Origin: Nitrosarchaeum sp.
Lineage (GTDB): Archaea; Thermoproteota; Nitrososphaeria; Nitrososphaerales; Nitrosopumilaceae
NCBI GenBank assembly: GCA_023265135.1
Contig: JAHFUM010000003.1
Location: 62,001-126,000 of the forward strand
Length of the DNA stretch: 64,000 nt
Reading direction: 5' to 3'
Part shown: positions 1-64,000 of the stretch, piece after piece
Position numbering within the stretch: position 1 is the first letter of the stretch
How the letters are laid out: each line of letters begins with the position of its first letter
Made by a program: the position numbers and the translations under genes
Notes under the pieces: generated by a model
What the model was told of the DNA's origin: nothing
The model's input: only the letters and a program-made list of their open reading frames with translations
The model's database searches: none

Positions 1-326
1 GGGTAAAAGAAGGACAGAAAATGTCACAACTGTTGTTAATGTGGGGAGCAAATGATTTTGGAGGAACTTTGATCAATGAAAGTATTTCAACATCTGCAGG
101 ATCTAATCACGGTCAATTAATTAAACCAAAAGAAATAAGAAGATTAGTAAGGGAAATTGGAAGAGTTCCTGCAGAGAGAAACACCAAGTATAAAATTTTA
201 AAGAAATTTGATAATAATGATGAATCAGAAGATGAGTTAGACAAAATTTCAGATTCAACCAAATTCGGATCATATGCAGAATTAATTAAAATTAACAAAT
301 TCAAATACAAGAATCCAAGACAATAA
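1..326 (+). CDS. cofH: CofH-type FO synthase subunit, C-terminal part (5' end outside window)
   Basis: The frame is already open at base 3 and continues into a tail typical of the radical-SAM FO synthase subunit CofH: a GANDFGGTL stretch, then SAGSNHGQ, then a REIGRVPAERNTKY ending. The family joins a tyrosine-derived radical to 5-amino-6-ribitylaminouracil on the way to the deazaflavin F420, in the cytosol. The N-terminal radical-SAM cysteines lie outside the window. The last 35 residues are polar and look like a lineage-specific extension. The related aminofutalosine synthase MqnE is the main alternative, but the HGQ and PAQR-like tail favours CofH. MqnC at 35568 is a paralogue with the same GADDFGGTL element. 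Confidence 0.8.
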   Translation, partial: VKEGQKMSQLLLMWGANDFGGTLINESISTSAGSNHGQLIKPKEIRRLVREIGRVPAERNTKYKILKKFDNNDESEDELDKISDSTKFGSYAELIKINKFKYKNPRQ

Positions 327-373
327 TAATTGCAATATTACATGCAATTAATTTAAAAAAAACACCACACAAT

Positions 374-391
374 ATTTGAGAATTCTCAAAT
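374..391. repeat. Perfect 18-base palindrome
   Basis: ATTTGAGAATTCTCAAAT is self-complementary over its full length with no spacer. It lies 48 bases after the cofH stop. It could be a regulator site or part of a transcript-end structure; no T-run follows. Nothing else gene-like is seen between 327 and 510. Confidence 0.6.
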
Positions 392-510
392 CAGGTCATT
401 AGGAAAACACACCATATTAAGCAAGAGGTAAAACAAAATCGTAGAATAATAGGCACAAAACAAGGTGTAAAAAAACCATCCAGTTTGATCAACAAAGCTC
501 GAGTTGAACA

Positions 511-517
511 TTAATAA
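511..517 (+). promoter_or_regulatory. TATA-like box for the winged-helix gene
   Basis: TTAATAA lies 24-30 bases ahead of the ATG at 541, the spacing expected for an archaeal TATA box with transcription starting at or next to the start codon (leaderless mRNA). Confidence 0.5.
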
Positions 518-523
518 GGTAAT

Positions 524-542
524 ATACCGTACCATACGGTAT
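524..542. promoter_or_regulatory. Palindromic operator candidate overlapping a start codon
   Basis: ATACCGTA-CCA-TACGGTAT is a perfect inverted repeat with 8-base arms and a 3-base spacer. It sits between the TATA-like box and the start codon and includes the first two bases of the ATG at 541. A protein bound here would block RNA polymerase. Autoregulation by the adjacent winged-helix protein is the simplest inference. Confidence 0.6.
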
Positions 543-888
543 GATGCGAGCAAGACTAACATACATACCTGTAGAAGTAGCAGACCAATTCGAAGATTTT
601 ATTATAAAAAGAGACGTCCAAATACTAGATGCAGTAAAAGCAAGGACCAGAGATTATAGCACATTATCTCTGCTAAAATTACTATACCAACTTAGAGGAA
701 ATCCAATGACGTTTTCTGATTTGTATTCAAAATCAAAAATAAGAATGAAAAAATCATTTCTGAATTATCTGCATCTTTGTGTAGATTACAACTTTGTGCA
801 AAAAGAAGCAGTTGGAGCAAATATGATTTACTCCATAACAGACAAAGGAAGAACAATGCTGAATCTGTTTATTCATAAAAGTAATTAG
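541..888 (+). CDS. Winged-helix DNA-binding protein, putative transcriptional regulator
   Basis: The 115-aa protein has an all-alpha N-terminus followed by a winged-helix-like segment (about residues 40-110): a LLKLLYQL helix, a FSDLYSKSKI helix, a recognition-like helix around SFLNYLHLCVDYNFV, and a wing ending ITDKGRTMLNLF, as in MarR/PadR-like and other archaeal one-domain regulators. Two ATGs in tandem (541, 544) could start it. It precedes the recombinase gene by 48 bases in the same direction, and a palindrome covers its start, suggesting a self-repressed regulator of an integrated element. The exact family is not assigned. Confidence 0.65.
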   Translation: MMRARLTYIPVEVADQFEDFIIKRDVQILDAVKARTRDYSTLSLLKLLYQLRGNPMTFSDLYSKSKIRMKKSFLNYLHLCVDYNFVQKEAVGANMIYSITDKGRTMLNLFIHKSN

Positions 889-936
889 ACATACTTAATC
901 TATATCATTTTTATTAGACGCTTTTCAGTCAATAGT

Positions 937-2118
937 ATGATAAGAGAGAAGTGGATAATCTATGCAAAGGAACAATCAAAAAAGTGCATAGAATATCAAA
1001 AATTCTTTGCTGGAATGAAGACGCCAGCTACACGTTCCACATATGCATACAATATGCGAAGATTCATGGATTATCTAGTAGAAAGGAAAGAGATTGAAAA
1101 TAATGAAGACTATAAAATAGTAGCAAGTTTTGACGGAGAAAAAATTACAGATTTACTACAAGCGTTTGTCATGGATCTAAATGACAAGATAAAAGCAACT
1201 GGAATTAGTACAATGCTTGCATCTCCAGAATTATTTTTTGATATGAATAGAAAAATTTGGCACAGAAAATTAGTTAGAAAGACCATAAAAAAAGATGAGC
1301 AGGAGCAAGGGGGAAAAATGCCAGCTACAGATGACGAAGTAAGAAGAATAGTAGATGCTACCAAACACACAAGAGACACAGCAGTGGTTCATTTTCTTGC
1401 TAGCACAGGTGCAAGACCAGCAGGAGTTTCAGATCCAATTTTAAGAATGAAACATCTAAAGAAAATGCCACATGAATGCATGGCAATTAAAATCTACGAT
1501 GAATCAAAAGAAGGGTATTGGGCATTTTTAACACCAGAAGCAACAAGAGCATTAAACAATTATTTTGAATGGAGAAAAACAATTAGAAGAGAAGAGTTTA
1601 ACGAAGAAACTCCAATATTTGCAAATTTTTACAAAAACAAAACAAATGATCATATGGATGAAATGGGAATACGAAAAATTGTAGAAAAGGCAATCAGAAA
1701 TTCAGGAATTGCAAGAGTAAAGAAAGGTGCAACATATGACAAGGCAACAATGAGAATGTTTAGAAAAAGATTCAACGGAAAACTCAAAATGAATAACGAA
1801 GTAAACTCTAACATTGCAGAAAAACTAATGGCACATAGAAGAGGACTAGATGGGGCATATCTACAACCAACACTAGAAGAATGCTTTGCAGAGTTCTCAA
1901 AGGCAATTTTAGATTTGACAATAGAGGACACAGAAAAGATAAAGGCGGAGAAACTAAAGTTGGAAAAAGAAAGAACTGATCTGGAGCAGGCAAAACTAGA
2001 CAAGGAAGAATTAATGGGGGAAAGGGACTGGATGAAGGCAGAGATACGTAAAATGCATGCACGAATTGAGAAAATGAGCAGGTTAAAGCAAAAGCCTAGC
2101 CAAGTCGCTAAATCATAG
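937..2118 (+). CDS. Tyrosine recombinase / integrase with C-terminal coiled coil
   Basis: This 393-aa protein has a SAM-like core-binding N-terminus (about 1-115) and a tyrosine-recombinase catalytic domain (about 128-320). Visible catalytic candidates are R160 in TGARPAG, R276/R278 in the MFRKRF segment, H300-R301 in MAHRRG and the nucleophile Y308 in AYLQP. After Y308 come about 65 residues of charged heptad-like coiled coil, longer than in bacterial Xer proteins. Such enzymes cut and rejoin DNA at att or dif sites. The accessory genes to its right suggest an element integrase. No tRNA or clear direct att repeat is seen nearby, so a resident Xer-like role remains possible. Confidence 0.85.
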   Translation: MIREKWIIYAKEQSKKCIEYQKFFAGMKTPATRSTYAYNMRRFMDYLVERKEIENNEDYKIVASFDGEKITDLLQAFVMDLNDKIKATGISTMLASPELFFDMNRKIWHRKLVRKTIKKDEQEQGGKMPATDDEVRRIVDATKHTRDTAVVHFLASTGARPAGVSDPILRMKHLKKMPHECMAIKIYDESKEGYWAFLTPEATRALNNYFEWRKTIRREEFNEETPIFANFYKNKTNDHMDEMGIRKIVEKAIRNSGIARVKKGATYDKATMRMFRKRFNGKLKMNNEVNSNIAEKLMAHRRGLDGAYLQPTLEECFAEFSKAILDLTIEDTEKIKAEKLKLEKERTDLEQAKLDKEELMGERDWMKAEIRKMHARIEKMSRLKQKPSQVAKS

Positions 2119-2253
2119 TTTTTAGGGCTTTTCTATTATTCAGATATTCTGTAATTTCAGAAAGGGCAGATTTCATCATGTGATTCACTATCCTCAAGAA
2201 TAATTGAAAATAGATTATCGATGTTTTATGTTTATCAAAAAAATTCTGTATAT

Positions 2254-3231
2254 CTAATTTTTTACTTTTTTAGCATCTATAAGTTTCTTAGTCAACGATC
2301 TTGTACTTCGCAGAGATTTTTTAACATTATGTATGGTGTCTCGTTCTATTCTTTGTTGGTACAAAATGTCATCAACATAATCAAAATAGATTCTTTTTAG
2401 AAGAGGATCAAATCTTAACATCTCTAACAAAAACGGTGCTTCATCAGGAGTAGGATATCCTACATATTTCCCATCAAGTCTATAACATCTCATAATTAAT
2501 TCATTAACAAATGCAAAAATTAACATTTCATTTATTTTTTTAGTTTGTGTACCGTCTTGAATTTTAATTTCTTCATCAGTTTTACCTGATGCAATGAATG
2601 TTTTACGAAGATTATAGTCATTATCAATTTGTCTTACTTTGATCAAGACATCAAAAACATGAACCCATTTGATTTCTTTGAACAGTAATGTAGTAGGAAT
2701 TATGAACGGTCGAGATATGGTAGAACCATGTTGTCTTCTTGGATTGTAATCGATTTGAATGTCGATATTTTTTGCAACATCAACTAAAATTGAAAATAAT
2801 TGCTTTTCATCAAGTATTTTAGTTTGTATCAATACTTGAATCTGATTCGAAATAATAAATGGTAAATAAGTTTTAGAGTTCTCAAAGATATCTGAATAGA
2901 ATGTACCTTCTTCACATAATTGAAGTAATCGGATAAAACCATAAAGCATGAGATCATATTTTTTGATAGGAAGGTGTTTTTTAGATAGAATACCCGAATA
3001 GGTTTCGAGAATAAAATGAGACTCAACTAGTTCTTGCAGTCTCATTATCAAAGTAGAGTGAGGAATATACTGAGTTCGAATTTTTGATTGAATTGTTTGT
3101 TTTTGACGCATGAAATACAATTTCTCTAGTTTTGGTGGCTCAAAACTAGTTCTTGTTAGCGATTTTTTATGTGCTAGTTTGCGTAAAATTAGAAAATGTG
3201 CTTTGTTAGGATCGGTTCTTTTTTTTGCCAT
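2254..3231 (-). CDS. Hypothetical protein, possible winged-helix N-terminus
   Basis: The product is 325 aa, basic at both ends and not recognised. Residues 45-75 (IPHSTLIMRLQELVESHFI) resemble a helix-turn-helix arrangement. The middle is rich in long helices, and the C-terminus (KKSLRSTRSLTKKLIDAKK) is strongly basic. No catalytic motif or membrane segment is seen. It is transcribed divergently from the operon starting at 3300, and the 69-base divergent region holds repeated AAGTCA/TGACTT elements, so this protein or a neighbour may regulate both. Function unknown; DNA binding is inference. Confidence 0.6.
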   Translation of the reverse strand: MAKKRTDPNKAHFLILRKLAHKKSLTRTSFEPPKLEKLYFMRQKQTIQSKIRTQYIPHSTLIMRLQELVESHFILETYSGILSKKHLPIKKYDLMLYGFIRLLQLCEEGTFYSDIFENSKTYLPFIISNQIQVLIQTKILDEKQLFSILVDVAKNIDIQIDYNPRRQHGSTISRPFIIPTTLLFKEIKWVHVFDVLIKVRQIDNDYNLRKTFIASGKTDEEIKIQDGTQTKKINEMLIFAFVNELIMRCYRLDGKYVGYPTPDEAPFLLEMLRFDPLLKRIYFDYVDDILYQQRIERDTIHNVKKSLRSTRSLTKKLIDAKKVKN

Positions 3232-3249
3232 TTTTAAGTCATAACTCCG

Positions 3250-3274
3250 ATTAAGTCATGACGTTTGACTTAAT
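3250..3274. promoter_or_regulatory. Inverted repeat in a divergent promoter region
   Basis: ATTAAGTC and GACTTAAT form 8-base inverted arms separated by 9 bases. A further direct copy of TTAAGTCAT lies just to the left (3235-3243). The arms overlap the TATA-like sequence of the gene at 3300 and lie about 20 bases upstream of the divergent gene starting at 3231. This is a candidate shared operator. Confidence 0.45.
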
Positions 3275-3279
3275 ATATT
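3271..3279 (+). promoter_or_regulatory. TATA box deciding the start at 3300
   Basis: TAATATATT lies 21-29 bases upstream of the ATG at 3300, supporting that ATG as a leaderless start over the ATG at 3258, which would precede the promoter. Confidence 0.5.
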
Positions 3280-3299
3280 ATTTTAAACATAATTCTATA

Positions 3300-3488
3300 A
3301 TGGACTTAGAAACAGACAGGAAAGAAAAGAATTCAGTTCCTTCTTTGGAATGTTATTGTGATAATGAAAAGAAAATCAGAACAGTGCAAGATGGTGGGTT
3401 TGGGGACAAGTTCATTGTAGAGTATTGTCAGAAATGCTATGATTCTGATGACAGACAGTATGAGATTTCAATGGAGATGCTATTTTGA
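3300..3488 (+). CDS. Small cysteine-rich protein, first gene of a four-gene accessory operon
   Basis: The 62-aa product has two cysteine pairs (CYC near residue 17 and CQKC near residue 44) spaced as in a small zinc ribbon. It is acidic and has no membrane segment. The ATG at 3300 was chosen because a TATA box lies 25 bases upstream; an in-frame ATG at 3258 would add 14 hydrophobic residues upstream of the promoter. Its stop overlaps the TTG start of the next gene. Function unknown; the family was not recognised. Confidence 0.55.
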   Translation: MDLETDRKEKNSVPSLECYCDNEKKIRTVQDGGFGDKFIVEYCQKCYDSDDRQYEISMEMLF

Positions 3489-3712
3489 TCAATTCCAATT
3501 TTAGTTCTAGTGATGACGAAAAACCTGAAGCGATAATTTATGATCAATGCATGAAATTGAAATTTGCCCTTTGGGAAGCAATAGATTTTCTGAGTGAAAC
3601 AGTGGGAATTAATGATCCACAATTAATTATCAACATAGTTAGAGAACAAGTAGAAGAATCCTTTGTAAAGTATTCTCCAATGAGTGAATTTTTTGAGGGT
3701 GAATTATTTTGA
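3485..3712 (+). CDS. Small acidic hypothetical protein
   Basis: The 75-aa product is acidic, with a predicted helical centre (CMKLKFALWEAIDFLSETVG) and no recognised motif. It begins with TTG within the sequence TTGA, which also contains the TGA stop of the preceding gene, so translation is probably coupled. Its own stop is used in the same way by the next gene. The repeated TTGA overlap argues that these genes are real and form one transcriptional unit. Confidence 0.5.
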   Translation: MINSNFSSSDDEKPEAIIYDQCMKLKFALWEAIDFLSETVGINDPQLIINIVREQVEESFVKYSPMSEFFEGELF

Positions 3713-4686
3713 ATGTAACGGATGAAAGTAACGAATACAACATAAACAGCCTTTCACCAAAACTACAAGAGTTTGTAAAAAAAGGAAGAATAATCAATCG
3801 ACTTGGGCAAGATTTTTGTTTTAGAGACTTTCCAGAGTTAAAAAAAGGAACATTTAGGCAGAGAATACGTCGTCTAAGAGAACTTGGATGGATAGTTACT
3901 ACCGTCAAAGGATGGATTAGTTACTACAGAATAAAAGGGGAATGCACATCTCATGAAAAAAGAACTGTAACACATGAGGGTATGGGGGTCGGCACCAACA
4001 TGCAAGAAATTATCAACGAAGCAAGCAAACAAATCCCAACAATACATGATGTCAAAATAAAATTCTCATCAAAACAACTTTACAAAAATGCAGTGGAGAA
4101 AGGAATGGATGTAAATCCAACTAACAAAGGAATTTTTCTTGATAAAAAAACACTGGCAAAGGACATTTACGCAAAGATTGCAATCTATCCCGAAACAGTT
4201 ACAGTTGATTTGTCATGTACGTGGGAGCCAATAATTTATGATATTAGGGGAGCACAAGAACTCTTAGGTCATCTTGAAATTCTTCGTCTAGATTTATGTT
4301 CAAGTTTTAAAACTCCTGACGTCCCAAACAGTCTTGATTGGATTGTAACCCACTATCACCTAAACCAAGATGGGTTAACCGAATTTTCAGATGAATCATT
4401 TCATAGAACTATTTCCGATATGACAGGTGGTTTTATCCGAACATATGCAAAAATGTTCCCAGATAACTCCCTTAGAATGCGTTTGGAGCGCATAGTCACG
4501 CCTGAATGTACTGTGAAAGAACAGTTTACTGATATGAAAAATTTGGGAAATTATCTTTATTCAAATAATAGAGATATTTCAAATATCGCCCCTTCACAAA
4601 TACTTCTACTTAACGAATTTGCAAAGATAGTTGAAAGACAAGCATCACTATACAATCCAGCATGCAGAGGATTGTTTTCATTTTAG
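3709..4686 (+). CDS. Winged-helix DNA-binding protein of unknown function, possible replication or regulatory factor
   Basis: The product is 325 aa. Residues about 15-70 form a basic winged-helix-like region (KLQEFVKKGRIINRLG, then GTFRQRIRRLRELGWIV, then a wing around TVKGWISYY). The remaining 250 residues form a separate domain with segments such as KIAIYPETVTVDLSCTWEP and DIRGAQELLGHLEILR that I do not recognise. It starts with TTG overlapping the previous stop. The operon is followed, about 140 bases after its last gene, by symmetric AACGT repeats, so this is the best local candidate for a protein that binds them. A replication-initiator role is a hypothesis only. Confidence 0.6.
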   Translation: MNVTDESNEYNINSLSPKLQEFVKKGRIINRLGQDFCFRDFPELKKGTFRQRIRRLRELGWIVTTVKGWISYYRIKGECTSHEKRTVTHEGMGVGTNMQEIINEASKQIPTIHDVKIKFSSKQLYKNAVEKGMDVNPTNKGIFLDKKTLAKDIYAKIAIYPETVTVDLSCTWEPIIYDIRGAQELLGHLEILRLDLCSSFKTPDVPNSLDWIVTHYHLNQDGLTEFSDESFHRTISDMTGGFIRTYAKMFPDNSLRMRLERIVTPECTVKEQFTDMKNLGNYLYSNNRDISNIAPSQILLLNEFAKIVERQASLYNPACRGLFSF

Positions 4687-4935
4687 GTGAGATTAATGGT
4701 GTATAGACGTGAACACTGGCAAATATCAGATAATTGCAAGGAAATAGAATGCAAACCACTTACTGCATATGTAAGAATTGAGGGAAAATGGATTAGAATA
4801 GGTCATTATGGTTCTGAATGCAAGAAATTCGAACCACTTGATCTACAACGAGAAGAACAAGATAGATTATCAAAACAAAAACTAAAGGAGATACAATTAG
4901 AAATGAGAAAGATAAGAAATAGGGATTATTCATAG
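4687..4935 (+). CDS. Small hypothetical protein with charged coiled-coil tail
   Basis: The 82-aa product begins with GTG directly after the TAG of the preceding gene; an in-frame ATG at 4696 is an alternative. The N-terminal half contains paired cysteines (NCKEIEC) and a small beta-rich segment (AYVRIEGKWIRIGHYGSEC), which could be a zinc-binding or SH3-like fold. The C-terminal half is a charged helix. It closes the four-gene operon starting at 3300. Function unknown. Confidence 0.5.
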   Translation: MRLMVYRREHWQISDNCKEIECKPLTAYVRIEGKWIRIGHYGSECKKFEPLDLQREEQDRLSKQKLKEIQLEMRKIRNRDYS

Positions 4936-5073
4936 GGCAATTGTGATTTATTGTCTCACTTTCGTGCCTATAATGCGAACTAATTTTTTCCGCCACAGAG
5001 AAGATGTTACATCTTGAACATTCTATTGTATTATTGAAGTAAAATTGTATTTTCAAGAGATGTTACCAAAAAA

Positions 5074-5123
5074 GTAACGTAGCTAACGTCAAAATAACGT
5101 TAAAACAACGTAGCTAACGTTAC
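5074..5123. repeat. Symmetric AACGT repeat cluster (iteron-like)
   Basis: Five AACGT units start at 5076, 5085, 5096, 5107 and 5116, giving spacings 9, 11, 11, 9. The sequence AACGTAGCTAACGT occurs twice (5076-5089 and 5107-5120), 31 bases or about three helical turns apart, flanking the palindrome TAACGTTA (5095-5102). The outer ends GTAACGT and ACGTTAC complete the symmetry. It is intergenic, after the accessory operon. It could be a multi-dimer binding site, a replication-origin iteron set or a large operator. Confidence 0.7.
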
Positions 5124-5158
5124 TATGCTTCTATACACTTTTTCTTAGCTATGTCTTA

Positions 5159-5228
5159 CTAGTTTCCTTCCCACAGTTTTTAATTCACTGAGATACAGCA
5201 GGTATTTTCTTTCTAGCATTTGATTCTC
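5159..5228 (-). pseudogene. Decayed duplicate of the 3' end of the gene at 6845-7144
   Basis: Bases 5159-5193 match 6856-6890 with one difference, and similarity continues more weakly to about 5228. In the corresponding minus-strand frame it reads ENQMLERKYLLYLSELKTVG, against ENRKLSQKYQPILSELKTVE at the end of the intact gene. No start or upstream part is present, so it is a truncated copy. It overlaps, in another frame, the last residues of the PIN-like gene ending at 5213. Confidence 0.6.
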
Positions 5229-5509
5229 ATACAATAAACAGGTCTGTCTATTTTAGGCTCTTTTTTCATGAATTGGAATTTTTCCATCGATTTTACTTGT
5301 CTAATTTTAAAAAAATGACTGTATGATTTCTTGTCCGTTGTAAGAAAATCACAATCTCTTTCTAAGCAAAAATTAGCACAGTTTTCATCGAAACTCGTGG
5401 CTTTGATATCTACTCCAACAGAGAAAATTGTATCATAATCTTTCAGATGATTTGAAAATTCCTTTTGGTTCAAGTATGTCAAATGTTGATCCAATAAGAC
5501 ATTTTTCAA
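5213..5509 (-). CDS. Short PIN-like (DUF5615/Mut7-C type) protein
   Basis: The 98-aa product starts VLLDQHL, has a GVDIKATSFDENCANFCLERDCDFLTTDKKSY core and a hydrophobic end. This matches the pattern of DUF5615/Mut7-C PIN-like nucleases: an early acidic residue, then an acidic cluster before a buried helix, then L-T-T-D. Such proteins are often toxin components or RNA-processing nucleases. No adjacent small antitoxin gene is obvious. The C-terminus runs into the decayed duplicate at 5159-5228, so its original end may have been replaced. Function in the cell is not established. Confidence 0.5.
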   Translation of the reverse strand: MKNVLLDQHLTYLNQKEFSNHLKDYDTIFSVGVDIKATSFDENCANFCLERDCDFLTTDKKSYSHFFKIRQVKSMEKFQFMKKEPKIDRPVYCMRIKC

Positions 5510-5695
5510 TGATTCTTACCATATTTTAGATTAGAAAAGGTTTTTGAACATTGAATTCTTAGGGTTACACTTGTCAAAATGAGCATATTTTATGTCTCCA
5601 CAATGTCCTGTTTTTGCTGGCTAATGACATACTTAGAAAGCCATGTCTGTAGATGGATTTAGCACCTAAACTAGTTTCTGAAACAATCTCTTGTT

Positions 5696-6019
5696 TTATT
5701 TCCCATTATTTTTTCTTTTTATGATTTTTTTAATAACAACAATGATTATGATTACAACAACAATAATTGCAAATATTTCATCCACCAGAAATCGCTCTAT
5801 CGTTCCGTTTAGTACAAATTTCTCAGCCACAGTTACAGAAATAATATATCCTATAATGAGAATTAATGCACTTAGGACAATTTTTGTAGCTCTTGATTTT
5901 TTTCTACGTATTGGAACTTGAAAAGGTTTTTCATTGTTTGATTTAGCACCGCACTTTATACAAAAGTCATTTTCAGGTATGATTTTTTCACCACATTTTG
6001 TACAAAATGAATCTACCAT
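5696..6019 (-). CDS. Zinc-ribbon membrane protein
   Basis: The 107-aa product opens with a double-CxxC zinc ribbon (FCTKCGEK, then FCIKCGAK; residues 5-24), a basic linker RRKKSR, and two hydrophobic segments (about 46-66 and 80-100), with a basic cytosolic tail. This zinc-ribbon plus transmembrane design is widespread in archaea and of unknown role. Its ATG lies inside the end of the upstream TM2 gene (7-base overlap), so the two are probably co-translated. Confidence 0.65.
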   Translation of the reverse strand: MVDSFCTKCGEKIIPENDFCIKCGAKSNNEKPFQVPIRRKKSRATKIVLSALILIIGYIISVTVAEKFVLNGTIERFLVDEIFAIIVVVIIIIVVIKKIIKRKNNGK

Positions 6020-6762
6020 GGAGATCTACCATTTTGTTCTAAATAATCATTATAAAATCTACATTCATCTCTTGCGTCAAATATGACCCATATTCCAAAT
6101 GGAATTAATATTATTACTGAAATTATTATCGCAAAGGGATTTACCATAGCTAGTCCTACACCAATTATCAGTATAATAAACCCAACAATCATTATTCCGA
6201 TTCCTCGTGCAATTTTACCAAGATAAATATGCCCAATTCCCCCTAGACCTAAAATTCCAAGAACTATTGTTAAAATTAGAGTTATACTTTCAGATTTCCA
6301 TTCCAGTGGTCTCTGTCTCACATAGTTTGAATTTGGATTATTTCCCTGAGTGTATTGTGTATTGCATTTTGAACATGGATTATTGTTGTATATTTTATTA
6401 CCACATTTTCCACAAAATGACTCTGATTGTTTTTCTTGAGGGGCACCACATTTTGGGCAAAAATTCTCATCCTTAATCATAAAACCACATTTTCCACAGA
6501 AAGAATCAGACATGTTATGGGATACAGTGTTATTATTCACAGACTCATTTGATGCCGAATCATTTTCATCAGATGTGACATTCGATAATTTTTCTTTAAT
6601 ATACTGTTCAGATAATTTTTGAAGATATTCATTATCTGATGCAGATAATTCCTTGTTATTTTCAAGGGTTTGTACGATATTTTCTAGTCTATCTATTTCC
6701 CCCATTCCTGATTCCAACAATTTTTTAGCATTATCTAATTGATATGTCAACATAATGCTCAT
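6013..6762 (-). CDS. TM2-domain membrane protein with two zinc ribbons
   Basis: The 249-aa product has an N-terminal coiled coil (about 5-60), two CxxC zinc ribbons (FCGKCGF...FCPKCGA and FCGKCGN...CSKCN, residues about 88-135), then a hydrophobic C-terminus with LGIGGIGHIYLG-like features (GLGGIGHIYLGKIARG) and a DARDECRFYNDYL end, typical of TM2 domains. TM2 proteins are small polytopic membrane proteins of uncertain function. ATG codons at 6762 and 6753 are both possible starts. It overlaps the next zinc-ribbon membrane gene by 7 bases. Confidence 0.7.
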   Translation of the reverse strand: MSIMLTYQLDNAKKLLESGMGEIDRLENIVQTLENNKELSASDNEYLQKLSEQYIKEKLSNVTSDENDSASNESVNNNTVSHNMSDSFCGKCGFMIKDENFCPKCGAPQEKQSESFCGKCGNKIYNNNPCSKCNTQYTQGNNPNSNYVRQRPLEWKSESITLILTIVLGILGLGGIGHIYLGKIARGIGIMIVGFIILIIGVGLAMVNPFAIIISVIILIPFGIWVIFDARDECRFYNDYLEQNGRSPW

Positions 6763-6844
6763 AGTTAGAACATAATTAAATATTCATATCCTATTCAATT
6801 ATGAGTTTTCAAGAATATTTTAGAAAATCTGCATATTTTAAAAA

Positions 6845-7144
6845 TTATCTAATGCCTAGTTTCCTTTCCACAGTTTTTAATTCACTGAGAATTGGCTGAT
6901 ATTTTTGACTTAGTTTCCGATTCTCAATCCTTTCTTTTTTGAGTATTGTTCCTAGTTCCATTGCAATATGCAAAAAATTACTTGAATTTTTGCTATTTTT
7001 GGTGTATTTTGTCCACGCTTTAAGGAATTTCTGTTTGGCATTCCATTCTTCCATCTTTACATCTCTCCAAGCTTGCCCCTTGGTAAGAATAATGGAATGC
7101 ACCTTCCGCTTTAGTTGCATTCGCTTTTTTCTTAATGAATCCAT
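6845..7144 (-). CDS. Small basic helical hypothetical protein
   Basis: The 99-aa product is basic and almost entirely predicted helix: KKRMQLKRKVHSIILTK at the start, a tryptophan-rich middle (EEWNAKQKFLKAWTKY) and a coiled-coil end (LSELKTVERKL). No known motif is seen. The last 25 codons are duplicated in decayed form at 5159-5228, which suggests local recombination. Function unknown. Confidence 0.5.
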   Translation of the reverse strand: MDSLRKKRMQLKRKVHSIILTKGQAWRDVKMEEWNAKQKFLKAWTKYTKNSKNSSNFLHIAMELGTILKKERIENRKLSQKYQPILSELKTVERKLGIR

Positions 7145-7245
7145 ATTTTATAATACAAAATTTCTATAAAACCTATTTGGACATAATGAGTCGTGGGGAA
7201 TAATGTTTGAAGGAATTCATTATCAAAATTAAAGTATGAATTTTA

Positions 7246-7263
7246 TTCCTAAATCCTTAAGTT
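7246..7263 (+). promoter_or_regulatory. Shared promoter-like motif, copy 1
   Basis: TTCCTAAATCCTTAAGTT occurs here and again at 8444-8461, identical over 18 bases, with a related copy at 14164. At the other two places it precedes a gene by 25-45 bases. Here the next gene start (7373) is farther away. Confidence 0.4.
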
Positions 7264-7372
7264 AATAAAAATTTAGGTTGCTGTCAATCTGCCAATATTT
7301 TCTCTGTAAATTGTTAGCTCATGGAGACGATCGGCATGATTATTAGAAATATGATTTTCAAAAGAATATCAA

Positions 7373-8386
7373 ATGAGTGTACCATTCAAAAAAGGTCTAA
7401 GCTTCTTGCTTGTTGGAATAGCAACCATCATTTTAGAAAGAATTTTTGGGTTTGTAGAACCATTAATCATCAATTCAGTTACAGAAATTTGGAAGGTGAA
7501 TCCCCTCTTGATCGTTGAGGGTATTGCAGTAATTATTATGGCAATTGGGGGAATTCTGATACTTCAAGAAAAGTATGGATGGTTCAAAAAGAATACATCA
7601 GATAATACAAAACAATATGACACAAAGAAACTAAATGAAACAGTATTCAAAAAATTAATGCGTATACAATACAGAACAGATTACAAAGGAAATCTAGTTT
7701 TTGAAATCCCAATAGATGATAGAGCATTACAGCCACGTACAACAAATGCCTACTATATGTGGCTAAATGATAAAATCATGAATCGTGATCAAGCAAATGA
7801 GTATATGTCAATACAACAATCTATTCCAGCCTTAAAAATAGGTGAAAACTATCTCCAATCTCATTATAATGAGATATACCAAATATGGCTAAATGTTAAA
7901 AATGTATTAGATGAACACAATGAAAACAGAGAGAACTTCAAGAAAGAACTTGGCAATTATGTAACTGCAAAACTGAAAAAGGAATTTCCAACATTCAAAG
8001 AAATTAAAAAATTAGATCAAAACAGTCGTAATGATGCATATTTTATATATACGATTCAAAATTTTTTATTTTCATCTCTAAGTAATATTACTGAAGAACC
8101 AGAAGTTACCACATTATCAAGATTGAAAGTTTGGAAAAATCATGAATTTTGGTGTTTAAAGTCTAATAGCATAGATATTCTCATGGCAAGCTTGGATGAA
8201 AGCAAGATCGATGAAAATAAAATACGCCAGATTTTTAGAGATATAATTGCAGACAAAAAAACTATAGAATCATTCCATAAAGCAATAGAAATAGATCCTA
8301 CATTCGATGACACAATAAAACAATTTTCAGAAAAATTAGAAGATGAGGTGGTTAATGAAATTGATAATCTCCAGTCAAGTTCGTAG
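7373..8386 (+). CDS. Membrane-anchored hypothetical protein
   Basis: The 337-aa product has two N-terminal membrane segments (about 8-35 and 44-66, IVEGIAVIIMAIGGILIL), placing the remaining 270 residues in the cytosol. The soluble part is helical and charged, with a YRTDYKGNLVFEIPIDD segment near residue 100 and no catalytic motif I can name. The architecture recalls membrane-tethered sensor or effector proteins of accessory islands, but this is only a resemblance. It stands alone, without overlapping partners. Confidence 0.6.
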   Translation: MSVPFKKGLSFLLVGIATIILERIFGFVEPLIINSVTEIWKVNPLLIVEGIAVIIMAIGGILILQEKYGWFKKNTSDNTKQYDTKKLNETVFKKLMRIQYRTDYKGNLVFEIPIDDRALQPRTTNAYYMWLNDKIMNRDQANEYMSIQQSIPALKIGENYLQSHYNEIYQIWLNVKNVLDEHNENRENFKKELGNYVTAKLKKEFPTFKEIKKLDQNSRNDAYFIYTIQNFLFSSLSNITEEPEVTTLSRLKVWKNHEFWCLKSNSIDILMASLDESKIDENKIRQIFRDIIADKKTIESFHKAIEIDPTFDDTIKQFSEKLEDEVVNEIDNLQSSS

Positions 8387-8443
8387 ATACTCACAGGATA
8401 ACCCTATAGTTTCAGGAATTGTTTCTGACATTCTCTCTTTTCG

Positions 8444-8768
<325 letters not shown>

Positions 8769-8816
8769 TTCATTAAATTCTTAATATCTTTACAGCAAAT
8801 ATCATCATGATTTCAA

Positions 8817-8999
8817 ATGCCTAAAACTTGTCCTTCATGCAATGGAAAAAATATTGCTAAAATATTTTATGGGTATCCAGCAGATATGGATTGGTATCTC
8901 AAATCAATAAAGACAAAGAAAATTGTTGGTGGCGGTTGTTGCGTTACTAATCATGATCCGAAATGGCAGTGCACTGAATGTTACCATAGATGGAGATAA
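8817..8999 (+). CDS. Small zinc-ribbon protein
   Basis: The 60-aa product has CPSCNGKNI at the start and QCTECYHRW at the end, framing a FYGYPADMDWYL segment and a GGGCCVTNHDPKW segment. This pattern (CPxC, glycine-cysteine pair, CxxC-x2-W) belongs to a small zinc-ribbon family found in many prokaryotes without an assigned function. It follows the GIY-YIG-like gene by 48 bases and converges on hsdS. Confidence 0.6.
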   Translation: MPKTCPSCNGKNIAKIFYGYPADMDWYLKSIKTKKIVGGGCCVTNHDPKWQCTECYHRWR

Positions 9000-9001
9000 A
9001 A

Positions 9002-10462
9002 TTAGTTTTGTAGTTTTATTCTTTTTAGTAATTCAGATGCTGGTTCATCATTTGGATCTTGAGGAACTAGTTTTCCTTCAAATGCTTGCTTTATAATTAT
9101 TTGGCGTAACTTACTAAGTTGAATAATTTTTTGAAGCATCATAGAATTCAAGAAATCTATCTTAGAAAATTGTTCGTCTAAAATTTCTATAATTTTTAGT
9201 TGTTCCGAAATTGGTGCCATCGGAAAAGGAAAATTTTTTGTGTCTCGAATATACAAATGAGCTTGAGCAGTGGAACCAGATGCATTCGTAAGCCATTTTG
9301 AAGATATTGGTGATTGTAAATACCGTAAAAGATATTCAGGAATTATAGAATCAGGTTTTATCAACAAAACACTTCGTAAAACTACAAAAGGAGTGCTTTT
9401 TTTAACAATTGCTGTTCTACCAGTAGTTGCACCTACACTAACAATCAAAATATCATTTAGTTCAGGCTTACATCTTTGTAAACACTTTTCAAAATCATCA
9501 TCATTTACATAATGTACATCATCATACGAAACAAATCCATCACGTATGTTCTTTGCAGATAGCAACAAATTACCTTTATCACAATATTTTGGATTAAAAT
9601 GTTCACCATCTGTTACTTGTTTCGAAATAGTATTAATGGTACACCATGCCCAATTTTGAGGGATTTCATACAAGGAGTATTTGTTTGTGGGCACTAGATC
9701 CGATATGCCCAGAGAATTATTCTTTAATTTGGATTTGTCCTTTTTTCTTGATAAAATTTTCTTCAACTGATCATTTGCTGATTCACTTGAATTGAGATTT
9801 CTCCATGATGTAGTGAGAGTTCCATCGAACGCGGAGATCAGGATTTTATTTTTATAAATATCTAATCTGTTTTGAATGAATTTTAGATTTTTGGTGATTG
9901 AATCTATCAAGGAAAATAATTCTTCAATTTTTACAATAATTCTTTTTTGTTCATTTAATGGTGGTAGAGTAAAGTGTACACTCTTTAGTTTAGTTTGATT
10001 AATTGATGATTGATTAACTGCATGTTGTGATATTGAAATAAATCGACCTAAATTCCTATAGTGTTTAAAATAGAAATTAAGAAATTTAGGAAAAATTATT
10101 CTCTGATCTGGACGAATTAATAATAAATTCATTCCATGAATCAATAATTTATCATCATAAAAAATTGCTGTTTTTCCTAAATGGATGTCACTATTAATAT
10201 TACTAAATAAAATATCTCCCTTCTCTAATTGATATTTATCGATTATATTTTGTGATGGTTTTTTAAGATATTGAACTTTATCAAAATCTACAAATTCATT
10301 TGAAATTGTTTCAATTCTACTTACAGGGTAATTTGTTTTTTCTTTGAATTGAATTTCTGTGGTTCCAGATGACATTTTCAAAACAAGATAGTCCAATACG
10401 GTATCAATCCAACCATTAGGTAAATTTTGTTTTTCATTTTTCTCCAAGATTAATTCACTCAT
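9002..10462 (-). CDS. hsdS: Type I restriction-modification specificity subunit
   Basis: The 486-aa protein has the two-fold layout of HsdS: a first target-recognition domain (about 15-150), a conserved helix with LPPLNEQKRIIVKIEELFSLID, a second recognition domain (about 260-400), and a second conserved helix with MAPISEQLKIIEILDEQFSKID. It ends with AFEGKLVPQDPNDEPASELL, a common HsdS tail. It would set the DNA sequence recognised by the restriction complex. Its start overlaps the end of hsdR by 4 bases, so the two are one operon. No hsdM partner is visible nearby. The first recognition domain looks more A+T-rich than hsdR, consistent with domain shuffling. Confidence 0.92.
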   Translation of the reverse strand: MSELILEKNEKQNLPNGWIDTVLDYLVLKMSSGTTEIQFKEKTNYPVSRIETISNEFVDFDKVQYLKKPSQNIIDKYQLEKGDILFSNINSDIHLGKTAIFYDDKLLIHGMNLLLIRPDQRIIFPKFLNFYFKHYRNLGRFISISQHAVNQSSINQTKLKSVHFTLPPLNEQKRIIVKIEELFSLIDSITKNLKFIQNRLDIYKNKILISAFDGTLTTSWRNLNSSESANDQLKKILSRKKDKSKLKNNSLGISDLVPTNKYSLYEIPQNWAWCTINTISKQVTDGEHFNPKYCDKGNLLLSAKNIRDGFVSYDDVHYVNDDDFEKCLQRCKPELNDILIVSVGATTGRTAIVKKSTPFVVLRSVLLIKPDSIIPEYLLRYLQSPISSKWLTNASGSTAQAHLYIRDTKNFPFPMAPISEQLKIIEILDEQFSKIDFLNSMMLQKIIQLSKLRQIIIKQAFEGKLVPQDPNDEPASELLKRIKLQN

Positions 10463-13206
10463 TGACTAATCAGCACCTCATGCATTTCAGATAAAATTTT
10501 TTCGTAATCATCTCCAAATAATTTGAATAGTTTGATACGTCCGCCTTTTTGCACAAATGGAGAATAATCCATATCATCTAGTTTTGCAAGCATTGATGCA
10601 GAGATTTGATCTTTTATCATTACAAGCCATTCTTTTTGCTCCAAGGTAAATTTCCTTCCTGATGATTCCTGTTCTACTAGCCATTTTTCAAATTTCTCTG
10701 TCACCTTATCTCTGAATGGAACCAGTATTTCCTCTTGACCTATAGTATGTCTAATTATTGAAATCAAGTCAGTTAGCATCTTTTTTGGATTGTCCTTTAC
10801 CTTTGATTTTTCTAGTTGTTTGTAGGCACTCCATAGTAATTCAGGCGTCAAATTGTACGGCGGAGTCTCGATTTTTGAGGCTAAATCCTCAATGTCTTTG
10901 AATGTCAATTCTCTAATCTTATAGGGCTTGGAATACAGTATCTGTAGTGCGGTAATTTCGTCTTTATTTTTTTCAATAAATTCCTTAAAGTTCTCAATGG
11001 TTTTTCTTGAATAATCGTTTGCCTCAGCAGTAAATCCTGCATCAATTAGTTTGTCAATGGATATTTTATCAATAATCTGCTCGTTTCTTTTCTTTACATC
11101 CAATATTGTCTGCCGTAATTTGGCAGAATCAAATATCTTGCTTGCCTCAAGGACACATTCTTTTCTTGCTTGTTCCATCTGTTCTTTGTTTGGTGTTACA
11201 GTGTTAAATTTTGTTTTTGCATATTCAATTTGCTTGTCAGTATCAATTTTATCTAAAATGTGATTTACCATTTGCGATATTGTAATTCCCCCAGAAGTTT
11301 CTGCAATTTCTTCCTTTCCTCTCTTGTCTAGATTTCTATCTAGTCTTGCAAGTCTGTATGCCAATGATTCTAGTGAGTCTTCATCTGCTCTTCCTTCTGA
11401 TGTATCTCGTAGTAGTTGCTCAAATGATATTCCAGACTTTCTATTCATGGAATGGGTATCAGTCATGGAGTGTTCACAAACTCCCACTGCATCAACAATT
11501 ACAAAATGATCCTTTGATTTTGCATCAGGAGTCACGCTAATCAGATCATCAGGCTTTATTGTTCTAGTGCCACGACCTTTCATCTGATCAAAGTATATCT
11601 TTGATCTTACATCCCTCATAAACAAAATACATTCCAGTGGTCTGATGTCAGTTCCAGTTGCAATCATATCTACAGATACAGCAATTCTAGGATTTGGTGA
11701 ATTTCTAAAACTTGCAATAAGATTTTCTGGCTTGTCCCCTGTAGTCTTGTATGTTATTTTTTGGCAAAACTCGTTCCCTTTGCCAAACTCTTCTCGAATA
11801 ATTCTTGTAATGTCTTCTGCATGAGAGTCATCTTTTGCAAAAACTAGAGTCTTTGGGACTGTGGCTCTGTTTGGAAATATTTCTGGCAGTCTTTCTTTGA
11901 ATGTGCGAATTACCAGCCTTATCTGGTCTTCTGCAACAATGTCTCTATCCAGTTGGCTGGGCTCAAATTGAATATCTTCATCTAGTAACTCGTTTCTTTT
12001 CTCACGGGTCACCCTGTCTCGTTTTTCGACTAGTTCGCCTGCCTGCAATAGTCCGCCCTGCTCAGTAATCTCGGTTTTAATACGAAATACGTGGTATCCT
12101 ACGTTTACGCCATCTGCAACTGCCCTATCATGGGTGTATGTCATAACCTGATTATTGTCAAAAAATCCTATAGTGTGCTTTGATGGAGTGGCAGTCAGTC
12201 CAATCAAAAATGAATCAAAGTAATCAAGAACCTGTTTCCACTTGTTGTAAATTGAACGATGACACTCATCAATTACAATAAAATCAAACTCGCTGATTGG
12301 AATGTTATCATCGTATTCTACTTCGACTGGCTTTTCATCAAAATTTTTCTCAAACTCTGAAAATTCTTCTGCTGTCTCATCAAACTCTTTTTCCCCCTTT
12401 AAAACAGAATACATTCTTTGAACTGTAGAAATTACAACTTTGGATACGGGATCGATTGTCTGCGAGTGTAAATGCTGGACATTATACAGTTCAGTAAACT
12501 TTCTTCCGTCATCAGGTGTTGCATACTGTTGAAATTCTCGTAGTGCTTGTCTTCCTAGATTTCCTCTATCTACTAGAAACAGAACTCGCTTTGCATTTGC
12601 AAATTTGATTAATCGATATATTGCAGTCACAGCAGTAAATGTTTTGCCTGAACCTGTTGCCATTTGAATTAGTGCACGTGGTTTGTTTTTTGAAAAAGAT
12701 TCTTCAAGATTTTTAATTGCTTGCTCCTGACATGTCCACAAATTTTTGTAATCCAACATTGGAATTTTTTTTAATCTTGCACGTAATGTCTCTGGTTCTT
12801 TGAGCCATTCTGCAAGCATTTCTGGTTTGTGAAATGTAAAGACATATCGTGAGCGATAATCAGGATCACGTCTGTCTGCAAATATTGTTTCAATTCCTGT
12901 GCTTTCATAAGAGAATGGTGGTTTTCGTGGTGCATTTGGAAACTTTAGATGCAATCCTTCTAGGTATCCTTCTGATTGATTTGTAACGCCTGTTAGTGTC
13001 CAGCCTTTTGGTTTTGCTTCAATTACTCCTACTGGCATTCGATTAATGAATAATGCATAGTCTGATGCGTCTTTAGATAATGGATATTCTCTTACCGCAA
13101 TTCCTAGTCCTGCACCCAAGTTAAGATCTTTATAGTCTTGTAAAATCCAGCCAGATGCGGTAAGCATTATATCAATGTCTTTTCGTGCTTCTTCTTCTGG
13201 CTCCAC
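10459..13206 (-). CDS. hsdR: Type I restriction endonuclease/translocase subunit
   Basis: The 915-aa protein shows an N-terminal PD-(D/E)XK nuclease region with D49 and E63-A-K65 (VIEAK), then a superfamily 2 helicase: Walker A ATGSGKT (183-189), DECH at 313-316, GLTATP at 336-341, and an arginine-finger region MKGRGTRT near 565. The C-terminal third matches the EcoEI-type R subunit C-domain. It translocates DNA with ATP and cuts at a distance when unmodified sites are bound by the S-M complex. It is first in an operon with hsdS. Without HsdM, the normal complex could not form or methylate; a partner elsewhere in the genome is possible. Confidence 0.93.
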   Translation of the reverse strand: MEPEEEARKDIDIMLTASGWILQDYKDLNLGAGLGIAVREYPLSKDASDYALFINRMPVGVIEAKPKGWTLTGVTNQSEGYLEGLHLKFPNAPRKPPFSYESTGIETIFADRRDPDYRSRYVFTFHKPEMLAEWLKEPETLRARLKKIPMLDYKNLWTCQEQAIKNLEESFSKNKPRALIQMATGSGKTFTAVTAIYRLIKFANAKRVLFLVDRGNLGRQALREFQQYATPDDGRKFTELYNVQHLHSQTIDPVSKVVISTVQRMYSVLKGEKEFDETAEEFSEFEKNFDEKPVEVEYDDNIPISEFDFIVIDECHRSIYNKWKQVLDYFDSFLIGLTATPSKHTIGFFDNNQVMTYTHDRAVADGVNVGYHVFRIKTEITEQGGLLQAGELVEKRDRVTREKRNELLDEDIQFEPSQLDRDIVAEDQIRLVIRTFKERLPEIFPNRATVPKTLVFAKDDSHAEDITRIIREEFGKGNEFCQKITYKTTGDKPENLIASFRNSPNPRIAVSVDMIATGTDIRPLECILFMRDVRSKIYFDQMKGRGTRTIKPDDLISVTPDAKSKDHFVIVDAVGVCEHSMTDTHSMNRKSGISFEQLLRDTSEGRADEDSLESLAYRLARLDRNLDKRGKEEIAETSGGITISQMVNHILDKIDTDKQIEYAKTKFNTVTPNKEQMEQARKECVLEASKIFDSAKLRQTILDVKKRNEQIIDKISIDKLIDAGFTAEANDYSRKTIENFKEFIEKNKDEITALQILYSKPYKIRELTFKDIEDLASKIETPPYNLTPELLWSAYKQLEKSKVKDNPKKMLTDLISIIRHTIGQEEILVPFRDKVTEKFEKWLVEQESSGRKFTLEQKEWLVMIKDQISASMLAKLDDMDYSPFVQKGGRIKLFKLFGDDYEKILSEMHEVLISQ

Positions 13207-13273
13207 TTTGTATCTACCTTAAAACGAGTATTTTACTACTTTTATGAAAGTAATATTTTAGAGAAACAGCATT

Positions 13274-13737
13274 TTACATGCTTATGGATTCATGCTGATT
13301 AACAGACTGCACGTTTTCATGCCATTTTTTATGATATTCCTCATGTGCGGTATGAATAGGAATTAGTTTTTTGGCATCTGCCCCATCAATTACTTTTTTA
13401 ATTTGGGTGCCATCCCCGTGACCAGAAACATGGACTTGATACCAACTGCCCTCTTTTGTCAAGACACCAAAGTGCTCAAACCAATTTTTAATCTGTTTTT
13501 CCTTTAGCTTCATTTCCTCATCAAATGGCTCGGTTAATGAGCGAATATATGATGAACTCTCTTTTGGTTGTACATCAATTAATTCTTGAAGTTTAAAGTC
13601 ACTACAATAAAACACAAAATCTTTTTGATTATTCTTTATGTCTCTGTAATCAACTCTATTTGGATAATTCAAAAATTCCTGTTGCCAATTATCATAATCC
13701 ATTACAAGCTGACGCTCTGAGAATTTTTCTAAAATCT
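13274..13737 (-). pseudogene. C-terminal remnant of an RNase J-like metallo-beta-lactamase protein
   Basis: The frame encodes about 150 residues matching the end of beta-CASP metallo-beta-lactamase proteins: FVFYCSDF, SLTEPFDEE, then HVSGHGDGTQIKKVIDG and LIPIHTAHEEYHKKW, which hold the late metal-binding histidines. The N-terminal HxHxDH part is absent. The formal frame opens at 13798, but bases 13738-13798 overlap the HTH gene in another frame and are not lactamase-like. It appears to be a truncated gene joined out of frame to the HTH gene. A short independent product cannot be excluded. Confidence 0.6.
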
Positions 13738-13979
13738 GTGATTTTGGGTTCTGAAGGGGGATCTGGTAAAAAGAAAATTGCAAGAGGTCGTTTAACATAC
13801 CCTGCTAGTTTTTCCAAGATTTGAAGATCTATTCCTTGTTTTTTTGATTTCCAGTTTTGAATGGTTTGTGAATCAACATCTAATTTTTCAGCTAATTCTG
13901 AAATCTCCCAACCACTACTATCGATAATCCATTCTATTACCTTAGGATTGACCTGAGCAATAGTTCGCTGTTGAGGCAT
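13692..13979 (-). CDS. XRE-family HTH protein, C-terminally truncated
   Basis: The 95-aa product has an XRE-type helix-turn-helix (about 20-55, WEISELAEKLDVDSQTIQNW) and then RPLAIFFLPDPPSEPKITDFRK. That second motif links the HTH to an ImmA/IrrE-type metallopeptidase domain in the antitoxin-like family. Here the sequence changes after DFR and stops within 12 codons, while the overlapping frame continues as a metallo-beta-lactamase tail. The peptidase domain is therefore missing. Residual DNA binding is possible. It lies upstream of hsdR in the same direction. Confidence 0.6.
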   Translation of the reverse strand: MPQQRTIAQVNPKVIEWIIDSSGWEISELAEKLDVDSQTIQNWKSKKQGIDLQILEKLAGYVKRPLAIFFLPDPPSEPKITDFRKILRASACNGL

Positions 13980-14163
13980 ATTTCACACATTTGTATTTCA
14001 TGAATTAAAGAGTTTATTTTGATTTTTGAATTATTTAGACGCTAGGCTCGTCATTTGTTTTGCCTAAAATAGCCACTGGTTAAAAAAACTAGTCAATGTT
14101 TCCTACGTTAAATTATAGTTCAAATATATGGTTAGACATTAAACATATCAAAAATCTAAATTC

Positions 14164-14180
14164 TTCCTAAATGCTTAATT
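14164..14180 (+). promoter_or_regulatory. Shared promoter-like motif, copy 3 (variant)
   Basis: TTCCTAAATGCTTAATT differs at two positions from the motif at 7246 and 8444. Its AAATGCTTAA core lies 24-33 bases before the ATG at 14202, the position of a TATA box. Confidence 0.45.
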
Positions 14181-14201
14181 AAATACAATCGTTAGAAAAT
14201 T

Positions 14202-14855
14202 ATGGGTTTATTCGGTAAAAAGAAGAAACTCACTAAGGAAGAAAAAGAAACGCTAGAAAAAGCAAGAGATGAATTGAAAAAAATCAAAGAAAACAGAGAT
14301 GTTTTTGATATACCAAATAAAATAACTAATGAGAAATTAAATAAAATTAAATTAATTACTAATCCTGATGAAATTGCTAGAATTAACCAAGAAGAATCAG
14401 AAAAAATCCGAAAAAAGCATAGCGAAGAACAAAAACAGAATGAAGATTTAGAGAAGGTAAATCAGAAAGAGGAAGAAAGCATACTTGCTAGTATAGGAAA
14501 AACCTACGGAGATACAAATCAGATTGGCATGTGTTGTGCATTAGATTGTGATGTTACAGAAAGTGTTTTAAATGGTAAAGAATGCAAATTTTGTAATAGA
14601 TTTTGTTGCATTGACCATCTTTTGTGTCATAAACACGATTGCGTTAAAGATAGACATGTAAAATTTGTAAGAAAATTATGGCTTAGAAAGTACGGTCTTA
14701 ATGTCAGTTCTGGGCATTATACTGTGGCATGTGATGCATGTGGATATACATCCCCAAGTGCTTCTCTCATTGAGATAGCAGGAGAGGAAAGACTATCACA
14801 TATTGCAGAAACAGGTTGTAATTCAAACCAAGTATGGCTTGAAGGTGTTGAATAG
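14202..14855 (+). CDS. AN1-type zinc-finger protein with charged N-terminal coiled coil
   Basis: The 217-aa product begins MGLFGKKKK, then about 90 residues of charged coiled coil, then an AN1-like finger (residues about 108-150; CCALDC, CKFCNRFCC, DHLLCHKHDC) and a second pair (ACDACGY) with late H and C. AN1 fingers in archaea may link to proteasome or chaperone pathways, by analogy with eukaryotic proteins; no partner is adjacent. The same MGLFGKKK start occurs in the coiled-coil protein at 23623. A TATA-like element lies about 28 bases upstream. Confidence 0.65.
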   Translation: MGLFGKKKKLTKEEKETLEKARDELKKIKENRDVFDIPNKITNEKLNKIKLITNPDEIARINQEESEKIRKKHSEEQKQNEDLEKVNQKEEESILASIGKTYGDTNQIGMCCALDCDVTESVLNGKECKFCNRFCCIDHLLCHKHDCVKDRHVKFVRKLWLRKYGLNVSSGHYTVACDACGYTSPSASLIEIAGEERLSHIAETGCNSNQVWLEGVE

Positions 14856-15059
14856 TAAAGATAATTTTAGATTCTAAACTCTTTTGTTCCCAAAGTAATT
14901 TTAAAAAAACCAAACTCTGAAATAAAATATATTGAATTCTTAGACCTAACCAGTAGTTAGATAGATTTCAATTTAATAACAGGTTTAGGGGTAAATTAAA
15001 AAATTATCCAGACAGAGACACAAAAAAATTCTCAAGAGACCAGTAGGAGCTTCAAAACA

Positions 15060-15091
15060 TATATCATTTGATATATATATCAAATGATATA
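15060..15091. repeat. 32-base perfect palindrome made of two inverted 16-base units
   Basis: TATATCATTTGATATA (15060-15075) is followed directly by its reverse complement (15076-15091). It ends one base before the stop codon of the ATPase gene. The same unit appears in tandem at 16321-16352 on the other side of that gene. Confidence 0.75.
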
Positions 15092-16309
15092 CTATTCTAA
15101 TTCCTTAGCCTCGATTTCCAAGTAATCTCTTACTATGTTATCCCTAATTTTGAATCTTTTTTCTACCTGTTCTATTAGATCTGAATTTTGTAAGTTACTC
15201 ATGTAAAACGATAATTTTGTCATTGGAACTCCAATTGCATGACTAATTTCAGAATAGGATAATCCTTCTTCTGAGATTGCTAATGCTCTTAGTATTGTTT
15301 TTAGAATTGTTCCACCTTTCACATTTCCCAAATCTTCGGATAGGATATAATCAACATAGTTTTTGAGCGAACCTAGAGGGCTGGTGAGAATATCATGATA
15401 AGTCTCTTTGATGTCTTTTTTTGGTTTCCATGCTTCTGCAAGAGCCATTAAATAAAATGGATTTCCACCAACTAATTCAAATGCTTTTTCTGGAATGTCC
15501 TCTTCCACGTTAATTTTTTTTGCACTAAGATACTTTGTAAATAACTCTATAGAGAATTTCTTATTCATTTCATGAATGATGATTTTTTCAAAATGTGTAA
15601 ACAGCGGTGACTTGCCACTATCTAATATTTTATTTAACATGTGAACCCTAGATCCACTAATGATAAACGAAACGTTATCTCCACGTTCTTGAACTACTGC
15701 TCTGAACAAATTAAAAATATCTTTCAATCCTTCATATCTCGTAAGATTTGTAAAATCTTGAAACTCATCTAAAATTACAACGAATTTGACATCACCTTCT
15801 TCAGATAATGCCTTTAATGTTTTAAAAACAGAATAAAATATGTTGGTATAGTCTGGTTTTTTTTCATCAAAGTCTATTTTTGGAATAATTGCTCCTTCTG
15901 CTGTAATTTGTGCACTAATGCTTGTTATTTTTTTTGATTTAAACGCATCAAGTAATTTTGATAGTACCTCGCCCATAATCTTTGTTGTTACTGTTTTTGC
16001 TTTTTGAGTTCCACTGAGTTTTTGGATATAACTATCAAAAATTGTTTTTTGTAACCGTGTAAAGAAAATTTTTGGCTCTGTCATGTTTTTTTGCACATCA
16101 AAATATATCGGAATAATTTTCTCTTCTTTTTCCAATAAATCTTGTAGTTTTACAAGAATTGATGTTTTACCAATTCTACGATAACCAATAACTGCTACAT
16201 TGTAATTTATTGATCTTGATTTCATTTTGGTAAGGAGATCTGCCAACTCTTCTTTTCTATCTATGAGTTCTTTTGGGGAAGATGGACTGCCTATTTTGAA
16301 CTTTGCCAC
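15092..16309 (-). CDS. Archaeal AAA/STAND-type ATPase with C-terminal winged helix
   Basis: The 405-aa protein has Walker A GYRRIGKTS (42-50), Walker B FVVILDEFQDF (about 197-207), a sensor-like ISGSRVHML segment (about 235), and a C-terminal winged-helix region (about 330-400, GLSYSEISHAIGVPMTKLSFYMSNLQ). This matches the archaeal ATPase family (Pfam ATPase_2), related to STAND proteins and linked to mobile regions and stress or defence functions of unclear mechanism. It is monocistronic. Its upstream region consists of 16-base palindromic repeats placed where TATA box and regulator sites should be, and a matching palindrome abuts its stop. Confidence 0.8.
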   Translation of the reverse strand: MAKFKIGSPSSPKELIDRKEELADLLTKMKSRSINYNVAVIGYRRIGKTSILVKLQDLLEKEEKIIPIYFDVQKNMTEPKIFFTRLQKTIFDSYIQKLSGTQKAKTVTTKIMGEVLSKLLDAFKSKKITSISAQITAEGAIIPKIDFDEKKPDYTNIFYSVFKTLKALSEEGDVKFVVILDEFQDFTNLTRYEGLKDIFNLFRAVVQERGDNVSFIISGSRVHMLNKILDSGKSPLFTHFEKIIIHEMNKKFSIELFTKYLSAKKINVEEDIPEKAFELVGGNPFYLMALAEAWKPKKDIKETYHDILTSPLGSLKNYVDYILSEDLGNVKGGTILKTILRALAISEEGLSYSEISHAIGVPMTKLSFYMSNLQNSDLIEQVEKRFKIRDNIVRDYLEIEAKELE

Positions 16310-16320
16310 GACTACTATAA

Positions 16321-16352
16321 TATATCATTTGATATATATATCATTTGATATA
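16321..16352. repeat. Two tandem 16-base quasi-palindromic units upstream of the ATPase gene
   Basis: TATATCATTTGATATA occurs twice head to tail (16321-16336 and 16337-16352), 12 bases upstream of the ATPase start at 16309. The TATATA core can serve as TATA box on the minus strand, so a repressor bound here would control the ATPase gene. Compare the inverted pair at 15060-15091. Confidence 0.7.
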
Positions 16353-16369
16353 TGTTTTGAAAATCAATA

Positions 16370-16660
16370 CTAGAGACGATGAATAAGATCTTCATTACAA
16401 TTCATGCAATACCAGACATTTCCAGCCTTGTCTCGGTATTTTTTAGGATGCCTGCACTTGGATTTTTCCCCTTCTAAAGACAAAACTACTTTGTCAAGAT
16501 ATTGAACTTCATTTGAAAGAAAATCTGCAATGCCTTCAGCAAGTTGCATAGAAAGTTCAACATTTCCTAAATGCCATGGTTGGTTTTTATCTCTAAAAGT
16601 AGTGATCAGTTCTTTCCTATGTTCAATAAATTTCTTCAAGGCAATTATTGCTTTTTCCAC
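16370..16660 (-). CDS. Small hypothetical protein with C-terminal zinc knuckle
   Basis: The 96-aa product is helical for about 65 residues (KAIIALKKFIEHRKELITTF and later helices), then has CRHPKK followed by VWYCMNCNEDL, a probable C/H-x-C-C zinc site. No catalytic motif is seen. It is upstream of, and co-oriented with, the ATPase gene but separated from it by the palindromic repeats. Function unknown. It marks the end of the accessory region; core genes start at 16791. Confidence 0.5.
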   Translation of the reverse strand: MEKAIIALKKFIEHRKELITTFRDKNQPWHLGNVELSMQLAEGIADFLSNEVQYLDKVVLSLEGEKSKCRHPKKYRDKAGNVWYCMNCNEDLIHRL

Positions 16661-16790
16661 AAATCATGGTAATTTTTATTACTTAGATAAGATGGGTAAT
16701 AGTATAATTTTAGATTCTTTCTATGTCTAAAAATGATGATACAAAACTGCTACGCACAAAAGTAATTAGACAGAACAATCGACGGAAAGA

Positions 16791-17516
16791 ATGCAAGAGG
16801 GGTTTCCAGAAGCAGAAGTATTTGAAATTAAAAAAGCAGAACTCAACAGTCCCATAATATTTGCAGGGTTTGTAGGTGCAGGTCTTGTAGGACCACTTGC
16901 AATTAGTCACATTATTGAAGAATTAAAAATGGAAGAAATAGGGTTAATGAGATCAAAATATCTTCCACCATCAACTGTTTTTATGAATGGCAGATTACGT
17001 CATCCTTTTAGATTTTATGCAAACAAAGAAGGAACAGTATGTACAATAATTTGCGAAATAACATTAAGAATGGAAGGATTGTATTCACTTGTTTCAGCTA
17101 TTTTAGATTGGGCGGATAAAAAAGGCTCAAAAGAAATTGTGATTCTTGATGGGATAGCAAGCGAGGAACACGACAATAAAGCATATTGTGCAGCAGGAGA
17201 AGATTTGATAAGAACTATGGCAGACAAAGACATCAATATGATCTCACAGGGATTCATAACTGGAATTCCAGGAGGAATTTTAAATGAATGTATTGTAAGA
17301 AAGATTAAAGGAATATCACTACTTGCAAAAGCAAACAAGACATCACCTGACCCTGTAGCTGCATCGACATTAATAGAGGCACTAAATAGATTCTATGACA
17401 TGAAAATAGATACATCCGATTTAAAAAAAGAAAAAGATAGAATCAATTCAGAATTTAGCGAATTATCTCAAAAATATGTAGAACATAGAGAGGAATTTGC
17501 CGGCATGTACATGTGA
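16791..17516 (+). CDS. PAC2-family proteasome-assembly-chaperone-like protein
   Basis: The 241-aa product follows the PAC2 pattern: IIFAGFVGAGLVGPLAISHII near the N-terminus, IGLMRSKYLPP, a VILDGIAS strand and FITGIPGGILNEC, then TSPDPVAASTLIEALNRFY and a charged C-terminal helix. Archaeal PAC2 proteins resemble eukaryotic 20S proteasome assembly chaperones; their role in archaea is not settled. A GTG/TTG-free ATG at 16791 gives the full domain. It precedes purM by 50 bases on the same strand. Confidence 0.85.
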   Translation: MQEGFPEAEVFEIKKAELNSPIIFAGFVGAGLVGPLAISHIIEELKMEEIGLMRSKYLPPSTVFMNGRLRHPFRFYANKEGTVCTIICEITLRMEGLYSLVSAILDWADKKGSKEIVILDGIASEEHDNKAYCAAGEDLIRTMADKDINMISQGFITGIPGGILNECIVRKIKGISLLAKANKTSPDPVAASTLIEALNRFYDMKIDTSDLKKEKDRINSEFSELSQKYVEHREEFAGMYM

Positions 17517-17565
17517 GCCAATAACTAGGCAAATTCTTTTATTCACAGCAAATACGCATGAAACT

Positions 17566-18588
17566 ATGGTCTTAACCTACAAAAAGGCAGGCGTGGACAT
17601 AGCTAGGATCAAACAAAGTCAAGATGTAATAGGTAAGATGATTGAATCAACACATAGACTCCAAAAAATGGCAAAAATCAAACATGGTTTTGGACATTAT
17701 GCAGGGATTGTAGAAATTCCAGGAGGAAAATTATTAGCTACCCATACAGATGGTGTGGGAACTAAAGTAGTAATTGCAAATTTGATGAAAAAATACGATA
17801 CAATTGGAATTGATTGTGTTGCAATGAATGTAAATGATATAATCTGTATTGGTGCAACTCCCATCTCATTTGTAGATTATATTGCAGCAAATAAAAATGA
17901 TCAAAGAATTTTTAAAGAAATTGTATATGGACTGGTTAAAGGTGCGAAGAAATCTGCAATGCCAATTGTTGGAGGGGAAACAGCAATAATGCCTGATGTC
18001 ATTGCGGGAAAAGGATTTTCATTTGATTTAGCTGGAATGGTAGTAGGACTTGTTTCAAAAAAAGATTTGGTGCTTGGAGATAAAATAAAAACAGGCGATA
18101 TCATCACAGGTGCAAAAAGTAGTGGAATCCATTCAAACGGGTATTCGTTAGCAAGAAAAGCACTTTTGACAAAATATTCTATAAAAGATAGAGTAAAAGG
18201 AGTGGGAATAATAGGAGAAGCTCTTTTGGCACCTACAGAGATTTATGTAAAACCAGTTTTAGAAATAATTCAAAAATGCAAAGTCAATGGATTAGCACAT
18301 ATTACAGGCGGAGCATTTACAAAATTACTCCGTCTCAAAAAAATAGGATACGACATAGATTCATTACCGATGACTCCACCTATAATGAAATTAATTGAAG
18401 AACAGGGTGTGAAGCCAGATGAGATGTACAAGACATTTAACATGGGGGTAGGATTTTGCGTTATTGCATCAAAAGATCAAACAGATAAAATAAAATCAAT
18501 ATTTAAAAAACATAACATCTCAAGTCAAAAAATTGGTCAGATTACATCCAATAAAGGAGTTTTTGTAAATTCCACAAAAATTGCATGA
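17566..18588 (+). CDS. purM: Phosphoribosylformylglycinamidine cyclo-ligase (AIR synthetase)
   Basis: The 340-aa protein matches PurM: TYKKAGVDI at the start, GFGHYAGI, LATHTDGVGTKV (ATP-site acidic residue), DCVAMNVNDIICIGATPISFVDY, GGETAIMPDV, and GAKSSGIHSNGYSLAR. It closes the imidazole ring of AIR in purine synthesis, in the cytosol. The ATG at 17566 was chosen because it begins the conserved N-terminus; the frame opens farther upstream inside the PAC2 gene. A T-rich TATA-like stretch lies 22-30 bases before this ATG. Confidence 0.95.
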   Translation: MVLTYKKAGVDIARIKQSQDVIGKMIESTHRLQKMAKIKHGFGHYAGIVEIPGGKLLATHTDGVGTKVVIANLMKKYDTIGIDCVAMNVNDIICIGATPISFVDYIAANKNDQRIFKEIVYGLVKGAKKSAMPIVGGETAIMPDVIAGKGFSFDLAGMVVGLVSKKDLVLGDKIKTGDIITGAKSSGIHSNGYSLARKALLTKYSIKDRVKGVGIIGEALLAPTEIYVKPVLEIIQKCKVNGLAHITGGAFTKLLRLKKIGYDIDSLPMTPPIMKLIEEQGVKPDEMYKTFNMGVGFCVIASKDQTDKIKSIFKKHNISSQKIGQITSNKGVFVNSTKIA

Positions 18589-18662
18589 TAATTTGACAAT
18601 TATGAAAGAACGTTCAATCAATAATTACCTTATATGAGCAGAGTTTATTCAAAAATAGAGAA

Positions 18663-20087
18663 ATGCGAGTAGCATTAATTAATAAAAAGACAGCAATAGG
18701 ACTTTTTCTTTTAGGTATCAGTTCCATTCTAATCTGGATAATTCCAGAGATAATTGGATTTGACGCAAGTATTCCCTTGCGTCTTTTGGCAATAGTTTTG
18801 CTTTCAATATATGTCGTACTAGCGTTTGAGATCGTTCATAGAACAGTAATTGTATTGATGGCGGCCACCATTGCGATTATAATTGGAATCACTACTGGTC
18901 TTTTTTCAGCTCACGAAAGTTTTGAATTTGCAGTTCGTTCTGTTGATTTTAACACAATAGGTCTTTTGTTAGGGATGATGATCATTGTGACCATTTTAGC
19001 AGAGACAGGAATTTTCCAGTACATTGGAATCAAGATGTGCAAGGCATCTAAAGGAAACATGTGGAAGCTTCTGGTCATGATGAGTGTATTTACAGCAGTG
19101 ACATCTATGTTCATAGATAATGTCACCACAATTCTGCTTATGATTCCCGTAACTTTTTCAATATTCAAAACTTTTCGTATGTCACCTATTCCCTTTATAC
19201 TCGCACTTGTACTTGCATCAAACATAGGTGGAACAGCAACTCTTATTGGAGACCCACCAAACATAATGATAGGTTCAGCTGCCAATATTGATTTTAGCAC
19301 ATTTTTTATTCACATGGGACCTGCAATTGGAATTTCGTTAATAGCATCACTGATTTTATTCAAAGTGTTCTTCAGAAAAGATCTAAAGATAAAACCACAA
19401 AATCTTGAAGAATTAATGAACCAAGATGAAAGATCTTTGATTAAAGATAAATCACTTTTGGTAAAATCATTATTGGTTTTGTTTGGCGTCATAATACTTT
19501 TTGTCATTCATGGAATTTTGAACATTGAACCTTCACTTGTTGCTCTTGGTGGAGCGGGGGTTTTGTTACTAATATCAAAAATAAAACCGGAAAAAGTATT
19601 ACATGAAGTAGACTGGAATACCCTCATATTCTTTGCATGTCTTTTCATCACGATAAACATTGCAAAAGAATCAGGAATGATTGATGTGTTAGCTAAGACT
19701 GCACTTAGCATTACAGCAGGAAATACATGGACGAGTTTCTTTATGATAACATGGGTATCTGGCATTGCGAGTGCTTTTGTAGATAACATACCATTTGCTG
19801 CAACAATGATACCGCTAATTGAAGTACTTAATCAAAGTCCAGCCATTACTGCAGAATTTCATAGTGCAGTTAGTCCGCTTTGGTGGGCATTATCATTAGG
19901 AGTAGGACTTGGTGGAAATGGGACTCTTATTGGTTCTAGTGCAGGTGTAATTGCAATAGGATTGGCAGAAAAGTATGGTTATAAAATTTCATTTATGCAA
20001 TTCTTCAAAATAGGATTCCCATTCATGATAATAACAATAGCCACAGGAAGTGCTGTTTTGATGATTGGACTAATGATGAAATCCTAA
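18663..20087 (+). CDS. ArsB/NhaD (ion transporter superfamily) permease
   Basis: The 474-aa protein has 11-12 hydrophobic segments and the signature SNIGGTATLIGDPPNIMIG (about 186-204), with a second half-repeat GVGLGGNGTLIGSSAGV near 420. FIDNVTTILLMIP and FVDNIPFAATMIP form the matching inverted-repeat pairs. This is the ArsB/NhaD/P-protein branch of the ion transporter superfamily in the cell membrane. Candidates for the transported ion are Na+/H+ exchange, arsenite or dicarboxylate. No arsenic genes are adjacent, so Na+/H+ exchange is a mild preference. Confidence 0.85.
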   Translation: MRVALINKKTAIGLFLLGISSILIWIIPEIIGFDASIPLRLLAIVLLSIYVVLAFEIVHRTVIVLMAATIAIIIGITTGLFSAHESFEFAVRSVDFNTIGLLLGMMIIVTILAETGIFQYIGIKMCKASKGNMWKLLVMMSVFTAVTSMFIDNVTTILLMIPVTFSIFKTFRMSPIPFILALVLASNIGGTATLIGDPPNIMIGSAANIDFSTFFIHMGPAIGISLIASLILFKVFFRKDLKIKPQNLEELMNQDERSLIKDKSLLVKSLLVLFGVIILFVIHGILNIEPSLVALGGAGVLLLISKIKPEKVLHEVDWNTLIFFACLFITINIAKESGMIDVLAKTALSITAGNTWTSFFMITWVSGIASAFVDNIPFAATMIPLIEVLNQSPAITAEFHSAVSPLWWALSLGVGLGGNGTLIGSSAGVIAIGLAEKYGYKISFMQFFKIGFPFMIITIATGSAVLMIGLMMKS

Positions 20088-20196
20088 CCAATTAAAATGA
20101 CTTCCAAAAGTACAAAATAACAAACTCTAAGAGATATTGAAAATAGAAACTATGAAGTTATTTAACGAATTTATGTATAATATAACAGGAGTATTC

Positions 20197-21789
20197 ATGA
20201 ATAAGTTGGAGCCCATATTTTCAAAAGCGTGTGGGGAGATCATGCAAAATCTTCTAACTGTAGATGAACCAACTAAAAAACAGGTCAAAGAAGAAATTAA
20301 AAAAATATGTGCAAAATATGCACTTGAGAGAATTCCCAGAAATTATGAAATTCTTTCAATGGCAAAAAATTCAGATTTTTCTAGATTACAAAAAGTATTG
20401 CTTAAAAAACCAATCAAAACAGCATCAGGAGTATCAATAATAGCATTAATGCCAAAACCATATGCATGCCCACATGGAAGATGTACGTATTGTCCAGGAG
20501 GAATTGAATACAATTCGCCAAACAGCTACACAGGAAAGGAACCATCTACACTTAATGCAATTGAAAATAATTATGATCCCAAACTCCAAATCACAACAAA
20601 AATTGAAAAATTAATTGCATATGGACATGATCCATCAAAGATGGAAGTAGTAATTGTGGGAGGGACGTTTCTGTTTATGCCAAAAGACTATCAAGAAAAT
20701 TTCATAAAATCTTGCTATGATGCACTAAACGGAGTTGATTCAAATAACTTAGAAGAAGCAAAATCCAACAACGAACATGCAAAAATAAGAAATGTGGGAT
20801 TTACAATTGAAACAAAACCAGATTACTGTAAACAAAAGCACATCGATGCAATGTTAAATTATGGAATTACGAGAATAGAGATTGGAGTACAGACATTACA
20901 AGAAAGAATTTACAAGATTGTCAACAGAGGACACAATTACAATGACGTCGTAGAATCATTTCAGATTTCAAAAGATGCAGGGTACAAAATTGTGGCACAT
21001 ATGATGCCAGGGCTTCCTACAATGTCTCCAGATGAAGATATTTCTGATTTTAAAAAATTATTTGATGACCCACAACTTAAACCAGACATGTTGAAAATTT
21101 ATCCGTCGTTAGTAATAGAAAACACCCCACTTTATGAAGAATACAAACGTGGGGAATACACGCCATATTCAGATCAAGATATGATCAGAGTTCTAACCGA
21201 AGTAAAGAAAAATATTCCAAAATGGGTTCGAATTATGAGAGTGCAAAGAGAAATATCACCAAATGAGATTATAGCAGGTCCAAAATCAGGGAATCTTCGA
21301 CAAATAGTACTTCAAAATCTAAGCAAACAAGGTAGTTCATGTAGATGTATTAGATGCAGAGAGGCAGGATTGACAAATAAAAAGTCACATGATCAGAATC
21401 TGAATCTAAACAGAATTAATTATGAATCATCTGAAGGAAATGAGGTATTTTTGTCATATGAAGATTCAAACGATTCAATCTATGGATTTCTTAGATTAAG
21501 AAAACCAAGTATTCATGCACACCGAAAAGAAGTTGGAAACAATTCATGTATTGTACGGGAATTACATGTATACGGTAAGTCATTGAAGTTAGGCGAGAAG
21601 GGAGAAAATGAAATACAGCATTCAGGTTTGGGGAAAAATTTGATGAAGGAGGCTGAAAAAATTTCTAAAGAAGAATTTGATGCTACAAAACTCCTAGTGA
21701 TAAGTGCTGTAGGAACAAGAGAATATTATCAAAAATTAGGGTATTCGTTATATGGACCATACATGACAAAATCATTGAATCAGGAATAA
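20197..21789 (+). CDS. elp3: Elp3-type tRNA U34 carboxymethyl transferase (radical SAM plus acetyltransferase)
   Basis: The protein (530 aa from this ATG) has the radical-SAM cluster CPHGRCTYC (C91, C96, C99 with this start), the GGTFLFMP and TRIEIGVQT segments of the SAM barrel, and a C-terminal GNAT domain (RELHVYGKSLKLG, then HSGLGKNLMKEAE, ending YYQKLGYSLYGPYM). Elp3 makes 5-carboxymethyl-type modifications at wobble uridine of tRNA. In-frame starts also exist at 20137 (TTG), 20152 and 20173; 20197 was chosen because the recognisable N-terminus (MNKLEPIFSKACGEI) begins there. It lies 3 bases before lysK, a second tRNA-related gene. Confidence 0.93.
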   Translation: MNKLEPIFSKACGEIMQNLLTVDEPTKKQVKEEIKKICAKYALERIPRNYEILSMAKNSDFSRLQKVLLKKPIKTASGVSIIALMPKPYACPHGRCTYCPGGIEYNSPNSYTGKEPSTLNAIENNYDPKLQITTKIEKLIAYGHDPSKMEVVIVGGTFLFMPKDYQENFIKSCYDALNGVDSNNLEEAKSNNEHAKIRNVGFTIETKPDYCKQKHIDAMLNYGITRIEIGVQTLQERIYKIVNRGHNYNDVVESFQISKDAGYKIVAHMMPGLPTMSPDEDISDFKKLFDDPQLKPDMLKIYPSLVIENTPLYEEYKRGEYTPYSDQDMIRVLTEVKKNIPKWVRIMRVQREISPNEIIAGPKSGNLRQIVLQNLSKQGSSCRCIRCREAGLTNKKSHDQNLNLNRINYESSEGNEVFLSYEDSNDSIYGFLRLRKPSIHAHRKEVGNNSCIVRELHVYGKSLKLGEKGENEIQHSGLGKNLMKEAEKISKEEFDATKLLVISAVGTREYYQKLGYSLYGPYMTKSLNQE

Positions 21790-21792
21790 GAT

Positions 21793-23379
21793 ATGTCAGA
21801 GCAGGAAATATTTGGGAAAGGAACTTGGATAGACAAGTTAGCTCATGAATTACTAGAGCGTGAAAAATCTTTAGATAGGAGTTTAGATTTGTTACGAGTT
21901 GAAAGTGGACTAGGAGCTTCAGGAGTACCACATATTGGAAGTTTAGGAGATGCAGTTAGAGCATATGGAGTAAAACTTGCACTAGAAAATTTCGGATACA
22001 AGTCAGAATTAATTGCATACTCTGACGATTTAGATGGATTAAGAAAGATTCCAGAAGGATTCCCTGATTCTTTAGAAGAACATTTGGGAAAACCCGTTTC
22101 ATTAATTCCAGATCCATATGGATGTCATGAGTCATATGGAATGCATATGAGTAGTATTCTTTTAGATGGTCTTGACAAAATGGGAATAAAATATGAATTT
22201 AGAAGAGCACAAGACACATACAAGAAAGGATTACTAAAAGATCAAATTCACACAATTCTGCAAAATAGTTCAAAGATAGGTGATAAGATTTCAGAACTTG
22301 TAGGACAAGATAAATTTCAAAAGTTTCTTCCATATTTTCCAGTTTGTTCCAATTGCAATAGACTCTACACAGCAGAAGCATTCGAGTATTTACCAGAAGA
22401 GAAGAAAGTAAGATACAAGTGCCATGATGCAGAAATTGGCTCAAAAATGATGAAAGGCTGTGGGCATAATGGAGAAGCAGACATTACCAAAGATTTGGGA
22501 AAATTAGCATGGAAGGTAGAATTTGCTGCAAGATGGGCAGCATTTGATATCAGATTCGAAGCATATGGAAAAGACATCATGGATTCTGTAAAGGTAAACG
22601 ATTGGGTATCAGATGAAATTTTAAATTTTCCTCATCCTCATCATGTCAAATATGAAATGTTTTTGGATAAAGGTGGGAAAAAAATTTCAAAATCATTAGG
22701 CAATGTTGTTACAGGACAAAAATGGATGGAGTTTGGAAGTCCAAAATCAATACTATTACTTCTGTACAAAAGAATTACAGGTGCAAGAGAATTAGGATTT
22801 GAAGACATTCCATCATTAATGAACGAATACAATGAATTAGAAGACATATTTTTTGGAAAAATCAAAGTAGACAATCAAGCCAAGCTAATAAAATCAAAAG
22901 GACTTTATGAATACGTGAATCTGCTAGAATCTCCAAAGGAGCCAAGCATTCACATCAATTACCGGCTATTAGTAGAATTATGCAAAATGTTCAAAGAAGA
23001 TAGAACTGAAAGAGTTATGAAAAAATTGTTAGATTACGGAGTAATCAAAAATCCAGATCCTCAAATAGAAAAATTAATAGAGTTGGCAGGAAATTTTGCA
23101 GATCAGTTTGATCAACAAGAAAAAGTAGAAATAGACATAAATGAATCAGCAAAAAAAATTCTGAAATATCTAGTAGATACACTTTATGCAGAAGAGGAAC
23201 CAGAAGATATTCAAAATACAATATATCAAATTGCAAAATCAAACGGGGTAGAACCAAAGGATTTCTTTAAAATATTATATCAAATAATATTGGGGACATC
23301 AAGAGGTCCTAAAATTGGACCACTTATCTCAGATATCGGAAGAAAACAAGTTGCAAAAACAATTTCAGAATACATCTAA
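21793..23379 (+). CDS. lysK: Class I lysyl-tRNA synthetase
   Basis: The 528-aa protein is the archaeal class I LysRS: HIGH-type motif PHIGSL (46-51), YSDDLDGLRKIP, a zinc region CSNCNRLY, and KMSKS-type KISKS near residue 298. It charges tRNA-Lys with lysine. It follows elp3 after 3 bases, so co-transcription is likely. The C-terminal helical bundle is present up to ISEYI and the length is typical. The alternative class II enzyme is unrelated. Confidence 0.97.
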   Translation: MSEQEIFGKGTWIDKLAHELLEREKSLDRSLDLLRVESGLGASGVPHIGSLGDAVRAYGVKLALENFGYKSELIAYSDDLDGLRKIPEGFPDSLEEHLGKPVSLIPDPYGCHESYGMHMSSILLDGLDKMGIKYEFRRAQDTYKKGLLKDQIHTILQNSSKIGDKISELVGQDKFQKFLPYFPVCSNCNRLYTAEAFEYLPEEKKVRYKCHDAEIGSKMMKGCGHNGEADITKDLGKLAWKVEFAARWAAFDIRFEAYGKDIMDSVKVNDWVSDEILNFPHPHHVKYEMFLDKGGKKISKSLGNVVTGQKWMEFGSPKSILLLLYKRITGARELGFEDIPSLMNEYNELEDIFFGKIKVDNQAKLIKSKGLYEYVNLLESPKEPSIHINYRLLVELCKMFKEDRTERVMKKLLDYGVIKNPDPQIEKLIELAGNFADQFDQQEKVEIDINESAKKILKYLVDTLYAEEEPEDIQNTIYQIAKSNGVEPKDFFKILYQIILGTSRGPKIGPLISDIGRKQVAKTISEYI

Positions 23380-23384
23380 AAATT

Positions 23385-23585
23385 ATGGCACACAGTGAAC
23401 ACAATAAATCAAGAAACAGTGGAAGTTTTGGACTAATAATATTTGGAGCATTGTTATTATTTTTAGCACCCAACATACATCCCAGCAACCCAGAATTAGG
23501 AATCATTGCATTAATTGGTGGAATTATAATTGGTGGAATTGGATTTTATCTCAAATTCATTCATACAAAAACAAAACAAGTGTAA
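23385..23585 (+). CDS. Small two-span membrane protein
   Basis: The 66-aa product has a short polar N-terminus and two hydrophobic segments (about 14-28, GLIIFGALLLFLAP; and 37-57, IGIIALIGGIIIGGIGFYL) joined by a short loop, ending with basic residues. It follows lysK by 5 bases, which suggests co-transcription. No family was recognised and no function can be given. Confidence 0.6.
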   Translation: MAHSEHNKSRNSGSFGLIIFGALLLFLAPNIHPSNPELGIIALIGGIIIGGIGFYLKFIHTKTKQV

Positions 23586-23622
23586 AGAAACGTTCATCTT
23601 TTGGGAAATTTTGAAGGTAATC

Positions 23623-24411
23623 ATGGGTCTTTTTGGAAAGAAAAAGGAAGAAGCAGATGAAAAAATATCAGAAAAAAGCGAAGAATTGGTTCTAAAAGAA
23701 GCACTTGAGGCAGAAGTAGAAAATTTACAAAAAGAATTCAGAACAAAACAAGAAGAAATTGAAAGCATCACAAAAAAACTACAAAATGTAAAAGATGAAT
23801 ACGACTTAGCTACAAGCAATTTGATGTCAGTAAAAAAAGAATCCAATCAGAAAAAAATGGAACTTGACACGATATATTTAGAATATAAAAATATTAAATC
23901 AAAAATAAGCGATGCAGAAGAAAGACTGGATAAAGACAAAAAATCAACTGATGAGTTTGAAAAAACGGAATCAAGTTTCATAAAAATGAAGGAAGAATTT
24001 GAAAAATATACAAAAGAACGTGATGAAATTAAAGAAAAAATCTCAGAAGAACAAACCACTTTGCATGGAATACGTGCACAGATAATTCAAGCAAAAAAAG
24101 AGTTAGAGGAGATCAATTCAAGGATTTACAATGCAAGACAAGAAGTAAGAAATCCACAAGGTAATATTGATGAAACAAGTGTGTTTACATCTAAAGAAAA
24201 AGAGTTCATAGTAGGAGAGACGGTGGCTAAAAAAGAAGTAAAAGGAATCATAGAGGCTGCAAGTGTAGTTGTAGGATCATTAAAATCAAAATTAAGTATG
24301 ACAGAAAAGGAGTTAGAAACAGTTCATGGATTACTAGAAAAAGAGCGTAAGGAACACAATCAGACTAAAAATGAACTTCAAAAACTAAAAGAAAAATCAA
24401 ATCAGAATTAA
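23623..24411 (+). CDS. Coiled-coil protein
   Basis: The 262-aa product begins MGLFGKKKEEADEK and is nearly continuous charged coiled coil (about 15-200), followed by a compact segment (KEFIVGETVAKKEVKGIIEAASVV) and another coiled-coil end. The ATG at 23623 was chosen over the frame opening at 23530, which overlaps the preceding gene. The short amphipathic MGLFGKKK start is shared with the AN1-finger protein at 14202 and may be a membrane or protein-interaction tag. Structural or scaffolding roles are possible; function unknown. Confidence 0.65.
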   Translation: MGLFGKKKEEADEKISEKSEELVLKEALEAEVENLQKEFRTKQEEIESITKKLQNVKDEYDLATSNLMSVKKESNQKKMELDTIYLEYKNIKSKISDAEERLDKDKKSTDEFEKTESSFIKMKEEFEKYTKERDEIKEKISEEQTTLHGIRAQIIQAKKELEEINSRIYNARQEVRNPQGNIDETSVFTSKEKEFIVGETVAKKEVKGIIEAASVVVGSLKSKLSMTEKELETVHGLLEKERKEHNQTKNELQKLKEKSNQN

Positions 24412-24451
24412 CACTTACGTTCTGTTAAAAACGATTAAATTAATTTTCAAT

Positions 24452-24550
24452 TCATCGCATGAAATCTACAGCATATAATGAGAAAAAGAAAAATGCAATA
24501 CCACCACCTATGATGGCAACCCATGCAACAATTTGTTTAATTTTAGACAT
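24452..24550 (-). CDS. Single-span 32-aa membrane protein
   Basis: A complete small reading frame: basic start MSKIKQ, one hydrophobic segment (about 7-28, with GGGIAFFFFSLYAV), then DFMR and a TGA stop. Positive charges before the span predict an N-in orientation. An A+T-rich TTTATTAAA lies 9-17 bases upstream. It is too short for standard gene finders. It could be a subunit-like peptide of a membrane complex, but no partner is adjacent. Confidence 0.5.
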   Translation of the reverse strand: MSKIKQIVAWVAIIGGGIAFFFFSLYAVDFMR

Positions 24551-24676
24551 TACTGTAAATTTAATAAACATATTATTGAATCTATTTGATTTTCAAAGTG
24601 TAATTTACATTAATAGATTTTGCATATAGCTTGTAAATATCAAAGTCGGTATTAAAAATAATGCAGGTAAATTAAG

Positions 24677-24850
24677 TTAGCCGTAAATTAAACAGTGTTC
24701 ACACTCACAATTTGTTTGCTGTTTTAACTTTACTAAGCATTTTTTGTGTTGACCAGCTTGACATTGAACACATACCTGATCTATGTTATCAACACTAGTG
24801 TATTTTTTTGATTGATCAAAGCCAAATCCACCATCTTGAGGTCCAACCAT
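24677..24850 (-). CDS. 57-aa cysteine-rich protein
   Basis: The frame runs ATG to TAA and encodes MVGPQDGGFGFDQSKKY at the start and a metal-site-like pattern: CVQC (27-30), C38, then CECEHC (48-53), with H35 and H52 also available. Six cysteines in 57 residues, with charged linkers and no signal peptide, indicate a cytosolic zinc or iron-sulfur-sized protein. Only this frame is open across the region. Family not recognised; probably a lineage-conserved small protein. Confidence 0.6.
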   Translation of the reverse strand: MVGPQDGGFGFDQSKKYTSVDNIDQVCVQCQAGQHKKCLVKLKQQTNCECEHCLIYG

Positions 24851-25030
24851 GTCTAGATTTACTTTAAAGCAGTATTTCTACTTCACGGAAAAACTCTTTT
24901 TTATTTCATAAATCATGTTAATTCAAAATAAAATCAAATATGAAAGATGTAGGCATGATAAGTTCTACAAATAAAGAATCATCACAGTTATTCTGTTAAT
25001 TTAAAAAAATTTTAATACAGTACTAGTTTC

Positions 25031-25222
25031 TTAGTCGTTATTCTTATCGGATTTTTTTTCTGAATCAGGCTTATCCCATAAATGCATAGTTCCACGAATC
25101 ATAAAAGAGCCAACGATTATAGCGATAATTCCTCCTATAATAAAAAGGAAAAAACGACCTATACTTTTGATATTAGCCAACAAATACAATATGATTAGTG
25201 TGTAATTATAATTGTCTAACAA
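25031..25222 (-). CDS. Small single-span membrane protein
   Basis: The 63-aa product has hydrophobic stretches near 7-16 and 22-42 (GRFFLFIIGGIIAIIVGSFMI), then HLWDKPDSEKKSDKNND, a charged cytosolic or external tail. The start is uncertain; a shorter version beginning after residue 18 would have one span. No known family. Confidence 0.5.
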   Translation of the reverse strand: MLDNYNYTLIILYLLANIKSIGRFFLFIIGGIIAIIVGSFMIRGTMHLWDKPDSEKKSDKNND

Positions 25223-25260
25223 ACAAGATTAAAGAAGATGGAAATTGAGGTTAACGGGTA

Positions 25261-25377
25261 ATGAATTGCAATAATAAAAAAATTGGGTGTTATCATGACA
25301 ATTCAATTCACTTTGAAGGTAATGGCAAATGTCTTGTAAAAGGTTGCAAATGTGAGAAATATATAGTCAGACAATAA
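25261..25377 (+). CDS. 38-aa cysteine-rich protein
   Basis: A complete frame from ATG to TAA encodes C3, C10, H12, C24, C30 and C32 with glycine-rich turns (FEGNGKCLVKGCKCEKY), a spacing that fits a single metal-binding knuckle. An upstream seven-codon frame starting at 25238 ends in TAATG, its stop overlapping this ATG, so coupled translation is possible. It lies between two minus-strand genes. Small size makes the call tentative. Confidence 0.45.
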   Translation: MNCNNKKIGCYHDNSIHFEGNGKCLVKGCKCEKYIVRQ

Positions 25378-25491
25378 ACGTCAGACAAAAAATCATTTGT
25401 CATAATTGTACTCAAAAAATCCAAATCATTAAAATTCAAATCAAAAATTAATTCAGATAAAAATTATCAGTTAAAACTAGAAGTGTTTTGT

Positions 25492-25824
25492 TTAAAGAAA
25501 TGACAGTTTTCTTTCCAATTCTTGAATTTCTTTTTGATACATTTCAGATTTTGCCTGAGCAAATTGTTTTTGTGCATGAATAATTGCAGTCAGCGCCTCT
25601 TTGTAATTAGAATCATTTTCTTTAATTACACTACAAGAATCAAGTGAGGTCAAATGTCCAGTAACAGTTGCCATTGCACCTTTTTGATGAAATTTTACAA
25701 TTCCACTAAATGCTTCAATTAACATGTATCCAGATTCAGACTTGCATTTGTAGGTAACTCTCCCTGTTTCAGTATTGAATAATTGGGTAATTCCTCCTGG
25801 CATTTTTGTAACTGTAACGGTCAT
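25492..25824 (-). CDS. Hypothetical protein with C-terminal coiled coil
   Basis: The 110-aa product has a beta-rich N-terminal part (VTVTKMPGGITQLFNTETG, later KFHQKGAMATVTGH) and a helical C-terminus (QKQFAQAKSEMYQKEIQELERK). No cysteines form a metal site and no signal peptide is seen. It precedes the ferritin gene in genome order on the same strand but is 48 bases downstream of it in transcription. Function unknown. Confidence 0.55.
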   Translation of the reverse strand: MTVTVTKMPGGITQLFNTETGRVTYKCKSESGYMLIEAFSGIVKFHQKGAMATVTGHLTSLDSCSVIKENDSNYKEALTAIIHAQKQFAQAKSEMYQKEIQELERKLSFL

Positions 25825-25872
25825 AAAACATTGAAAAAGTATGGAGTATTAATGATTTTAGAAAAGTGATTG

Positions 25873-26391
25873 TTACGAAGTAGAGTTTGAGGCATGTGAT
25901 TCAACGAATTCGGCAAGAATTTTATCTATCACATTAATTGCAATCTTGTCTCTTCCAATTAGATCAAACTTTTTTATCAGAGTTTCAAACTTTGTTTCCT
26001 CTTGCACTTGTTCATTTACAAACCATTCCAGAAATGCTTGTGTCGGATGATCTTTGTCTTTTTGTGCAATTTCAACCATCTTGTGTATTGCACTTGTAAC
26101 TGTTTGTTCTCCATTGAGTGCAGTTTTTAAAATTGATTCGAGAGATTTGAAATTACTTGAAGGCAATTTTACTGCAGGAATTACCGCTGGAACTCCCAAA
26201 TTATTTAGATAATGAACAAATTTCAGCATGTGTGATCTTTCTTCATCAGATTGCGCATAAAAGTAACTTGCACTGCCCTCATATCCAGTAAGTTCGGACC
26301 AAGACGCCATTGCCAAATAGACGTTTGATGCGTTTGCTTCAAGAAGGATTTGGTTGTTCAATGCATTTTTCATATTTTCAGAAATTTTCAT
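25873..26391 (-). CDS. ftn: Ferritin (non-haem iron storage)
   Basis: The 172-aa protein is a four-helix ferritin: E18 in LLEANAS, the EERSHM pair on helix B (E and H iron ligands, about 51-55), E near 94 in MVEIAQKDKDHPTQAFLEWF, and NEQVQEE on helix D. It oxidises and stores iron in a 24-subunit shell in the cytosol. The ATG at 26391 gives the usual ferritin start; the frame opens 63 bases earlier but the extra residues are not ferritin-like. Confidence 0.93.
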   Translation of the reverse strand: MKISENMKNALNNQILLEANASNVYLAMASWSELTGYEGSASYFYAQSDEERSHMLKFVHYLNNLGVPAVIPAVKLPSSNFKSLESILKTALNGEQTVTSAIHKMVEIAQKDKDHPTQAFLEWFVNEQVQEETKFETLIKKFDLIGRDKIAINVIDKILAEFVESHASNSTS

Positions 26392-26556
26392 AATATAAGT
26401 TAGTTTAGCTTGATTAAAAATTATTCCATCTAAGATATCGAAGATGAGATACAACTCTAATCATAAAATTCATCATGCTTCTAACCAAAGATCCATAATC
26501 AAAAAATATTTTAGATAAAAAATCAAAGTTAAATATTAGCAGATAATAATTTTCTT

Positions 26557-26865
26557 ATGCTTTTTGGAGTTTTTGCAGTACATAGTCCAGAATTGTGCCC
26601 ACTGAACAATGAAAATAGTAAGAAAATTTTCATCAATCTCAGAACAAATATGGAAAAAGAGATGAAAAAATACAACATAAATAGAATTGTTGAATTTTAC
26701 ATGTCTGTTTTAGAACATGAGTGGATAATAGTCATAGATGCAGTTCATGCACATGACATAGAAAAATTATGTATTGATGTTGGAATTTCATCTTTAAGCA
26801 CAGTCAAAATAGTACCGATGAATCTTTATGATCAAACAATCAAAAAATTTCAAATAGAACAATAG
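26557..26865 (+). CDS. Conserved hypothetical protein, possible small alpha/beta (ferredoxin-like) fold
   Basis: The 102-aa product starts LFGVFAVHSPELCPLNN and later has a strand WIIVIDAVHAHDIEKLCIDVGI and STVKIVPMNLYD. The order of strands and helices suggests a ferredoxin-like dimeric fold of the DUF3303/GYD kind. No catalytic residues are evident. It is divergent from ferritin. Function unknown; name not assigned. Confidence 0.55.
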   Translation: MLFGVFAVHSPELCPLNNENSKKIFINLRTNMEKEMKKYNINRIVEFYMSVLEHEWIIVIDAVHAHDIEKLCIDVGISSLSTVKIVPMNLYDQTIKKFQIEQ

Positions 26866-27055
26866 AAATTTAAATAATTTTTTAAACCTAAAACATTCTG
26901 ATGTATAATTATTTACTATTTATTATCAGAGTATGAAACTCTAGACTTTCATTTAGTCATAAACATCTTTTTTATGTAAACAAATTTTGTAAATCAAATT
27001 CAAATGGTTTTCTTATGAATTTTATTTGGTTAAAAATTATTCTTAGATAATTTCA

Positions 27056-27766
27056 TCAGGTAGTTTTTAGAGAGACTCCCACACATGAAAAACTAGCCCT
27101 GTCTCTAATTTCAGAAGATGCTTTTCCGGAGAATTGATAAAAATTAGATATATCTTGCAAATATGTACCATAACTAGTAATTTCACATTTAGTAAATGAC
27201 CAAGTTTGAATAATGCCACCTTTACCATCTAAAACATCAACATCAACATTAAATTCATTGAGTAGATCACCTCTGTCCATCCAATCACTAACAAATTTGT
27301 AGAATTGTTTTTTATCTGCACTTGGTATTGATTCTAGAAAAAAAGTTGGATTTACATCGCGAAAATAATACACTCTACTAAAAAGTTCATTTGAAGACTT
27401 AGTAGAAGTAATCTCAAATTTTTCAAAATAGCTGACTGATATTGGTTTCACAATGTTAGATATTGTGACTTTAAAGGATTGAGCTTGTTCTTCTTCGGTT
27501 AAGTTAGTCTGAGCAGCAATAACTTCAGTAATTGGTGTTGGAATATCAATTATTCTATGCATGATAAGATATTCTAAAGATTTGATATAATCATCTTCGC
27601 TGATTGAATCCTCTGCCCACCACTTTGCATTATTTTTTACCCAATCAGGAATGACAGCATCTGAAGCATAAGCAGCAAATGAAAAACTAATAATTCCAAT
27701 TACAAAAGATACTGATAATACAGACAAAATGTATGTCGTTTTATTAAGCAAAAACTTCAACAACAT
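27056..27766 (-). CDS. Secreted protein with the WVKNNAKWW module common in ammonia-oxidising archaea
   Basis: The 236-aa product has a signal peptide (residues 8-35, ending FAAYASDA), then IPDWVKNNAKWWAEDSISE followed by DDYIKSLEYLIMHRIID. I recall this module, often repeated, in many surface proteins of Nitrosopumilus-type archaea. The remaining 150 residues are beta-rich with two cysteines and no known catalytic motif. It is probably exported across the cell membrane and may stay membrane- or S-layer-associated. Single module copy here; function unknown. Confidence 0.7.
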   Translation of the reverse strand: MLLKFLLNKTTYILSVLSVSFVIGIISFSFAAYASDAVIPDWVKNNAKWWAEDSISEDDYIKSLEYLIMHRIIDIPTPITEVIAAQTNLTEEEQAQSFKVTISNIVKPISVSYFEKFEITSTKSSNELFSRVYYFRDVNPTFFLESIPSADKKQFYKFVSDWMDRGDLLNEFNVDVDVLDGKGGIIQTWSFTKCEITSYGTYLQDISNFYQFSGKASSEIRDRASFSCVGVSLKTT

Positions 27767-27820
27767 AAGGTGTTTTTTATTATTTTTAAACTATGATGTA
27801 GGTTTCTGAAGTTGAAATGG

Positions 27821-28384
27821 TTATTTTGCAAAACAATCCACAGTGTGATCATTTACCATGCCAACTGCCTGCATGAAAGCATAACAAATTGTAGGACCTA
27901 CAAAATTAAATCCACGATTCCTTAGTTCCTTACTCATTTTTTCAGAAATAGGAGTAGATACAGGCAGATCAGAGAGTTTTTTAAAATTATTTATTATTGG
28001 TTTATAATTTACAAAATTCCAAATGTAGTTATCAAAGGAGCCAAATTCTTTCTGAATTTCCAAAAAGTGTTTTGCATTATTTATTGAAGATGTAATCTTT
28101 AATCTATTTCGAATTATTTCTTGATTATCTAGTAATTTTTCTACATGTTTTGAAGTGTATTTTGAAACCTTGAGAGGATCAAAATTAGAAAATGCTTTCC
28201 GGTATCCTTCTCGTCTCTTAAGAATAGTAGACCAAGATAATCCTGCTTGTGCACCTTCTAAAATTAGAAATTCAAATAATTTCCTATCATCATATTGCGG
28301 TATTCCCCATTCATTATCATGATATTCTATGTTAAGAGCATCTTTTGCCCATTTACATCGAATTGTCATACTGGTTCTAACCAT
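27821..28384 (-). CDS. tag: DNA-3-methyladenine glycosylase I
   Basis: The 187-aa protein matches Tag: CKWA near the start, YHDNEWGIP (zinc histidine), FEFLILEGAQAGLSWSTIL with the catalytic glutamate of this family, RNRLKI, and NDHTVDCF, whose H and C complete the Cys-His-His-Cys zinc snap. It removes 3-methyladenine from DNA in base excision repair. A TTTTAAATA box lies 26-34 bases upstream of 28384, supporting this leaderless start; ATG at 28369 is an alternative. Confidence 0.93.
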   Translation of the reverse strand: MVRTSMTIRCKWAKDALNIEYHDNEWGIPQYDDRKLFEFLILEGAQAGLSWSTILKRREGYRKAFSNFDPLKVSKYTSKHVEKLLDNQEIIRNRLKITSSINNAKHFLEIQKEFGSFDNYIWNFVNYKPIINNFKKLSDLPVSTPISEKMSKELRNRGFNFVGPTICYAFMQAVGMVNDHTVDCFAK

Positions 28385-28423
28385 TTTAACATAAAATAAT
28401 AGTTACTAGATTTTAAATAAAAT

Positions 28424-28849
28424 ATGAAAATGAATCAGCAGTTACTACAAATTAATAGAAATTTCATAGTTTGTTTTGTCATTTCGGCTTCACTTTCAGC
28501 AGTTGTTGCTCAGTCATTATCAGGATATGAAAACCATCTTAAAACCACAATTACTATTGGAACAGGATATCTTGTTTATTTTGGAATTTTCTCGATTCTA
28601 TTTTATTTTGATAATAAAAACAGATACAAGCAAATGAAAACAAGTTTGATTAGAAAAGAAATAGTAAGTATGATTTCATCATTTGGAGTTGGTGAAATTA
28701 TTTTTCTTGTAATAAGATGGCCAACACTTTATTATTTTCTTGAAATTGGCATAGAGCCATATATTGCATCATTGGTGTCTGAGATAATTTCGACTGCTTG
28801 TTATATGATAACAGTTACGGTTTTTTTAAGAAAGACAAAAACATTCTAG
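28424..28849 (+). CDS. Four-span membrane protein
   Basis: The 141-aa product has four hydrophobic segments (about 14-31, 43-62, 85-100 and 112-135) with basic loops (NKNRYKQMKTSLIRKE). The topology resembles small GtrA-like proteins, but no diagnostic residues are seen. It is divergent from tag. A TAAAATAAT box lies about 27 bases upstream. Function unknown. Confidence 0.6.
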   Translation: MKMNQQLLQINRNFIVCFVISASLSAVVAQSLSGYENHLKTTITIGTGYLVYFGIFSILFYFDNKNRYKQMKTSLIRKEIVSMISSFGVGEIIFLVIRWPTLYYFLEIGIEPYIASLVSEIISTACYMITVTVFLRKTKTF

Positions 28850-28858
28850 AATTAACTA

Positions 28859-29983
28859 CTATTTCAAGTTAGAATTCAAAAATTCTAGTGTTTTTTGCCA
28901 TGCATCTTGAGAGACTTCAGGCGCATAACTAGTACCAGAAGGATTTGCAAAAGCATGACCAACACCAGGATAAATGATTATTTTGTTTTTGATTCCCAAT
29001 TGATTTAAAGAATTTTCAAAATTGTGAACAGTGTCAACTGTGATTCCTTTATCAAGTTCTGCAAATATCCCAAGAACAGGCCAGTTAATTGCAGAAAGAG
29101 TTTCAGTATCAGTTACTAGACTGCCATAGTAAATCACAGTGGCATCCAAGGTGTTATTACTTAATGCAAGATTGAGAGATTGTCCACCACCAAAACACCA
29201 CCCGATGGAACCAATTTTTGGCGGAGAGTAATGTTCGTTAAGATAAGACACGGCAGAATTCATGTTACTAATTCCGTTGTTTTTGTCAAAGGATGTTAGA
29301 AGTTTTCTCGCCTCTTCAGAAGTGGTTGCTACGTGTCCATCATAGAGATCAACTGCAAGTACAACATAACCATGAGATGCCAGTTTTTCTGCCATTTCCT
29401 TAATGTTGTCATTCAGACCCCACCATTCGTGAATCATTACTACACCTGGAAAAGAACCCTCAGATGTAGGTCTTGCTAAATAACCAATGGAAGTATCAGA
29501 ATAAGTTACATTTTCAGTTTGTATTTTATATTTTCCAGTTTTAAAAATTTCAGAATTATTATTTTCATTAGAGTAATTAGGCAAAACATGAATTGCCCAA
29601 CCTCGTTGAATTAATTTTTCAATACTAGATGGCTTGACACAATAAGGAATACCTGTTGATTGTTTTAGTACTAGTTGCAACCCATCAGGGCATTTTACAT
29701 TATCTGAACTAATTCCCTGTTTTAGTTGTTTAAGTGGAGCGGAAAAGTAAGTGACAAGATTGTGCTCCATTAGATGCATTGAATAAGATTCGGCATCTGC
29801 ACATAATCCATCATTACAGGCCTTGTCGGATAAGGAAATCAAGTTAGATTTTCCAGATCCCGTTTCTGCATTTATTGACAAGGTTGAGATAGACAAAGAA
29901 CTAAAAATGAAAACTGCAGATAAAAACACTAAGACAGTTCTTGAGCATCTCAAGTAATTTTGCATTTTAATTATCTGTTTCAT
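28859..29983 (-). CDS. Secreted dienelactone-hydrolase-family protein
   Basis: From the ATG at 29983 the product is 374 aa: a signal peptide (about 1-40), a 120-residue thaumarchaeal N-terminal region with cysteine pairs, then a dienelactone hydrolase domain with IHEWWGLND, the nucleophile motif GWCFGGG, ELDKGI (acid) and GVGHAFAN (histidine). These hydrolases cleave cyclic esters; the natural substrate here is unknown, and an exported position is unusual for the family. The frame opens 60 bases earlier, but that part reads through the tRNA (SSVQIRPSP) and was excluded. It is downstream of the tRNA on the same strand. Confidence 0.85.
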   Translation of the reverse strand: MKQIIKMQNYLRCSRTVLVFLSAVFIFSSLSISTLSINAETGSGKSNLISLSDKACNDGLCADAESYSMHLMEHNLVTYFSAPLKQLKQGISSDNVKCPDGLQLVLKQSTGIPYCVKPSSIEKLIQRGWAIHVLPNYSNENNNSEIFKTGKYKIQTENVTYSDTSIGYLARPTSEGSFPGVVMIHEWWGLNDNIKEMAEKLASHGYVVLAVDLYDGHVATTSEEARKLLTSFDKNNGISNMNSAVSYLNEHYSPPKIGSIGWCFGGGQSLNLALSNNTLDATVIYYGSLVTDTETLSAINWPVLGIFAELDKGITVDTVHNFENSLNQLGIKNKIIIYPGVGHAFANPSGTSYAPEVSQDAWQKTLEFLNSNLK

Positions 29984-30001
29984 TGTAAAATTTAAGTAAA
30001 G

Positions 30002-30076
30002 CGGGCTCGGTCGGATTTGAACCGACGACCTAACGCTCCGCAAGCGTTCGCACTATCCAAGCTATGCAACGAGTCC
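30002..30076 (-). tRNA. tRNA-Arg (anticodon GCG)
   Basis: A 75-nt cloverleaf can be drawn by hand: D stem GCAT/GTGC with loop AGCTTGGATA, anticodon stem AACGC/GCGTT with 7-base loop TTGCGGA giving anticodon GCG, variable loop AGGTC, T stem GTCGG/CCGAC with loop TTCAAAT, acceptor GGACTCG against CGAGCCC, discriminator G. It reads CGC/CGU arginine codons. The acceptor has one A-C mismatch (pair 3-70). CCA is not encoded. No intron is needed. Confidence 0.9.
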
Positions 30077-30077
30077 T

Positions 30078-30092
30078 CTCCCCTTCGGGGAG
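30078..30092. repeat. Hairpin at the tRNA 5' flank
   Basis: CTCCCC-TTC-GGGGAG is a perfect 6-base-pair inverted repeat beginning one base upstream of the tRNA 5' end. It is G+C-rich in an otherwise A+T-rich flank, so it stands out. It may shape the pre-tRNA leader or affect 5' processing; no known motif was recognised. Confidence 0.5.
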
Positions 30093-30184
30093 TGAGGCTT
30101 AATTTTAATTGTGATTTCTCCCTAAGAGCCTGAGCGCCTTGAGTGTTATCAAATTTTTAAAAATGTTTTGGTATTTGTAAAAAA

Positions 30185-30889
30185 TTATGCTTCCTTTTCT
30201 GCTTTTTTAACATAGACATAATTCATTATCAAACCTGCAATAATGCCACCTAAAATTGGTGCTGCCCAATACATCCAATGATATTCCCAAAATCCAGAGA
30301 TCAACGCAGGACCAAATGTTCTTGCAGGATTAACAGATGCACCAGTCAAAGGAACACCAACAAGATGTATCAAAAAGATAATCCCTCCAATTGATAATCC
30401 ATGTAACCCAGGAGATGCCTTTTTGTGAACGGCAGTCATAAAAACTACAGTTACTAAGAAAAAGGTCAACACAGCCTCTACGGCAAATCCAGATCCAATA
30501 CTATGATTAAGTAGAGCGCTTGGGCCTCCTTGAGTTGCAAAGTTTACTTTGGCACCAAGTTCTGGAAGAATTGCCTTTAGCGTAGCTGCTGCTGCAACTG
30601 CACCAATTAATTGTGAAATAATATAACCAATACCATCTACAATTCCAATTTTTTTAGTTATCATCATAGGAATTGTAACTGCAGGATTAATGTGAGCGCC
30701 AGAAATATGACCAAATGCATATACCATTAAACCAATAGCTGCACCGTGTCCAAGAGATATGAAGAGCACTGATTGAGTGGTTAATTCTTCACCAAAAGAT
30801 GCAATTGCCAGAATTACTGAAAGTGGACCAAAAAACACCAAGCCATATGTCGCAATTGCTTCAGCAAGATATGCCCTTGAATTTACCAT
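30185..30889 (-). CDS. aqpM: Aquaporin / glycerol facilitator (MIP family)
   Basis: The 234-aa membrane protein has six spans and both NPA boxes: SGAHINPAVTIP (about 66-77) and GASVNPARTFGPAL (about 185-198). It forms a tetrameric water or small-solute pore. The second NPA is followed by R, as usual. It resembles archaeal AqpM, but the selectivity filter cannot be assigned with certainty by reading. It stands alone upstream of tRNA-Arg and is divergent from the peroxiredoxin gene. Confidence 0.93.
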   Translation of the reverse strand: MVNSRAYLAEAIATYGLVFFGPLSVILAIASFGEELTTQSVLFISLGHGAAIGLMVYAFGHISGAHINPAVTIPMMITKKIGIVDGIGYIISQLIGAVAAAATLKAILPELGAKVNFATQGGPSALLNHSIGSGFAVEAVLTFFLVTVVFMTAVHKKASPGLHGLSIGGIIFLIHLVGVPLTGASVNPARTFGPALISGFWEYHWMYWAAPILGGIIAGLIMNYVYVKKAEKEA

Positions 30890-30990
30890 TAAGCAAAAAC
30901 CAATTCAGTTTCCATATAAAAGATTCGGAGAGATTTTTTGATCGTTTAAAGTCAAAAAGTAATTAATTATGGAAGAAGAAGCGTAAACAT

Positions 30991-31455
30991 ATGATAAAAG
31001 AAAGAGATTTAGTCCCAAAATTTGAAATAAACGATGCAAATGGTAACAGTGTAAAATCAAGTGACTTTAAGGGTAAAAAACACGTCATCTATTTTTATCC
31101 AAAAGACTTTACGCCTGGTTGTACAACAGAAGCAGACGAATTTTCTAATGATTACAAAAAATTTCAAAAAGAAGGAATTGAGATTATAGGGATTAGTCCA
31201 GATAATGTAGAATCTCATAAAAAATTTTGTGAAAAAATGGAAATAAAATATACGCTTCTTGCAGATGTAGATAAAATAGTATCGAAACAATTTGGTGTTT
31301 GGGGTAAAAAGCAATTCATGGGAAGAGAGTACATGGGAGTTGCCAGAAGCACGTTTTTGGTTGATGAAAAAGGGAAAATTTTCAAAATATATCCCAAAGT
31401 AAAACCGGCAGGGCATTCTAAAGAAGTATTAGATGATTTTTTAAAATTAAAATAA
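30991..31455 (+). CDS. bcp: Peroxiredoxin of the Bcp/PrxQ type
   Basis: The 154-aa protein has the peroxidatic motif FYPKDFTPGCTTEADEF (catalytic C near residue 46), and the typical Bcp continuation IIGISPDNVESHKKFC with a possible resolving C near 76, then FLVDEKGKIFKIY. It reduces peroxides using thiol donors in the cytosol. Length and order are normal for the family. Confidence 0.95.
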   Translation: MIKERDLVPKFEINDANGNSVKSSDFKGKKHVIYFYPKDFTPGCTTEADEFSNDYKKFQKEGIEIIGISPDNVESHKKFCEKMEIKYTLLADVDKIVSKQFGVWGKKQFMGREYMGVARSTFLVDEKGKIFKIYPKVKPAGHSKEVLDDFLKLK

Positions 31456-31479
31456 AAAAATAAAATATGAGATTAAAAA

Positions 31480-32400
31480 TTAGAAACCTTTTGGCAACGT
31501 GCCTTTAGAAGTTTTTGGTTGTTCAGGAGCAGGTTTTGTCTCAAAACCTTTTGGCAAAGCACCGTGAGTTGAATTGGTTCTGGTGTTTACCTCTTCTTCT
31601 ACAGACTCTTGATATGCTTGCTCTTGTTCAATTCTCATTTGTTCTATTCTTTGCAAGTATTCTTTTTCATATTCTTCTAATTGTTCTTTTCTTGATTTTC
31701 CAGTACCAGGTTGTGATGAAACATGAGTTTGCTCGGTTTCTTTTGGCAACGTGCCTCTACTTGGTTTTGGTGGAGGTGCCTGATATGTTTGAGCTTGTGC
31801 AACGGATCCATCAACAGTTAAGGGTTTACCACTAAAACTACCAAACGTTTTGTCTGCTGGATGATATGCAAGTCTTGCTCTTGTTGCAAAGTATTGGTTT
31901 GATGGTTGTGTATAACCAGGTGTTTTTGCTTTTTGGTCATTCCAATTTGTTGTTGGAATTTTACCTACGGGAGCAGTTCTTCTCACAAAGTATCTGTTTG
32001 GAGCTGGAGAGTAACCAGTCACATGTGCTCTATACCAATGAAAATCAGTCATTCGAGCATTTTGGTAAGCATTCTCTAATGCTGCTTGTATAGTTGATGG
32101 TTGTTGTGATTTTGTCTCAGCTGGTTTTGGTGCATCTGCAGGTTTTGTATCAAATCCTTTTGGCAGCATGCCTTTTGGTTTTGTAACTTCAGAAGGTTTT
32201 GCGGGAGCTGGTTTAACTTCAGCTGGTTTTGTCTCAGCTGGTTTAACTTCAGCTGGTTTTGTCTCAGCTGGTTTAACTTCAGCTGGTTTTGGTGCTACCG
32301 GTTTGGCTTCAAATTGTGTTACTAATTTTTTTAATCTATCTTCCAATTCTGCAATCTTGTTTTCAAGATCTTGGTTGGGATTTACTTTTTTAGCTGCCAT
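31480..32400 (-). CDS. Proline-rich repeat protein with LPKGF motifs, copy A
   Basis: The 306-aa product has an N-terminal coiled coil (LENKIAELEDRLKKL), a proline-rich linker of alternating AEVKP/AETKP pentads (about 37-70), then a conserved block (DFHWYRAHVTGYSPAPNRYF and two related YxP-NxYF units), and repeated G-x-LPKGF motifs (GMLPKGF, GTLPKET, GALPKGF, GTLPKGF at the end). There is no signal peptide. About 550 bases are identical by eye to copy B at 32621. The C-terminal extension with a charged coiled coil (about 225-270) is unique to this copy. Family and function not recognised; a scaffold is a guess. Confidence 0.75.
   Translation of the reverse strand: MAAKKVNPNQDLENKIAELEDRLKKLVTQFEAKPVAPKPAEVKPAETKPAEVKPAETKPAEVKPAPAKPSEVTKPKGMLPKGFDTKPADAPKPAETKSQQPSTIQAALENAYQNARMTDFHWYRAHVTGYSPAPNRYFVRRTAPVGKIPTTNWNDQKAKTPGYTQPSNQYFATRARLAYHPADKTFGSFSGKPLTVDGSVAQAQTYQAPPPKPSRGTLPKETEQTHVSSQPGTGKSRKEQLEEYEKEYLQRIEQMRIEQEQAYQESVEEEVNTRTNSTHGALPKGFETKPAPEQPKTSKGTLPKGF
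31741..32290 (-). repeat. Long duplicated segment, copy A
   Basis: This stretch appears identical by eye to 32630-33194 (offset 889 bases), apart from one 15-base unit fewer in the AEVKP/AETKP repeat. It covers most of the proline-rich gene and implies recent duplication or gene conversion. Confidence 0.8.
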
Positions 32401-32620
32401 TCATTTCGTTAAATATTACATTGTTTATTTACATTTTGATCAGGTTAAATTTTTAGTTAAATTAATTGTAAAAAGTAAATAATAATATGTAAAAATTTCA
32501 TAAATTTAAAATGATTTTATAATTATAAGCAGAGATGCGTTTACAATATCAATCAAAAAAGAATAACGAGTTGTTCACCACAAGAAATTATTAAAAATAG
32601 AAAATAAAGGAATAGTTGAA

Positions 32621-33304
32621 TTAGAGACCTTTTGGCAACGTGCCTCTACTTGGTTTTGGTGGAGGTGCCTGATATGTTTGAGCTTGTGCAACGGATCCAT
32701 CAACAGTTAAGGGTTTACCACTAAAACTACCAAACGTTTTGTCTGCTGGATGATATGCAAGTCTTGCTCTTGTTGCAAAGTATTGGTTTGATGGTTGTGT
32801 ATAACCAGGTGTTTTTGCTTTTTGGTCATTCCAATTTGTTGTTGGAATTTTACCTACGGGAGCAGTTCTTCTCACAAAGTATCTGTTTGGAGCTGGAGAG
32901 TAACCAGTCACATGTGCTCTATACCAATGAAAATCAGTCATTCGAGCATTTTGGTAAGCATTCTCTAATGCTGCTTGTATAGTTGATGGTTGTTGTGATT
33001 TTGTCTCAGCTGGTTTTGGTGCATCTGCAGGTTTTGTATCAAATCCTTTTGGCAGCATGCCTTTTGGTTTTGTAACTTCAGAAGGTTTTGCGGGAGCTGG
33101 TTTAACTTCAGCTGGTTTTGTCTCAGCTGGTTTAACTTCAGCTGGTTTTGTCTCAGCTGGTTTAACTTCAGCTGGTTTTGTCTCAGCTGGTTTTGGTGCT
33201 ACCGGTTTGGCTTCAAGTTGTGTTGCCAAGTTATTCAATTTAGCTTCTAATTCTGCAATCTTGTTTTCAAGATCCGATTTTGTTTGCTTTTTAGCAGCTG
33301 ACAT
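32621..33304 (-). CDS. Proline-rich repeat protein with LPKG motifs, copy B
   Basis: The 227-aa product repeats the design of the gene at 31480: a coiled-coil start (LENKIAELEAKLNNLATQLE), an AEVKP/AETKP linker with one more pentad than copy A, the same YRAHVTGYSPAPNRYF block, and GMLPKGF and a final GTLPKGL. It ends where copy A continues into an extra coiled coil. The N-terminal 30 residues and the flanks differ, so the copies are separate genes, not an error of counting. No signal peptide. Function unknown. Confidence 0.75.
   Translation of the reverse strand: MSAAKKQTKSDLENKIAELEAKLNNLATQLEAKPVAPKPAETKPAEVKPAETKPAEVKPAETKPAEVKPAPAKPSEVTKPKGMLPKGFDTKPADAPKPAETKSQQPSTIQAALENAYQNARMTDFHWYRAHVTGYSPAPNRYFVRRTAPVGKIPTTNWNDQKAKTPGYTQPSNQYFATRARLAYHPADKTFGSFSGKPLTVDGSVAQAQTYQAPPPKPSRGTLPKGL
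32630..33194 (-). repeat. Long duplicated segment, copy B
   Basis: Partner of 31741-32290; the extra 15 bases lie in the pentad-coding repeat. Confidence 0.8.
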
Positions 33305-33396
33305 TTACTTTGGATGAATTTCCGGGGTTTATTTACATTTGGGTCAATTACCAATACAAAGTCTGATCAAGTTTTATATGCATAAAGAACATAGAT

Positions 33397-33780
33397 ATGT
33401 CAATGGACGATTTTGAGAAAGAATATCCTGGGTTTGATTGGAAAAACACACCAGCATACAAACACCCAGGTGGGAAGGATTGTCCATGTCCAAAACATGA
33501 ATACATTAGAGAACAGATTAATTTTACAAAACAGGTCAATCAAAAAGGAAAAGAGCCATCAAAGATAACACTAAAGTTTTGTCCAGATCATTACAGAGTA
33601 TACACACAAGAAGTTATTCCAGCTATGCCATTAAAATACAGAATTTTGACAAAAATCGCATTAAAACTTGGAGCTATTCAGATAGAACAGCTAAAGTATA
33701 TGGAATCAGAGTTGTGTTTTTACTGTAAATTCGGTTCTGGTGGTCATGATAAAAAGAATGAGCTTCCACCAATGAGATAA
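33397..33780 (+). CDS. Conserved hypothetical protein with cysteine/histidine metal-site pattern
   Basis: The 127-aa product has DCPCPKHEY near residue 30, FCPDHYRVY near 68 and LCFYCKFGSGGH near 107, a set of C and H residues able to form one or two zinc sites. No membrane segment or signal peptide. Several residues (W16, KHPGGKD) look like fixed family features, but I do not recognise the family. It converges on the DnaJ-type zinc protein at 33786. Confidence 0.6.
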   Translation: MSMDDFEKEYPGFDWKNTPAYKHPGGKDCPCPKHEYIREQINFTKQVNQKGKEPSKITLKFCPDHYRVYTQEVIPAMPLKYRILTKIALKLGAIQIEQLKYMESELCFYCKFGSGGHDKKNELPPMR

Positions 33781-33785
33781 AATTT

Positions 33786-34031
33786 CTATTCTGGACTAAG
33801 TAAAATTTTTGGTTTGTTTGGAGTGTCATGATGACATCTCTTACCACATAAAGGACATTGTTTTCTATCAAGAAAAATACATTGACAGATATGAGAATCA
33901 AGATATGATTTTGCAAGTTTATTTGATTCACCTGTTCCATTACAAAAAGGACATTGAGTTCCCAATAATTCAATAGTGCCTGTCCCTTTGCATACTACAC
34001 ACTTATCCTCAACCACAATAGATTTCCTCAT
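33786..34031 (-). CDS. DnaJ-type zinc-finger protein
   Basis: The 81-aa product has CVVCKGTG and CPFCNGTG, two CxxCxGxG units as in the DnaJ cysteine-rich domain, then CQC and CPLCGKRCHH farther on. No J-domain is present. Such stand-alone fingers may assist protein folding or bind metal in assembly factors. It sits between a hypothetical gene and the divergent UbiD-family gene. Confidence 0.65.
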   Translation of the reverse strand: MRKSIVVEDKCVVCKGTGTIELLGTQCPFCNGTGESNKLAKSYLDSHICQCIFLDRKQCPLCGKRCHHDTPNKPKILLSPE

Positions 34032-34100
34032 GATGGGAATTAAAATGCATGTGTCAAAGTTATTTCAAAAGCATGACCCTCTTTACGTAAATCTAGTTAA

Positions 34101-34109
34101 GCTTATACT
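34101..34109 (+). promoter_or_regulatory. TATA box supporting the GTG start of the UbiD-family gene
   Basis: GCTTATACT lies 22-30 bases before the GTG at 34131, as expected for a leaderless transcript beginning at that codon. Confidence 0.45.
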
Positions 34110-34130
34110 TGATCCATTTTTAGGAAGATT

Positions 34131-35573
34131 GTGCCAATTGAAGACATTAGTGAATTTATAACAGAGTTAGAAAAAAAAGGAGAGTTAAAGAGAGTCAAAA
34201 CAGAAGTTGATTCTAATTTAGAAATTGCAGAAATTCTTAGAAGAGAGATGTATTCAAAAGGTCCAGCTGTGCTTTTTGAAAATGTAAAAAATTATAACAT
34301 GCCAGTATTAGGTAACGCATTTGGATCAATGAAAAGATTAGAGATAGGTCTTGAAATGGTGGATTTTACAGAAATTGGACAAAGAATTGTAGATATGACA
34401 AAAATGGATATTCCATCAGGATTTTTAAATAAAATTAAAAAACTTCCAGAACTTTCAAAAATGGCAGAATCGTTTCCTAAACTAGAAAACAGTGGTCCCG
34501 TAACTGAAATCACATCGAATTCTCCATCTTTTGATGACATACCAATTTTAAAATCATGGCCAAATGATGCAGGACGTTTCATCACATTAGGATTAGTAGC
34601 TACAAAACATCCAGAAACAGGTGTAAGAAATCTAGGAGTATACAGAATGCAAATTTTAGATAGCACCCATGCACTAATGCATTGGCAGAAGCATAAACGC
34701 GGTGCACATCACGGTGACATTTCAAAAGAGCGTGGTGAAAAAATACCAGTAGCAATAATTATCGGATGTGAACCAGCAACTATTTTTTCATCAATAGCTC
34801 CAGTTCCAGAAGGACTAGACAAGTATTTGTTTGCAGGAATTACAAGAAAAAAAGGAATCAAGACAGTTAAATGTAAAACTATTGATTTTGAAGTACCTGC
34901 AAATGCAGAGATTGTTTTAGAGGGATATGTAGATCCGCATGATACTAGAAATGAAGGACCGTTCGGAGATCACACGGGATATTATACTCCTGTTGAACAA
35001 TATCCAACTTTCACATTAACAGGAATAATGAGAAGAAAAAAGCCAATTTATGTAACAACAGTTGTAGGAAAACCAGTTCTAGAAGATGCATATATTGGAA
35101 AAGTCATTGAGCAATCATTTTTACCATTGATACGAATGTTTCACCCCGAAGTAGTAGATTTCAGTATGCCACCTGCAGGTTGGTTCCAAGGTTTTGCAAT
35201 AATATCTATCAAAAAAAGATATCCAGGTCAAGCAAAAAAAGTAATGATGGGATTATGGGGAATGGGGCAGCTTGCTCTTACAAAGATGTTTGTTGTAGTT
35301 GATGAAGACATCAACGTTCATGACATCAACGATGTGATATGGGCAATAACAACAAGGGCTGATGCTGCACGCGATACTATCATAATCAACAATACACCTA
35401 CAGATACACTTGATCCTGCATCCCCACTAGTGAATTTGGGTTCAAAGTTAGGAATAGACGCCACTCAAAAAACACGAGAAGAAGGATATGAGAGAGAGAT
35501 TCAACAACAAGTCAAAGTAGATACAGACACAAAGAATTTAGTAGATTCAAAATGGTCTAGTTACGGACTATAA
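34131..35573 (+). CDS. UbiD-family decarboxylase, probably for menaquinone synthesis
   Basis: The 480-aa protein matches UbiD: an N-terminal region (ISEFITELEKKGELKRV), GVYRMQ, KHKRGAHHGDI, then EGPFGDHTGYYTP with the catalytic E and D residues, and PVGEDAYIGKVIE-like PVLEDAYIGK. Family members use prenylated FMN. Facing mqnC with a 6-base overlap of stop regions, it is a good candidate for removing the carboxyl group of the naphthoate intermediate in the futalosine route; this substrate is inferred from context. It starts with GTG. Confidence 0.85.
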   Translation: MPIEDISEFITELEKKGELKRVKTEVDSNLEIAEILRREMYSKGPAVLFENVKNYNMPVLGNAFGSMKRLEIGLEMVDFTEIGQRIVDMTKMDIPSGFLNKIKKLPELSKMAESFPKLENSGPVTEITSNSPSFDDIPILKSWPNDAGRFITLGLVATKHPETGVRNLGVYRMQILDSTHALMHWQKHKRGAHHGDISKERGEKIPVAIIIGCEPATIFSSIAPVPEGLDKYLFAGITRKKGIKTVKCKTIDFEVPANAEIVLEGYVDPHDTRNEGPFGDHTGYYTPVEQYPTFTLTGIMRRKKPIYVTTVVGKPVLEDAYIGKVIEQSFLPLIRMFHPEVVDFSMPPAGWFQGFAIISIKKRYPGQAKKVMMGLWGMGQLALTKMFVVVDEDINVHDINDVIWAITTRADAARDTIIINNTPTDTLDPASPLVNLGSKLGIDATQKTREEGYEREIQQQVKVDTDTKNLVDSKWSSYGL

Positions 35574-36686
35574 CAAAGCAATTGGATTGTAAAAATTATT
35601 TCTCTCTACTGCCTGATATCCAATTTGATGAATTGCATCCACAATCTTTTTTCCAGTCAGTTCAGTGGAACGAGCACCGGTGCATGATACAACTTCTTCT
35701 CCAATCAAAGTTCCTCCAAAGTCATCAGCACCGTATTGAAGAGCGAGTTGTGCCATCCCTATTCCATTAGTAAGCCATGAAGATTGAATGTGTGGGATTA
35801 GTCCATCAAAAATGAGTCTAGAGATAGCAATCATTTTTAGAAGTTGAGTTCCACCGGTACCGTATTGCACCAAATTTTCTTTTTGCATCAGAGTATTATT
35901 TGGTTCAAAATTCCAAGGAATAAATGCCATGAATCCATTGGTCTTTTCTTGTAACTTTACAATTTTAAAAAAGTGATCTACTATATCAGAATTGTTTTCT
36001 ACATGCCCATACATCATAGTTGCAGATGCTGGAAGTCCAAGTGTGTGAGCTTCTTCCATGATTCTAATCCAATCAGCGCTAGATATTTTTTTTGGGCTGA
36101 TTACATCTTTTACCGAATCAACAAGGATTTCAGCTCCTGCGCCAGGAATTGATTGAAGTCCTGCATCTTTTAATCGTGATAAAACTTCTTTTGTGGATGA
36201 TTTTTCAATTCTAGCAATCATATCTATTTCAGATGTAGAAAGTCCATGTACACCAATGTCTGGAAATTTCTTTCGAATCATTTTAAAGGCGTTTTCATAA
36301 TATTCAATTTTCAGGTTTGGGTTATGCCCACCTTGAATCAAAACTTGTCTTATCTTAAACATCTCCCATGAGGTCTTTACTCTTGATTCAATTTGATCAA
36401 GAGTTAATGTGTATGATTCTTCAGAACCAGGAGATCTGTAAAATGCACAGAATTTGCAATCTGTAACACACACATTAGTATAATTTAGAATTATGTTATT
36501 TACAAAAGAGGCTTTTTTCCCAAATTGTTTTCTTGTAAGATACCCGGAAACAAGACCCATCAGATGAACATCGTTGGACTCTAATAATCTAAGACAGTCT
36601 GCAGGACTTGGTCTACTCCCACTTAGAGAGGTTTCTAGAATGTCTCCAATAGCACTTTGATTAATTTGCTCAGTAGTTTGACTCAA
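35568..36686 (-). CDS. mqnC: Cyclic dehypoxanthine futalosine synthase (radical SAM)
   Basis: The 372-aa protein has the radical-SAM cluster C73-x3-C77-x2-C80 in NVCVTDCKFC, followed by AFYRSPGSEESYTL, IQGGHNP, SIPGAGAEIL and MMYGHVE, all typical of MqnC. It cyclises dehypoxanthine futalosine on the way to menaquinone. The tail GADDFGGTLIGEEV is shared with the CofH/MqnE relatives. The CAFYR motif favours MqnC. It converges with the UbiD-family gene, supporting a menaquinone role for both. Confidence 0.9.
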   Translation of the reverse strand: MSQTTEQINQSAIGDILETSLSGSRPSPADCLRLLESNDVHLMGLVSGYLTRKQFGKKASFVNNIILNYTNVCVTDCKFCAFYRSPGSEESYTLTLDQIESRVKTSWEMFKIRQVLIQGGHNPNLKIEYYENAFKMIRKKFPDIGVHGLSTSEIDMIARIEKSSTKEVLSRLKDAGLQSIPGAGAEILVDSVKDVISPKKISSADWIRIMEEAHTLGLPASATMMYGHVENNSDIVDHFFKIVKLQEKTNGFMAFIPWNFEPNNTLMQKENLVQYGTGGTQLLKMIAISRLIFDGLIPHIQSSWLTNGIGMAQLALQYGADDFGGTLIGEEVVSCTGARSTELTGKKIVDAIHQIGYQAVERNNFYNPIALL

Positions 36687-36725
36687 TTAACTTGTTCAAC
36701 AACATCTATGATTTCTATTTATTCC

Positions 36726-36745
36726 TTGATAGAAAAAACTATCAA
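36726..36745. promoter_or_regulatory. Inverted repeat upstream of the mqnC promoter
   Basis: TTGATAG and CTATCAA form 7-base arms with a 6-base A-rich spacer, next to a GAATAAATAG TATA-like element (36715-36724) for mqnC. This could be an activator or repressor site, or chance. Confidence 0.3.
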
Positions 36746-36844
36746 AAACAGTCAATCATAAAGATCAGATCATGCACAAATCAGATAGCGTTAGTTCAGT
36801 GATTCACGTTATTTTTAAGTAGGGCACTAAAAACAGATTCAGCC

Positions 36845-37627
36845 ATGGTATCGGGGCATCAGATTCGACTTAATCGAATTCTTAGAAAAGGGAAGATGTT
36901 ATGTATTCCAATGGATCATGGAATTTCAAACGGACCCATTGAAGGCCTTACAGACCCTGCCTCTATAATTTACAAATGTGAATTACACGGTCTCACAAGT
37001 GTTATAATTAACAAAGGAATTCTCAAGACATTACCAAAACCAACTAGGATAGGAGTTTTAGTTCATTTTTCTAGCAGTACTTCATTATCGATGTCTCCTA
37101 ATCGCAAGATGTTGACAGGGACGGCAAAGGAAGCACTTAGAATGGGAGCAGATGGAGTTTCACTCCATATCAACGTAGGAGGAAAAGAAGAGCCGGAAAT
37201 GCTAGAACAACTTGGAATGATGGCAGAGCAATGTCATGAATGGGATATGCCACTTTTAGCAATGATGTATCCTAGAGGAGAAAACATCAAAGATCCGCAT
37301 GATCCCGAAATTGTAGGACATGTTGCAAGAATAGGTGCAGAATGCGGAGCAGACATAGTAAAAACAGTATACACTGGGGATATTGATTCATTTACAAAAA
37401 TTGTAAAAAGTACTCCAGTACCAATAGTGATTGCAGGAGGGCCAAAAGCAAAAACAGATTTAGATATTCTTCAAATGACGGAAGATGCCATGACATCTGG
37501 AGCAAAAGGAGTAACATATGGTAGAAATATTTTTGCACATAAAACCCCAGAAAAAATGGTAGAGGCATTAGCATCGATAATTTTCAAAAAAGAATCCGCA
37601 AAGGAAGCAATGAAAAAAATTGAGTAA
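36845..37627 (+). CDS. aroA': 2-amino-3,7-dideoxy-D-threo-hept-6-ulosonate (ADTH) synthase
   Basis: The 260-aa protein is a DhnA-type class I aldolase: LCIPMDHGISNGPIEGL at the start, MGADGVSLHINVG, MYPRGENI and GADIVKTVYTGD with the Schiff-base lysine (about 183), then VIAGGPKAKTDLD. In archaea without DAHP synthase this enzyme begins the alternative aromatic pathway. It is the first gene of the aro cluster, and its end overlaps the next gene by 8 bases. Confidence 0.92.
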   Translation: MVSGHQIRLNRILRKGKMLCIPMDHGISNGPIEGLTDPASIIYKCELHGLTSVIINKGILKTLPKPTRIGVLVHFSSSTSLSMSPNRKMLTGTAKEALRMGADGVSLHINVGGKEEPEMLEQLGMMAEQCHEWDMPLLAMMYPRGENIKDPHDPEIVGHVARIGAECGADIVKTVYTGDIDSFTKIVKSTPVPIVIAGGPKAKTDLDILQMTEDAMTSGAKGVTYGRNIFAHKTPEKMVEALASIIFKKESAKEAMKKIE

Positions 37628-38681
37628 GACTAGAGAATTAATAATTTCGCCCAAAGTGTCTCAAGCACAATTAACAAAATTTCTCCCTCAATTGCAAGAG
37701 GAGGGAATTAAGATAGTGTATTTTGATCCAAAGAAATCAGATTTAAAAAAAATAAAATTAGAAGCAATATACCCATCACCTGCTGCAAAATATATAATAA
37801 TTGAAAAAGAAGGATCTGCAAAATCAAAGGGGAAAAAATTAGGAAGAAAATTCCAAGTTTTATCTAATGCAGACATTGAAAACATTCTAACTGCAGCAAA
37901 AAGAGGATTAGATTTTGTAATAGTTGAAGTAAAAGATTGGAAGATAATTCCACTTGAAAATATAATTGCAAAACTACACAAGATCAATACTAAGATTTTT
38001 GCTATAGCAAACACGCCTGAAGAAGTCAGAAAAATGTTCTCAATCTTAGAAGTGGGTGTAGATGGAGTCATTTTCAACACAGGTTCAATAAACGAAGTTA
38101 GAGAAGCAATGGTATACTTAGGAACTAGAAGTTTTGATTTGAGACCAGCAAAAATTATTGAGATTAAGGAAGTAGGAGATGGGGAGAGAGTATGTGTAGA
38201 TACCGCATCAATGCTACATAAAGGAGAAGGGATGTTAATTGGAAGCAGATCAAACTTTTTGTTTTTAGTGCACAATGAATCAGTGGGATCTTCATTTACA
38301 TCACCAAGACCATTTAGAGTCAATGCGGGTGCAGTTCATTGTTATACACTTTCTCCAGACGGTACAACAAATTATCTTTCAGAAATAGAAACAGGATCCG
38401 AGGTATTGATAATAAATTCAAAAGGCAAAGCAAGAAGAGCAACTGTAGGAAGATCAAAAATAGAACGACGTCCAATGTTAATGATCAAAGCATCAGTCGG
38501 GGGAGAAATAGGGGGAATCATTTCACAAGATGCAGAGACAATTCGATTTGTGAAACCAAATGGACAATTAGTATCAGTTACACATCTCAAGAAAGGAGAT
38601 AATGTAATGGTGCATGCAAAATCTGCCACAGGCAGACATTTTGGAATGGAAGTTTCAGATGAATACATTTTAGAAAAGTAA
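37620..38681 (+). CDS. aroB': 3-dehydroquinate synthase II
   Basis: The 353-aa protein matches the archaeal DHQ synthase type II: LEVGVDGVIFNTGSINEVREA, EVGDGERVCVDTASMLHKGEGMLIG, ALPFRVNAGAVH-like PRPFRVNAGAVHCY, and GRSKIERRPMLMI. It turns ADTH into 3-dehydroquinate with NAD. It begins with TTG, overlapping the preceding stop region. The two-gene unit with ADTH synthase is characteristic of archaea. Confidence 0.95.
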   Translation: MSKTRELIISPKVSQAQLTKFLPQLQEEGIKIVYFDPKKSDLKKIKLEAIYPSPAAKYIIIEKEGSAKSKGKKLGRKFQVLSNADIENILTAAKRGLDFVIVEVKDWKIIPLENIIAKLHKINTKIFAIANTPEEVRKMFSILEVGVDGVIFNTGSINEVREAMVYLGTRSFDLRPAKIIEIKEVGDGERVCVDTASMLHKGEGMLIGSRSNFLFLVHNESVGSSFTSPRPFRVNAGAVHCYTLSPDGTTNYLSEIETGSEVLIINSKGKARRATVGRSKIERRPMLMIKASVGGEIGGIISQDAETIRFVKPNGQLVSVTHLKKGDNVMVHAKSATGRHFGMEVSDEYILEK

Positions 38682-38685
38682 GGAA

Positions 38686-39360
38686 ATGAAATACAAAACT
38701 TGTGTATCAATTGCAGAGAAATCATCACATAAAATTAAACAGAGTCTTAAAACCGCGCTAAAAAAATCAGACTATGTTGAGATACGATTTGATTTTTTAA
38801 GAACAGATGAGATTCCAAAAACACTAGAAATTATTAAAGAAGATATAAAAAAAGTAGTTTGTACATTAAGACCCAAGTCAGAAGGCGGAAAGTTTGAAGG
38901 TGTAGAAGAAGAAAGAATTGCAATTTTAAAACTAATTGCAGAATACAACCCATTTTTATTAGATGTAGAGTTCAACACGATTAAAAAAAATAAAGAATTA
39001 GTAAAATACCTAAATTCAACAAAAACAAAACTACTCATTTCATGGCATGATTTTAAAAAAACACCAAAATTTTCTGAATTAAGAAGCATAATGAATCAAA
39101 TGACTAAATTTTCACAGAATGTGAAAATTGTTACTACAGCTAAATCAGTTGATGATTCAACTAGAATTCTGCAACTGTATAGTAAAAATGGAAAAAACAA
39201 CCTGATTGCATTTGCAATGGGGAATAACGGTAGAGTGTCAAGAATTTTATGCCTATATTTGGGCAGTCCATACACTTATGTATCATTAGGAAAACCAATC
39301 GCGCCTGGACAACTCAGCGTGGATGAAGTAAAGAAAATCATCTCACTAAACATAGGATAA
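38686..39360 (+). CDS. aroD: 3-dehydroquinate dehydratase, type I
   Basis: The 224-aa protein shows the class I pattern: CVSIAEKSS, YVEIRFDFL, LLISWHDFKKTP with the catalytic histidine, KIVTTAKSVDDS with the Schiff-base lysine, and LCLYLGSPYTYVSLGKPIAPGQLSV. It makes 3-dehydroshikimate. It starts 5 bases after aroB'. The next gene, aroE, has its own likely promoter. Confidence 0.93.
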   Translation: MKYKTCVSIAEKSSHKIKQSLKTALKKSDYVEIRFDFLRTDEIPKTLEIIKEDIKKVVCTLRPKSEGGKFEGVEEERIAILKLIAEYNPFLLDVEFNTIKKNKELVKYLNSTKTKLLISWHDFKKTPKFSELRSIMNQMTKFSQNVKIVTTAKSVDDSTRILQLYSKNGKNNLIAFAMGNNGRVSRILCLYLGSPYTYVSLGKPIAPGQLSVDEVKKIISLNIG

Positions 39361-39447
39361 ATACTAAAGTATAAAATTATCCAAGTTATTATAAAATACA
39401 AATCATAACACTAGATTTTGGAAAATATATTTTAACAGACATATTCA

Positions 39448-39466
39448 AAACTCTAGTTGAGAGTTT
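39448..39466. promoter_or_regulatory. Inverted repeat touching the aroE TATA box
   Basis: AAACTCT and AGAGTTT form 7-base arms around a 5-base loop. The right arm runs into GTTTAAATC, a TATA-like box 25-33 bases before the aroE ATG. A repressor here would control the second half of the aro cluster. Confidence 0.4.
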
Positions 39467-39495
39467 AAATCAATCATAATAATGTAGAAAACAAG

Positions 39496-40317
39496 ATGTC
39501 AAAAACATTTGCAGTTATTGGAGATCCGATTGATCATTCATTATCTCCCAATATTCACAGTGCAGCTTTCAGAGAATTAAATTTAGATTGCTCATATATT
39601 GCATACAGAATTTCAAAAGGAGAATTAGAAGAAGGAATTGAATCACTTAAAAAAATTAAAATTGATGGATTCAATGTCACAATTCCACATAAAGTTGAAA
39701 TGATGAAATATATAGATAGATTGGATGAATCATGCAGTATTATCGGAGCAGTTAATACAGTTACAAACGATAATGGAATTTTAAAAGGATACAACACAGA
39801 CATGGATGGTTTTTTAGATCCATTTAAAAAAAGAAATTTGAGTGTGAAAGATTTGAGAATATTGCTGCTAGGAGCTGGTGGTGCTGCAAGAGCTATTGTC
39901 GCAGGATTTGCAAAAGAACATGCACGAAGCATAACTATTGCAAATAGAACTTTAGAAAATGCAAACAACATTGCAAAATTTTCAAATAAGATTGGATTAA
40001 ATGCAGATTCAATAACCATAGAAGATATTGGAGATACTGCAAAAAATTATGATATAATTGTAAACGCAACATCCGTTGGATTAAAAAATGAATCCAGTCC
40101 CATTTCATTGAATGGCATCAATTCAAAAACAATTGTATATGATATTATATACATGCCAATAAATACAGATTTTCTAAAAAAAGCAAAAGAAAAAGGAGCC
40201 ATCATAATTTATGGATATGAAATGTTACTCGGTCAAGCAGTTAGAGCATTTGAGATATGGCATGGGATGAAAGCACCTTATAATGCCATGAAAAAAGCAT
40301 TGTTAGGAGGAGTGTAA
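39496..40317 (+). CDS. aroE: Shikimate dehydrogenase
   Basis: The 273-aa protein has AVIGDPIDHSLSPNIHSAAF, GFNVTIPHKVEMMKY with the catalytic lysine, AVNTV and the nucleotide motif LLGAGGAARAI (about 122-132), then NRTLENA and YGYEMLLGQAV. It reduces 3-dehydroshikimate with NADPH. Its stop (TAATG) overlaps the shikimate kinase start, so the genes are coupled. Confidence 0.96.
   Translation: MSKTFAVIGDPIDHSLSPNIHSAAFRELNLDCSYIAYRISKGELEEGIESLKKIKIDGFNVTIPHKVEMMKYIDRLDESCSIIGAVNTVTNDNGILKGYNTDMDGFLDPFKKRNLSVKDLRILLLGAGGAARAIVAGFAKEHARSITIANRTLENANNIAKFSNKIGLNADSITIEDIGDTAKNYDIIVNATSVGLKNESSPISLNGINSKTIVYDIIYMPINTDFLKKAKEKGAIIIYGYEMLLGQAVRAFEIWHGMKAPYNAMKKALLGGV
40306..40310 (+). promoter_or_regulatory. 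Shine-Dalgarno sequence for the shikimate kinase gene
   Basis: GGAGG lies 6 bases before the ATG at 40317, inside the end of aroE. It fixes this start for an internal operon gene, in contrast to the leaderless first genes of the region. Confidence 0.7.
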
Positions 40318-41171
40318 TGGTAAAAGTAAAGGCCACAGTACATGGTGCAATTTCACTGGTAAATGCAATTGCAACCCAAAAAGGTGCAACATTAGGCATT
40401 GAATTAAAGGTGGATGCAACAGTTGAAGCAACTCCTGGAAAAGGAATCAACATCCTATCAGAAAATAAGAGTCTAAGTTCAAGATTGATCAGCAAGACAA
40501 TAGAAAAAATCATCTCAAAAAATGAACTAGAAGAAAATAAAATTGAAGTTACCATTGATTCAGAAATACCTACAGGGTATGGATTAAAAAGTTCTAGTGC
40601 AATTTCTTCAGCTGTATCTCTTGCCTGTTCTAAAATTTTTAAACCAAAATTTACAGATAAACAAATTTTACTTGCCGGAGTAGAAGCATCAATTGAATCC
40701 AAAGTAAGCATAACTGGAGCATATGATGATGCATGTTCGTGTTATTACGGTGGATTCAATGTAACAGATAATTTTAAGAGAAATCGTGTATTTTCAGAGA
40801 AGGCACCTGCAAATTTAATTGCTGTAATATTTATTCCAAAAAACAGAAAACGCGGAAATTTGAAAAATCTTAAAATTCTTTCGACAGTGTTTGAAAACGC
40901 TTGGGAATTAGCTAAAAAGAGAGATTACTGGAGTGCGATGAACATTAATGGGTTAGCGACAGCCGCAATATTAAACTCTGATTCAAAAATAATCATAAAT
41001 CTATTAGAAAAAGGAGCCTATGGAGCATCAATTTCAGGAAATGGCCCATCAATTGCAGCAATAACAAAAAAAGAAAATGAATCTAATATTAAAAAACTGT
41101 TTTCGTCATTAGAAGGAAATGTAATAGTTTCTAAAATCAATAATAATAAGGCAGAAGTTTATGAATTGTAA
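40317..41171 (+). CDS. aroK: Archaeal-type shikimate kinase (GHMP family)
   Basis: The 284-aa protein is a GHMP kinase: PTGYGLKSSSAISSAVS (ATP motif, about 82-98), TGAYDDACSCYYGG, and a C-terminal GAYGASISGNGPSIAAI. It is unrelated to bacterial AroK and phosphorylates shikimate with ATP. It starts at the TAATG overlap with aroE, and its last 11 bases overlap the aroA start. Confidence 0.93.
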   Translation: MVKVKATVHGAISLVNAIATQKGATLGIELKVDATVEATPGKGINILSENKSLSSRLISKTIEKIISKNELEENKIEVTIDSEIPTGYGLKSSSAISSAVSLACSKIFKPKFTDKQILLAGVEASIESKVSITGAYDDACSCYYGGFNVTDNFKRNRVFSEKAPANLIAVIFIPKNRKRGNLKNLKILSTVFENAWELAKKRDYWSAMNINGLATAAILNSDSKIIINLLEKGAYGASISGNGPSIAAITKKENESNIKKLFSSLEGNVIVSKINNNKAEVYEL

Positions 41172-42432
41172 AGTAGAAAAATCAAAAGTGTCAGGACGTA
41201 TCACATGTCCAGCAAATAAAAGTTATTCACACAGAGCAATTTTTCTTGCATCACTTGCAGGCAATAATAGCAAGATAGGCAATGTATTATTTTCCGCGGA
41301 TACTGTTGCAACAATTGATGCGTGTAGAAATTTTGGAGCCGAAATTGAAGAATCAAAATCATCAATAATTGTCAGAAAACCTATAAATTTTAACAAAATC
41401 GTGCCTGAAATTGATGCAAAAAATTCAGGCACCACAATTAGAATTTCATCAGGAATCGCTAGTCTCTTTACAAAAGAAATCACGCTAACAGGAGATTCGA
41501 GCCTTAAAAAAAGACCCATGCAACCATTATTAGATGCGCTAGAAAGCATAGGAGCTAAATGTAGTTCAACAAACGGGATGCCACCCATCAGAATTACTGG
41601 AAGAATTTTGGGTGGAGATGTTTCAATTCCAGGAAACTTTTCAAGTCAGTTTATTTCTGCATTGTTAATCTGCGCACCATTAACAGAAAAAGGAATTAAT
41701 TTATCCATAGAAGGGAATTTAGTTTCAAAACCATATTTGGATGCAACTGTTGCAACGATGAGAGTTTTCGGAGTTACAGTAAAAACATTAATTCCATACA
41801 AAAAATACAGTATTGTACCTCAAGTGTACAAACAATCTACATTCATAGTCCCAATAGATTTTTCAAGTTTAGCACTGCTTCTTTCAGCATCAGTATTAAA
41901 TGGAGAAAATTTGATAATTCATGGGAAGATTGGAAACTTACCTCAGGGAGATGAAGTCTTCATAGATATCCTAGAACAATTAGGAGTGAAGGTTTCAATA
42001 AATAAAGATCAGATAACAATTAAATCGCCAGAAAAACTCAGTGGGGGGCGATTTGATTTAAGTAACTCACCAGACTTACTTCCACCACTAGCAATTCTGG
42101 CATTGAAAACAACAAATTCAATTGAAATCACAAATGTGAAACATGCGAGATTGAAAGAGACAGATCGAATTTCGATTTTAGCTAGAGAGTTAGTCAAAAT
42201 TGGAATTAGAGTACAAGAAAATGATGACGGGTTAATTTTAGAGCCACCAAAGGAATTAAGAGGAGCTGTATTAAATTCTGAAAACGATCATAGATTATTC
42301 ATGGCATTTTGCATATCTGGAATGTATGTAGGCAATTGTACTGTAACAGATCATGAATCAGTGGCGGTATCATACCCAGATTTTATCAATGAGATGAATA
42401 AACTTGGTGCAAAAATTCTAATACAAAAATAA
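41161..42432 (+). CDS. aroA: 5-enolpyruvylshikimate-3-phosphate synthase
   Basis: The 423-aa protein has CPANKSYSHRAIFLASLAG, NSGTTIRISSG, a SLKKRPMQPLLDAL segment, GNFSSQFISALLI, and the late KESDR-type KHARLKETDRI and NDHRLFMAF. It adds an enolpyruvyl group to shikimate 3-phosphate. Length and motif order are normal. The next aro gene is separated by a 326-base region with a predicted folded RNA and a new promoter. Confidence 0.96.
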   Translation: MNCKVEKSKVSGRITCPANKSYSHRAIFLASLAGNNSKIGNVLFSADTVATIDACRNFGAEIEESKSSIIVRKPINFNKIVPEIDAKNSGTTIRISSGIASLFTKEITLTGDSSLKKRPMQPLLDALESIGAKCSSTNGMPPIRITGRILGGDVSIPGNFSSQFISALLICAPLTEKGINLSIEGNLVSKPYLDATVATMRVFGVTVKTLIPYKKYSIVPQVYKQSTFIVPIDFSSLALLLSASVLNGENLIIHGKIGNLPQGDEVFIDILEQLGVKVSINKDQITIKSPEKLSGGRFDLSNSPDLLPPLAILALKTTNSIEITNVKHARLKETDRISILARELVKIGIRVQENDDGLILEPPKELRGAVLNSENDHRLFMAFCISGMYVGNCTVTDHESVAVSYPDFINEMNKLGAKILIQK

Positions 42433-42465
42433 CCAATTCTAAAAATTAACTAAAATTATTAAAAG

Positions 42466-42549
42466 GCGCAACCCTGTATAGGGTGAAAAGCATTCTCCTC
42501 ACCCACAACGCCTATGCGAAGATAACATGTATTTTTCACAGGGCCGCGC
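42466..42549 (+). ncRNA. Candidate structured RNA (three-way junction) between aroA and aroC
   Basis: By hand, GCGC-AA-CCCTGT (42466-42477) pairs with ACAGGG-CC-GCGC (42538-42549), giving a 10-pair stem with one symmetric internal loop. Inside are GGGTGA/TCACCC (42481-42486 with 42499-42504) and CGC-CTAT-GCG (42509-42518). The segment is G+C-rich in an A+T-rich gap. A TCTAAAAATTA box lies about 26 bases upstream. It could be an independent small RNA or a leader element for aroC. No Rfam family was recognised. The rest of the gap (42550-42758) holds no gene; it carries a likely aroC TATA box near 42729-42739. Confidence 0.55.
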
Positions 42550-42758
42550 AATTCATTTGTTAGAATTTGCACGTTTTTGCATATTTAGTACACGTTATCA
42601 TTATATTTAAGAATTTTTTGTAATTATTACAACTAATTTAAATTAAATTTATAATTTTTAAGAAAAGATGAAAAATATTAAAAATGAGTATAAAATCTAT
42701 GAAAGTTTTCAAAACTTTACATGATGAGGAATTATAAGCATCAATTTACTTTCAAAGT

Positions 42759-43856
42759 ATGTTGCCGGGAAGTTCAATTGGTCAGCGTCTTGTGTTAACT
42801 AGTTTTGGTGAAAGTCATGGTAAATCGATAGGAGCTGTTTTAGACGGTTGCCCGGCAGGATTAGAAATTGATGAAAAAGAAATTCAAAAAATGCTAGATC
42901 TTAGAAAACCAGGTCAATCACTTATTTCTACACAACGTAAAGAAGGAGATATTGTAGAAATTATCTCAGGAGTGTTTAGAGGACATACAACTGGAGCACC
43001 AATAACAATGATAATTCAGAACAGTGATCAAAAATCAACGGATTATGAAAACTTGAAAACAAAGCTTAGGCCAGGACATTCAGATTATCCTGCGATGGTA
43101 AAATACAATCATTTTAATGATTACAGAGGAGGTGGCAGATTTTCAGGAAGGTTAACTGCAACTCATGTGATGGGTGGTGCAATTGCAAGAAAACTGTTAA
43201 AAGTTACATTGGGTGTTGAAACAAATTCATTTACAGCACAAATTGGAAAAATAAAAATGAAAAACAAATTTGATGAAAAAATGATCAATTCAATTTATAA
43301 AAATGAAGTGAGATGTCCTGAAGAAAATACTGCAAAAAAAATGAAAGACTCTATACTAGATGCCAGAAAAAAAGGAGATTCGCTTGGAGGCATAATTGAA
43401 TCAATCACTACAAATGTACCAGTTGGAATAGGAGAGCCAATTTTTGGTTCATTAGAATCTGATTTGAGTAAGGCAATATTTTCAATTCCATCTGTGAAAG
43501 GAGTGGAATTTGGTTCTGGTTTTCAAGGTTCTGAAATGTATGGTTCAGAAAATAATGATCTTTACACCATAAAAAAAGGAAAGATAGTTACAAAAACCAA
43601 CAATTCAGGAGGAATTTTAGGTGGAATATCAAACGGCATGCCAATAACTATAAGAATTGCATTCAAACCTGCCTCATCAATAGCACAGAAACAAAATACG
43701 GTAGACATTAAGACTAAAAAAATTACAACATTATTAGTAAAAGGAAGACACGATCCATGCGTAGTTCCAAGAGCTCCTCCAGTAGTAGACTCGCTAGTAT
43801 CTCTGACTTTGGCAGACCATGCTCTTTTAGCTGGTGCAATTAAGCCTGTATTATAG
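42759..43856 (+). CDS. aroC: Chorismate synthase
   Basis: The 365-aa protein has SFGESHGKSIGAVLDGCPAG at the start, SDYPAMVKYNHFNDYRGGGRFSGR, GSGFQGSEMYGS, GGILGGISNGMPI and RHDPCVVPRAPPVVDS. It makes chorismate from EPSP using reduced flavin. An ATTATAAG box lies 20-30 bases upstream, consistent with its own leaderless promoter after the structured RNA. Confidence 0.97.
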   Translation: MLPGSSIGQRLVLTSFGESHGKSIGAVLDGCPAGLEIDEKEIQKMLDLRKPGQSLISTQRKEGDIVEIISGVFRGHTTGAPITMIIQNSDQKSTDYENLKTKLRPGHSDYPAMVKYNHFNDYRGGGRFSGRLTATHVMGGAIARKLLKVTLGVETNSFTAQIGKIKMKNKFDEKMINSIYKNEVRCPEENTAKKMKDSILDARKKGDSLGGIIESITTNVPVGIGEPIFGSLESDLSKAIFSIPSVKGVEFGSGFQGSEMYGSENNDLYTIKKGKIVTKTNNSGGILGGISNGMPITIRIAFKPASSIAQKQNTVDIKTKKITTLLVKGRHDPCVVPRAPPVVDSLVSLTLADHALLAGAIKPVL

Positions 43857-43860
43857 AGAC

Positions 43861-45231
43861 ATGTCTGATATTAACCATCTTCGTAATAGAATGGATGAGA
43901 TCACTATTGAGATGATCAAAATGCTCAAAACCAGAACAGATATTTCTAAAGAGATAGGGGAGATCAAAAAAAATATTGGAAAAGGTATCACAGATGAAAC
44001 ACGAGAAGGTAATCTACGAACGAAAGTAATTTCATTGTGTAATGAATTAAATTTTGACGAATCAATAGCAACAAAATTTTTAAATTTTTTACTTAATGAA
44101 TCAATTAAAGTACAATCAGATAATAAACCGACACATCTATCAATTTTTCTAAAAGCAAAATCAATGGAACTGGAGGGCAAGAAAATGATCCACATGGAAG
44201 TGGGTGAGCTGGATTTTTTACCACCACAAATTGTTAAAAAATCGCTTAGTGAAGTTTTTGATAAAGGATTTTTAAAATATGGTCAAGCTAAAGGCATGCC
44301 ATCATTTAGAGATGCACTTGCAAAATATTCATCTAAAAAATTTGGTGCAAATATTTCAGAAGAGTGTATAATAGTTAGTCCAGGTGCACGATTTTCAATT
44401 TTCACAGCAATTAGTACATTGTTAAATCCTGGAGATGAAATAATAGTCATAGAACCAGCATGGCCTGCATACAAGGATTGTGCATTGAATTCAGGAATTA
44501 AAGTTAGAACTATCGCTACCACGTTAGAAGGAAAATGGGAACCTACAATTGAACAGATTGAAAAAGTAATCAATGCAAATACAAAAATGATTGTATTGAA
44601 CTATCCAAATAATCCAACAGGGAAAATTCTTCCTGAAAAATTACAAGATGGAATTGTGAATTTAGCAATTAAAAATAACCTATACATTCTCAGTGATGAA
44701 ATTTATTCTGAATATGCATTTAAAAAATGGAAAAGCATACTTTGTTACAACTACGATAAAAGCATTGTAACTCAATCATTTTCAAAATCTCATGCAATGA
44801 CAGGATTTAGAATAGGATATGCAATAGCAACCCCCAAAATCATAGATATAATGTCAAAATTAGAAGCTCTATGTCTCACAAATGTGTCTGAGCCTATTCA
44901 ATACATTGCCATGAAAGCATTAGAAGCAGACATATCAAACAATACTAATACAGTACAAACTAGACTTAAGGTATTGACTGAAAAGGCTAAGGAAATGAAT
45001 TTGGATTTTGTAGTGCCTGATGGAGCAATGTATATTTTTGCCCGTGTTAATCAAGAGGGGTTTAATGGAGTACAATTTGCAAACAATCTTTTAGAGAAAG
45101 GATTGGCAATAGCACCTGGAGAGGGTTTTGGAGAATTTAAGAATTTCATTAGAATATCTGCTTGTCAGAACGAAAAAACACTAATGGAAGGAATGAATAT
45201 ACTTAGCAATATGATGAGGGATGAGCAATGA
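43861..45231 (+). CDS. Fused chorismate mutase / PLP aminotransferase
   Basis: The 456-aa protein has an AroQ-type chorismate mutase domain (about 1-85: LRNRMDEITIEMIKMLKTR, then ISKEIGEIKKNIG) joined to a fold-type I aminotransferase (about 95-456) with VGELDFLPP, NYPNNPTGKIL, and TQSFSKSHAMTGFRIGY, where the PLP lysine lies. The fusion pairs prephenate formation with transamination of an aromatic 2-oxo acid or prephenate. The frame opens upstream at 43834, but the ATG at 43861 starts the mutase domain and follows aroC by 4 bases. It overlaps tyrA by 4 bases. Confidence 0.9.
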   Translation: MSDINHLRNRMDEITIEMIKMLKTRTDISKEIGEIKKNIGKGITDETREGNLRTKVISLCNELNFDESIATKFLNFLLNESIKVQSDNKPTHLSIFLKAKSMELEGKKMIHMEVGELDFLPPQIVKKSLSEVFDKGFLKYGQAKGMPSFRDALAKYSSKKFGANISEECIIVSPGARFSIFTAISTLLNPGDEIIVIEPAWPAYKDCALNSGIKVRTIATTLEGKWEPTIEQIEKVINANTKMIVLNYPNNPTGKILPEKLQDGIVNLAIKNNLYILSDEIYSEYAFKKWKSILCYNYDKSIVTQSFSKSHAMTGFRIGYAIATPKIIDIMSKLEALCLTNVSEPIQYIAMKALEADISNNTNTVQTRLKVLTEKAKEMNLDFVVPDGAMYIFARVNQEGFNGVQFANNLLEKGLAIAPGEGFGEFKNFIRISACQNEKTLMEGMNILSNMMRDEQ

Positions 45232-46082
45232 AAAAGAAGATCACAATAATTGGAATCGGAGGTCAAATGGGACAGTGGTTTGCAAAATATTTTTTAGCAA
45301 ATGATTTTGAGGTAACTGGCTACGATACAGAAAATAAAAGTCAAGGAAAAGGTTCCATTCAAGCTGATTCATTGGTAGGAGGAATTTTAAAAGCAGATTA
45401 TGTAGTGTTGTGTACACCTACAAGAAGAACTCCTGAAATAATTAGATTGATAGCAAAAGAAATGAAGAGAGGAACATATCTAATTGAGATATCGTCTGAA
45501 AAATCCAAAGTAGTAGCATCGTTGGCAAAAATGCCCACAAAAATCAATCCAATATGTATTCATCCCATGTTTGGACCTGGAGCAAAATCAATCAAAGGAC
45601 AGAACATAATTTCAATTCCAGTAAAAGATGCTAAAAAAGAATTGGCAGTAGCAAAAGAGCTTTTTGAAGGAGCAAATTTTGTAACTATTGATGCAATTGA
45701 ACATGATAAAAAAATTGCAGTGATATTAGGATTAACACATTTGATGAATCTTGTTTTTGCAAACATAATTTCAAAAGATGAAAAAATGTCATTAACAGAA
45801 AAAATGTCTGGAACAACTTTTAGAGTTCAAAAAATACTAGCTGAAAGTATTATGACAGAATCACCAGAATTGATTGAAACAATTATTGCAAATCCTGAAA
45901 TCAGAAGAGTTGCAGAAGAGCTTTGGAAAGACATAGGAAGACTACTAACAGCAGTACAAGAATCAAAAACAGAAGAAGTGATAAATTACATTAAAACTTG
46001 TCAAGATAAGCTCTCGACAAATACAAATTTAGAGGAATCATATAAAAAACTGACAAAAATGGTAAATGCAATTGAAAAATAA
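45228..46082 (+). CDS. tyrA: Prephenate dehydrogenase
   Basis: The 284-aa protein has the NAD motif IIGIGGQMGQWFAKYF (GxGxxG-like) at the start, VVLCTPTRRTPE, ISSEKS, HPMFGPGAKSIKGQN and a C-terminal helical domain. It oxidises and decarboxylates prephenate to 4-hydroxyphenylpyruvate for tyrosine. The ATGA overlap with the mutase-aminotransferase gene supports joint expression and a shared substrate. Confidence 0.92.
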   Translation: MKKKITIIGIGGQMGQWFAKYFLANDFEVTGYDTENKSQGKGSIQADSLVGGILKADYVVLCTPTRRTPEIIRLIAKEMKRGTYLIEISSEKSKVVASLAKMPTKINPICIHPMFGPGAKSIKGQNIISIPVKDAKKELAVAKELFEGANFVTIDAIEHDKKIAVILGLTHLMNLVFANIISKDEKMSLTEKMSGTTFRVQKILAESIMTESPELIETIIANPEIRRVAEELWKDIGRLLTAVQESKTEEVINYIKTCQDKLSTNTNLEESYKKLTKMVNAIEK

Positions 46083-46087
46083 AAGAA

Positions 46088-46492
46088 ATGAACTCGACCA
46101 AGATCGTGACATCGTTTATTCAAGATGATCAAAAATTACTCATTCTCAAAAGAAGCAACAAAGTAAAAACTATGAAAGGTCTTTGGGCCGGAATTAGTGG
46201 AATTATAGAAAAAAATGAGCCCCCGTTGACAAGAGCAAAAATCGAAATTTTTGAAGAGACAGGCATATCCGAAGACAAGATTAGGTTCGTAAAAGATGCA
46301 GAGAAATTAAGGGTAAATTCACCACAGTATGAAAATCACGAGTGGGAGATATTTCCATTTTTGTTTGAAGCAAAAAATCCAAATATAAAACTAAATTGGG
46401 AAAATTCGGAATACATATGGATTACTATAGATGAATTGAAAAATTACAATACAGTACCTAGTCTTGAAAAAGTATTACAAAGTTTGTTGTAA
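46088..46492 (+). CDS. NUDIX hydrolase
   Basis: The 134-aa protein has a Nudix box starting GIIEKNEPPLTRAK and ending IEIFEETGI: G, E and the EExG residues are present, but the R of the usual REUxEE is replaced by isoleucine. The substrate, a nucleoside diphosphate linked to another group, is unknown. It follows tyrA by 5 bases and converges with thiC, overlapping it by 18 bases at the stops. Confidence 0.8.
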   Translation: MNSTKIVTSFIQDDQKLLILKRSNKVKTMKGLWAGISGIIEKNEPPLTRAKIEIFEETGISEDKIRFVKDAEKLRVNSPQYENHEWEIFPFLFEAKNPNIKLNWENSEYIWITIDELKNYNTVPSLEKVLQSLL

Positions 46493-47800
46493 TTTTTCTT
46501 CTTTTTCATATTTTCTTTGTTGAGGCAACATTACATAGACACAAGCACCACCACACATTGTACATGGGACATTATTTCCAGGACGTTGGCCAGTTCTGCT
46601 ATGAATTCTTGCAGCTTCCTCTGGATCAATCGATAACGCAATTTGTTTTTCCCAGTCTAGAGTGCGACGTGCTTCAGTCATTTCCATATCCCACTTTATT
46701 GCCTTATCACGAATCTTCACTAAATCAGCTGCATGTGCAGCAATTCTATATGCAATCAGACCAGCTTTAACTTCTTCAGCATTTGGTAGTGCAAGATGTT
46801 CAGAAGGAGTAAGATAACACAATAAATCTACACCCTCACTTGCAGACACTGCAGCTCCAATAGCACTTGCAATATGATCATGACCAGATGCAATATCGGT
46901 TACCAAAGGACCTAAAACATAGTATGGAACATCTCCAATTAATGATTTAGCTAATCTAACATTGGCAGATACTTCGTTTAAAGGAACATGTCCTGGACCT
47001 TCAACCATTACTTGAATATCTTGTTCATGAGCACGTTTGGTTAATTGTGCCACGTTGATCATTTCTTGAACCTGAAGTTCATCATGAGAGTCAAGTATAG
47101 ACCCAGGTCGTAATGCATCACCTAAACTAAAAGTAATGTCATATTTTTTGGCGATCTCAATAAGATAATCATAATGTGTAAGATATGGATTTTCTTTATC
47201 ATGTTTTAACATCCATGCTGCTGTAATTGTTCCGCCTTTACTTACAACACCACCATATCTTTTGACTTTTAAAATTCTTTTTGCAATATCTTTTGTAATG
47301 CCACAATGAATTGTGGTATAATCAACACCATCTTTTGCATTATTCTCAAAAGCATTTAAAAAATCATCTTCAGTTAAGTTTAAAGGATTTTTATGAATTT
47401 CAACACCATAATTGTATGCTTCGTAAATAGGCACAGTTCCAAATGTTATTGGTGCAACGGCTAACAAAGTTTGTCGGATTTTTCTGACATCACCACCATC
47501 ACTTAAATCCATTATAGTGTCGGCATGATATTTTACTGCAATCTTTGCTTTTTCAATTTCTTCTTCCAAGTTTACATTGAGTGTTGAAGTACCAATATTG
47601 ACATTCACTTTTGTTTTAAGTCCTTTTCCAATTCCAACATTATGAATTTTTTGAGATCTAACATTATTACTTGGAATAATAATTGAGCCACTTGCAACTT
47701 TAGGAATCAACCATTCTAATGTCACATCCTCATCTTTTGCCACTCTTTTCATTTCTTCAGTTGCAACACCTCTTCGGGCTGCACTCATTTGAGTACCCAT
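46475..47800 (-). CDS. thiC: Phosphomethylpyrimidine synthase (HMP-P synthase)
   Basis: The 441-aa protein has TLNVNLEEEIEKAKIAVKYHADTIMDLSDGG, EGPGHVPL, VLGPLVTDIASGHDHI, DLLCYLTPSEHL, and a C-terminal iron-sulfur motif CTMCGGAC (C-x2-C-x3-C, one residue shorter than the C-x2-C-x4-C I know from bacterial ThiC). It converts AIR, the purM product, to HMP-P for thiamine. The ATG at 47800 was chosen: it starts the usual MGTQMSAARRG segment, and a TTTAAA box lies 25 bases upstream. A TTG at 47833 would extend it by 11 residues. Confidence 0.95.
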   Translation of the reverse strand: MGTQMSAARRGVATEEMKRVAKDEDVTLEWLIPKVASGSIIIPSNNVRSQKIHNVGIGKGLKTKVNVNIGTSTLNVNLEEEIEKAKIAVKYHADTIMDLSDGGDVRKIRQTLLAVAPITFGTVPIYEAYNYGVEIHKNPLNLTEDDFLNAFENNAKDGVDYTTIHCGITKDIAKRILKVKRYGGVVSKGGTITAAWMLKHDKENPYLTHYDYLIEIAKKYDITFSLGDALRPGSILDSHDELQVQEMINVAQLTKRAHEQDIQVMVEGPGHVPLNEVSANVRLAKSLIGDVPYYVLGPLVTDIASGHDHIASAIGAAVSASEGVDLLCYLTPSEHLALPNAEEVKAGLIAYRIAAHAADLVKIRDKAIKWDMEMTEARRTLDWEKQIALSIDPEEAARIHSRTGQRPGNNVPCTMCGGACVYVMLPQQRKYEKEEKLQQTL

Positions 47801-47820
47801 AAAATAATGTATGTTTTTGC

Positions 47821-47830
47821 CTGATTTAAA
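47821..47830 (-). promoter_or_regulatory. TATA box deciding the thiC start
   Basis: On the minus strand TTTAAATCAG lies 21-30 bases before the ATG at 47800 and inside the longer reading frame, so transcription beginning at 47800 excludes the upstream TTG. Confidence 0.5.
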
Positions 47831-47940
47831 CAATCATGAATATCATAGGAACATCATTCTCAAATACGATAAGACAACTGGATTTTAATGATAACCCTGT
47901 AGTTTTATTCATAAGATCCTTTCTAAAATAGATGTGGCAT

Positions 47941-47971
47941 ACACAAAATCATCAGAATAAAAATTTTGTGT
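47941..47971. repeat. Inverted repeat upstream of thiC
   Basis: ACACAAAAT and ATTTTGTGT form 9-base arms with a 13-base spacer, about 140 bases upstream of thiC. It does not look like a TPP riboswitch. It may mark a regulator site or a transcript end; the interval 47801-48069 holds no other gene. Confidence 0.4.
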
Positions 47972-48069
47972 GATTTCTACAACTCTGAATTAGTTCATCG
48001 AATATGAAATTAGAGATGTTTTTTAAAATGTTGATTTTCTTGGTAAATAAATTCCATCATGAATGTGTT

Positions 48070-48267
48070 CTATTTCGCTGAGCTCCAAGTTTCAGTTATA
48101 TCGTAATTATGAGAAGCATCAGAGATGAAATATTTTTTACCACACTTGAAGCATTGCCAAAGAAAAATATCGTTGATTTTCTTTTGATATTGCATAGGTA
48201 GTAGACAGACAGTACAAAGTAATTCAATAGAAGTATTATTCGTTAAAGGAATTTTCTTTTTGTCCAA
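48070..48267 (-). CDS. Small zinc-ribbon protein
   Basis: The 65-aa product has LLCTVCLLPMQYQ and FLWQCFKCGKKYF, two CxxC knuckles 22 residues apart, as in a classic zinc ribbon. The tail is polar. No membrane segment. It is divergent from thiD-thiN. Function unknown; nucleic-acid binding is possible. Confidence 0.55.
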   Translation of the reverse strand: MDKKKIPLTNNTSIELLCTVCLLPMQYQKKINDIFLWQCFKCGKKYFISDASHNYDITETWSSAK

Positions 48268-48415
48268 AGTAACAAATAAAAATTATTTTAGATCTATAAA
48301 TGCTCTATCATGATCAGAAAATAAATCAATAGCATAGTTCAGAGAAAATAGAAATCAAAAAAAATCAGAATAAAAAGGAAAAATAGATTAGTATAAGGAG
48401 TTTTTAAAATACAGC

Positions 48416-49720
48416 ATGAACTTACTTTCAATAGGAGGTTCTGATCCATCATCGGGAGCAGGAATACAAAGCGATATCAAAGCATTTGATTCGCTAAATG
48501 CCCATGGATTAACAGTGATTACTGCAATTACAGGCCAAAACACTTTAAGTTTTGGGATGATTGAACCTGCATCAAAAAAAATATTGAAAAACCAACTATA
48601 CTCGGTGATGTCAGATTTTAGAATTGATGGAATTAAAATTGGAATGGTATACAATTCAGAAATAATAAAAACAATCTGGGCTGAATTAAAAAATCTAAAG
48701 GTTCCAATTGTAATAGATCCAGTAATAAAATCCACAACTGGCGGCTCACTAATTGAAGAAACAGCTATTAATGATTTTAAAAAATTTCTAATTCCATTGG
48801 CGACAGTTATTACACCAAATAAATTTGAGGCAGAGTTTTTATCTCAAATCAAAATTAATTCAAAAAAATCACTGCAAAAAGCTGCTCAAAAAATTCAGAA
48901 TATGGGTGTAAAAAATATCGTAATAACTGGATTGGAGTTAAAAAAGGATCAGATGTCTGATTTTATTCAAGAAGAAGTAAATAGATACATTATAACAAGT
49001 AAAAAAATTCAAAAAATTAATCATGGTAGTGGATGTAATTACTCATCATCGTTGTTATTTTCGTTAGTAAGTGGAAATTCTCTAAAAGAAGCAGTAAAAT
49101 TTTCAAAACAATTCACTTACAATTCAATTAAAAATGCCAAAAAAACAGGACATGGGATAGATATTACGCAAATAAAAAACAAAGACATTATTCATTCAGA
49201 ACTAACTCATGCAATCAACAAATTTGTAGAAATAAAAAATATTTATAAAAACATTCCTGAATGTCAGACAAATTTTGTCTTTTCAAAGAAAAATCCAAAG
49301 TCAATTAAAGATATTCTTGGAGTGTCAGGCAGAATAGTAAAAACTGGAAACACGGTGACAGTTGCAGGAGATTTGTCATACGGAGGATCAAAACATGTCG
49401 CAACAGCATTAATCGAGATTAATAAAAAATATTTAGACATACGTTCAGCAATTAATCTGAAATATAATAAAGAAACTATTTTAAAATTAAAAAAAGCAGG
49501 AATGATCATTTCTTTTTATGACAGAAGATCAGAGCCAAATAAAATTAAAAACAAAGAAGGATCGTCTGTGGGTTGGGGAGTAAAATACGCTATAAAAAAT
49601 TTAGAAAAATCTCCAGATGTAATTTATCATGAAGGATCTTTTGGAAAAGAGCCCATGATAATAATTTTTGCCAAAACACCTACAGAGATTATTGAAAAAA
49701 TTTTAAAACTGTTTATTTAA
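48416..49720 (+). CDS. thiDN: Fused HMP/HMP-P kinase and thiamine-phosphate synthase (ThiD-ThiN)
   Basis: The 434-aa protein has an N-terminal ThiD kinase (about 1-245: SIGGSDPSSGAGIQSDIKAF, VIDPVIKSTTGG, INHGSGCNYSSSLLFSL) and a C-terminal ThiN domain (about 255-434: DILGVSGRIVKTGNTV, GDLSYGGSKHVATALI, DRRSEP, YHEGSFGKEPMI). It phosphorylates HMP-P and joins it with the thiazole phosphate to give thiamine phosphate. This fusion is common in archaea, where ThiN replaces ThiE. Confidence 0.94.
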   Translation: MNLLSIGGSDPSSGAGIQSDIKAFDSLNAHGLTVITAITGQNTLSFGMIEPASKKILKNQLYSVMSDFRIDGIKIGMVYNSEIIKTIWAELKNLKVPIVIDPVIKSTTGGSLIEETAINDFKKFLIPLATVITPNKFEAEFLSQIKINSKKSLQKAAQKIQNMGVKNIVITGLELKKDQMSDFIQEEVNRYIITSKKIQKINHGSGCNYSSSLLFSLVSGNSLKEAVKFSKQFTYNSIKNAKKTGHGIDITQIKNKDIIHSELTHAINKFVEIKNIYKNIPECQTNFVFSKKNPKSIKDILGVSGRIVKTGNTVTVAGDLSYGGSKHVATALIEINKKYLDIRSAINLKYNKETILKLKKAGMIISFYDRRSEPNKIKNKEGSSVGWGVKYAIKNLEKSPDVIYHEGSFGKEPMIIIFAKTPTEIIEKILKLFI

Positions 49721-49781
49721 TTTTAAAGTAAAATAGAAATCCATACTTCAACATAAATAGTCATATCTTAAATAGAAATTT

Positions 49782-50483
49782 ATGAAAGCAGTAATTCTTG
49801 CAGGGGGATTAGGTACAAGATTGCAGCCATATACTACATTTCTTCCAAAACCTATGCTACCATTAGGAGAAAAGCCGATATTAGAACACCTTGTTGATTG
49901 GACGAAGAAAAATGGCATAAAATCAGTTGTAATGTGCGTTAGCTATCTAAGAAAATCAATTGAAGATTACTTTGAAGATGGTAAGAGATTTGGGGTAAAT
50001 ATTGAATATGCAGTTTCTAACAAACCATTAGCTACTGCGGGTCAACTAAAAACAGCTGAGAAGTTAATCGAGGGTACTTTTGTTTGCATGTATGGTGATT
50101 CTATTTTTGATTTTAATTTACGAAGTATGATAAATCAACATATTCAAAAAAAATCATTTGTTACTATGAGTTTGTATGAATACAAAACAAATCTACCCTA
50201 TGGAGTTATAGAAACAACTAAAACAGGCAAGGTAATTGCTTGGAATGAAAAACCAGAGATTAAAGCAAATATCAATATGGGATGTTATGTTATGGAACCA
50301 GATATTATGAGTCTAATTCCAAAAAATATACCGTATGGGATGGACGATGTAATCAAGAAGGTAATGGCTAAAAAGAAACCAGTCCACAGTATGGTTTCCA
50401 AAAAAGGATTTTTAGATATTGGAAATAAAACATCATACAAAAAAGCAAATCAAGAGTTTCTTCAAAAACTAGGAAAAATATGA
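49782..50483 (+). CDS. Sugar-phosphate nucleotidyltransferase
   Basis: The 233-aa protein starts KAVILAGGLGTRLQPYT with PKPMLPLGEKPILEHL, the nucleotide-binding signature, and has VCMYGDSIFDF as the metal-binding strand. It forms an NDP-sugar from a sugar 1-phosphate; the sugar cannot be read from sequence. It lacks a C-terminal hexapeptide acetyltransferase domain. The adjacent GNA1-like gene may supply the acetylation step, suggesting UDP-GlcNAc-type chemistry as an inference. Confidence 0.9.
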   Translation: MKAVILAGGLGTRLQPYTTFLPKPMLPLGEKPILEHLVDWTKKNGIKSVVMCVSYLRKSIEDYFEDGKRFGVNIEYAVSNKPLATAGQLKTAEKLIEGTFVCMYGDSIFDFNLRSMINQHIQKKSFVTMSLYEYKTNLPYGVIETTKTGKVIAWNEKPEIKANINMGCYVMEPDIMSLIPKNIPYGMDDVIKKVMAKKKPVHSMVSKKGFLDIGNKTSYKKANQEFLQKLGKI

Positions 50484-50492
50484 TAAGAAAAA

Positions 50493-50930
50493 ATGAGCAA
50501 CATAATAATTAGAAAATTACAAAAAGAAGATCTTTCAAATGGATTTTTACATACATTAGATTCACTTCGTGAAGCAAGTAACATAGATAAGAAAATGGCA
50601 GAGACAATATTTGATAAAATAAATATAAATCCAGAACATATTATTGCTGTGGCAGTGATGGGGGGAAAGATAGTCGGTTCAACTACACTTCTAATAGAAA
50701 CCAAGTTTATTCATAAGGGTGGCAAAGTTGGCCATATTGAAGATGTTGTCGTAAAAAAAGAATATCAAAAAAAAGGGATAGGCGAGAAAATCATCATGTA
50801 TCTATTAAGATATGCGAAAGAACAAGGATGTTACAAAACCATTTTAGATTGTGCAGATGATGTAAAACCATTTTATGAAAAATTAGGCTTTAAACATAAT
50901 GCAAATGCGTTAAGATTTGATCATGTTTAA
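50493..50930 (+). CDS. GNAT acetyltransferase resembling glucosamine-6-phosphate N-acetyltransferase
   Basis: The 145-aa protein follows the GNA1 pattern: GGKVGHIEDVVVKKEYQKKGIGEKII (acetyl-CoA loop Q/RxxGxG/A), then AKEQGCYKTILDCADDVKPFYEKLGF. The GHIEDVVV and GCYKTILDC elements are the typical marks of eukaryotic-type GNA1. It starts 9 bases after the nucleotidyltransferase gene. Substrate assignment is by similarity of motif only. Confidence 0.8.
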   Translation: MSNIIIRKLQKEDLSNGFLHTLDSLREASNIDKKMAETIFDKININPEHIIAVAVMGGKIVGSTTLLIETKFIHKGGKVGHIEDVVVKKEYQKKGIGEKIIMYLLRYAKEQGCYKTILDCADDVKPFYEKLGFKHNANALRFDHV

Positions 50931-51367
50931 AAATATTCTTTTTTTGGACGCTGCTTGTTTGTTTTCATTAGAATAATTCCAACGATCATTATTGGGATAG
51001 ATATTCCCATGAAGAGAGGAGGAGTGATTACTACAGAGTCAGTCACATAGGAAACAACAAGCTTGCTCAAAAGAGTGTAACAATATGCCATACCAATCAA
51101 CAAAATTATTCCAGCACAAAGAATCATAGAACCAATTTGTTTAGACCCATAGCGCTTTGATAGGATAAATGAAAGTCCAGCTAGAATGGATGCTGGTGCC
51201 ACACCAATAGAAATGAATTGCAGAATTTTTGGAGTGGGATCAAATGCAACACCAAATTCAAGATTGGCAGAAACATCAGTCATAAAATGATAGATAGAGA
51301 TCATTTCCCCAACAAACATTGTAAACAATCCGATACTAGCAATTGCAGCCCATTTTTCTAGTGCCAT
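50927..51367 (-). CDS. Four-span membrane protein
   Basis: The 146-aa product has four hydrophobic segments (about 8-25, 48-68, 78-100 and 115-138), short loops, and a basic C-terminus (KTNKQRPKKEYF). No motif of a known transporter or enzyme is seen. It converges with the GNAT gene, overlapping it by 4 bases. Function unknown. Confidence 0.6.
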   Translation of the reverse strand: MALEKWAAIASIGLFTMFVGEMISIYHFMTDVSANLEFGVAFDPTPKILQFISIGVAPASILAGLSFILSKRYGSKQIGSMILCAGIILLIGMAYCYTLLSKLVVSYVTDSVVITPPLFMGISIPIMIVGIILMKTNKQRPKKEYF

Positions 51368-51401
51368 GATATTAACAAAATCCAGTTGATAATTAAACTA
51401 T

Positions 51402-52418
51402 TCAAACAATGCCAACTAGATTGGCCAATTCTTTTCTACAAGATACACCAAGTTTTTCTGCAGCCTGTTCAGGGGACAAGTCATTAAGGAAAATACCATA
51501 ACCGCGCTCAAGACCGGACCAAGGTTTGGTTATTGGATAAATTTCAATATGCCAATGAATTTGTCTGCTATTTTTCTTTTCAGGAGATAAATGAAATACC
51601 ATATTGTATGAAACATCTTTAACTGTTTTTGACAATCCACCAAGTGTAGCTCGTAAAATAAGAGACAAATCATTGATTTCTTTCTGAGTTATTTTAGAAA
51701 AACTAGTTGTATGTTTTTTTGGAGAAATGCAAAACTCGTATGGATATGATGGCGCCCACGGACAAAATGCAATAAATCCTTCAGTTTGAAGAACTTGTCT
51801 AGGACCTCCCATTTCCTCGTTAACAGTTTGGCACATTGGGCATACTCCTTTTTCATTAAGAATTTTGTAAGATGCCTCTGCCTCTCCTTCAATGACTGGA
51901 GGGATAGTTGAAAATGTTAAGACATTCAAATGAGGATGATGATTTTGACTACCTGCAGATTCACCCTGATCAGCATAAATTGAAACATATGTCACTCCCT
52001 TTTGAGTATACAGCCATCGCAGTCGGTCCTGAACGACTACAAGTATATTTGACCATTGCTCAGCATCAATAGTAGCTAGAGTATCTTTTTCTTTAGGAGA
52101 AGCAACCACAATGTAATGATAACCGTAAGCTGGTTCACTATAATGAGGCTTATCACTGTATGAATTTTCAGTTTCAATTGAAACTATAGGATTCTTACTT
52201 TCAAAAACTCTAATCGACCAACCTTCAACATATTCATCCTCACTGTCTTGTAGACGTTGCAACATTCCATCTTTTGCAACTAGTGAAAGAACAGATGGAT
52301 TTGTCATAGATTCGTTTCCAGGAGCAAAAGGAGATTTTTTTGGATCAATGACCTTATCATTTTTTTTGGAGACAATCATAAAACGCTCAGAAACATAATC
52401 TTTACGCATATCCCCCAT
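51402..52418 (-). CDS. galT: Galactose-1-phosphate uridylyltransferase-like protein (HIT superfamily)
   Basis: The 338-aa protein has two HIT-type halves: ESAGSQNHHPHLN, a CPMCQTV metal pair, then AFCPWAPSYPYEFCISPKKH, and the active-site strand QIHWHIEIYP near residue 292 (the second histidine is the nucleotidylated residue in the family). It would exchange UMP between hexose phosphates. It lies near other sugar-nucleotide genes. Galactose use is not proven; another NDP-sugar role is possible. Confidence 0.82.
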   Translation of the reverse strand: MGDMRKDYVSERFMIVSKKNDKVIDPKKSPFAPGNESMTNPSVLSLVAKDGMLQRLQDSEDEYVEGWSIRVFESKNPIVSIETENSYSDKPHYSEPAYGYHYIVVASPKEKDTLATIDAEQWSNILVVVQDRLRWLYTQKGVTYVSIYADQGESAGSQNHHPHLNVLTFSTIPPVIEGEAEASYKILNEKGVCPMCQTVNEEMGGPRQVLQTEGFIAFCPWAPSYPYEFCISPKKHTTSFSKITQKEINDLSLILRATLGGLSKTVKDVSYNMVFHLSPEKKNSRQIHWHIEIYPITKPWSGLERGYGIFLNDLSPEQAAEKLGVSCRKELANLVGIV

Positions 52419-52422
52419 AATT

Positions 52423-52443
52423 CATACTTGAAGTTTAAGTATG
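52423..52443. promoter_or_regulatory. Inverted repeat at the galT-like promoter
   Basis: CATACTT and AAGTATG form 7-base arms with a 7-base spacer, starting 5 bases upstream of the start codon and covering the expected TATA region on the minus strand. A possible operator. Confidence 0.4.
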
Positions 52444-52587
52444 TTAAAACGTTTTCTCATCACTGAAAAATAAAAACAAATCAGAATTGAAATAATTTTT
52501 TATTTTAATAAAATGCAATATTCATTAAAAATAGAAATATTCTTTAGTAAAAACAATCAGATTATTTTACCAGTCATATAAGTAATA

Positions 52588-52596
52588 ATTTTATAA
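52588..52596 (+). promoter_or_regulatory. TATA box for the phosphoglycerate mutase gene
   Basis: TAATTTTATAAT-like sequence here lies 16-24 bases before the ATG at 52612 and supports this start over the TTG three bases earlier. Confidence 0.4.
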
Positions 52597-52611
52597 TGAT
52601 CGCATATTTTG

Positions 52612-53946
52612 ATGCAAGCTTTAAAGTATAGCAGTAAAAATCTTGGAAATAGGAACAGCATGAAAAATTCTGATGTTCATATGATTTACGTTCTTTTAGA
52701 TGGGGTGGGGGATCTACCACATCCAGATTTAGATGGAAAAACACCACTTGAGGCTGCTAATACGCCAACTCTAGATAAACTAGCCCGAAATGGAGTGATT
52801 GGAGAAGTGATTTCAGTAGGAAAAGGAATTGCTCCAGAATCAGACATTGCAGTTTTCAATATGTTAGGATATAGGTTTCATCATGTTGATTATGCTGGTA
52901 GAGGAGTAGTGGAAGCGATTGGTGTTGGAATTGACTTTAAAGATGGAGACTTGGCATTAAGAGGAAATTATGCCACATTAAACGATGAGGGAATAATTAT
53001 CGATAGAAGGGCAGGAAGACATATAGAAAAAAATGATGCAGATGCAATTGCAAAAGAAATCGAAAATAAAATTAAATTTTCATATCCAAATACATCGGTA
53101 GTTGTATCACCTACAATAGGACATAGAGTCACAGTGAGAATTAGAACAGATGGAGAAAAACTCTCATCACAGATAACCAACACGGATCCTGCATATGCCC
53201 GAGTAGAAGGCATGGGAATTGCAAAAGCTGTTGGAGATTTTTTACGAATAGAAAAATGTTTCCCTCTAGAGGAAACAGAAACAGCTAGAAAAACAGCAAA
53301 ATTAGTTAATGAATTTACAGAACAATCTCTAAAAATTATGAAAGAAAGTCTAGTCAATAAAAAAAGAATGGATGCTAAAAAGAAAAGCCTGAGCTGTATT
53401 TTACTAAGAGATGCAGGAAATAATTATCCAGATGTAAAACCAATTAATGAAATGTATTCAATGAACTTTTCATGTATTGTAGATATGCCCGTAGAACTTG
53501 GAATTTCAGAGATATTAAAAATGAAAGCATTTGAAGCAGGAGGATTGACAGATTACGAGGAGAAAGCAAAAGTAGCTGCAAAAGCAATGGGAACTCAAAA
53601 TGCGATTTATGTTCACCTAAAAGGTCCAGATGAATTTGGTCATGATGGTGATGCGATTGGAAAAATGAAAAATATCGAGGAAATTGACCAACGATTTTTC
53701 AAGACATTACTTGCAAATATTGATTCTAGTAAAGTGGCCATAGTTATTTCTGCAGATCATTCAACCCCATGTATCAACAAAGGCCATAGTGATGATCCTG
53801 TACCAATTTTAGTATCAGGAGATTTTATCAAAAATGACGGAACAACTAGAATGACTGAGAATCAAGCTAAGAAAGGAAGCATAGGCCTCATCCAAGGAGC
53901 AGATGTGCTGACAACAGCTCTCAATTTAATTAAATCTCAAATATAG
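52612..53946 (+). CDS. apgM: 2,3-bisphosphoglycerate-independent phosphoglycerate mutase (archaeal)
   Basis: The 444-aa protein matches ApgM: YVLLDGVGDLPHPDLDGKTPLEAANTPTLD (metal aspartate), GIAPESDIAVFNMLGY with the catalytic serine, GRHIEKNDADAIA, HLKGPDEFGHDGD, and ISADHSTPC with the late metal site. It interconverts 3- and 2-phosphoglycerate. A second in-frame ATG at 52660 begins the more conserved part and is an alternative. Its end overlaps the minus-strand gene at 53930. Confidence 0.95.
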   Translation: MQALKYSSKNLGNRNSMKNSDVHMIYVLLDGVGDLPHPDLDGKTPLEAANTPTLDKLARNGVIGEVISVGKGIAPESDIAVFNMLGYRFHHVDYAGRGVVEAIGVGIDFKDGDLALRGNYATLNDEGIIIDRRAGRHIEKNDADAIAKEIENKIKFSYPNTSVVVSPTIGHRVTVRIRTDGEKLSSQITNTDPAYARVEGMGIAKAVGDFLRIEKCFPLEETETARKTAKLVNEFTEQSLKIMKESLVNKKRMDAKKKSLSCILLRDAGNNYPDVKPINEMYSMNFSCIVDMPVELGISEILKMKAFEAGGLTDYEEKAKVAAKAMGTQNAIYVHLKGPDEFGHDGDAIGKMKNIEEIDQRFFKTLLANIDSSKVAIVISADHSTPCINKGHSDDPVPILVSGDFIKNDGTTRMTENQAKKGSIGLIQGADVLTTALNLIKSQI

Positions 53947-54535
53947 TCAACGCTTTAGCTTTTTGCATTTCTTTTATTTTATTTCTAATTCTATCAACAT
54001 CTATTTCACCATAAATGGCAGGAGAGTCACCTAATTTCTCTAATGCTCGACCTAACATACCAACACCTATACTATTTTCATTTTTTTGTCTATGAGCAAA
54101 TGCTACTGCAAGAAGAATAATTCCTTGTACAAGTTCTTTTTCTTTACCATAACATTTTTTCCAAACACCTTCTAAAGATTCATGACTTTCCCAAAATCTC
54201 TCATTATTAAAATAAAAAATACCATCTTTGAGCCCTTCTTCCTTTTCGATTTTTTCTTCAACTACATGTCTTGTATTGTCTAATTCCCCAATTGGATTCA
54301 ATTTTCCAATTAGTATATCTAAATCATCAGGGTTAATCGAGACATCCAACTCCACAAATTTACTTGCCACTCTAGCAACTCTTATCGAGGCGGGTATGTC
54401 CAAACAAAGTTTCCTTGCTCTATGAACAAGATCAGATGAATGTACAGGAAGGTATCCATTATTTTTTAAATGAATCATGTATCGTTCCATGTGATAATTA
54501 GACTGAAATTTCATAAATTTGTTCTCTAATTTCAA
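53930..54535 (-). CDS. DUF309-type protein
   Basis: The 201-aa product ends with a helical domain containing GIFYFNNERFWESHESLEGVWKK and LVQGIILLAVAFAHRQKN, the marks of DUF309 (FNxGxYFEAHExLExxW...QGLIQ). The N-terminal 100 residues are unassigned. Start may be 54535 or an internal ATG (54514, 54490). DUF309 function is unknown. It is divergent from the S24e gene. Confidence 0.7.
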   Translation of the reverse strand: MKLENKFMKFQSNYHMERYMIHLKNNGYLPVHSSDLVHRARKLCLDIPASIRVARVASKFVELDVSINPDDLDILIGKLNPIGELDNTRHVVEEKIEKEEGLKDGIFYFNNERFWESHESLEGVWKKCYGKEKELVQGIILLAVAFAHRQKNENSIGVGMLGRALEKLGDSPAIYGEIDVDRIRNKIKEMQKAKALTIFEI

Positions 54536-54540
54536 TCAAG

Positions 54541-54548
54541 GTTTATAT
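54541..54548 (+). promoter_or_regulatory. TATA box deciding the S24e start
   Basis: GTTTATAT lies 26-33 bases before the ATG at 54574 and overlaps the alternative ATG at 54547, so the transcript should begin near 54574. Confidence 0.5.
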
Positions 54549-54573
54549 GAAATATCTTAAGGATTTTGGATAC

Positions 54574-54912
54574 ATGCCTATTATTCAGACGATAAATGAT
54601 GTAAATAACACCTTCTTATCAAGAAGAGAGATAATCTGCAATTTTACAGGATTGGGTGGGAAACTCAAAAAACTTGAAGCTGTTGATATGATTACAAAAG
54701 AATTCAAGCTGTCTGGAAAAGTAGTAATCCCCATGAGGTTACAAACACATGTTGGAAAACCACTCATTACGGGAACTTTCTATGTTTATGACGATGAGAG
54801 ACTTGCAAAAAAACACGTCAATCCAGTAATATTTGAAAGGTTAGAAAAATCAAAAGTTAAACAAGCTGAAGTAGATAGTGCAGCTACTGTAGTGCCGGAG
54901 AAATTGGAGTAA
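54574..54912 (+). CDS. rps24e: Ribosomal protein S24e
   Basis: The 112-aa protein matches eS24: [64 protein letters not shown]. It belongs to the 30S subunit of archaea and eukaryotes. The start at 54574 was chosen from the TATA box; 54547 would add nine residues. It overlaps S27ae by one base (TAATG), the usual archaeal pair. Confidence 0.93.
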
Positions 54913-55103
54913 TGGCTGCAAAAAAACCAGCAGTTGGAAAAAAAGGCTCCAGTCCTAATGTTTATAAATATTTCAAAATTGAAGGAGATAAAATTTCAAG
55001 AGGTAGAAAAAATTGTTCTAGATGCGGAAAAGGTGTTTTCATGTCCAAACATAAAGATAGAAACACATGTGGTAAATGTGGATTAACAGAATTTAATCAA
55101 TAG
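54912..55103 (+). CDS. rps27ae: Ribosomal protein S27ae
   Basis: The 63-aa protein has [26 protein letters not shown] and [11 protein letters not shown]: a four-cysteine zinc ribbon with basic flanks, typical of eS31. It is a small-subunit protein; the eukaryotic orthologue is made as a ubiquitin fusion, absent here. The start overlaps the S24e stop. Confidence 0.96.
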
Positions 55104-55241
55104 AGTTTTGCTCAATTCAACAAAATTTGTTTAATCAAGTACAAAATTAAAAATATTCTGTTTGTGAAACTAAACATCAAAAAATATTACAAATAAAACA
55201 TAATAGCGAGATAATTTTAAATAAAAATCAACAGGTAAAAA

Positions 55242-55592
55242 ATGGATTATGAAAAATTATGCGATAAAGTATTGAAAATAGATCCACATATTAGATTTAC
55301 CGGAGTTTTGGATTCTAAAGGAGATTTAGTAATTCAGAAAAATCGTGATGACTCAAAATTACTTGATCCTAATGAAGTGAAAATGTCAATTCATTATACT
55401 TTTGAGAGATGGACACGTCTTCAAAATCTTGCTTACAAATTAGGTAAAGAAAAAGCATCAATTACAGAATATGAGAAAGTTACTTTGATCAGTTTACATC
55501 TTAATGGAAATCTTTTTTTGTTTAGTACTGACCCAAATACAGATTATATGAAGATAATTTCTAAAATTAATTCCACAATTACAGAGGTCTAA
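55242..55592 (+). CDS. Conserved hypothetical protein, roadblock-like layout
   Basis: The 116-aa product has an alpha/beta order (DYEKLCDKVLKIDPHIRFTGVLDSKGDLV, then a helix, then EKVTLISLHLNGNLFLFSTD and a final helix) like roadblock/profilin-type small proteins. I have seen similar proteins in many copies in ammonia-oxidising archaea but cannot name the role. No metal or catalytic motif. Monocistronic. Confidence 0.6.
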   Translation: MDYEKLCDKVLKIDPHIRFTGVLDSKGDLVIQKNRDDSKLLDPNEVKMSIHYTFERWTRLQNLAYKLGKEKASITEYEKVTLISLHLNGNLFLFSTDPNTDYMKIISKINSTITEV

Positions 55593-55674
55593 AATTAATT
55601 CTTTCAAAGAACTAACCTACCACTGCTGAATGAAATAAAGAATTCAAAAAATGTTGAAGTTTAAGGAAATTTGA

Positions 55675-56382
55675 TCAATAGAGTTTTTTCTTACGAATTT
55701 TAGCACTTTTTTGTTCTAATTGATCAATTTTGTGTAAAAATACAGGATCAAGTTTTATTTTAGATAATGATTCAGCAGATAATTTAACAGTATTTGCATC
55801 AAGAGAGATGTTTATTTTTGGGAGATTTTTTTCTAACCAAAATTTCATTACTTTATCTTCTAATTTGTAATCTCTAAAACCTGCTGGAAATCGTTTTGTT
55901 ATATGAACTAACAAAGTTCTATCTTTGAATACTGCTTTTGATTCAAACAATCTTGTCTCATCAGCATAAACACTTTCAAACAGATTTCCGGTGATTTCAT
56001 CTGAAAGTAAATTCATTTTTGAGATTTTTCGAATCAATTCAAGAAAATGTAAAAATTCATGTGCCAAAATTGCATGAATTGTTCCTTTAAGACCGTATGC
56101 AACCAGTGGGGCAGAGATCTGAATTACAACATGAAATTTATCATCAAAAAATATCGGGATAGTACGAGCAAATAATATTCCAAATTCATAAGAATTTGGA
56201 TTTGGAGTTGAAATAACAATTGATGGATCTACATAAGCAGCAGGATAACGTATTCCAGATGCTTTTTCAATCCTATTGATACCATCTACAATGATAGGAA
56301 AACGTTTTACAACAAGATCATAGACATCGTCAGGGATTAATCCCTTAAGATGCGCTTCCTTAACTTGCATTAATGGATCCAA
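55675..56382 (-). CDS. Zincin-like putative metalloprotease
   Basis: The 235-aa product has HAILAHEFLHFLELI (about 104-118), an HExxH zinc motif (HEFLH) in a helix, as in zincin proteases. A third ligand may be the glutamate in SVYADETRLFESKA, about 35 residues later. The C-terminus is basic (AKIRKKKLY). No signal peptide is present, so it would act in the cytosol. The substrate is unknown. It ends a minus-strand cluster with Pus10, SRP54 and Dph6. Confidence 0.65.
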   Translation of the reverse strand: MDPLMQVKEAHLKGLIPDDVYDLVVKRFPIIVDGINRIEKASGIRYPAAYVDPSIVISTPNPNSYEFGILFARTIPIFFDDKFHVVIQISAPLVAYGLKGTIHAILAHEFLHFLELIRKISKMNLLSDEITGNLFESVYADETRLFESKAVFKDRTLLVHITKRFPAGFRDYKLEDKVMKFWLEKNLPKINISLDANTVKLSAESLSKIKLDPVFLHKIDQLEQKSAKIRKKKLY

Positions 56383-56421
56383 TGTATCCTCTCGAGAAAA
56401 TTGAATGTAAAAAGGTTGATT

Positions 56422-56523
56422 CTATCTGGATTTTGGCTTCCCGGATTTCGCTGTCTTTTTTCTACGTCGATCAGCCCTTTGATCTGCATGTCTCTTATGT
56501 TTACCCTTTTTTCGTATTGGCAT
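56422..56523 (-). CDS. 33-aa highly basic protein
   Basis: The frame (ATG to TAG) encodes MPIRKKGKHKRHADQR and a similarly charged rest ending KSR: more than half the residues are K, R or H, and none are hydrophobic enough for a core. It has its own ATG and sits 35 bases downstream of pus10 on the same strand. RNA or ribosome binding is likely from composition alone. It is too short for standard gene finders. Confidence 0.6.
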   Translation of the reverse strand: MPIRKKGKHKRHADQRADRRRKKTAKSGKPKSR

Positions 56524-56558
56524 GATTAATGTGAAAAACAGGCATTAGTTAATTGTTA

Positions 56559-57710
56559 TCATTTTAGGTTAATTTCAAGAAAATCAAATGTAATACAAGT
56601 ACATTTATCATTCATGATTTGACAAATTCCAGGAAACACATCATCACCATCTACAAATCGTTTTACAGGCAGCCCACCTTCTGCTTTAATAAATAAAGTA
56701 AAACAGTCTTTTGCATTTTTTTTGTATTTTAAAGCAGAAATAATCTTTTCAGACCTTTTTCCAGATTTTTCATAGATCACCACAGGTCCACTGAGAATAC
56801 TCTTTAATTTCTTCATAGTGCCGGATTTAATTTCATTAGTTGTAGAGATTTTCAATTCTATTAATGAAGTGAATTTAATAGGTGGTTTTGGAAGTTCAGA
56901 AATTATTTTACAGTTGTGTATGACAATAGAATCAGATATTATTTTTCTTGGTATAGAAAGATTTCTTTTGAATGGGTTTTGAAGTTTTACAAAAAATGGT
57001 CGTCCAGAACCTAAAACCAGACTAGATTTATCTTCACCACCAATCCAAGTAAATTTTGCTGTTGTTCCCCCAAATTTGTTAAAAAGAAATTCAGAAATTT
57101 TGCCTTCAACACTATCATATTCAGAAATACCGTGAAAACAACAGATTCTGCATCCTTTTCCAGAACAATTAGCACATGATTTTTGTTTTTGAGGTAATTC
57201 TCTATTCGATTTGGTATATCGTCCATGAAATAAAATGGGTTTTGAGCGTAGTTGACATGATTCATCTTTAAAATTAATTGTAAAAGTAAGTTCGGGGTTT
57301 AGAAAATCTATTCTTTTCTTTGTTTTTTTAGTAAATCGTTTTCCAAGTTCTTTGGTAATATCAGTTTTAACACTATCTATTCCCTTCAGTTTGTATTTTG
57401 ATCTTATGTAATCATCGCGGTCTATTATGGATGGTTTAATTAAAGCTCCAACAACAATAGAAGAATAATCATATTTTGAAGAAACATCGAACATTAATTT
57501 CAAATATGGGGTAAGATTATCTAAAAGATTTTTACAAATAAAACATTTTTTGGCAGGTTTACTTAAAGATAATTTTAATTTTTTCCCAAGTAATTTGTTA
57601 GATGACAGATTCATTTGTTTTGAAAAAAGCCTCCCTAAACAGCTATCACATAATTCATAATCTTTCTGAATTTGATTTGCAAGAGGAATAATTTCTTTAA
57701 GAGTAATCAT
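56559..57710 (-). CDS. pus10: tRNA pseudouridine synthase Pus10
   Basis: The 383-aa protein has an N-terminal CDSCLGRLF/CFIC zinc region, a second cysteine-rich stretch (CANCSGKGCRICC), and the catalytic region WIGGEDKSSLVLGSGRPFFVKLQ-like (quoted in parts: IGGEDKSSLVLG, then SGRPFFVKL). Archaeal Pus10 makes pseudouridine 54/55 in the T loop of tRNA. The usual G-R-E-D-x-D-V-R motif reads G-G-E-D-K-S-S-L: the ED pair is kept but the flanking R and DVR are changed. It lies just downstream of srp54. Confidence 0.85.
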   Translation of the reverse strand: MITLKEIIPLANQIQKDYELCDSCLGRLFSKQMNLSSNKLLGKKLKLSLSKPAKKCFICKNLLDNLTPYLKLMFDVSSKYDYSSIVVGALIKPSIIDRDDYIRSKYKLKGIDSVKTDITKELGKRFTKKTKKRIDFLNPELTFTINFKDESCQLRSKPILFHGRYTKSNRELPQKQKSCANCSGKGCRICCFHGISEYDSVEGKISEFLFNKFGGTTAKFTWIGGEDKSSLVLGSGRPFFVKLQNPFKRNLSIPRKIISDSIVIHNCKIISELPKPPIKFTSLIELKISTTNEIKSGTMKKLKSILSGPVVIYEKSGKRSEKIISALKYKKNAKDCFTLFIKAEGGLPVKRFVDGDDVFPGICQIMNDKCTCITFDFLEINLK

Positions 57711-57744
57711 ATTAATTTCTAATTTTTAACAAACAAACAAGATC

Positions 57745-59070
57745 CTAACCGAATCCCATTCGACGGAGTGTACCTTGCATTTGTCTGCCTTTTGATGCCT
57801 TCATCATGCTCTTTGAATTTTTATAATTTTTGAGGAGTTCCTTTACTTCATGTTCTGGCCATCCAGAACCTCTTGAAATTCTTTTAATTCTAGATGCATT
57901 AATTATGTCAGGATCTGCCTTTTCTGTCTTAGTCATACTTTGAATAATGAATCTCCATTTTGATATTCTTCCTTCCATCTGATCTAATTGATCATCTTTT
58001 ACCATACCTGAAAGACCAGGCATGTTATCAAGAAATCCTTTTAGCGAGCCTACTTTGGTAACTTCTTCCAACTGATAAAAAAAATCATCCATGTTCATTT
58101 TTCCACTAGAAATTCGTTTTAATCGGACATCATCTCCTTCATTTTCTAATCTTTTTGCCAAATCCAAAACTGCTTGAATGTCACCCATTCCAAGTAATCT
58201 ACCTACAAATCGAGTTGGGGAAAACTTTTCTAAATCATCAATTCTTTCTCCTGTTCCAACATACATGATTTGAGCACCGGTTGCTGCAGAGGCTGCGATT
58301 GCACCACCGCCTTTTGCAGAACTATCTAATTTTGTAATAATAATTCCACCCACAGGAATTGTTTTATGAAATGCTTCAGCTTGATTAAAACATTGTTGGC
58401 CAATAGTTCCATCAATAACAAGGATTGCAAGATCAGGAACCGCAACTTTGTAAATTTGTTGCATTTCAGCCAATAGATCTTTTTCTTCTTTATGTCGCCC
58501 AGCTGTATCGATTATTATTACGTCTAAAGGTAGCGCTTCAAAATATTTCAAACCATTTTTGACTATGTCAGGAGAATCTTTGTTGTTTGGTTCACCATGT
58601 ACTTCAACATTTGATTTTTCACACATTGTTTGTAATTGAACTAATGCTCCAGGGCGATATGTATCAGCCCCTATTACACCGACTTTGTAACCCTGTTTAG
58701 TTAGAAATTTAGCAAGTTTAGCAGTTACGGTTGTTTTTCCGCTTCCTTGAATTCCAAGCAGGATAATTTTATTTTGTTTACCAGGTTTGAAATCAAAATT
58801 GGTTTCTTTGCCTAACAACTTTGCAAGTTCTTCATATAATATTTTTACAATATGATCTTTTCTGGAAAGCCCAGGTGGAGGTGTTTCATTTAACGAACGG
58901 GCTTCTAATTGCTTGGTAATTTCTAGAACCAGCCTCACATTGACATCCGATTGCAATAATGCTCTCTGGACATCTTTTGATAATTCTTTGATAAGTTCCT
59001 CATCTATACTAGAAGATTTTATGATTTTCTTTATTGCATCACGAAGATTATTCTTTAGGCTATCAAGCAT
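57745..59070 (-). CDS. srp54: Signal recognition particle GTPase SRP54
   Basis: The 441-aa protein has an N-domain, then the GTPase with [35 protein letters not shown] and [11 protein letters not shown], and a C-terminal methionine-rich M domain ([14 protein letters not shown] end) that binds 7S RNA and signal peptides. It targets nascent membrane proteins. It overlaps dph6 by 8 bases. Confidence 0.98.
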
Positions 59071-59752
59071 TGTAATTTGGCCTCGCTTCCACTATTTCAA
59101 ACCTTCCTCTATAGCCATCCCAAATTTTCCTTCCTTGAATTATTTTAATTTCATGTAAAAAAAGAGGACAGTTAACTACAAATGTTTCTGCCTCCCCGCC
59201 TTCAAAATTTAAATTAAAACCAAATTTTTGTGAGAGATTGTAAAGATTAACAATGTCGCTTTTTGTAATTATTTTTCCAAGCCATGAATCATCTAATCCA
59301 CCAGATGAAACACTTGTAATAATGAAGAGAAAATTCGACGACAGTAATTCATTCATGTACTCTATTGGATTACGATTCCATAGTGGCGCTATTGATTTAA
59401 GATTCAACTTGTTGCATAAATTTTCAAATTTTTCTTTTTGAAATTGACTTTGAATACCACCGTGTACTATTCCCTCTATTTTATATTCATCAATGCTTTG
59501 GATCAGAATTTTTTCTAATGCGTTTATTTCATTTTTAGTTTCATCGAATTCAGATTCAATTGTTAGTTGAGGAATTTGCATAGATTGAGATTGAAGATAT
59601 GTCCAGTGCAAATTTGGATGATGTAATAGATGACTTTCATCAGATTTTGGAAAAATACTCAGAAGACATTTTATTTCATGACCTTGTTTTTTTGCCAAGA
59701 AAATTGAATATGTGCTATCCTTTCCACCTGAAAAAAGAGATGCTAATTTCAT
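59063..59752 (-). CDS. dph6: Diphthine-ammonia ligase-like protein (Dph6 family)
   Basis: The 229-aa protein starts LASLFSGGKDSTYSIFLAKKQGHEI, an ATP-pyrophosphatase SGGKDS loop, and has GIVHGGIQSQFQKEK and GGEAETFVVNCPLF, typical of the MJ0570/Dph6 family that amidates diphthine on elongation factor 2. It is the first gene of a translation-linked group; its end overlaps the srp54 start. Confidence 0.88.
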   Translation of the reverse strand: MKLASLFSGGKDSTYSIFLAKKQGHEIKCLLSIFPKSDESHLLHHPNLHWTYLQSQSMQIPQLTIESEFDETKNEINALEKILIQSIDEYKIEGIVHGGIQSQFQKEKFENLCNKLNLKSIAPLWNRNPIEYMNELLSSNFLFIITSVSSGGLDDSWLGKIITKSDIVNLYNLSQKFGFNLNFEGGEAETFVVNCPLFLHEIKIIQGRKIWDGYRGRFEIVEARPNYNA

Positions 59753-59791
59753 CTTAAAAATAACTCAATAAACCTTTCAAGAAGAGATGTA

Positions 59792-59856
59792 GGATGCTTC
59801 ATTACTCATAATCCTCATCATACATCAGACGGCTTTTCCGCTCATCATCAGCATCC
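59792..59856 (-). ncRNA. C/D box sRNA candidate
   Basis: On the minus strand: terminal stem GGATGC / GCATCC closing the ends; C box CTGATGA next to the 5' stem; a guide-length stretch ending AAAGCCGT; D' box CTGA; a 4-base spacer; C' box TGATGA; a 12-base guide; and a weak D box ATGA next to the 3' stem. Spacing is that of archaeal sRNAs that direct 2'-O-methylation of rRNA or tRNA with L7Ae, Nop5 and fibrillarin. A TATA box lies 25 bases upstream. The targets were not identified. An 18-codon frame runs across it but is probably accidental. Other parts of the 401-base gap (59753-60153) show no gene. Confidence 0.68.
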
Positions 59857-59875
59857 ATACTAACTTCTGGTACGC

Positions 59876-59885
59876 ATTATTTTAG
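59876..59885 (-). promoter_or_regulatory. TATA box of the C/D box sRNA
   Basis: CTAAAATAAT on the minus strand is centred 25 bases upstream of the sRNA 5' end at 59856. Confidence 0.55.
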
Positions 59886-60153
59886 TTATGGATATTGGTT
59901 ATGGGCATTTATAACACAAATTCTCTGGAAACATGTCATTGTAATTACTAGACAGTAGTCAAATATATCCCATAATGAAACAATTTAGTAATCACAGGAT
60001 CTGAATAAATTTGCATATAACATCCACTAGCAGATAAGAAATGAATTTTTTAAAATTTGTCTATTCAATCTTTCAATAGAAATATAAAATTTAGAACAAT
60101 ATCAAGATAGAACAAAAATCTAAAGAATTTTATCATAATAAATAATCAACGTA

Positions 60154-60969
60154 ATGATGAAAAAATTTCAGATCATGATTATTGCTTTACTAATCACAAT
60201 ATCGTTGGTTTCTCAATCATATGCACAACAAACTGCAATTGGATCTCGTCCTGCCTATGTGTATGATAATGCAAATGTGATAAGTGATGAATATGAGTCG
60301 CTATTAGACAACTATCTAAGAAAGGTAGATGATTCAACTTCAGTTGAGATTGTCATCTGGACCACTCCTAGTTTCTATGGTCATGGAATCAAAAAGGACA
60401 ATCAAGAAATTCATGATAGGGATATGCTTGCACATTATATCTTCAATGATGTCTCTTTAAGTGGCATAAAGGGAATAGGCAAAGCAGGTAAAGATAATGG
60501 CATTTTGATTCTATTATCAAAAGAACGTGATGAGTCAGGTAGCTCTATGAGAATTGAAATTGGCAAAGGATTAGAGGGAAATATTACAGATGGTACTGCA
60601 GGAGCAATATTGGATTCTTATCTGGTTCCAGCTAGGCAAGCATTTGAAGAAACAAATGATGTGGAGATTTTTGATGAGGCTTTTTTGAATACTATAATAG
60701 TTCTATCTGAGAAAGCAGGATATTCAGAAAGTGATCCTAATCATGTTGCTTCTGAACCATTAGAAAATCAAGATCAATCAGAATTTGACAAAATAGTACC
60801 GCTTCTTCCTTTTATTATCGTGTTTATTATCGTGTTTATCATTTCACGTAAACGAAGAGGTGGGGGATATTTCGGTGGGTTTGGAGGTGGTGGATTTGGA
60901 GGAGGATTTGGAGGAGGAGGATCTGGTGGCGGTGGTGGAGGCTCTGGAGGGGGCGGAGCAGGAAGATAA
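60154..60969 (+). CDS. TPM-domain membrane protein with glycine-rich tail
   Basis: The 271-aa protein has a signal peptide (1-25), a TPM domain (about 30-190; VYDNANVISDEYESLLDNYL, GKDNGILILLSKERDE, RIEIGKGLEGNITD), one membrane span (about 211-230), a basic stop-transfer sequence, and a tail of glycine-rich repeats (GGFGGGG units). This is the YgcG/TPM layout; the domain faces outside. Such proteins are often paired with LemA, as here, and may act in membrane protein quality control or repair. Confidence 0.85.
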   Translation: MMKKFQIMIIALLITISLVSQSYAQQTAIGSRPAYVYDNANVISDEYESLLDNYLRKVDDSTSVEIVIWTTPSFYGHGIKKDNQEIHDRDMLAHYIFNDVSLSGIKGIGKAGKDNGILILLSKERDESGSSMRIEIGKGLEGNITDGTAGAILDSYLVPARQAFEETNDVEIFDEAFLNTIIVLSEKAGYSESDPNHVASEPLENQDQSEFDKIVPLLPFIIVFIIVFIISRKRRGGGYFGGFGGGGFGGGFGGGGSGGGGGGSGGGGAGR

Positions 60970-61009
60970 CACAATAAAATAATATGACCCTAATGATTAG
61001 AGAAGATGC

Positions 61010-61621
61010 TTGATAAGCAAGAAAATAATCGTCGTAACTGTAGGAATTGTAATTATTGCCATAATCGTGGGTTTACTTTATTCAATGTATTTTTCTGGAT
61101 ACAATTCTGCACAGATTAAAGACGAAGTGATAAAAAAATATGCGGCAGATGTAGACGTTCAGTTGCAACGACGATATGATTTGATTCCAAACCTGGTTCA
61201 ATCAGTAAAGGGATACATGCAATTTGAAAAAGGCGTACTTGAGGAAATCACAAAACTACGTTCTCAATGGCAAACATCTGTAAACACGGGTGAAAAAGTA
61301 CAGCTTAGTAACCAAATCGAACAGACTTTGAGCAAAATAATCCTAACATATGAAAACTACCCAGATTTAAAAGCAGATTCTACAGTTACAAGACTAATGG
61401 ATGAGCTTGCAGGAACCGAAAATAGAATTTCTGTGGCAAGAACGTATTACAATGACGGAGTACGAGACTTTAACATAAACATCAGAACATTCCCAAATAA
61501 CGTGTTTAATGAAAGTGGATTTCTTGGATTAAATCCATGGGGGTTAAAACAATATCCTGCATATGAGGCAATATCACAAGCACAGACAACAGTTCCAAAA
61601 GTGGATTTAATCAACCCATGA
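61010..61621 (+). CDS. lemA: LemA-family protein
   Basis: The 203-aa protein has an N-terminal span (about 5-28), then QLQRRYDLIPNLVQSVKGYMQFEKGVLEEITKLR-type LemA sequence (in parts: RRYDLIPNLVQSVKGY, EITKLRSQW), LAGTENRISVARTYYNDGVRDFN, and FPNNVFNESGF. It forms long helical coiled coils anchored in the membrane. It starts with TTG 40 bases after the TPM gene, and the pair is probably co-expressed. Confidence 0.9.
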   Translation: MISKKIIVVTVGIVIIAIIVGLLYSMYFSGYNSAQIKDEVIKKYAADVDVQLQRRYDLIPNLVQSVKGYMQFEKGVLEEITKLRSQWQTSVNTGEKVQLSNQIEQTLSKIILTYENYPDLKADSTVTRLMDELAGTENRISVARTYYNDGVRDFNINIRTFPNNVFNESGFLGLNPWGLKQYPAYEAISQAQTTVPKVDLINP

Positions 61622-61818
61622 TTTTAAAACACATTTTATGCAATAATGTATTAAAGTATTAAAATCAATTAGAGTTTGCATCAATATAGGAATAAATTTT
61701 TGTATTAGATATCTAGTAATGATAACCTAATGATCTAGAGAATAAAAAATCACAAAAATTTTAAAACAGAGATTGATTGAGTGGCTATCATTATTTTTCA
61801 TTTGTTGTAAATAAATAA

Positions 61819-62157
61819 TCATTCAGAAAACTTTTGCCAAAGTCTAACAATTTTGTCTTCAATCTTTACATGTTCTAATTTGTAAGTTAATTCTCCATCT
61901 CTATAAGCAATTACAATTTCAAATGTCCAATTTTTATAATAGCTTTCATCTAGACCCTCAAGTGTTCTAACTACTTTGGTTTTTTTAATTATCTTCAATT
62001 CTTCCAATTTTCTTACTTTTCTATATGTGGTGGATAATGGGATGTTTAGAGAATTAGAAATTTGTAGAATGGTAAGTTCAGTATTTGACACTAGTTTAAT
62101 TATTTCTCTACTTTGTTCATCTGATAAGATAGAAATGATTTCACTTGTATAGTCCAT
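61819..62157 (-). CDS. ArsR-like winged-helix transcriptional regulator
   Basis: The 112-aa protein has a winged helix: EIISILSDEQSREIIKLV, TILQISNSLNIPLSTTYRKVRKLEELKII (recognition helix) and KKTKVVRTLEGLDESY wing, then a beta-rich end. No metal-binding cysteines are seen. It begins one base after the membrane gene at 62159 on the same strand and probably regulates this unit. Confidence 0.8.
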   Translation of the reverse strand: MDYTSEIISILSDEQSREIIKLVSNTELTILQISNSLNIPLSTTYRKVRKLEELKIIKKTKVVRTLEGLDESYYKNWTFEIVIAYRDGELTYKLEHVKIEDKIVRLWQKFSE

Positions 62158-62158
62158 T

Positions 62159-62425
62159 TCAGCTTCGTTTCACCGCTAATATTAAAACAATAAAACCTAC
62201 AATACCGATTCCTTCCTGTATCATTTCACCAAAAACATCTTGCTGCAGAAATTCTACTACATCTCCAATTATTGTATCCCCTATAACAATTAAAGAGAAC
62301 CCAAGAGCAAGTAATGCCATGGGGCGATATTTTGTTTTCTTGAATGCCTTTACAGCAATAAACACAAGTATGAATCCCACAATCAAGTGAAATGCCATTA
62401 ACGCATAGTGAATTTCAACTGACAT
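62159..62425 (-). CDS. Three-span membrane protein
   Basis: The 88-aa product has three hydrophobic segments (about 6-24, 33-50 and 67-84) with a short basic loop (KAFKKTKYRP). No motif is recognised. It is coupled with the HTH regulator downstream, which suggests a sensor-effector or regulated membrane protein, but this is inference. Confidence 0.6.
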   Translation of the reverse strand: MSVEIHYALMAFHLIVGFILVFIAVKAFKKTKYRPMALLALGFSLIVIGDTIIGDVVEFLQQDVFGEMIQEGIGIVGFIVLILAVKRS

Positions 62426-62523
62426 CTTCTTTTGTATGCTAATCTACATTTAATTAATATCTTCCATTCTCATTTTTTAAAAATGATAGTAATCTATTAT
62501 ATACAATTTTACTCATACAAATC

Positions 62524-62979
62524 ATGAAATCAAAAGCAATGAAGTCATCCATAATCTCAATGGTGTTTTTGATGCTAGCTACAGGAGTTCTGTATCTCTT
62601 TGTATCTACTCAAGAAATTGCTGATGCAAGTCAAGAATTCAAAGAAAATGCAGGTAAACCACAAGAGTTTAAGAGTGGAGCTTTTATTGAAACCGCATTT
62701 TTTGCTGCAGTTGGTGCTGCATACATTCCAATTGGATTGTGGGCAACGATCACCAAACATACCAGTAAGGTGCCTTATATTTTGGCAATAGGTGGCTCTC
62801 TGGCTCTGATATGTCTATATGTATTATCTAGAAATGTAGACATTCCACTTGTGGGTCAACAAGACGATGTCGGTTTTATTGACATTCTGAGCAAAGTTCT
62901 TCAAGGCGGCATCATAGTTGTTTCAGTATACATCATAGTCTCCATTAGAAAAGAAAAGAAAGCTAGTTTATTAGTATAA
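62524..62979 (+). CDS. Three- to four-span membrane protein
   Basis: The 151-aa product has spans at about 8-28, 55-73, 83-100 and 120-142, with a polar external loop (TQEIADASQEFKENAGKPQEF). No enzyme or transport motif is seen. It is divergent from the regulator unit; a TATA-like TATTATATAC lies about 25 bases upstream. Function unknown. Confidence 0.6.
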   Translation: MKSKAMKSSIISMVFLMLATGVLYLFVSTQEIADASQEFKENAGKPQEFKSGAFIETAFFAAVGAAYIPIGLWATITKHTSKVPYILAIGGSLALICLYVLSRNVDIPLVGQQDDVGFIDILSKVLQGGIIVVSVYIIVSIRKEKKASLLV

Positions 62980-63049
62980 ACTAGTTTCTTTATTTTTTAT
63001 TTTAAAATACATAGAATGGTTTTTGAGTAATTTTAGTTAAACAAACTAA

Positions 63050-63202
63050 TTGAATGATTTCATCGCCAAGTGTAGAAAATGTAAAAGCGAAACTAAAATA
63101 CACGATCAAGGACCACGAACAGATTTAGAATATCGGCAATACATCAAAACATACAAGATAGAATGCAAGTGCGGTAAAAATGACTGGGAGTGGTTATCGT
63201 AG
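63050..63202 (+). CDS. 50-aa zinc-ribbon-like protein
   Basis: The frame begins with TTG and encodes CRKC (8-11), IECKCGKND (38-45) and WEWL near the end, so two cysteine pairs frame a charged middle (TKIHDQGPRTDLEYRQYIK). This fits a small zinc ribbon. The TAATTTTAG box 14-22 bases upstream is closer than ideal. No other frame is open. The following region to 63491 holds no gene that I can support. Confidence 0.5.
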   Translation: MNDFIAKCRKCKSETKIHDQGPRTDLEYRQYIKTYKIECKCGKNDWEWLS

Positions 63203-63491
63203 AACAGTATTAAAAAAAAGAGTTTGAAAAATTAGCACTAGGAAAAAATTCTATTTTAATTTAAATACTGAAATTACAGTTTATGAAATAGGTCAAAAAA
63301 GATAACTTGATGATTGGCGAGGAATTAATAAAAAAACTCATACAACGTCAAGCAAAAGTAACATAACAAACAAATGAGTCATATAGTTATTCTAAAACAG
63401 TAAACGATGTTTTAAGAAAATCGTTATTGTAATTATTAATTAGAATGTTTTTTTAAAAATCATTTTTTTAAATTTAGAGTAGAATATCCAG

Positions 63492-64000
63492 TTAGCGAGC
63501 TCTCAAGGCATTTAGAATCACAGTTACGTCTAGAATTTCTTGAAACAATGCACCATATACCGGAGGAATGTATCCAAACATTGCAATACCTATCAGGACA
63601 AAACTTGCTCCAATTCCAAAAAAGATCCCTTGTTTTACAATCTTTGTAGTATGTTGACTTATCTCAACAGCAGTTGCAACTTTTGTGATGTCATCTACGA
63701 GTAGAACAATATCTGATGTTTCTGCAGAAATCGCTGTTCCACTATATCCCATTGCAATTCCCGTTGTAGCAGTTGCTAAAGAAGGAGCATCATTGATTCC
63801 ATCACCCACCATGATCACATTACTGTATAATTCCTTAGTTTTTTTGACAATCTCAACTTTTTGTTCAGGCAATAGATTGGCATGTACTGTAAGTATTCCA
63901 GCTTTTTTTGCAATATTGTTTGCATTTTCTAAATTGTCTCCAGTTAACATTGCAGTTTGTTTAATGCCAAAATCATTTAATCTTTGAATCATGGATTCAA
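63492..64000 (-). CDS. Heavy-metal-translocating P-type ATPase, C-terminal part (5' end outside window)
   Basis: The frame is open through the right edge. Visible are MLTGDNLENANNIAKKAGI, ANLLPEQKVEIV and the hinge motif VGDGINDAPSLA, followed by two C-terminal membrane segments (GIFFGIGASFVLIGIAMFGYIP and the last FQEILDVTVILNALRAR). This is the P1B (Cu, Zn or Cd) type. The phosphorylation site and metal-determining motifs lie outside the window, so the metal cannot be named. Confidence 0.9.
   Translation of the reverse strand, partial: ESMIQRLNDFGIKQTAMLTGDNLENANNIAKKAGILTVHANLLPEQKVEIVKKTKELYSNVIMVGDGINDAPSLATATTGIAMGYSGTAISAETSDIVLLVDDITKVATAVEISQHTTKIVKQGIFFGIGASFVLIGIAMFGYIPPVYGALFQEILDVTVILNALRAR

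Follow-up and report, generated by a model that had tools for sequence, protein, structure and literature searches.

What does the gap between aroA and aroC encode in this archaeal genome, and why does a nine-codon open reading frame persist there whose start, stop and length are kept but whose peptide is not? The small RNAs of ammonia-oxidizing archaea, which rank with the most abundant microbes, are little known. The locus lies in a stretch of 64,000 nt (the window), where Pfam confirms the aroA and aroC assignments as EPSP synthase and chorismate synthase. Our answer to the first question, of which we are highly confident, is that the gap holds an autonomous small RNA gene, about 120-135 nt long and encoded on the minus strand, which founds an undescribed archaeal RNA family. 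For the second question, we weigh several explanations that differ in what a ribosome would do at the 5' end of this RNA. In Table 1 we report the features of the element.

Table 1. Features of the minus-strand RNA element in the window.
Feature	Position	Strand	Remarks
TATA box TTAAATA	42604-42610	-	28 nt 5' of the A in the nano-ORF start codon
Type I RNA, full covariance-model match (G000:C16:104462-104584)	42462..42584 (about)	-	alignments A4, A8
Leaderless nano-ORF ATG CAA AAA CGT GCA AAT TCT AAC AAA TGA (MQKRANSNK)	42553..42582	-	start predicted to coincide with the transcription start
Closing stem P1, 5' strand GCGCGGCCCUG	42539..42549	-	11 pairs; 99.2% of cells paired; double changes in 5 pairs (66 distinct sequences)
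Variable inner hairpin	42508..42519	-	double changes across relatives in 4/4 pairs
Conserved inner hairpin GGGUGAGGAG-AAUG-CUUUUCACCC	42481..42504	-	inner three pairs invariant in type I
Closing stem P1, 3' strand CAGGGUUGCGC	42466..42476	-	pairs with GCGCGGCCCUG
T-rich 3' flank, presumed termination region (inferred)	42430..42464	-	read directly from the sequence

A folded RNA on the minus strand

There is indeed a folded RNA in the gap, encoded on the minus strand. A first-pass annotation had drawn it on the plus strand of the G+C-rich island at 42466-42549, as a 10-pair closing stem (4+6) with a symmetric 2x2 internal loop and inner hairpins. These features can indeed be found there, and the plus strand folds to -27 kcal/mol (z -3.28, with 0 of 200 shuffles equally good), but the minus-strand fold is stronger, at -48.4 kcal/mol over 161 nt (z -4.27). 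The 2x2 loop is an artifact of reading the wrong strand: its two A.C mismatches are G.U wobbles on the minus strand, where the stem is continuous with 11 pairs, and in relatives too the supposed loop shows A.C when the plus strand is read and G.U when the minus strand is. For the same 15 relatives, the RNAalifold consensus is -37.7 kcal/mol on the minus strand versus -17.9 kcal/mol on the plus strand, about half, and we reject the plus-strand structure on that account. The proposed interval does contain the stem but stops short of the 5' domain, which continues to about 42584. We also reject coding in the RNA body, as a frame opened at the AUG of the conserved loop is soon closed by a stop in the L016 copy, and single-base indels vary the body.

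Covariation is strong in every alignment, with 95-98% of the pairs kept and double changes in 9-18 pairs. In A4, an alignment of the minus strand, 98.1% of cells are paired, and 9 pairs have double changes versus 3.3 in shuffles, with 3 as the maximum in slid controls. For type I (A8, 66 distinct sequences) there are double changes in 13 pairs and 121 cells, for type II (A9) in 10 pairs, and for newly collected sequences (A10) in 18 of 22 pairs. The first-pass annotation had named compensatory changes in the stem as the check for its proposal, and the double changes across relatives bear this out. Its suggestion of a small RNA is supported by these many compensatory changes together with the lack of an Rfam match.

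Rfam 15 has no family above the gathering score for the element, permissive E-values included, and the below-threshold chance matches miss it, in agreement with the earlier judgement that no known family fits. ARAGORN reports no tmRNA and no tRNA-like domain in the window or the related loci. The element shares with archaeal RNase P RNA and SRP RNA that it is a structured archaeal RNA, but both are located elsewhere in the same genome and it matches neither. No C/D boxes, ACA box or guide pocket are evident by eye in the alignments, no Rfam guide family matches on the element, and for the single-stranded segment AAAATACATGTTATCTTCG we find no convincing second site as an antisense target. Marine psRNAs were reportedly the subject of Shi et al. 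in 2009. The open-access literature on small RNAs of Nitrosopumilus and Thaumarchaeota does not describe the element. A Red Sea transcription start site paper names a euryarchaeal RNA, Tan1 (PMC5069720), and passages of the N. limnia genome paper refer to a single noncoding RNA that is conserved, leaving its identity unstated (PMC3043068).

A family with two types

The element belongs to an RNA family with two types: type I, the one in the window, is usually in the aroA-aroC gap, and type II is at other loci. Members were collected with covariance models, type I first and then a type II model. Type I is found in genera g1, g4, g12 and g18, and in g9 (Nitrosotalea). The strong matches in the first four genera are in the aroA-aroC gap in all 30 loci examined, a few of which were fetched as stretches that include aroA but not aroC. 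In Nitrosotalea, type I is at another locus; the L016 copy adjoins a Sir2 gene and has no aro gene. Weak second matches in the same genomes are type II paralogs at unrelated loci. They have in common with type I a 5' domain, a closing stem, a hairpin of the form AGAG-loop-CUCU and the spacing of the promoter; a second stem, GCAGAAC/GUUCUGC, is added. In each member, a TATA promoter of its own is followed by a start codon at the predicted 5' end and an ORF of nine codons, then by a GC-rich closing stem with two or three stems inside it, and finally by a 3' flank rich in T.

The conserved TATA box, like the RNA, is on the minus strand. Relative to the model start, the motif T[TA]A[AT]ATA begins at offset -26 or -27, these top offsets accounting for 32/39 type I and 29/35 type II cases, and the box sits at the same upstream place in nearly all family members. 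From its position, transcription is predicted to start at a start codon.

There are usually one to four copies per genome, about three in most. Under the type II model, the window's genome has three, and three family matches also occur in G118, apparently the genome of N. maritimus SCM1: one type I (488158-488280) and two type II (690169-690300 and 22396-22530), all on the plus strand, with 5' ends predicted at the AUG. The same model has matches in 203 of 400 genomes of the class, and all of those listed fall within the window's taxonomic family. In a more sensitive search of 22 genomes from the order's other families, there is one non-significant match only (E 0.33), and neither the class nor the order search gives a convincing homolog beyond the family. 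The element is an RNA across one family of ammonia-oxidizing archaea, relatives of Nitrosopumilus and Nitrosotalea; public records give the relatives sharing it the names Nitrosarchaeum, Nitrosopumilus and Nitrosotalea. In two genomes, type I has been mostly lost by apparent deletions in the aroA-aroC gap that leave remnants (L018:1440-1700 in G004 and L017:1310-1636 in G006), and because of these deletions type I is probably not essential. G004 retains two type II copies.

The arrangement of copies is variable. One genome (G271) has tandem members about 300 nt apart (L224:101-222 and 410-530). In three Nitrosotalea genomes (L068, L069, L070), type I and a type II copy are about 8-10 kb apart. 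One type II copy of the window's genome (L083:1501-1635) is near genes for TFIIB (transcription factor B) and a short-chain dehydrogenase.

A nine-codon reading frame at the predicted 5' end

A short ORF begins at the predicted 5' end in all 158 distinct full-length members, a count to be read with a mild bias toward members with a start codon, as the collecting model includes the AUG columns. It has exactly nine codons in 150 of them and 8-12 codons in the other 8. The starts are ATG (152), GTG (5) and TTG (1), and the stops TAA (94), TGA (42) and TAG (22). By type, all 64 full-length distinct type I sequences start with ATG or GTG and reach an in-frame stop as their tenth codon; in type II, ATG is found in 43/43 and nine codons in 39/43. 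Another 52 sequences, mostly from genera outside model building, all have a start codon, and their ORFs are eight or nine codons long; L231 was scored by eye with a one-codon shift. These sequences use all three stop codons, and the constant length is absent from the other two frames.

Start, length and stop of the nano-ORF are kept, and its peptide is not conserved. Taking the edges of a minimum spanning tree as events, in place of a full phylogenetic model, we count 29 changes of stop codon and 4 of start codon, every one of them class-preserving (log10 P -9.2 for kappa 2 and -5.4 for kappa 4), no internal stop arising (P about 1e-3), and 193 nonsynonymous to 45 synonymous changes in the peptide, where 176:55 are expected. 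The peptides diverge widely, for example MQKRANSNK, MPKDIIPID and MLVQCRMMD. The spacing from the stop to P1 is mostly 3-4 nt. In type II the nano-ORF lies within an RNA hairpin (mean z -3.0), so part of its constraint is at the RNA level; in type I this hairpin is weak (-0.6).

Why keep a reading frame and not its peptide

Our best explanation overall, which in our estimate stands an even chance, is a small RNA in which translating the leaderless nano-ORF would matter in its own right and not for the peptide. A ribosome would load on the leaderless start codon at the 5' end of the RNA, translate nine codons while melting the 5' hairpin, and terminate against the closing stem. Its loading or traffic would then determine how the structured body folds, how stable it is or how it associates with ribosomes, and that body would act in trans. 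This mechanism is more tentative than the explanation as a whole, and a shade more tentative again is a class of RNAs with a fixed-length leaderless nano-ORF kept solely for the act of translation, in which ribosome loading and release would gate a trans-acting structured RNA of ammonia-oxidizing archaea. The strand, the covarying structure, the promoter motif, the family and the keeping of the ORF are observed here; transcription, use of the AUG by ribosomes and action of the body in trans are all predictions from sequence. Since the ORF persists with neither a conserved peptide nor a consistently placed downstream gene, translation would most likely serve to load a ribosome, time it or release it at the base of the closing stem. 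If true, this would be regulation or targeting through translating a leaderless mini-ORF.

The simplest rival has a modest chance of being right: the RNA is a structured non-coding RNA, and the nano-ORF is a safety device whose early stop sheds invading ribosomes before the closing stem. The stop mostly 3-4 nt short of P1 and the unconserved peptide are as this predicts, but all members keep the start codon, and losing the AUG would be an easy solution were translation merely unwanted. The position of the start codon at the predicted 5' end would also fit an RNA directed to ribosomes, as would the fixed ORF length, the structured body and the wide distribution in the family, the RNA serving in rescue, hibernation or translation regulation and binding ribosomes or subunits via the leaderless start codon. 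We consider this rather unlikely, given that neither a tmRNA or tRNA-like domain nor an Rfam match is found. tmRNA itself likewise combines a structured RNA with an internal short ORF of some ten codons, and the absence of that domain sets the element apart from it. If the RNA were an mRNA for a functional peptide of nine residues, followed by a structured 3' UTR, this would account for a leaderless ORF that is conserved and has valid start and stop codons throughout the family, but it is improbable, as nonsynonymous changes are no rarer than expected and the peptides vary so much. The dual-function small RNAs SgrS, RNAIII and Spot 42 encode functional peptides. The element resembles them as an independent small RNA, here predicted, with a short ORF and a structured regulatory part, and differs in an unconserved peptide and a leaderless ORF nearly fixed at nine codons. 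We reject membership in that group from the same ratio of peptide changes.

The remaining alternatives involve the neighbouring genes. Type I and aroA run towards each other, and many of the other members face their downstream neighbour in the same way, as would be expected of an antisense or convergent transcript controlling the aroA 3' end. The neighbours vary by locus while the RNA sequence and fold are kept, however, and some type II copies (L075, L078, L082) have a co-directional downstream gene, which makes this explanation more improbable still than the peptide mRNA. A short ORF just before a paired RNA structure near a T-tract also recalls the leader-peptide attenuators trpL and pheL. 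We reject an attenuator of this kind, as the element has no consistently placed downstream gene and no run of regulatory codons; its neighbours are mostly convergent and its codons variable.

Least credible of all is the plus-strand aroC leader, attenuator or riboswitch that the first-pass annotation had offered. It draws on the aroA-aroC position in most type I genomes, but the strand is wrong and the RNA would be transcribed away from aroC. The synteny is broken in Nitrosotalea, where the right flank with its minus-strand TATA is kept at L016 even though aroC is absent, and the paralogs are at unrelated loci. Elsewhere in the window, at 43834-45231 on the plus strand, a chorismate mutase domain is fused to an aminotransferase (PF01817 + PF00155).
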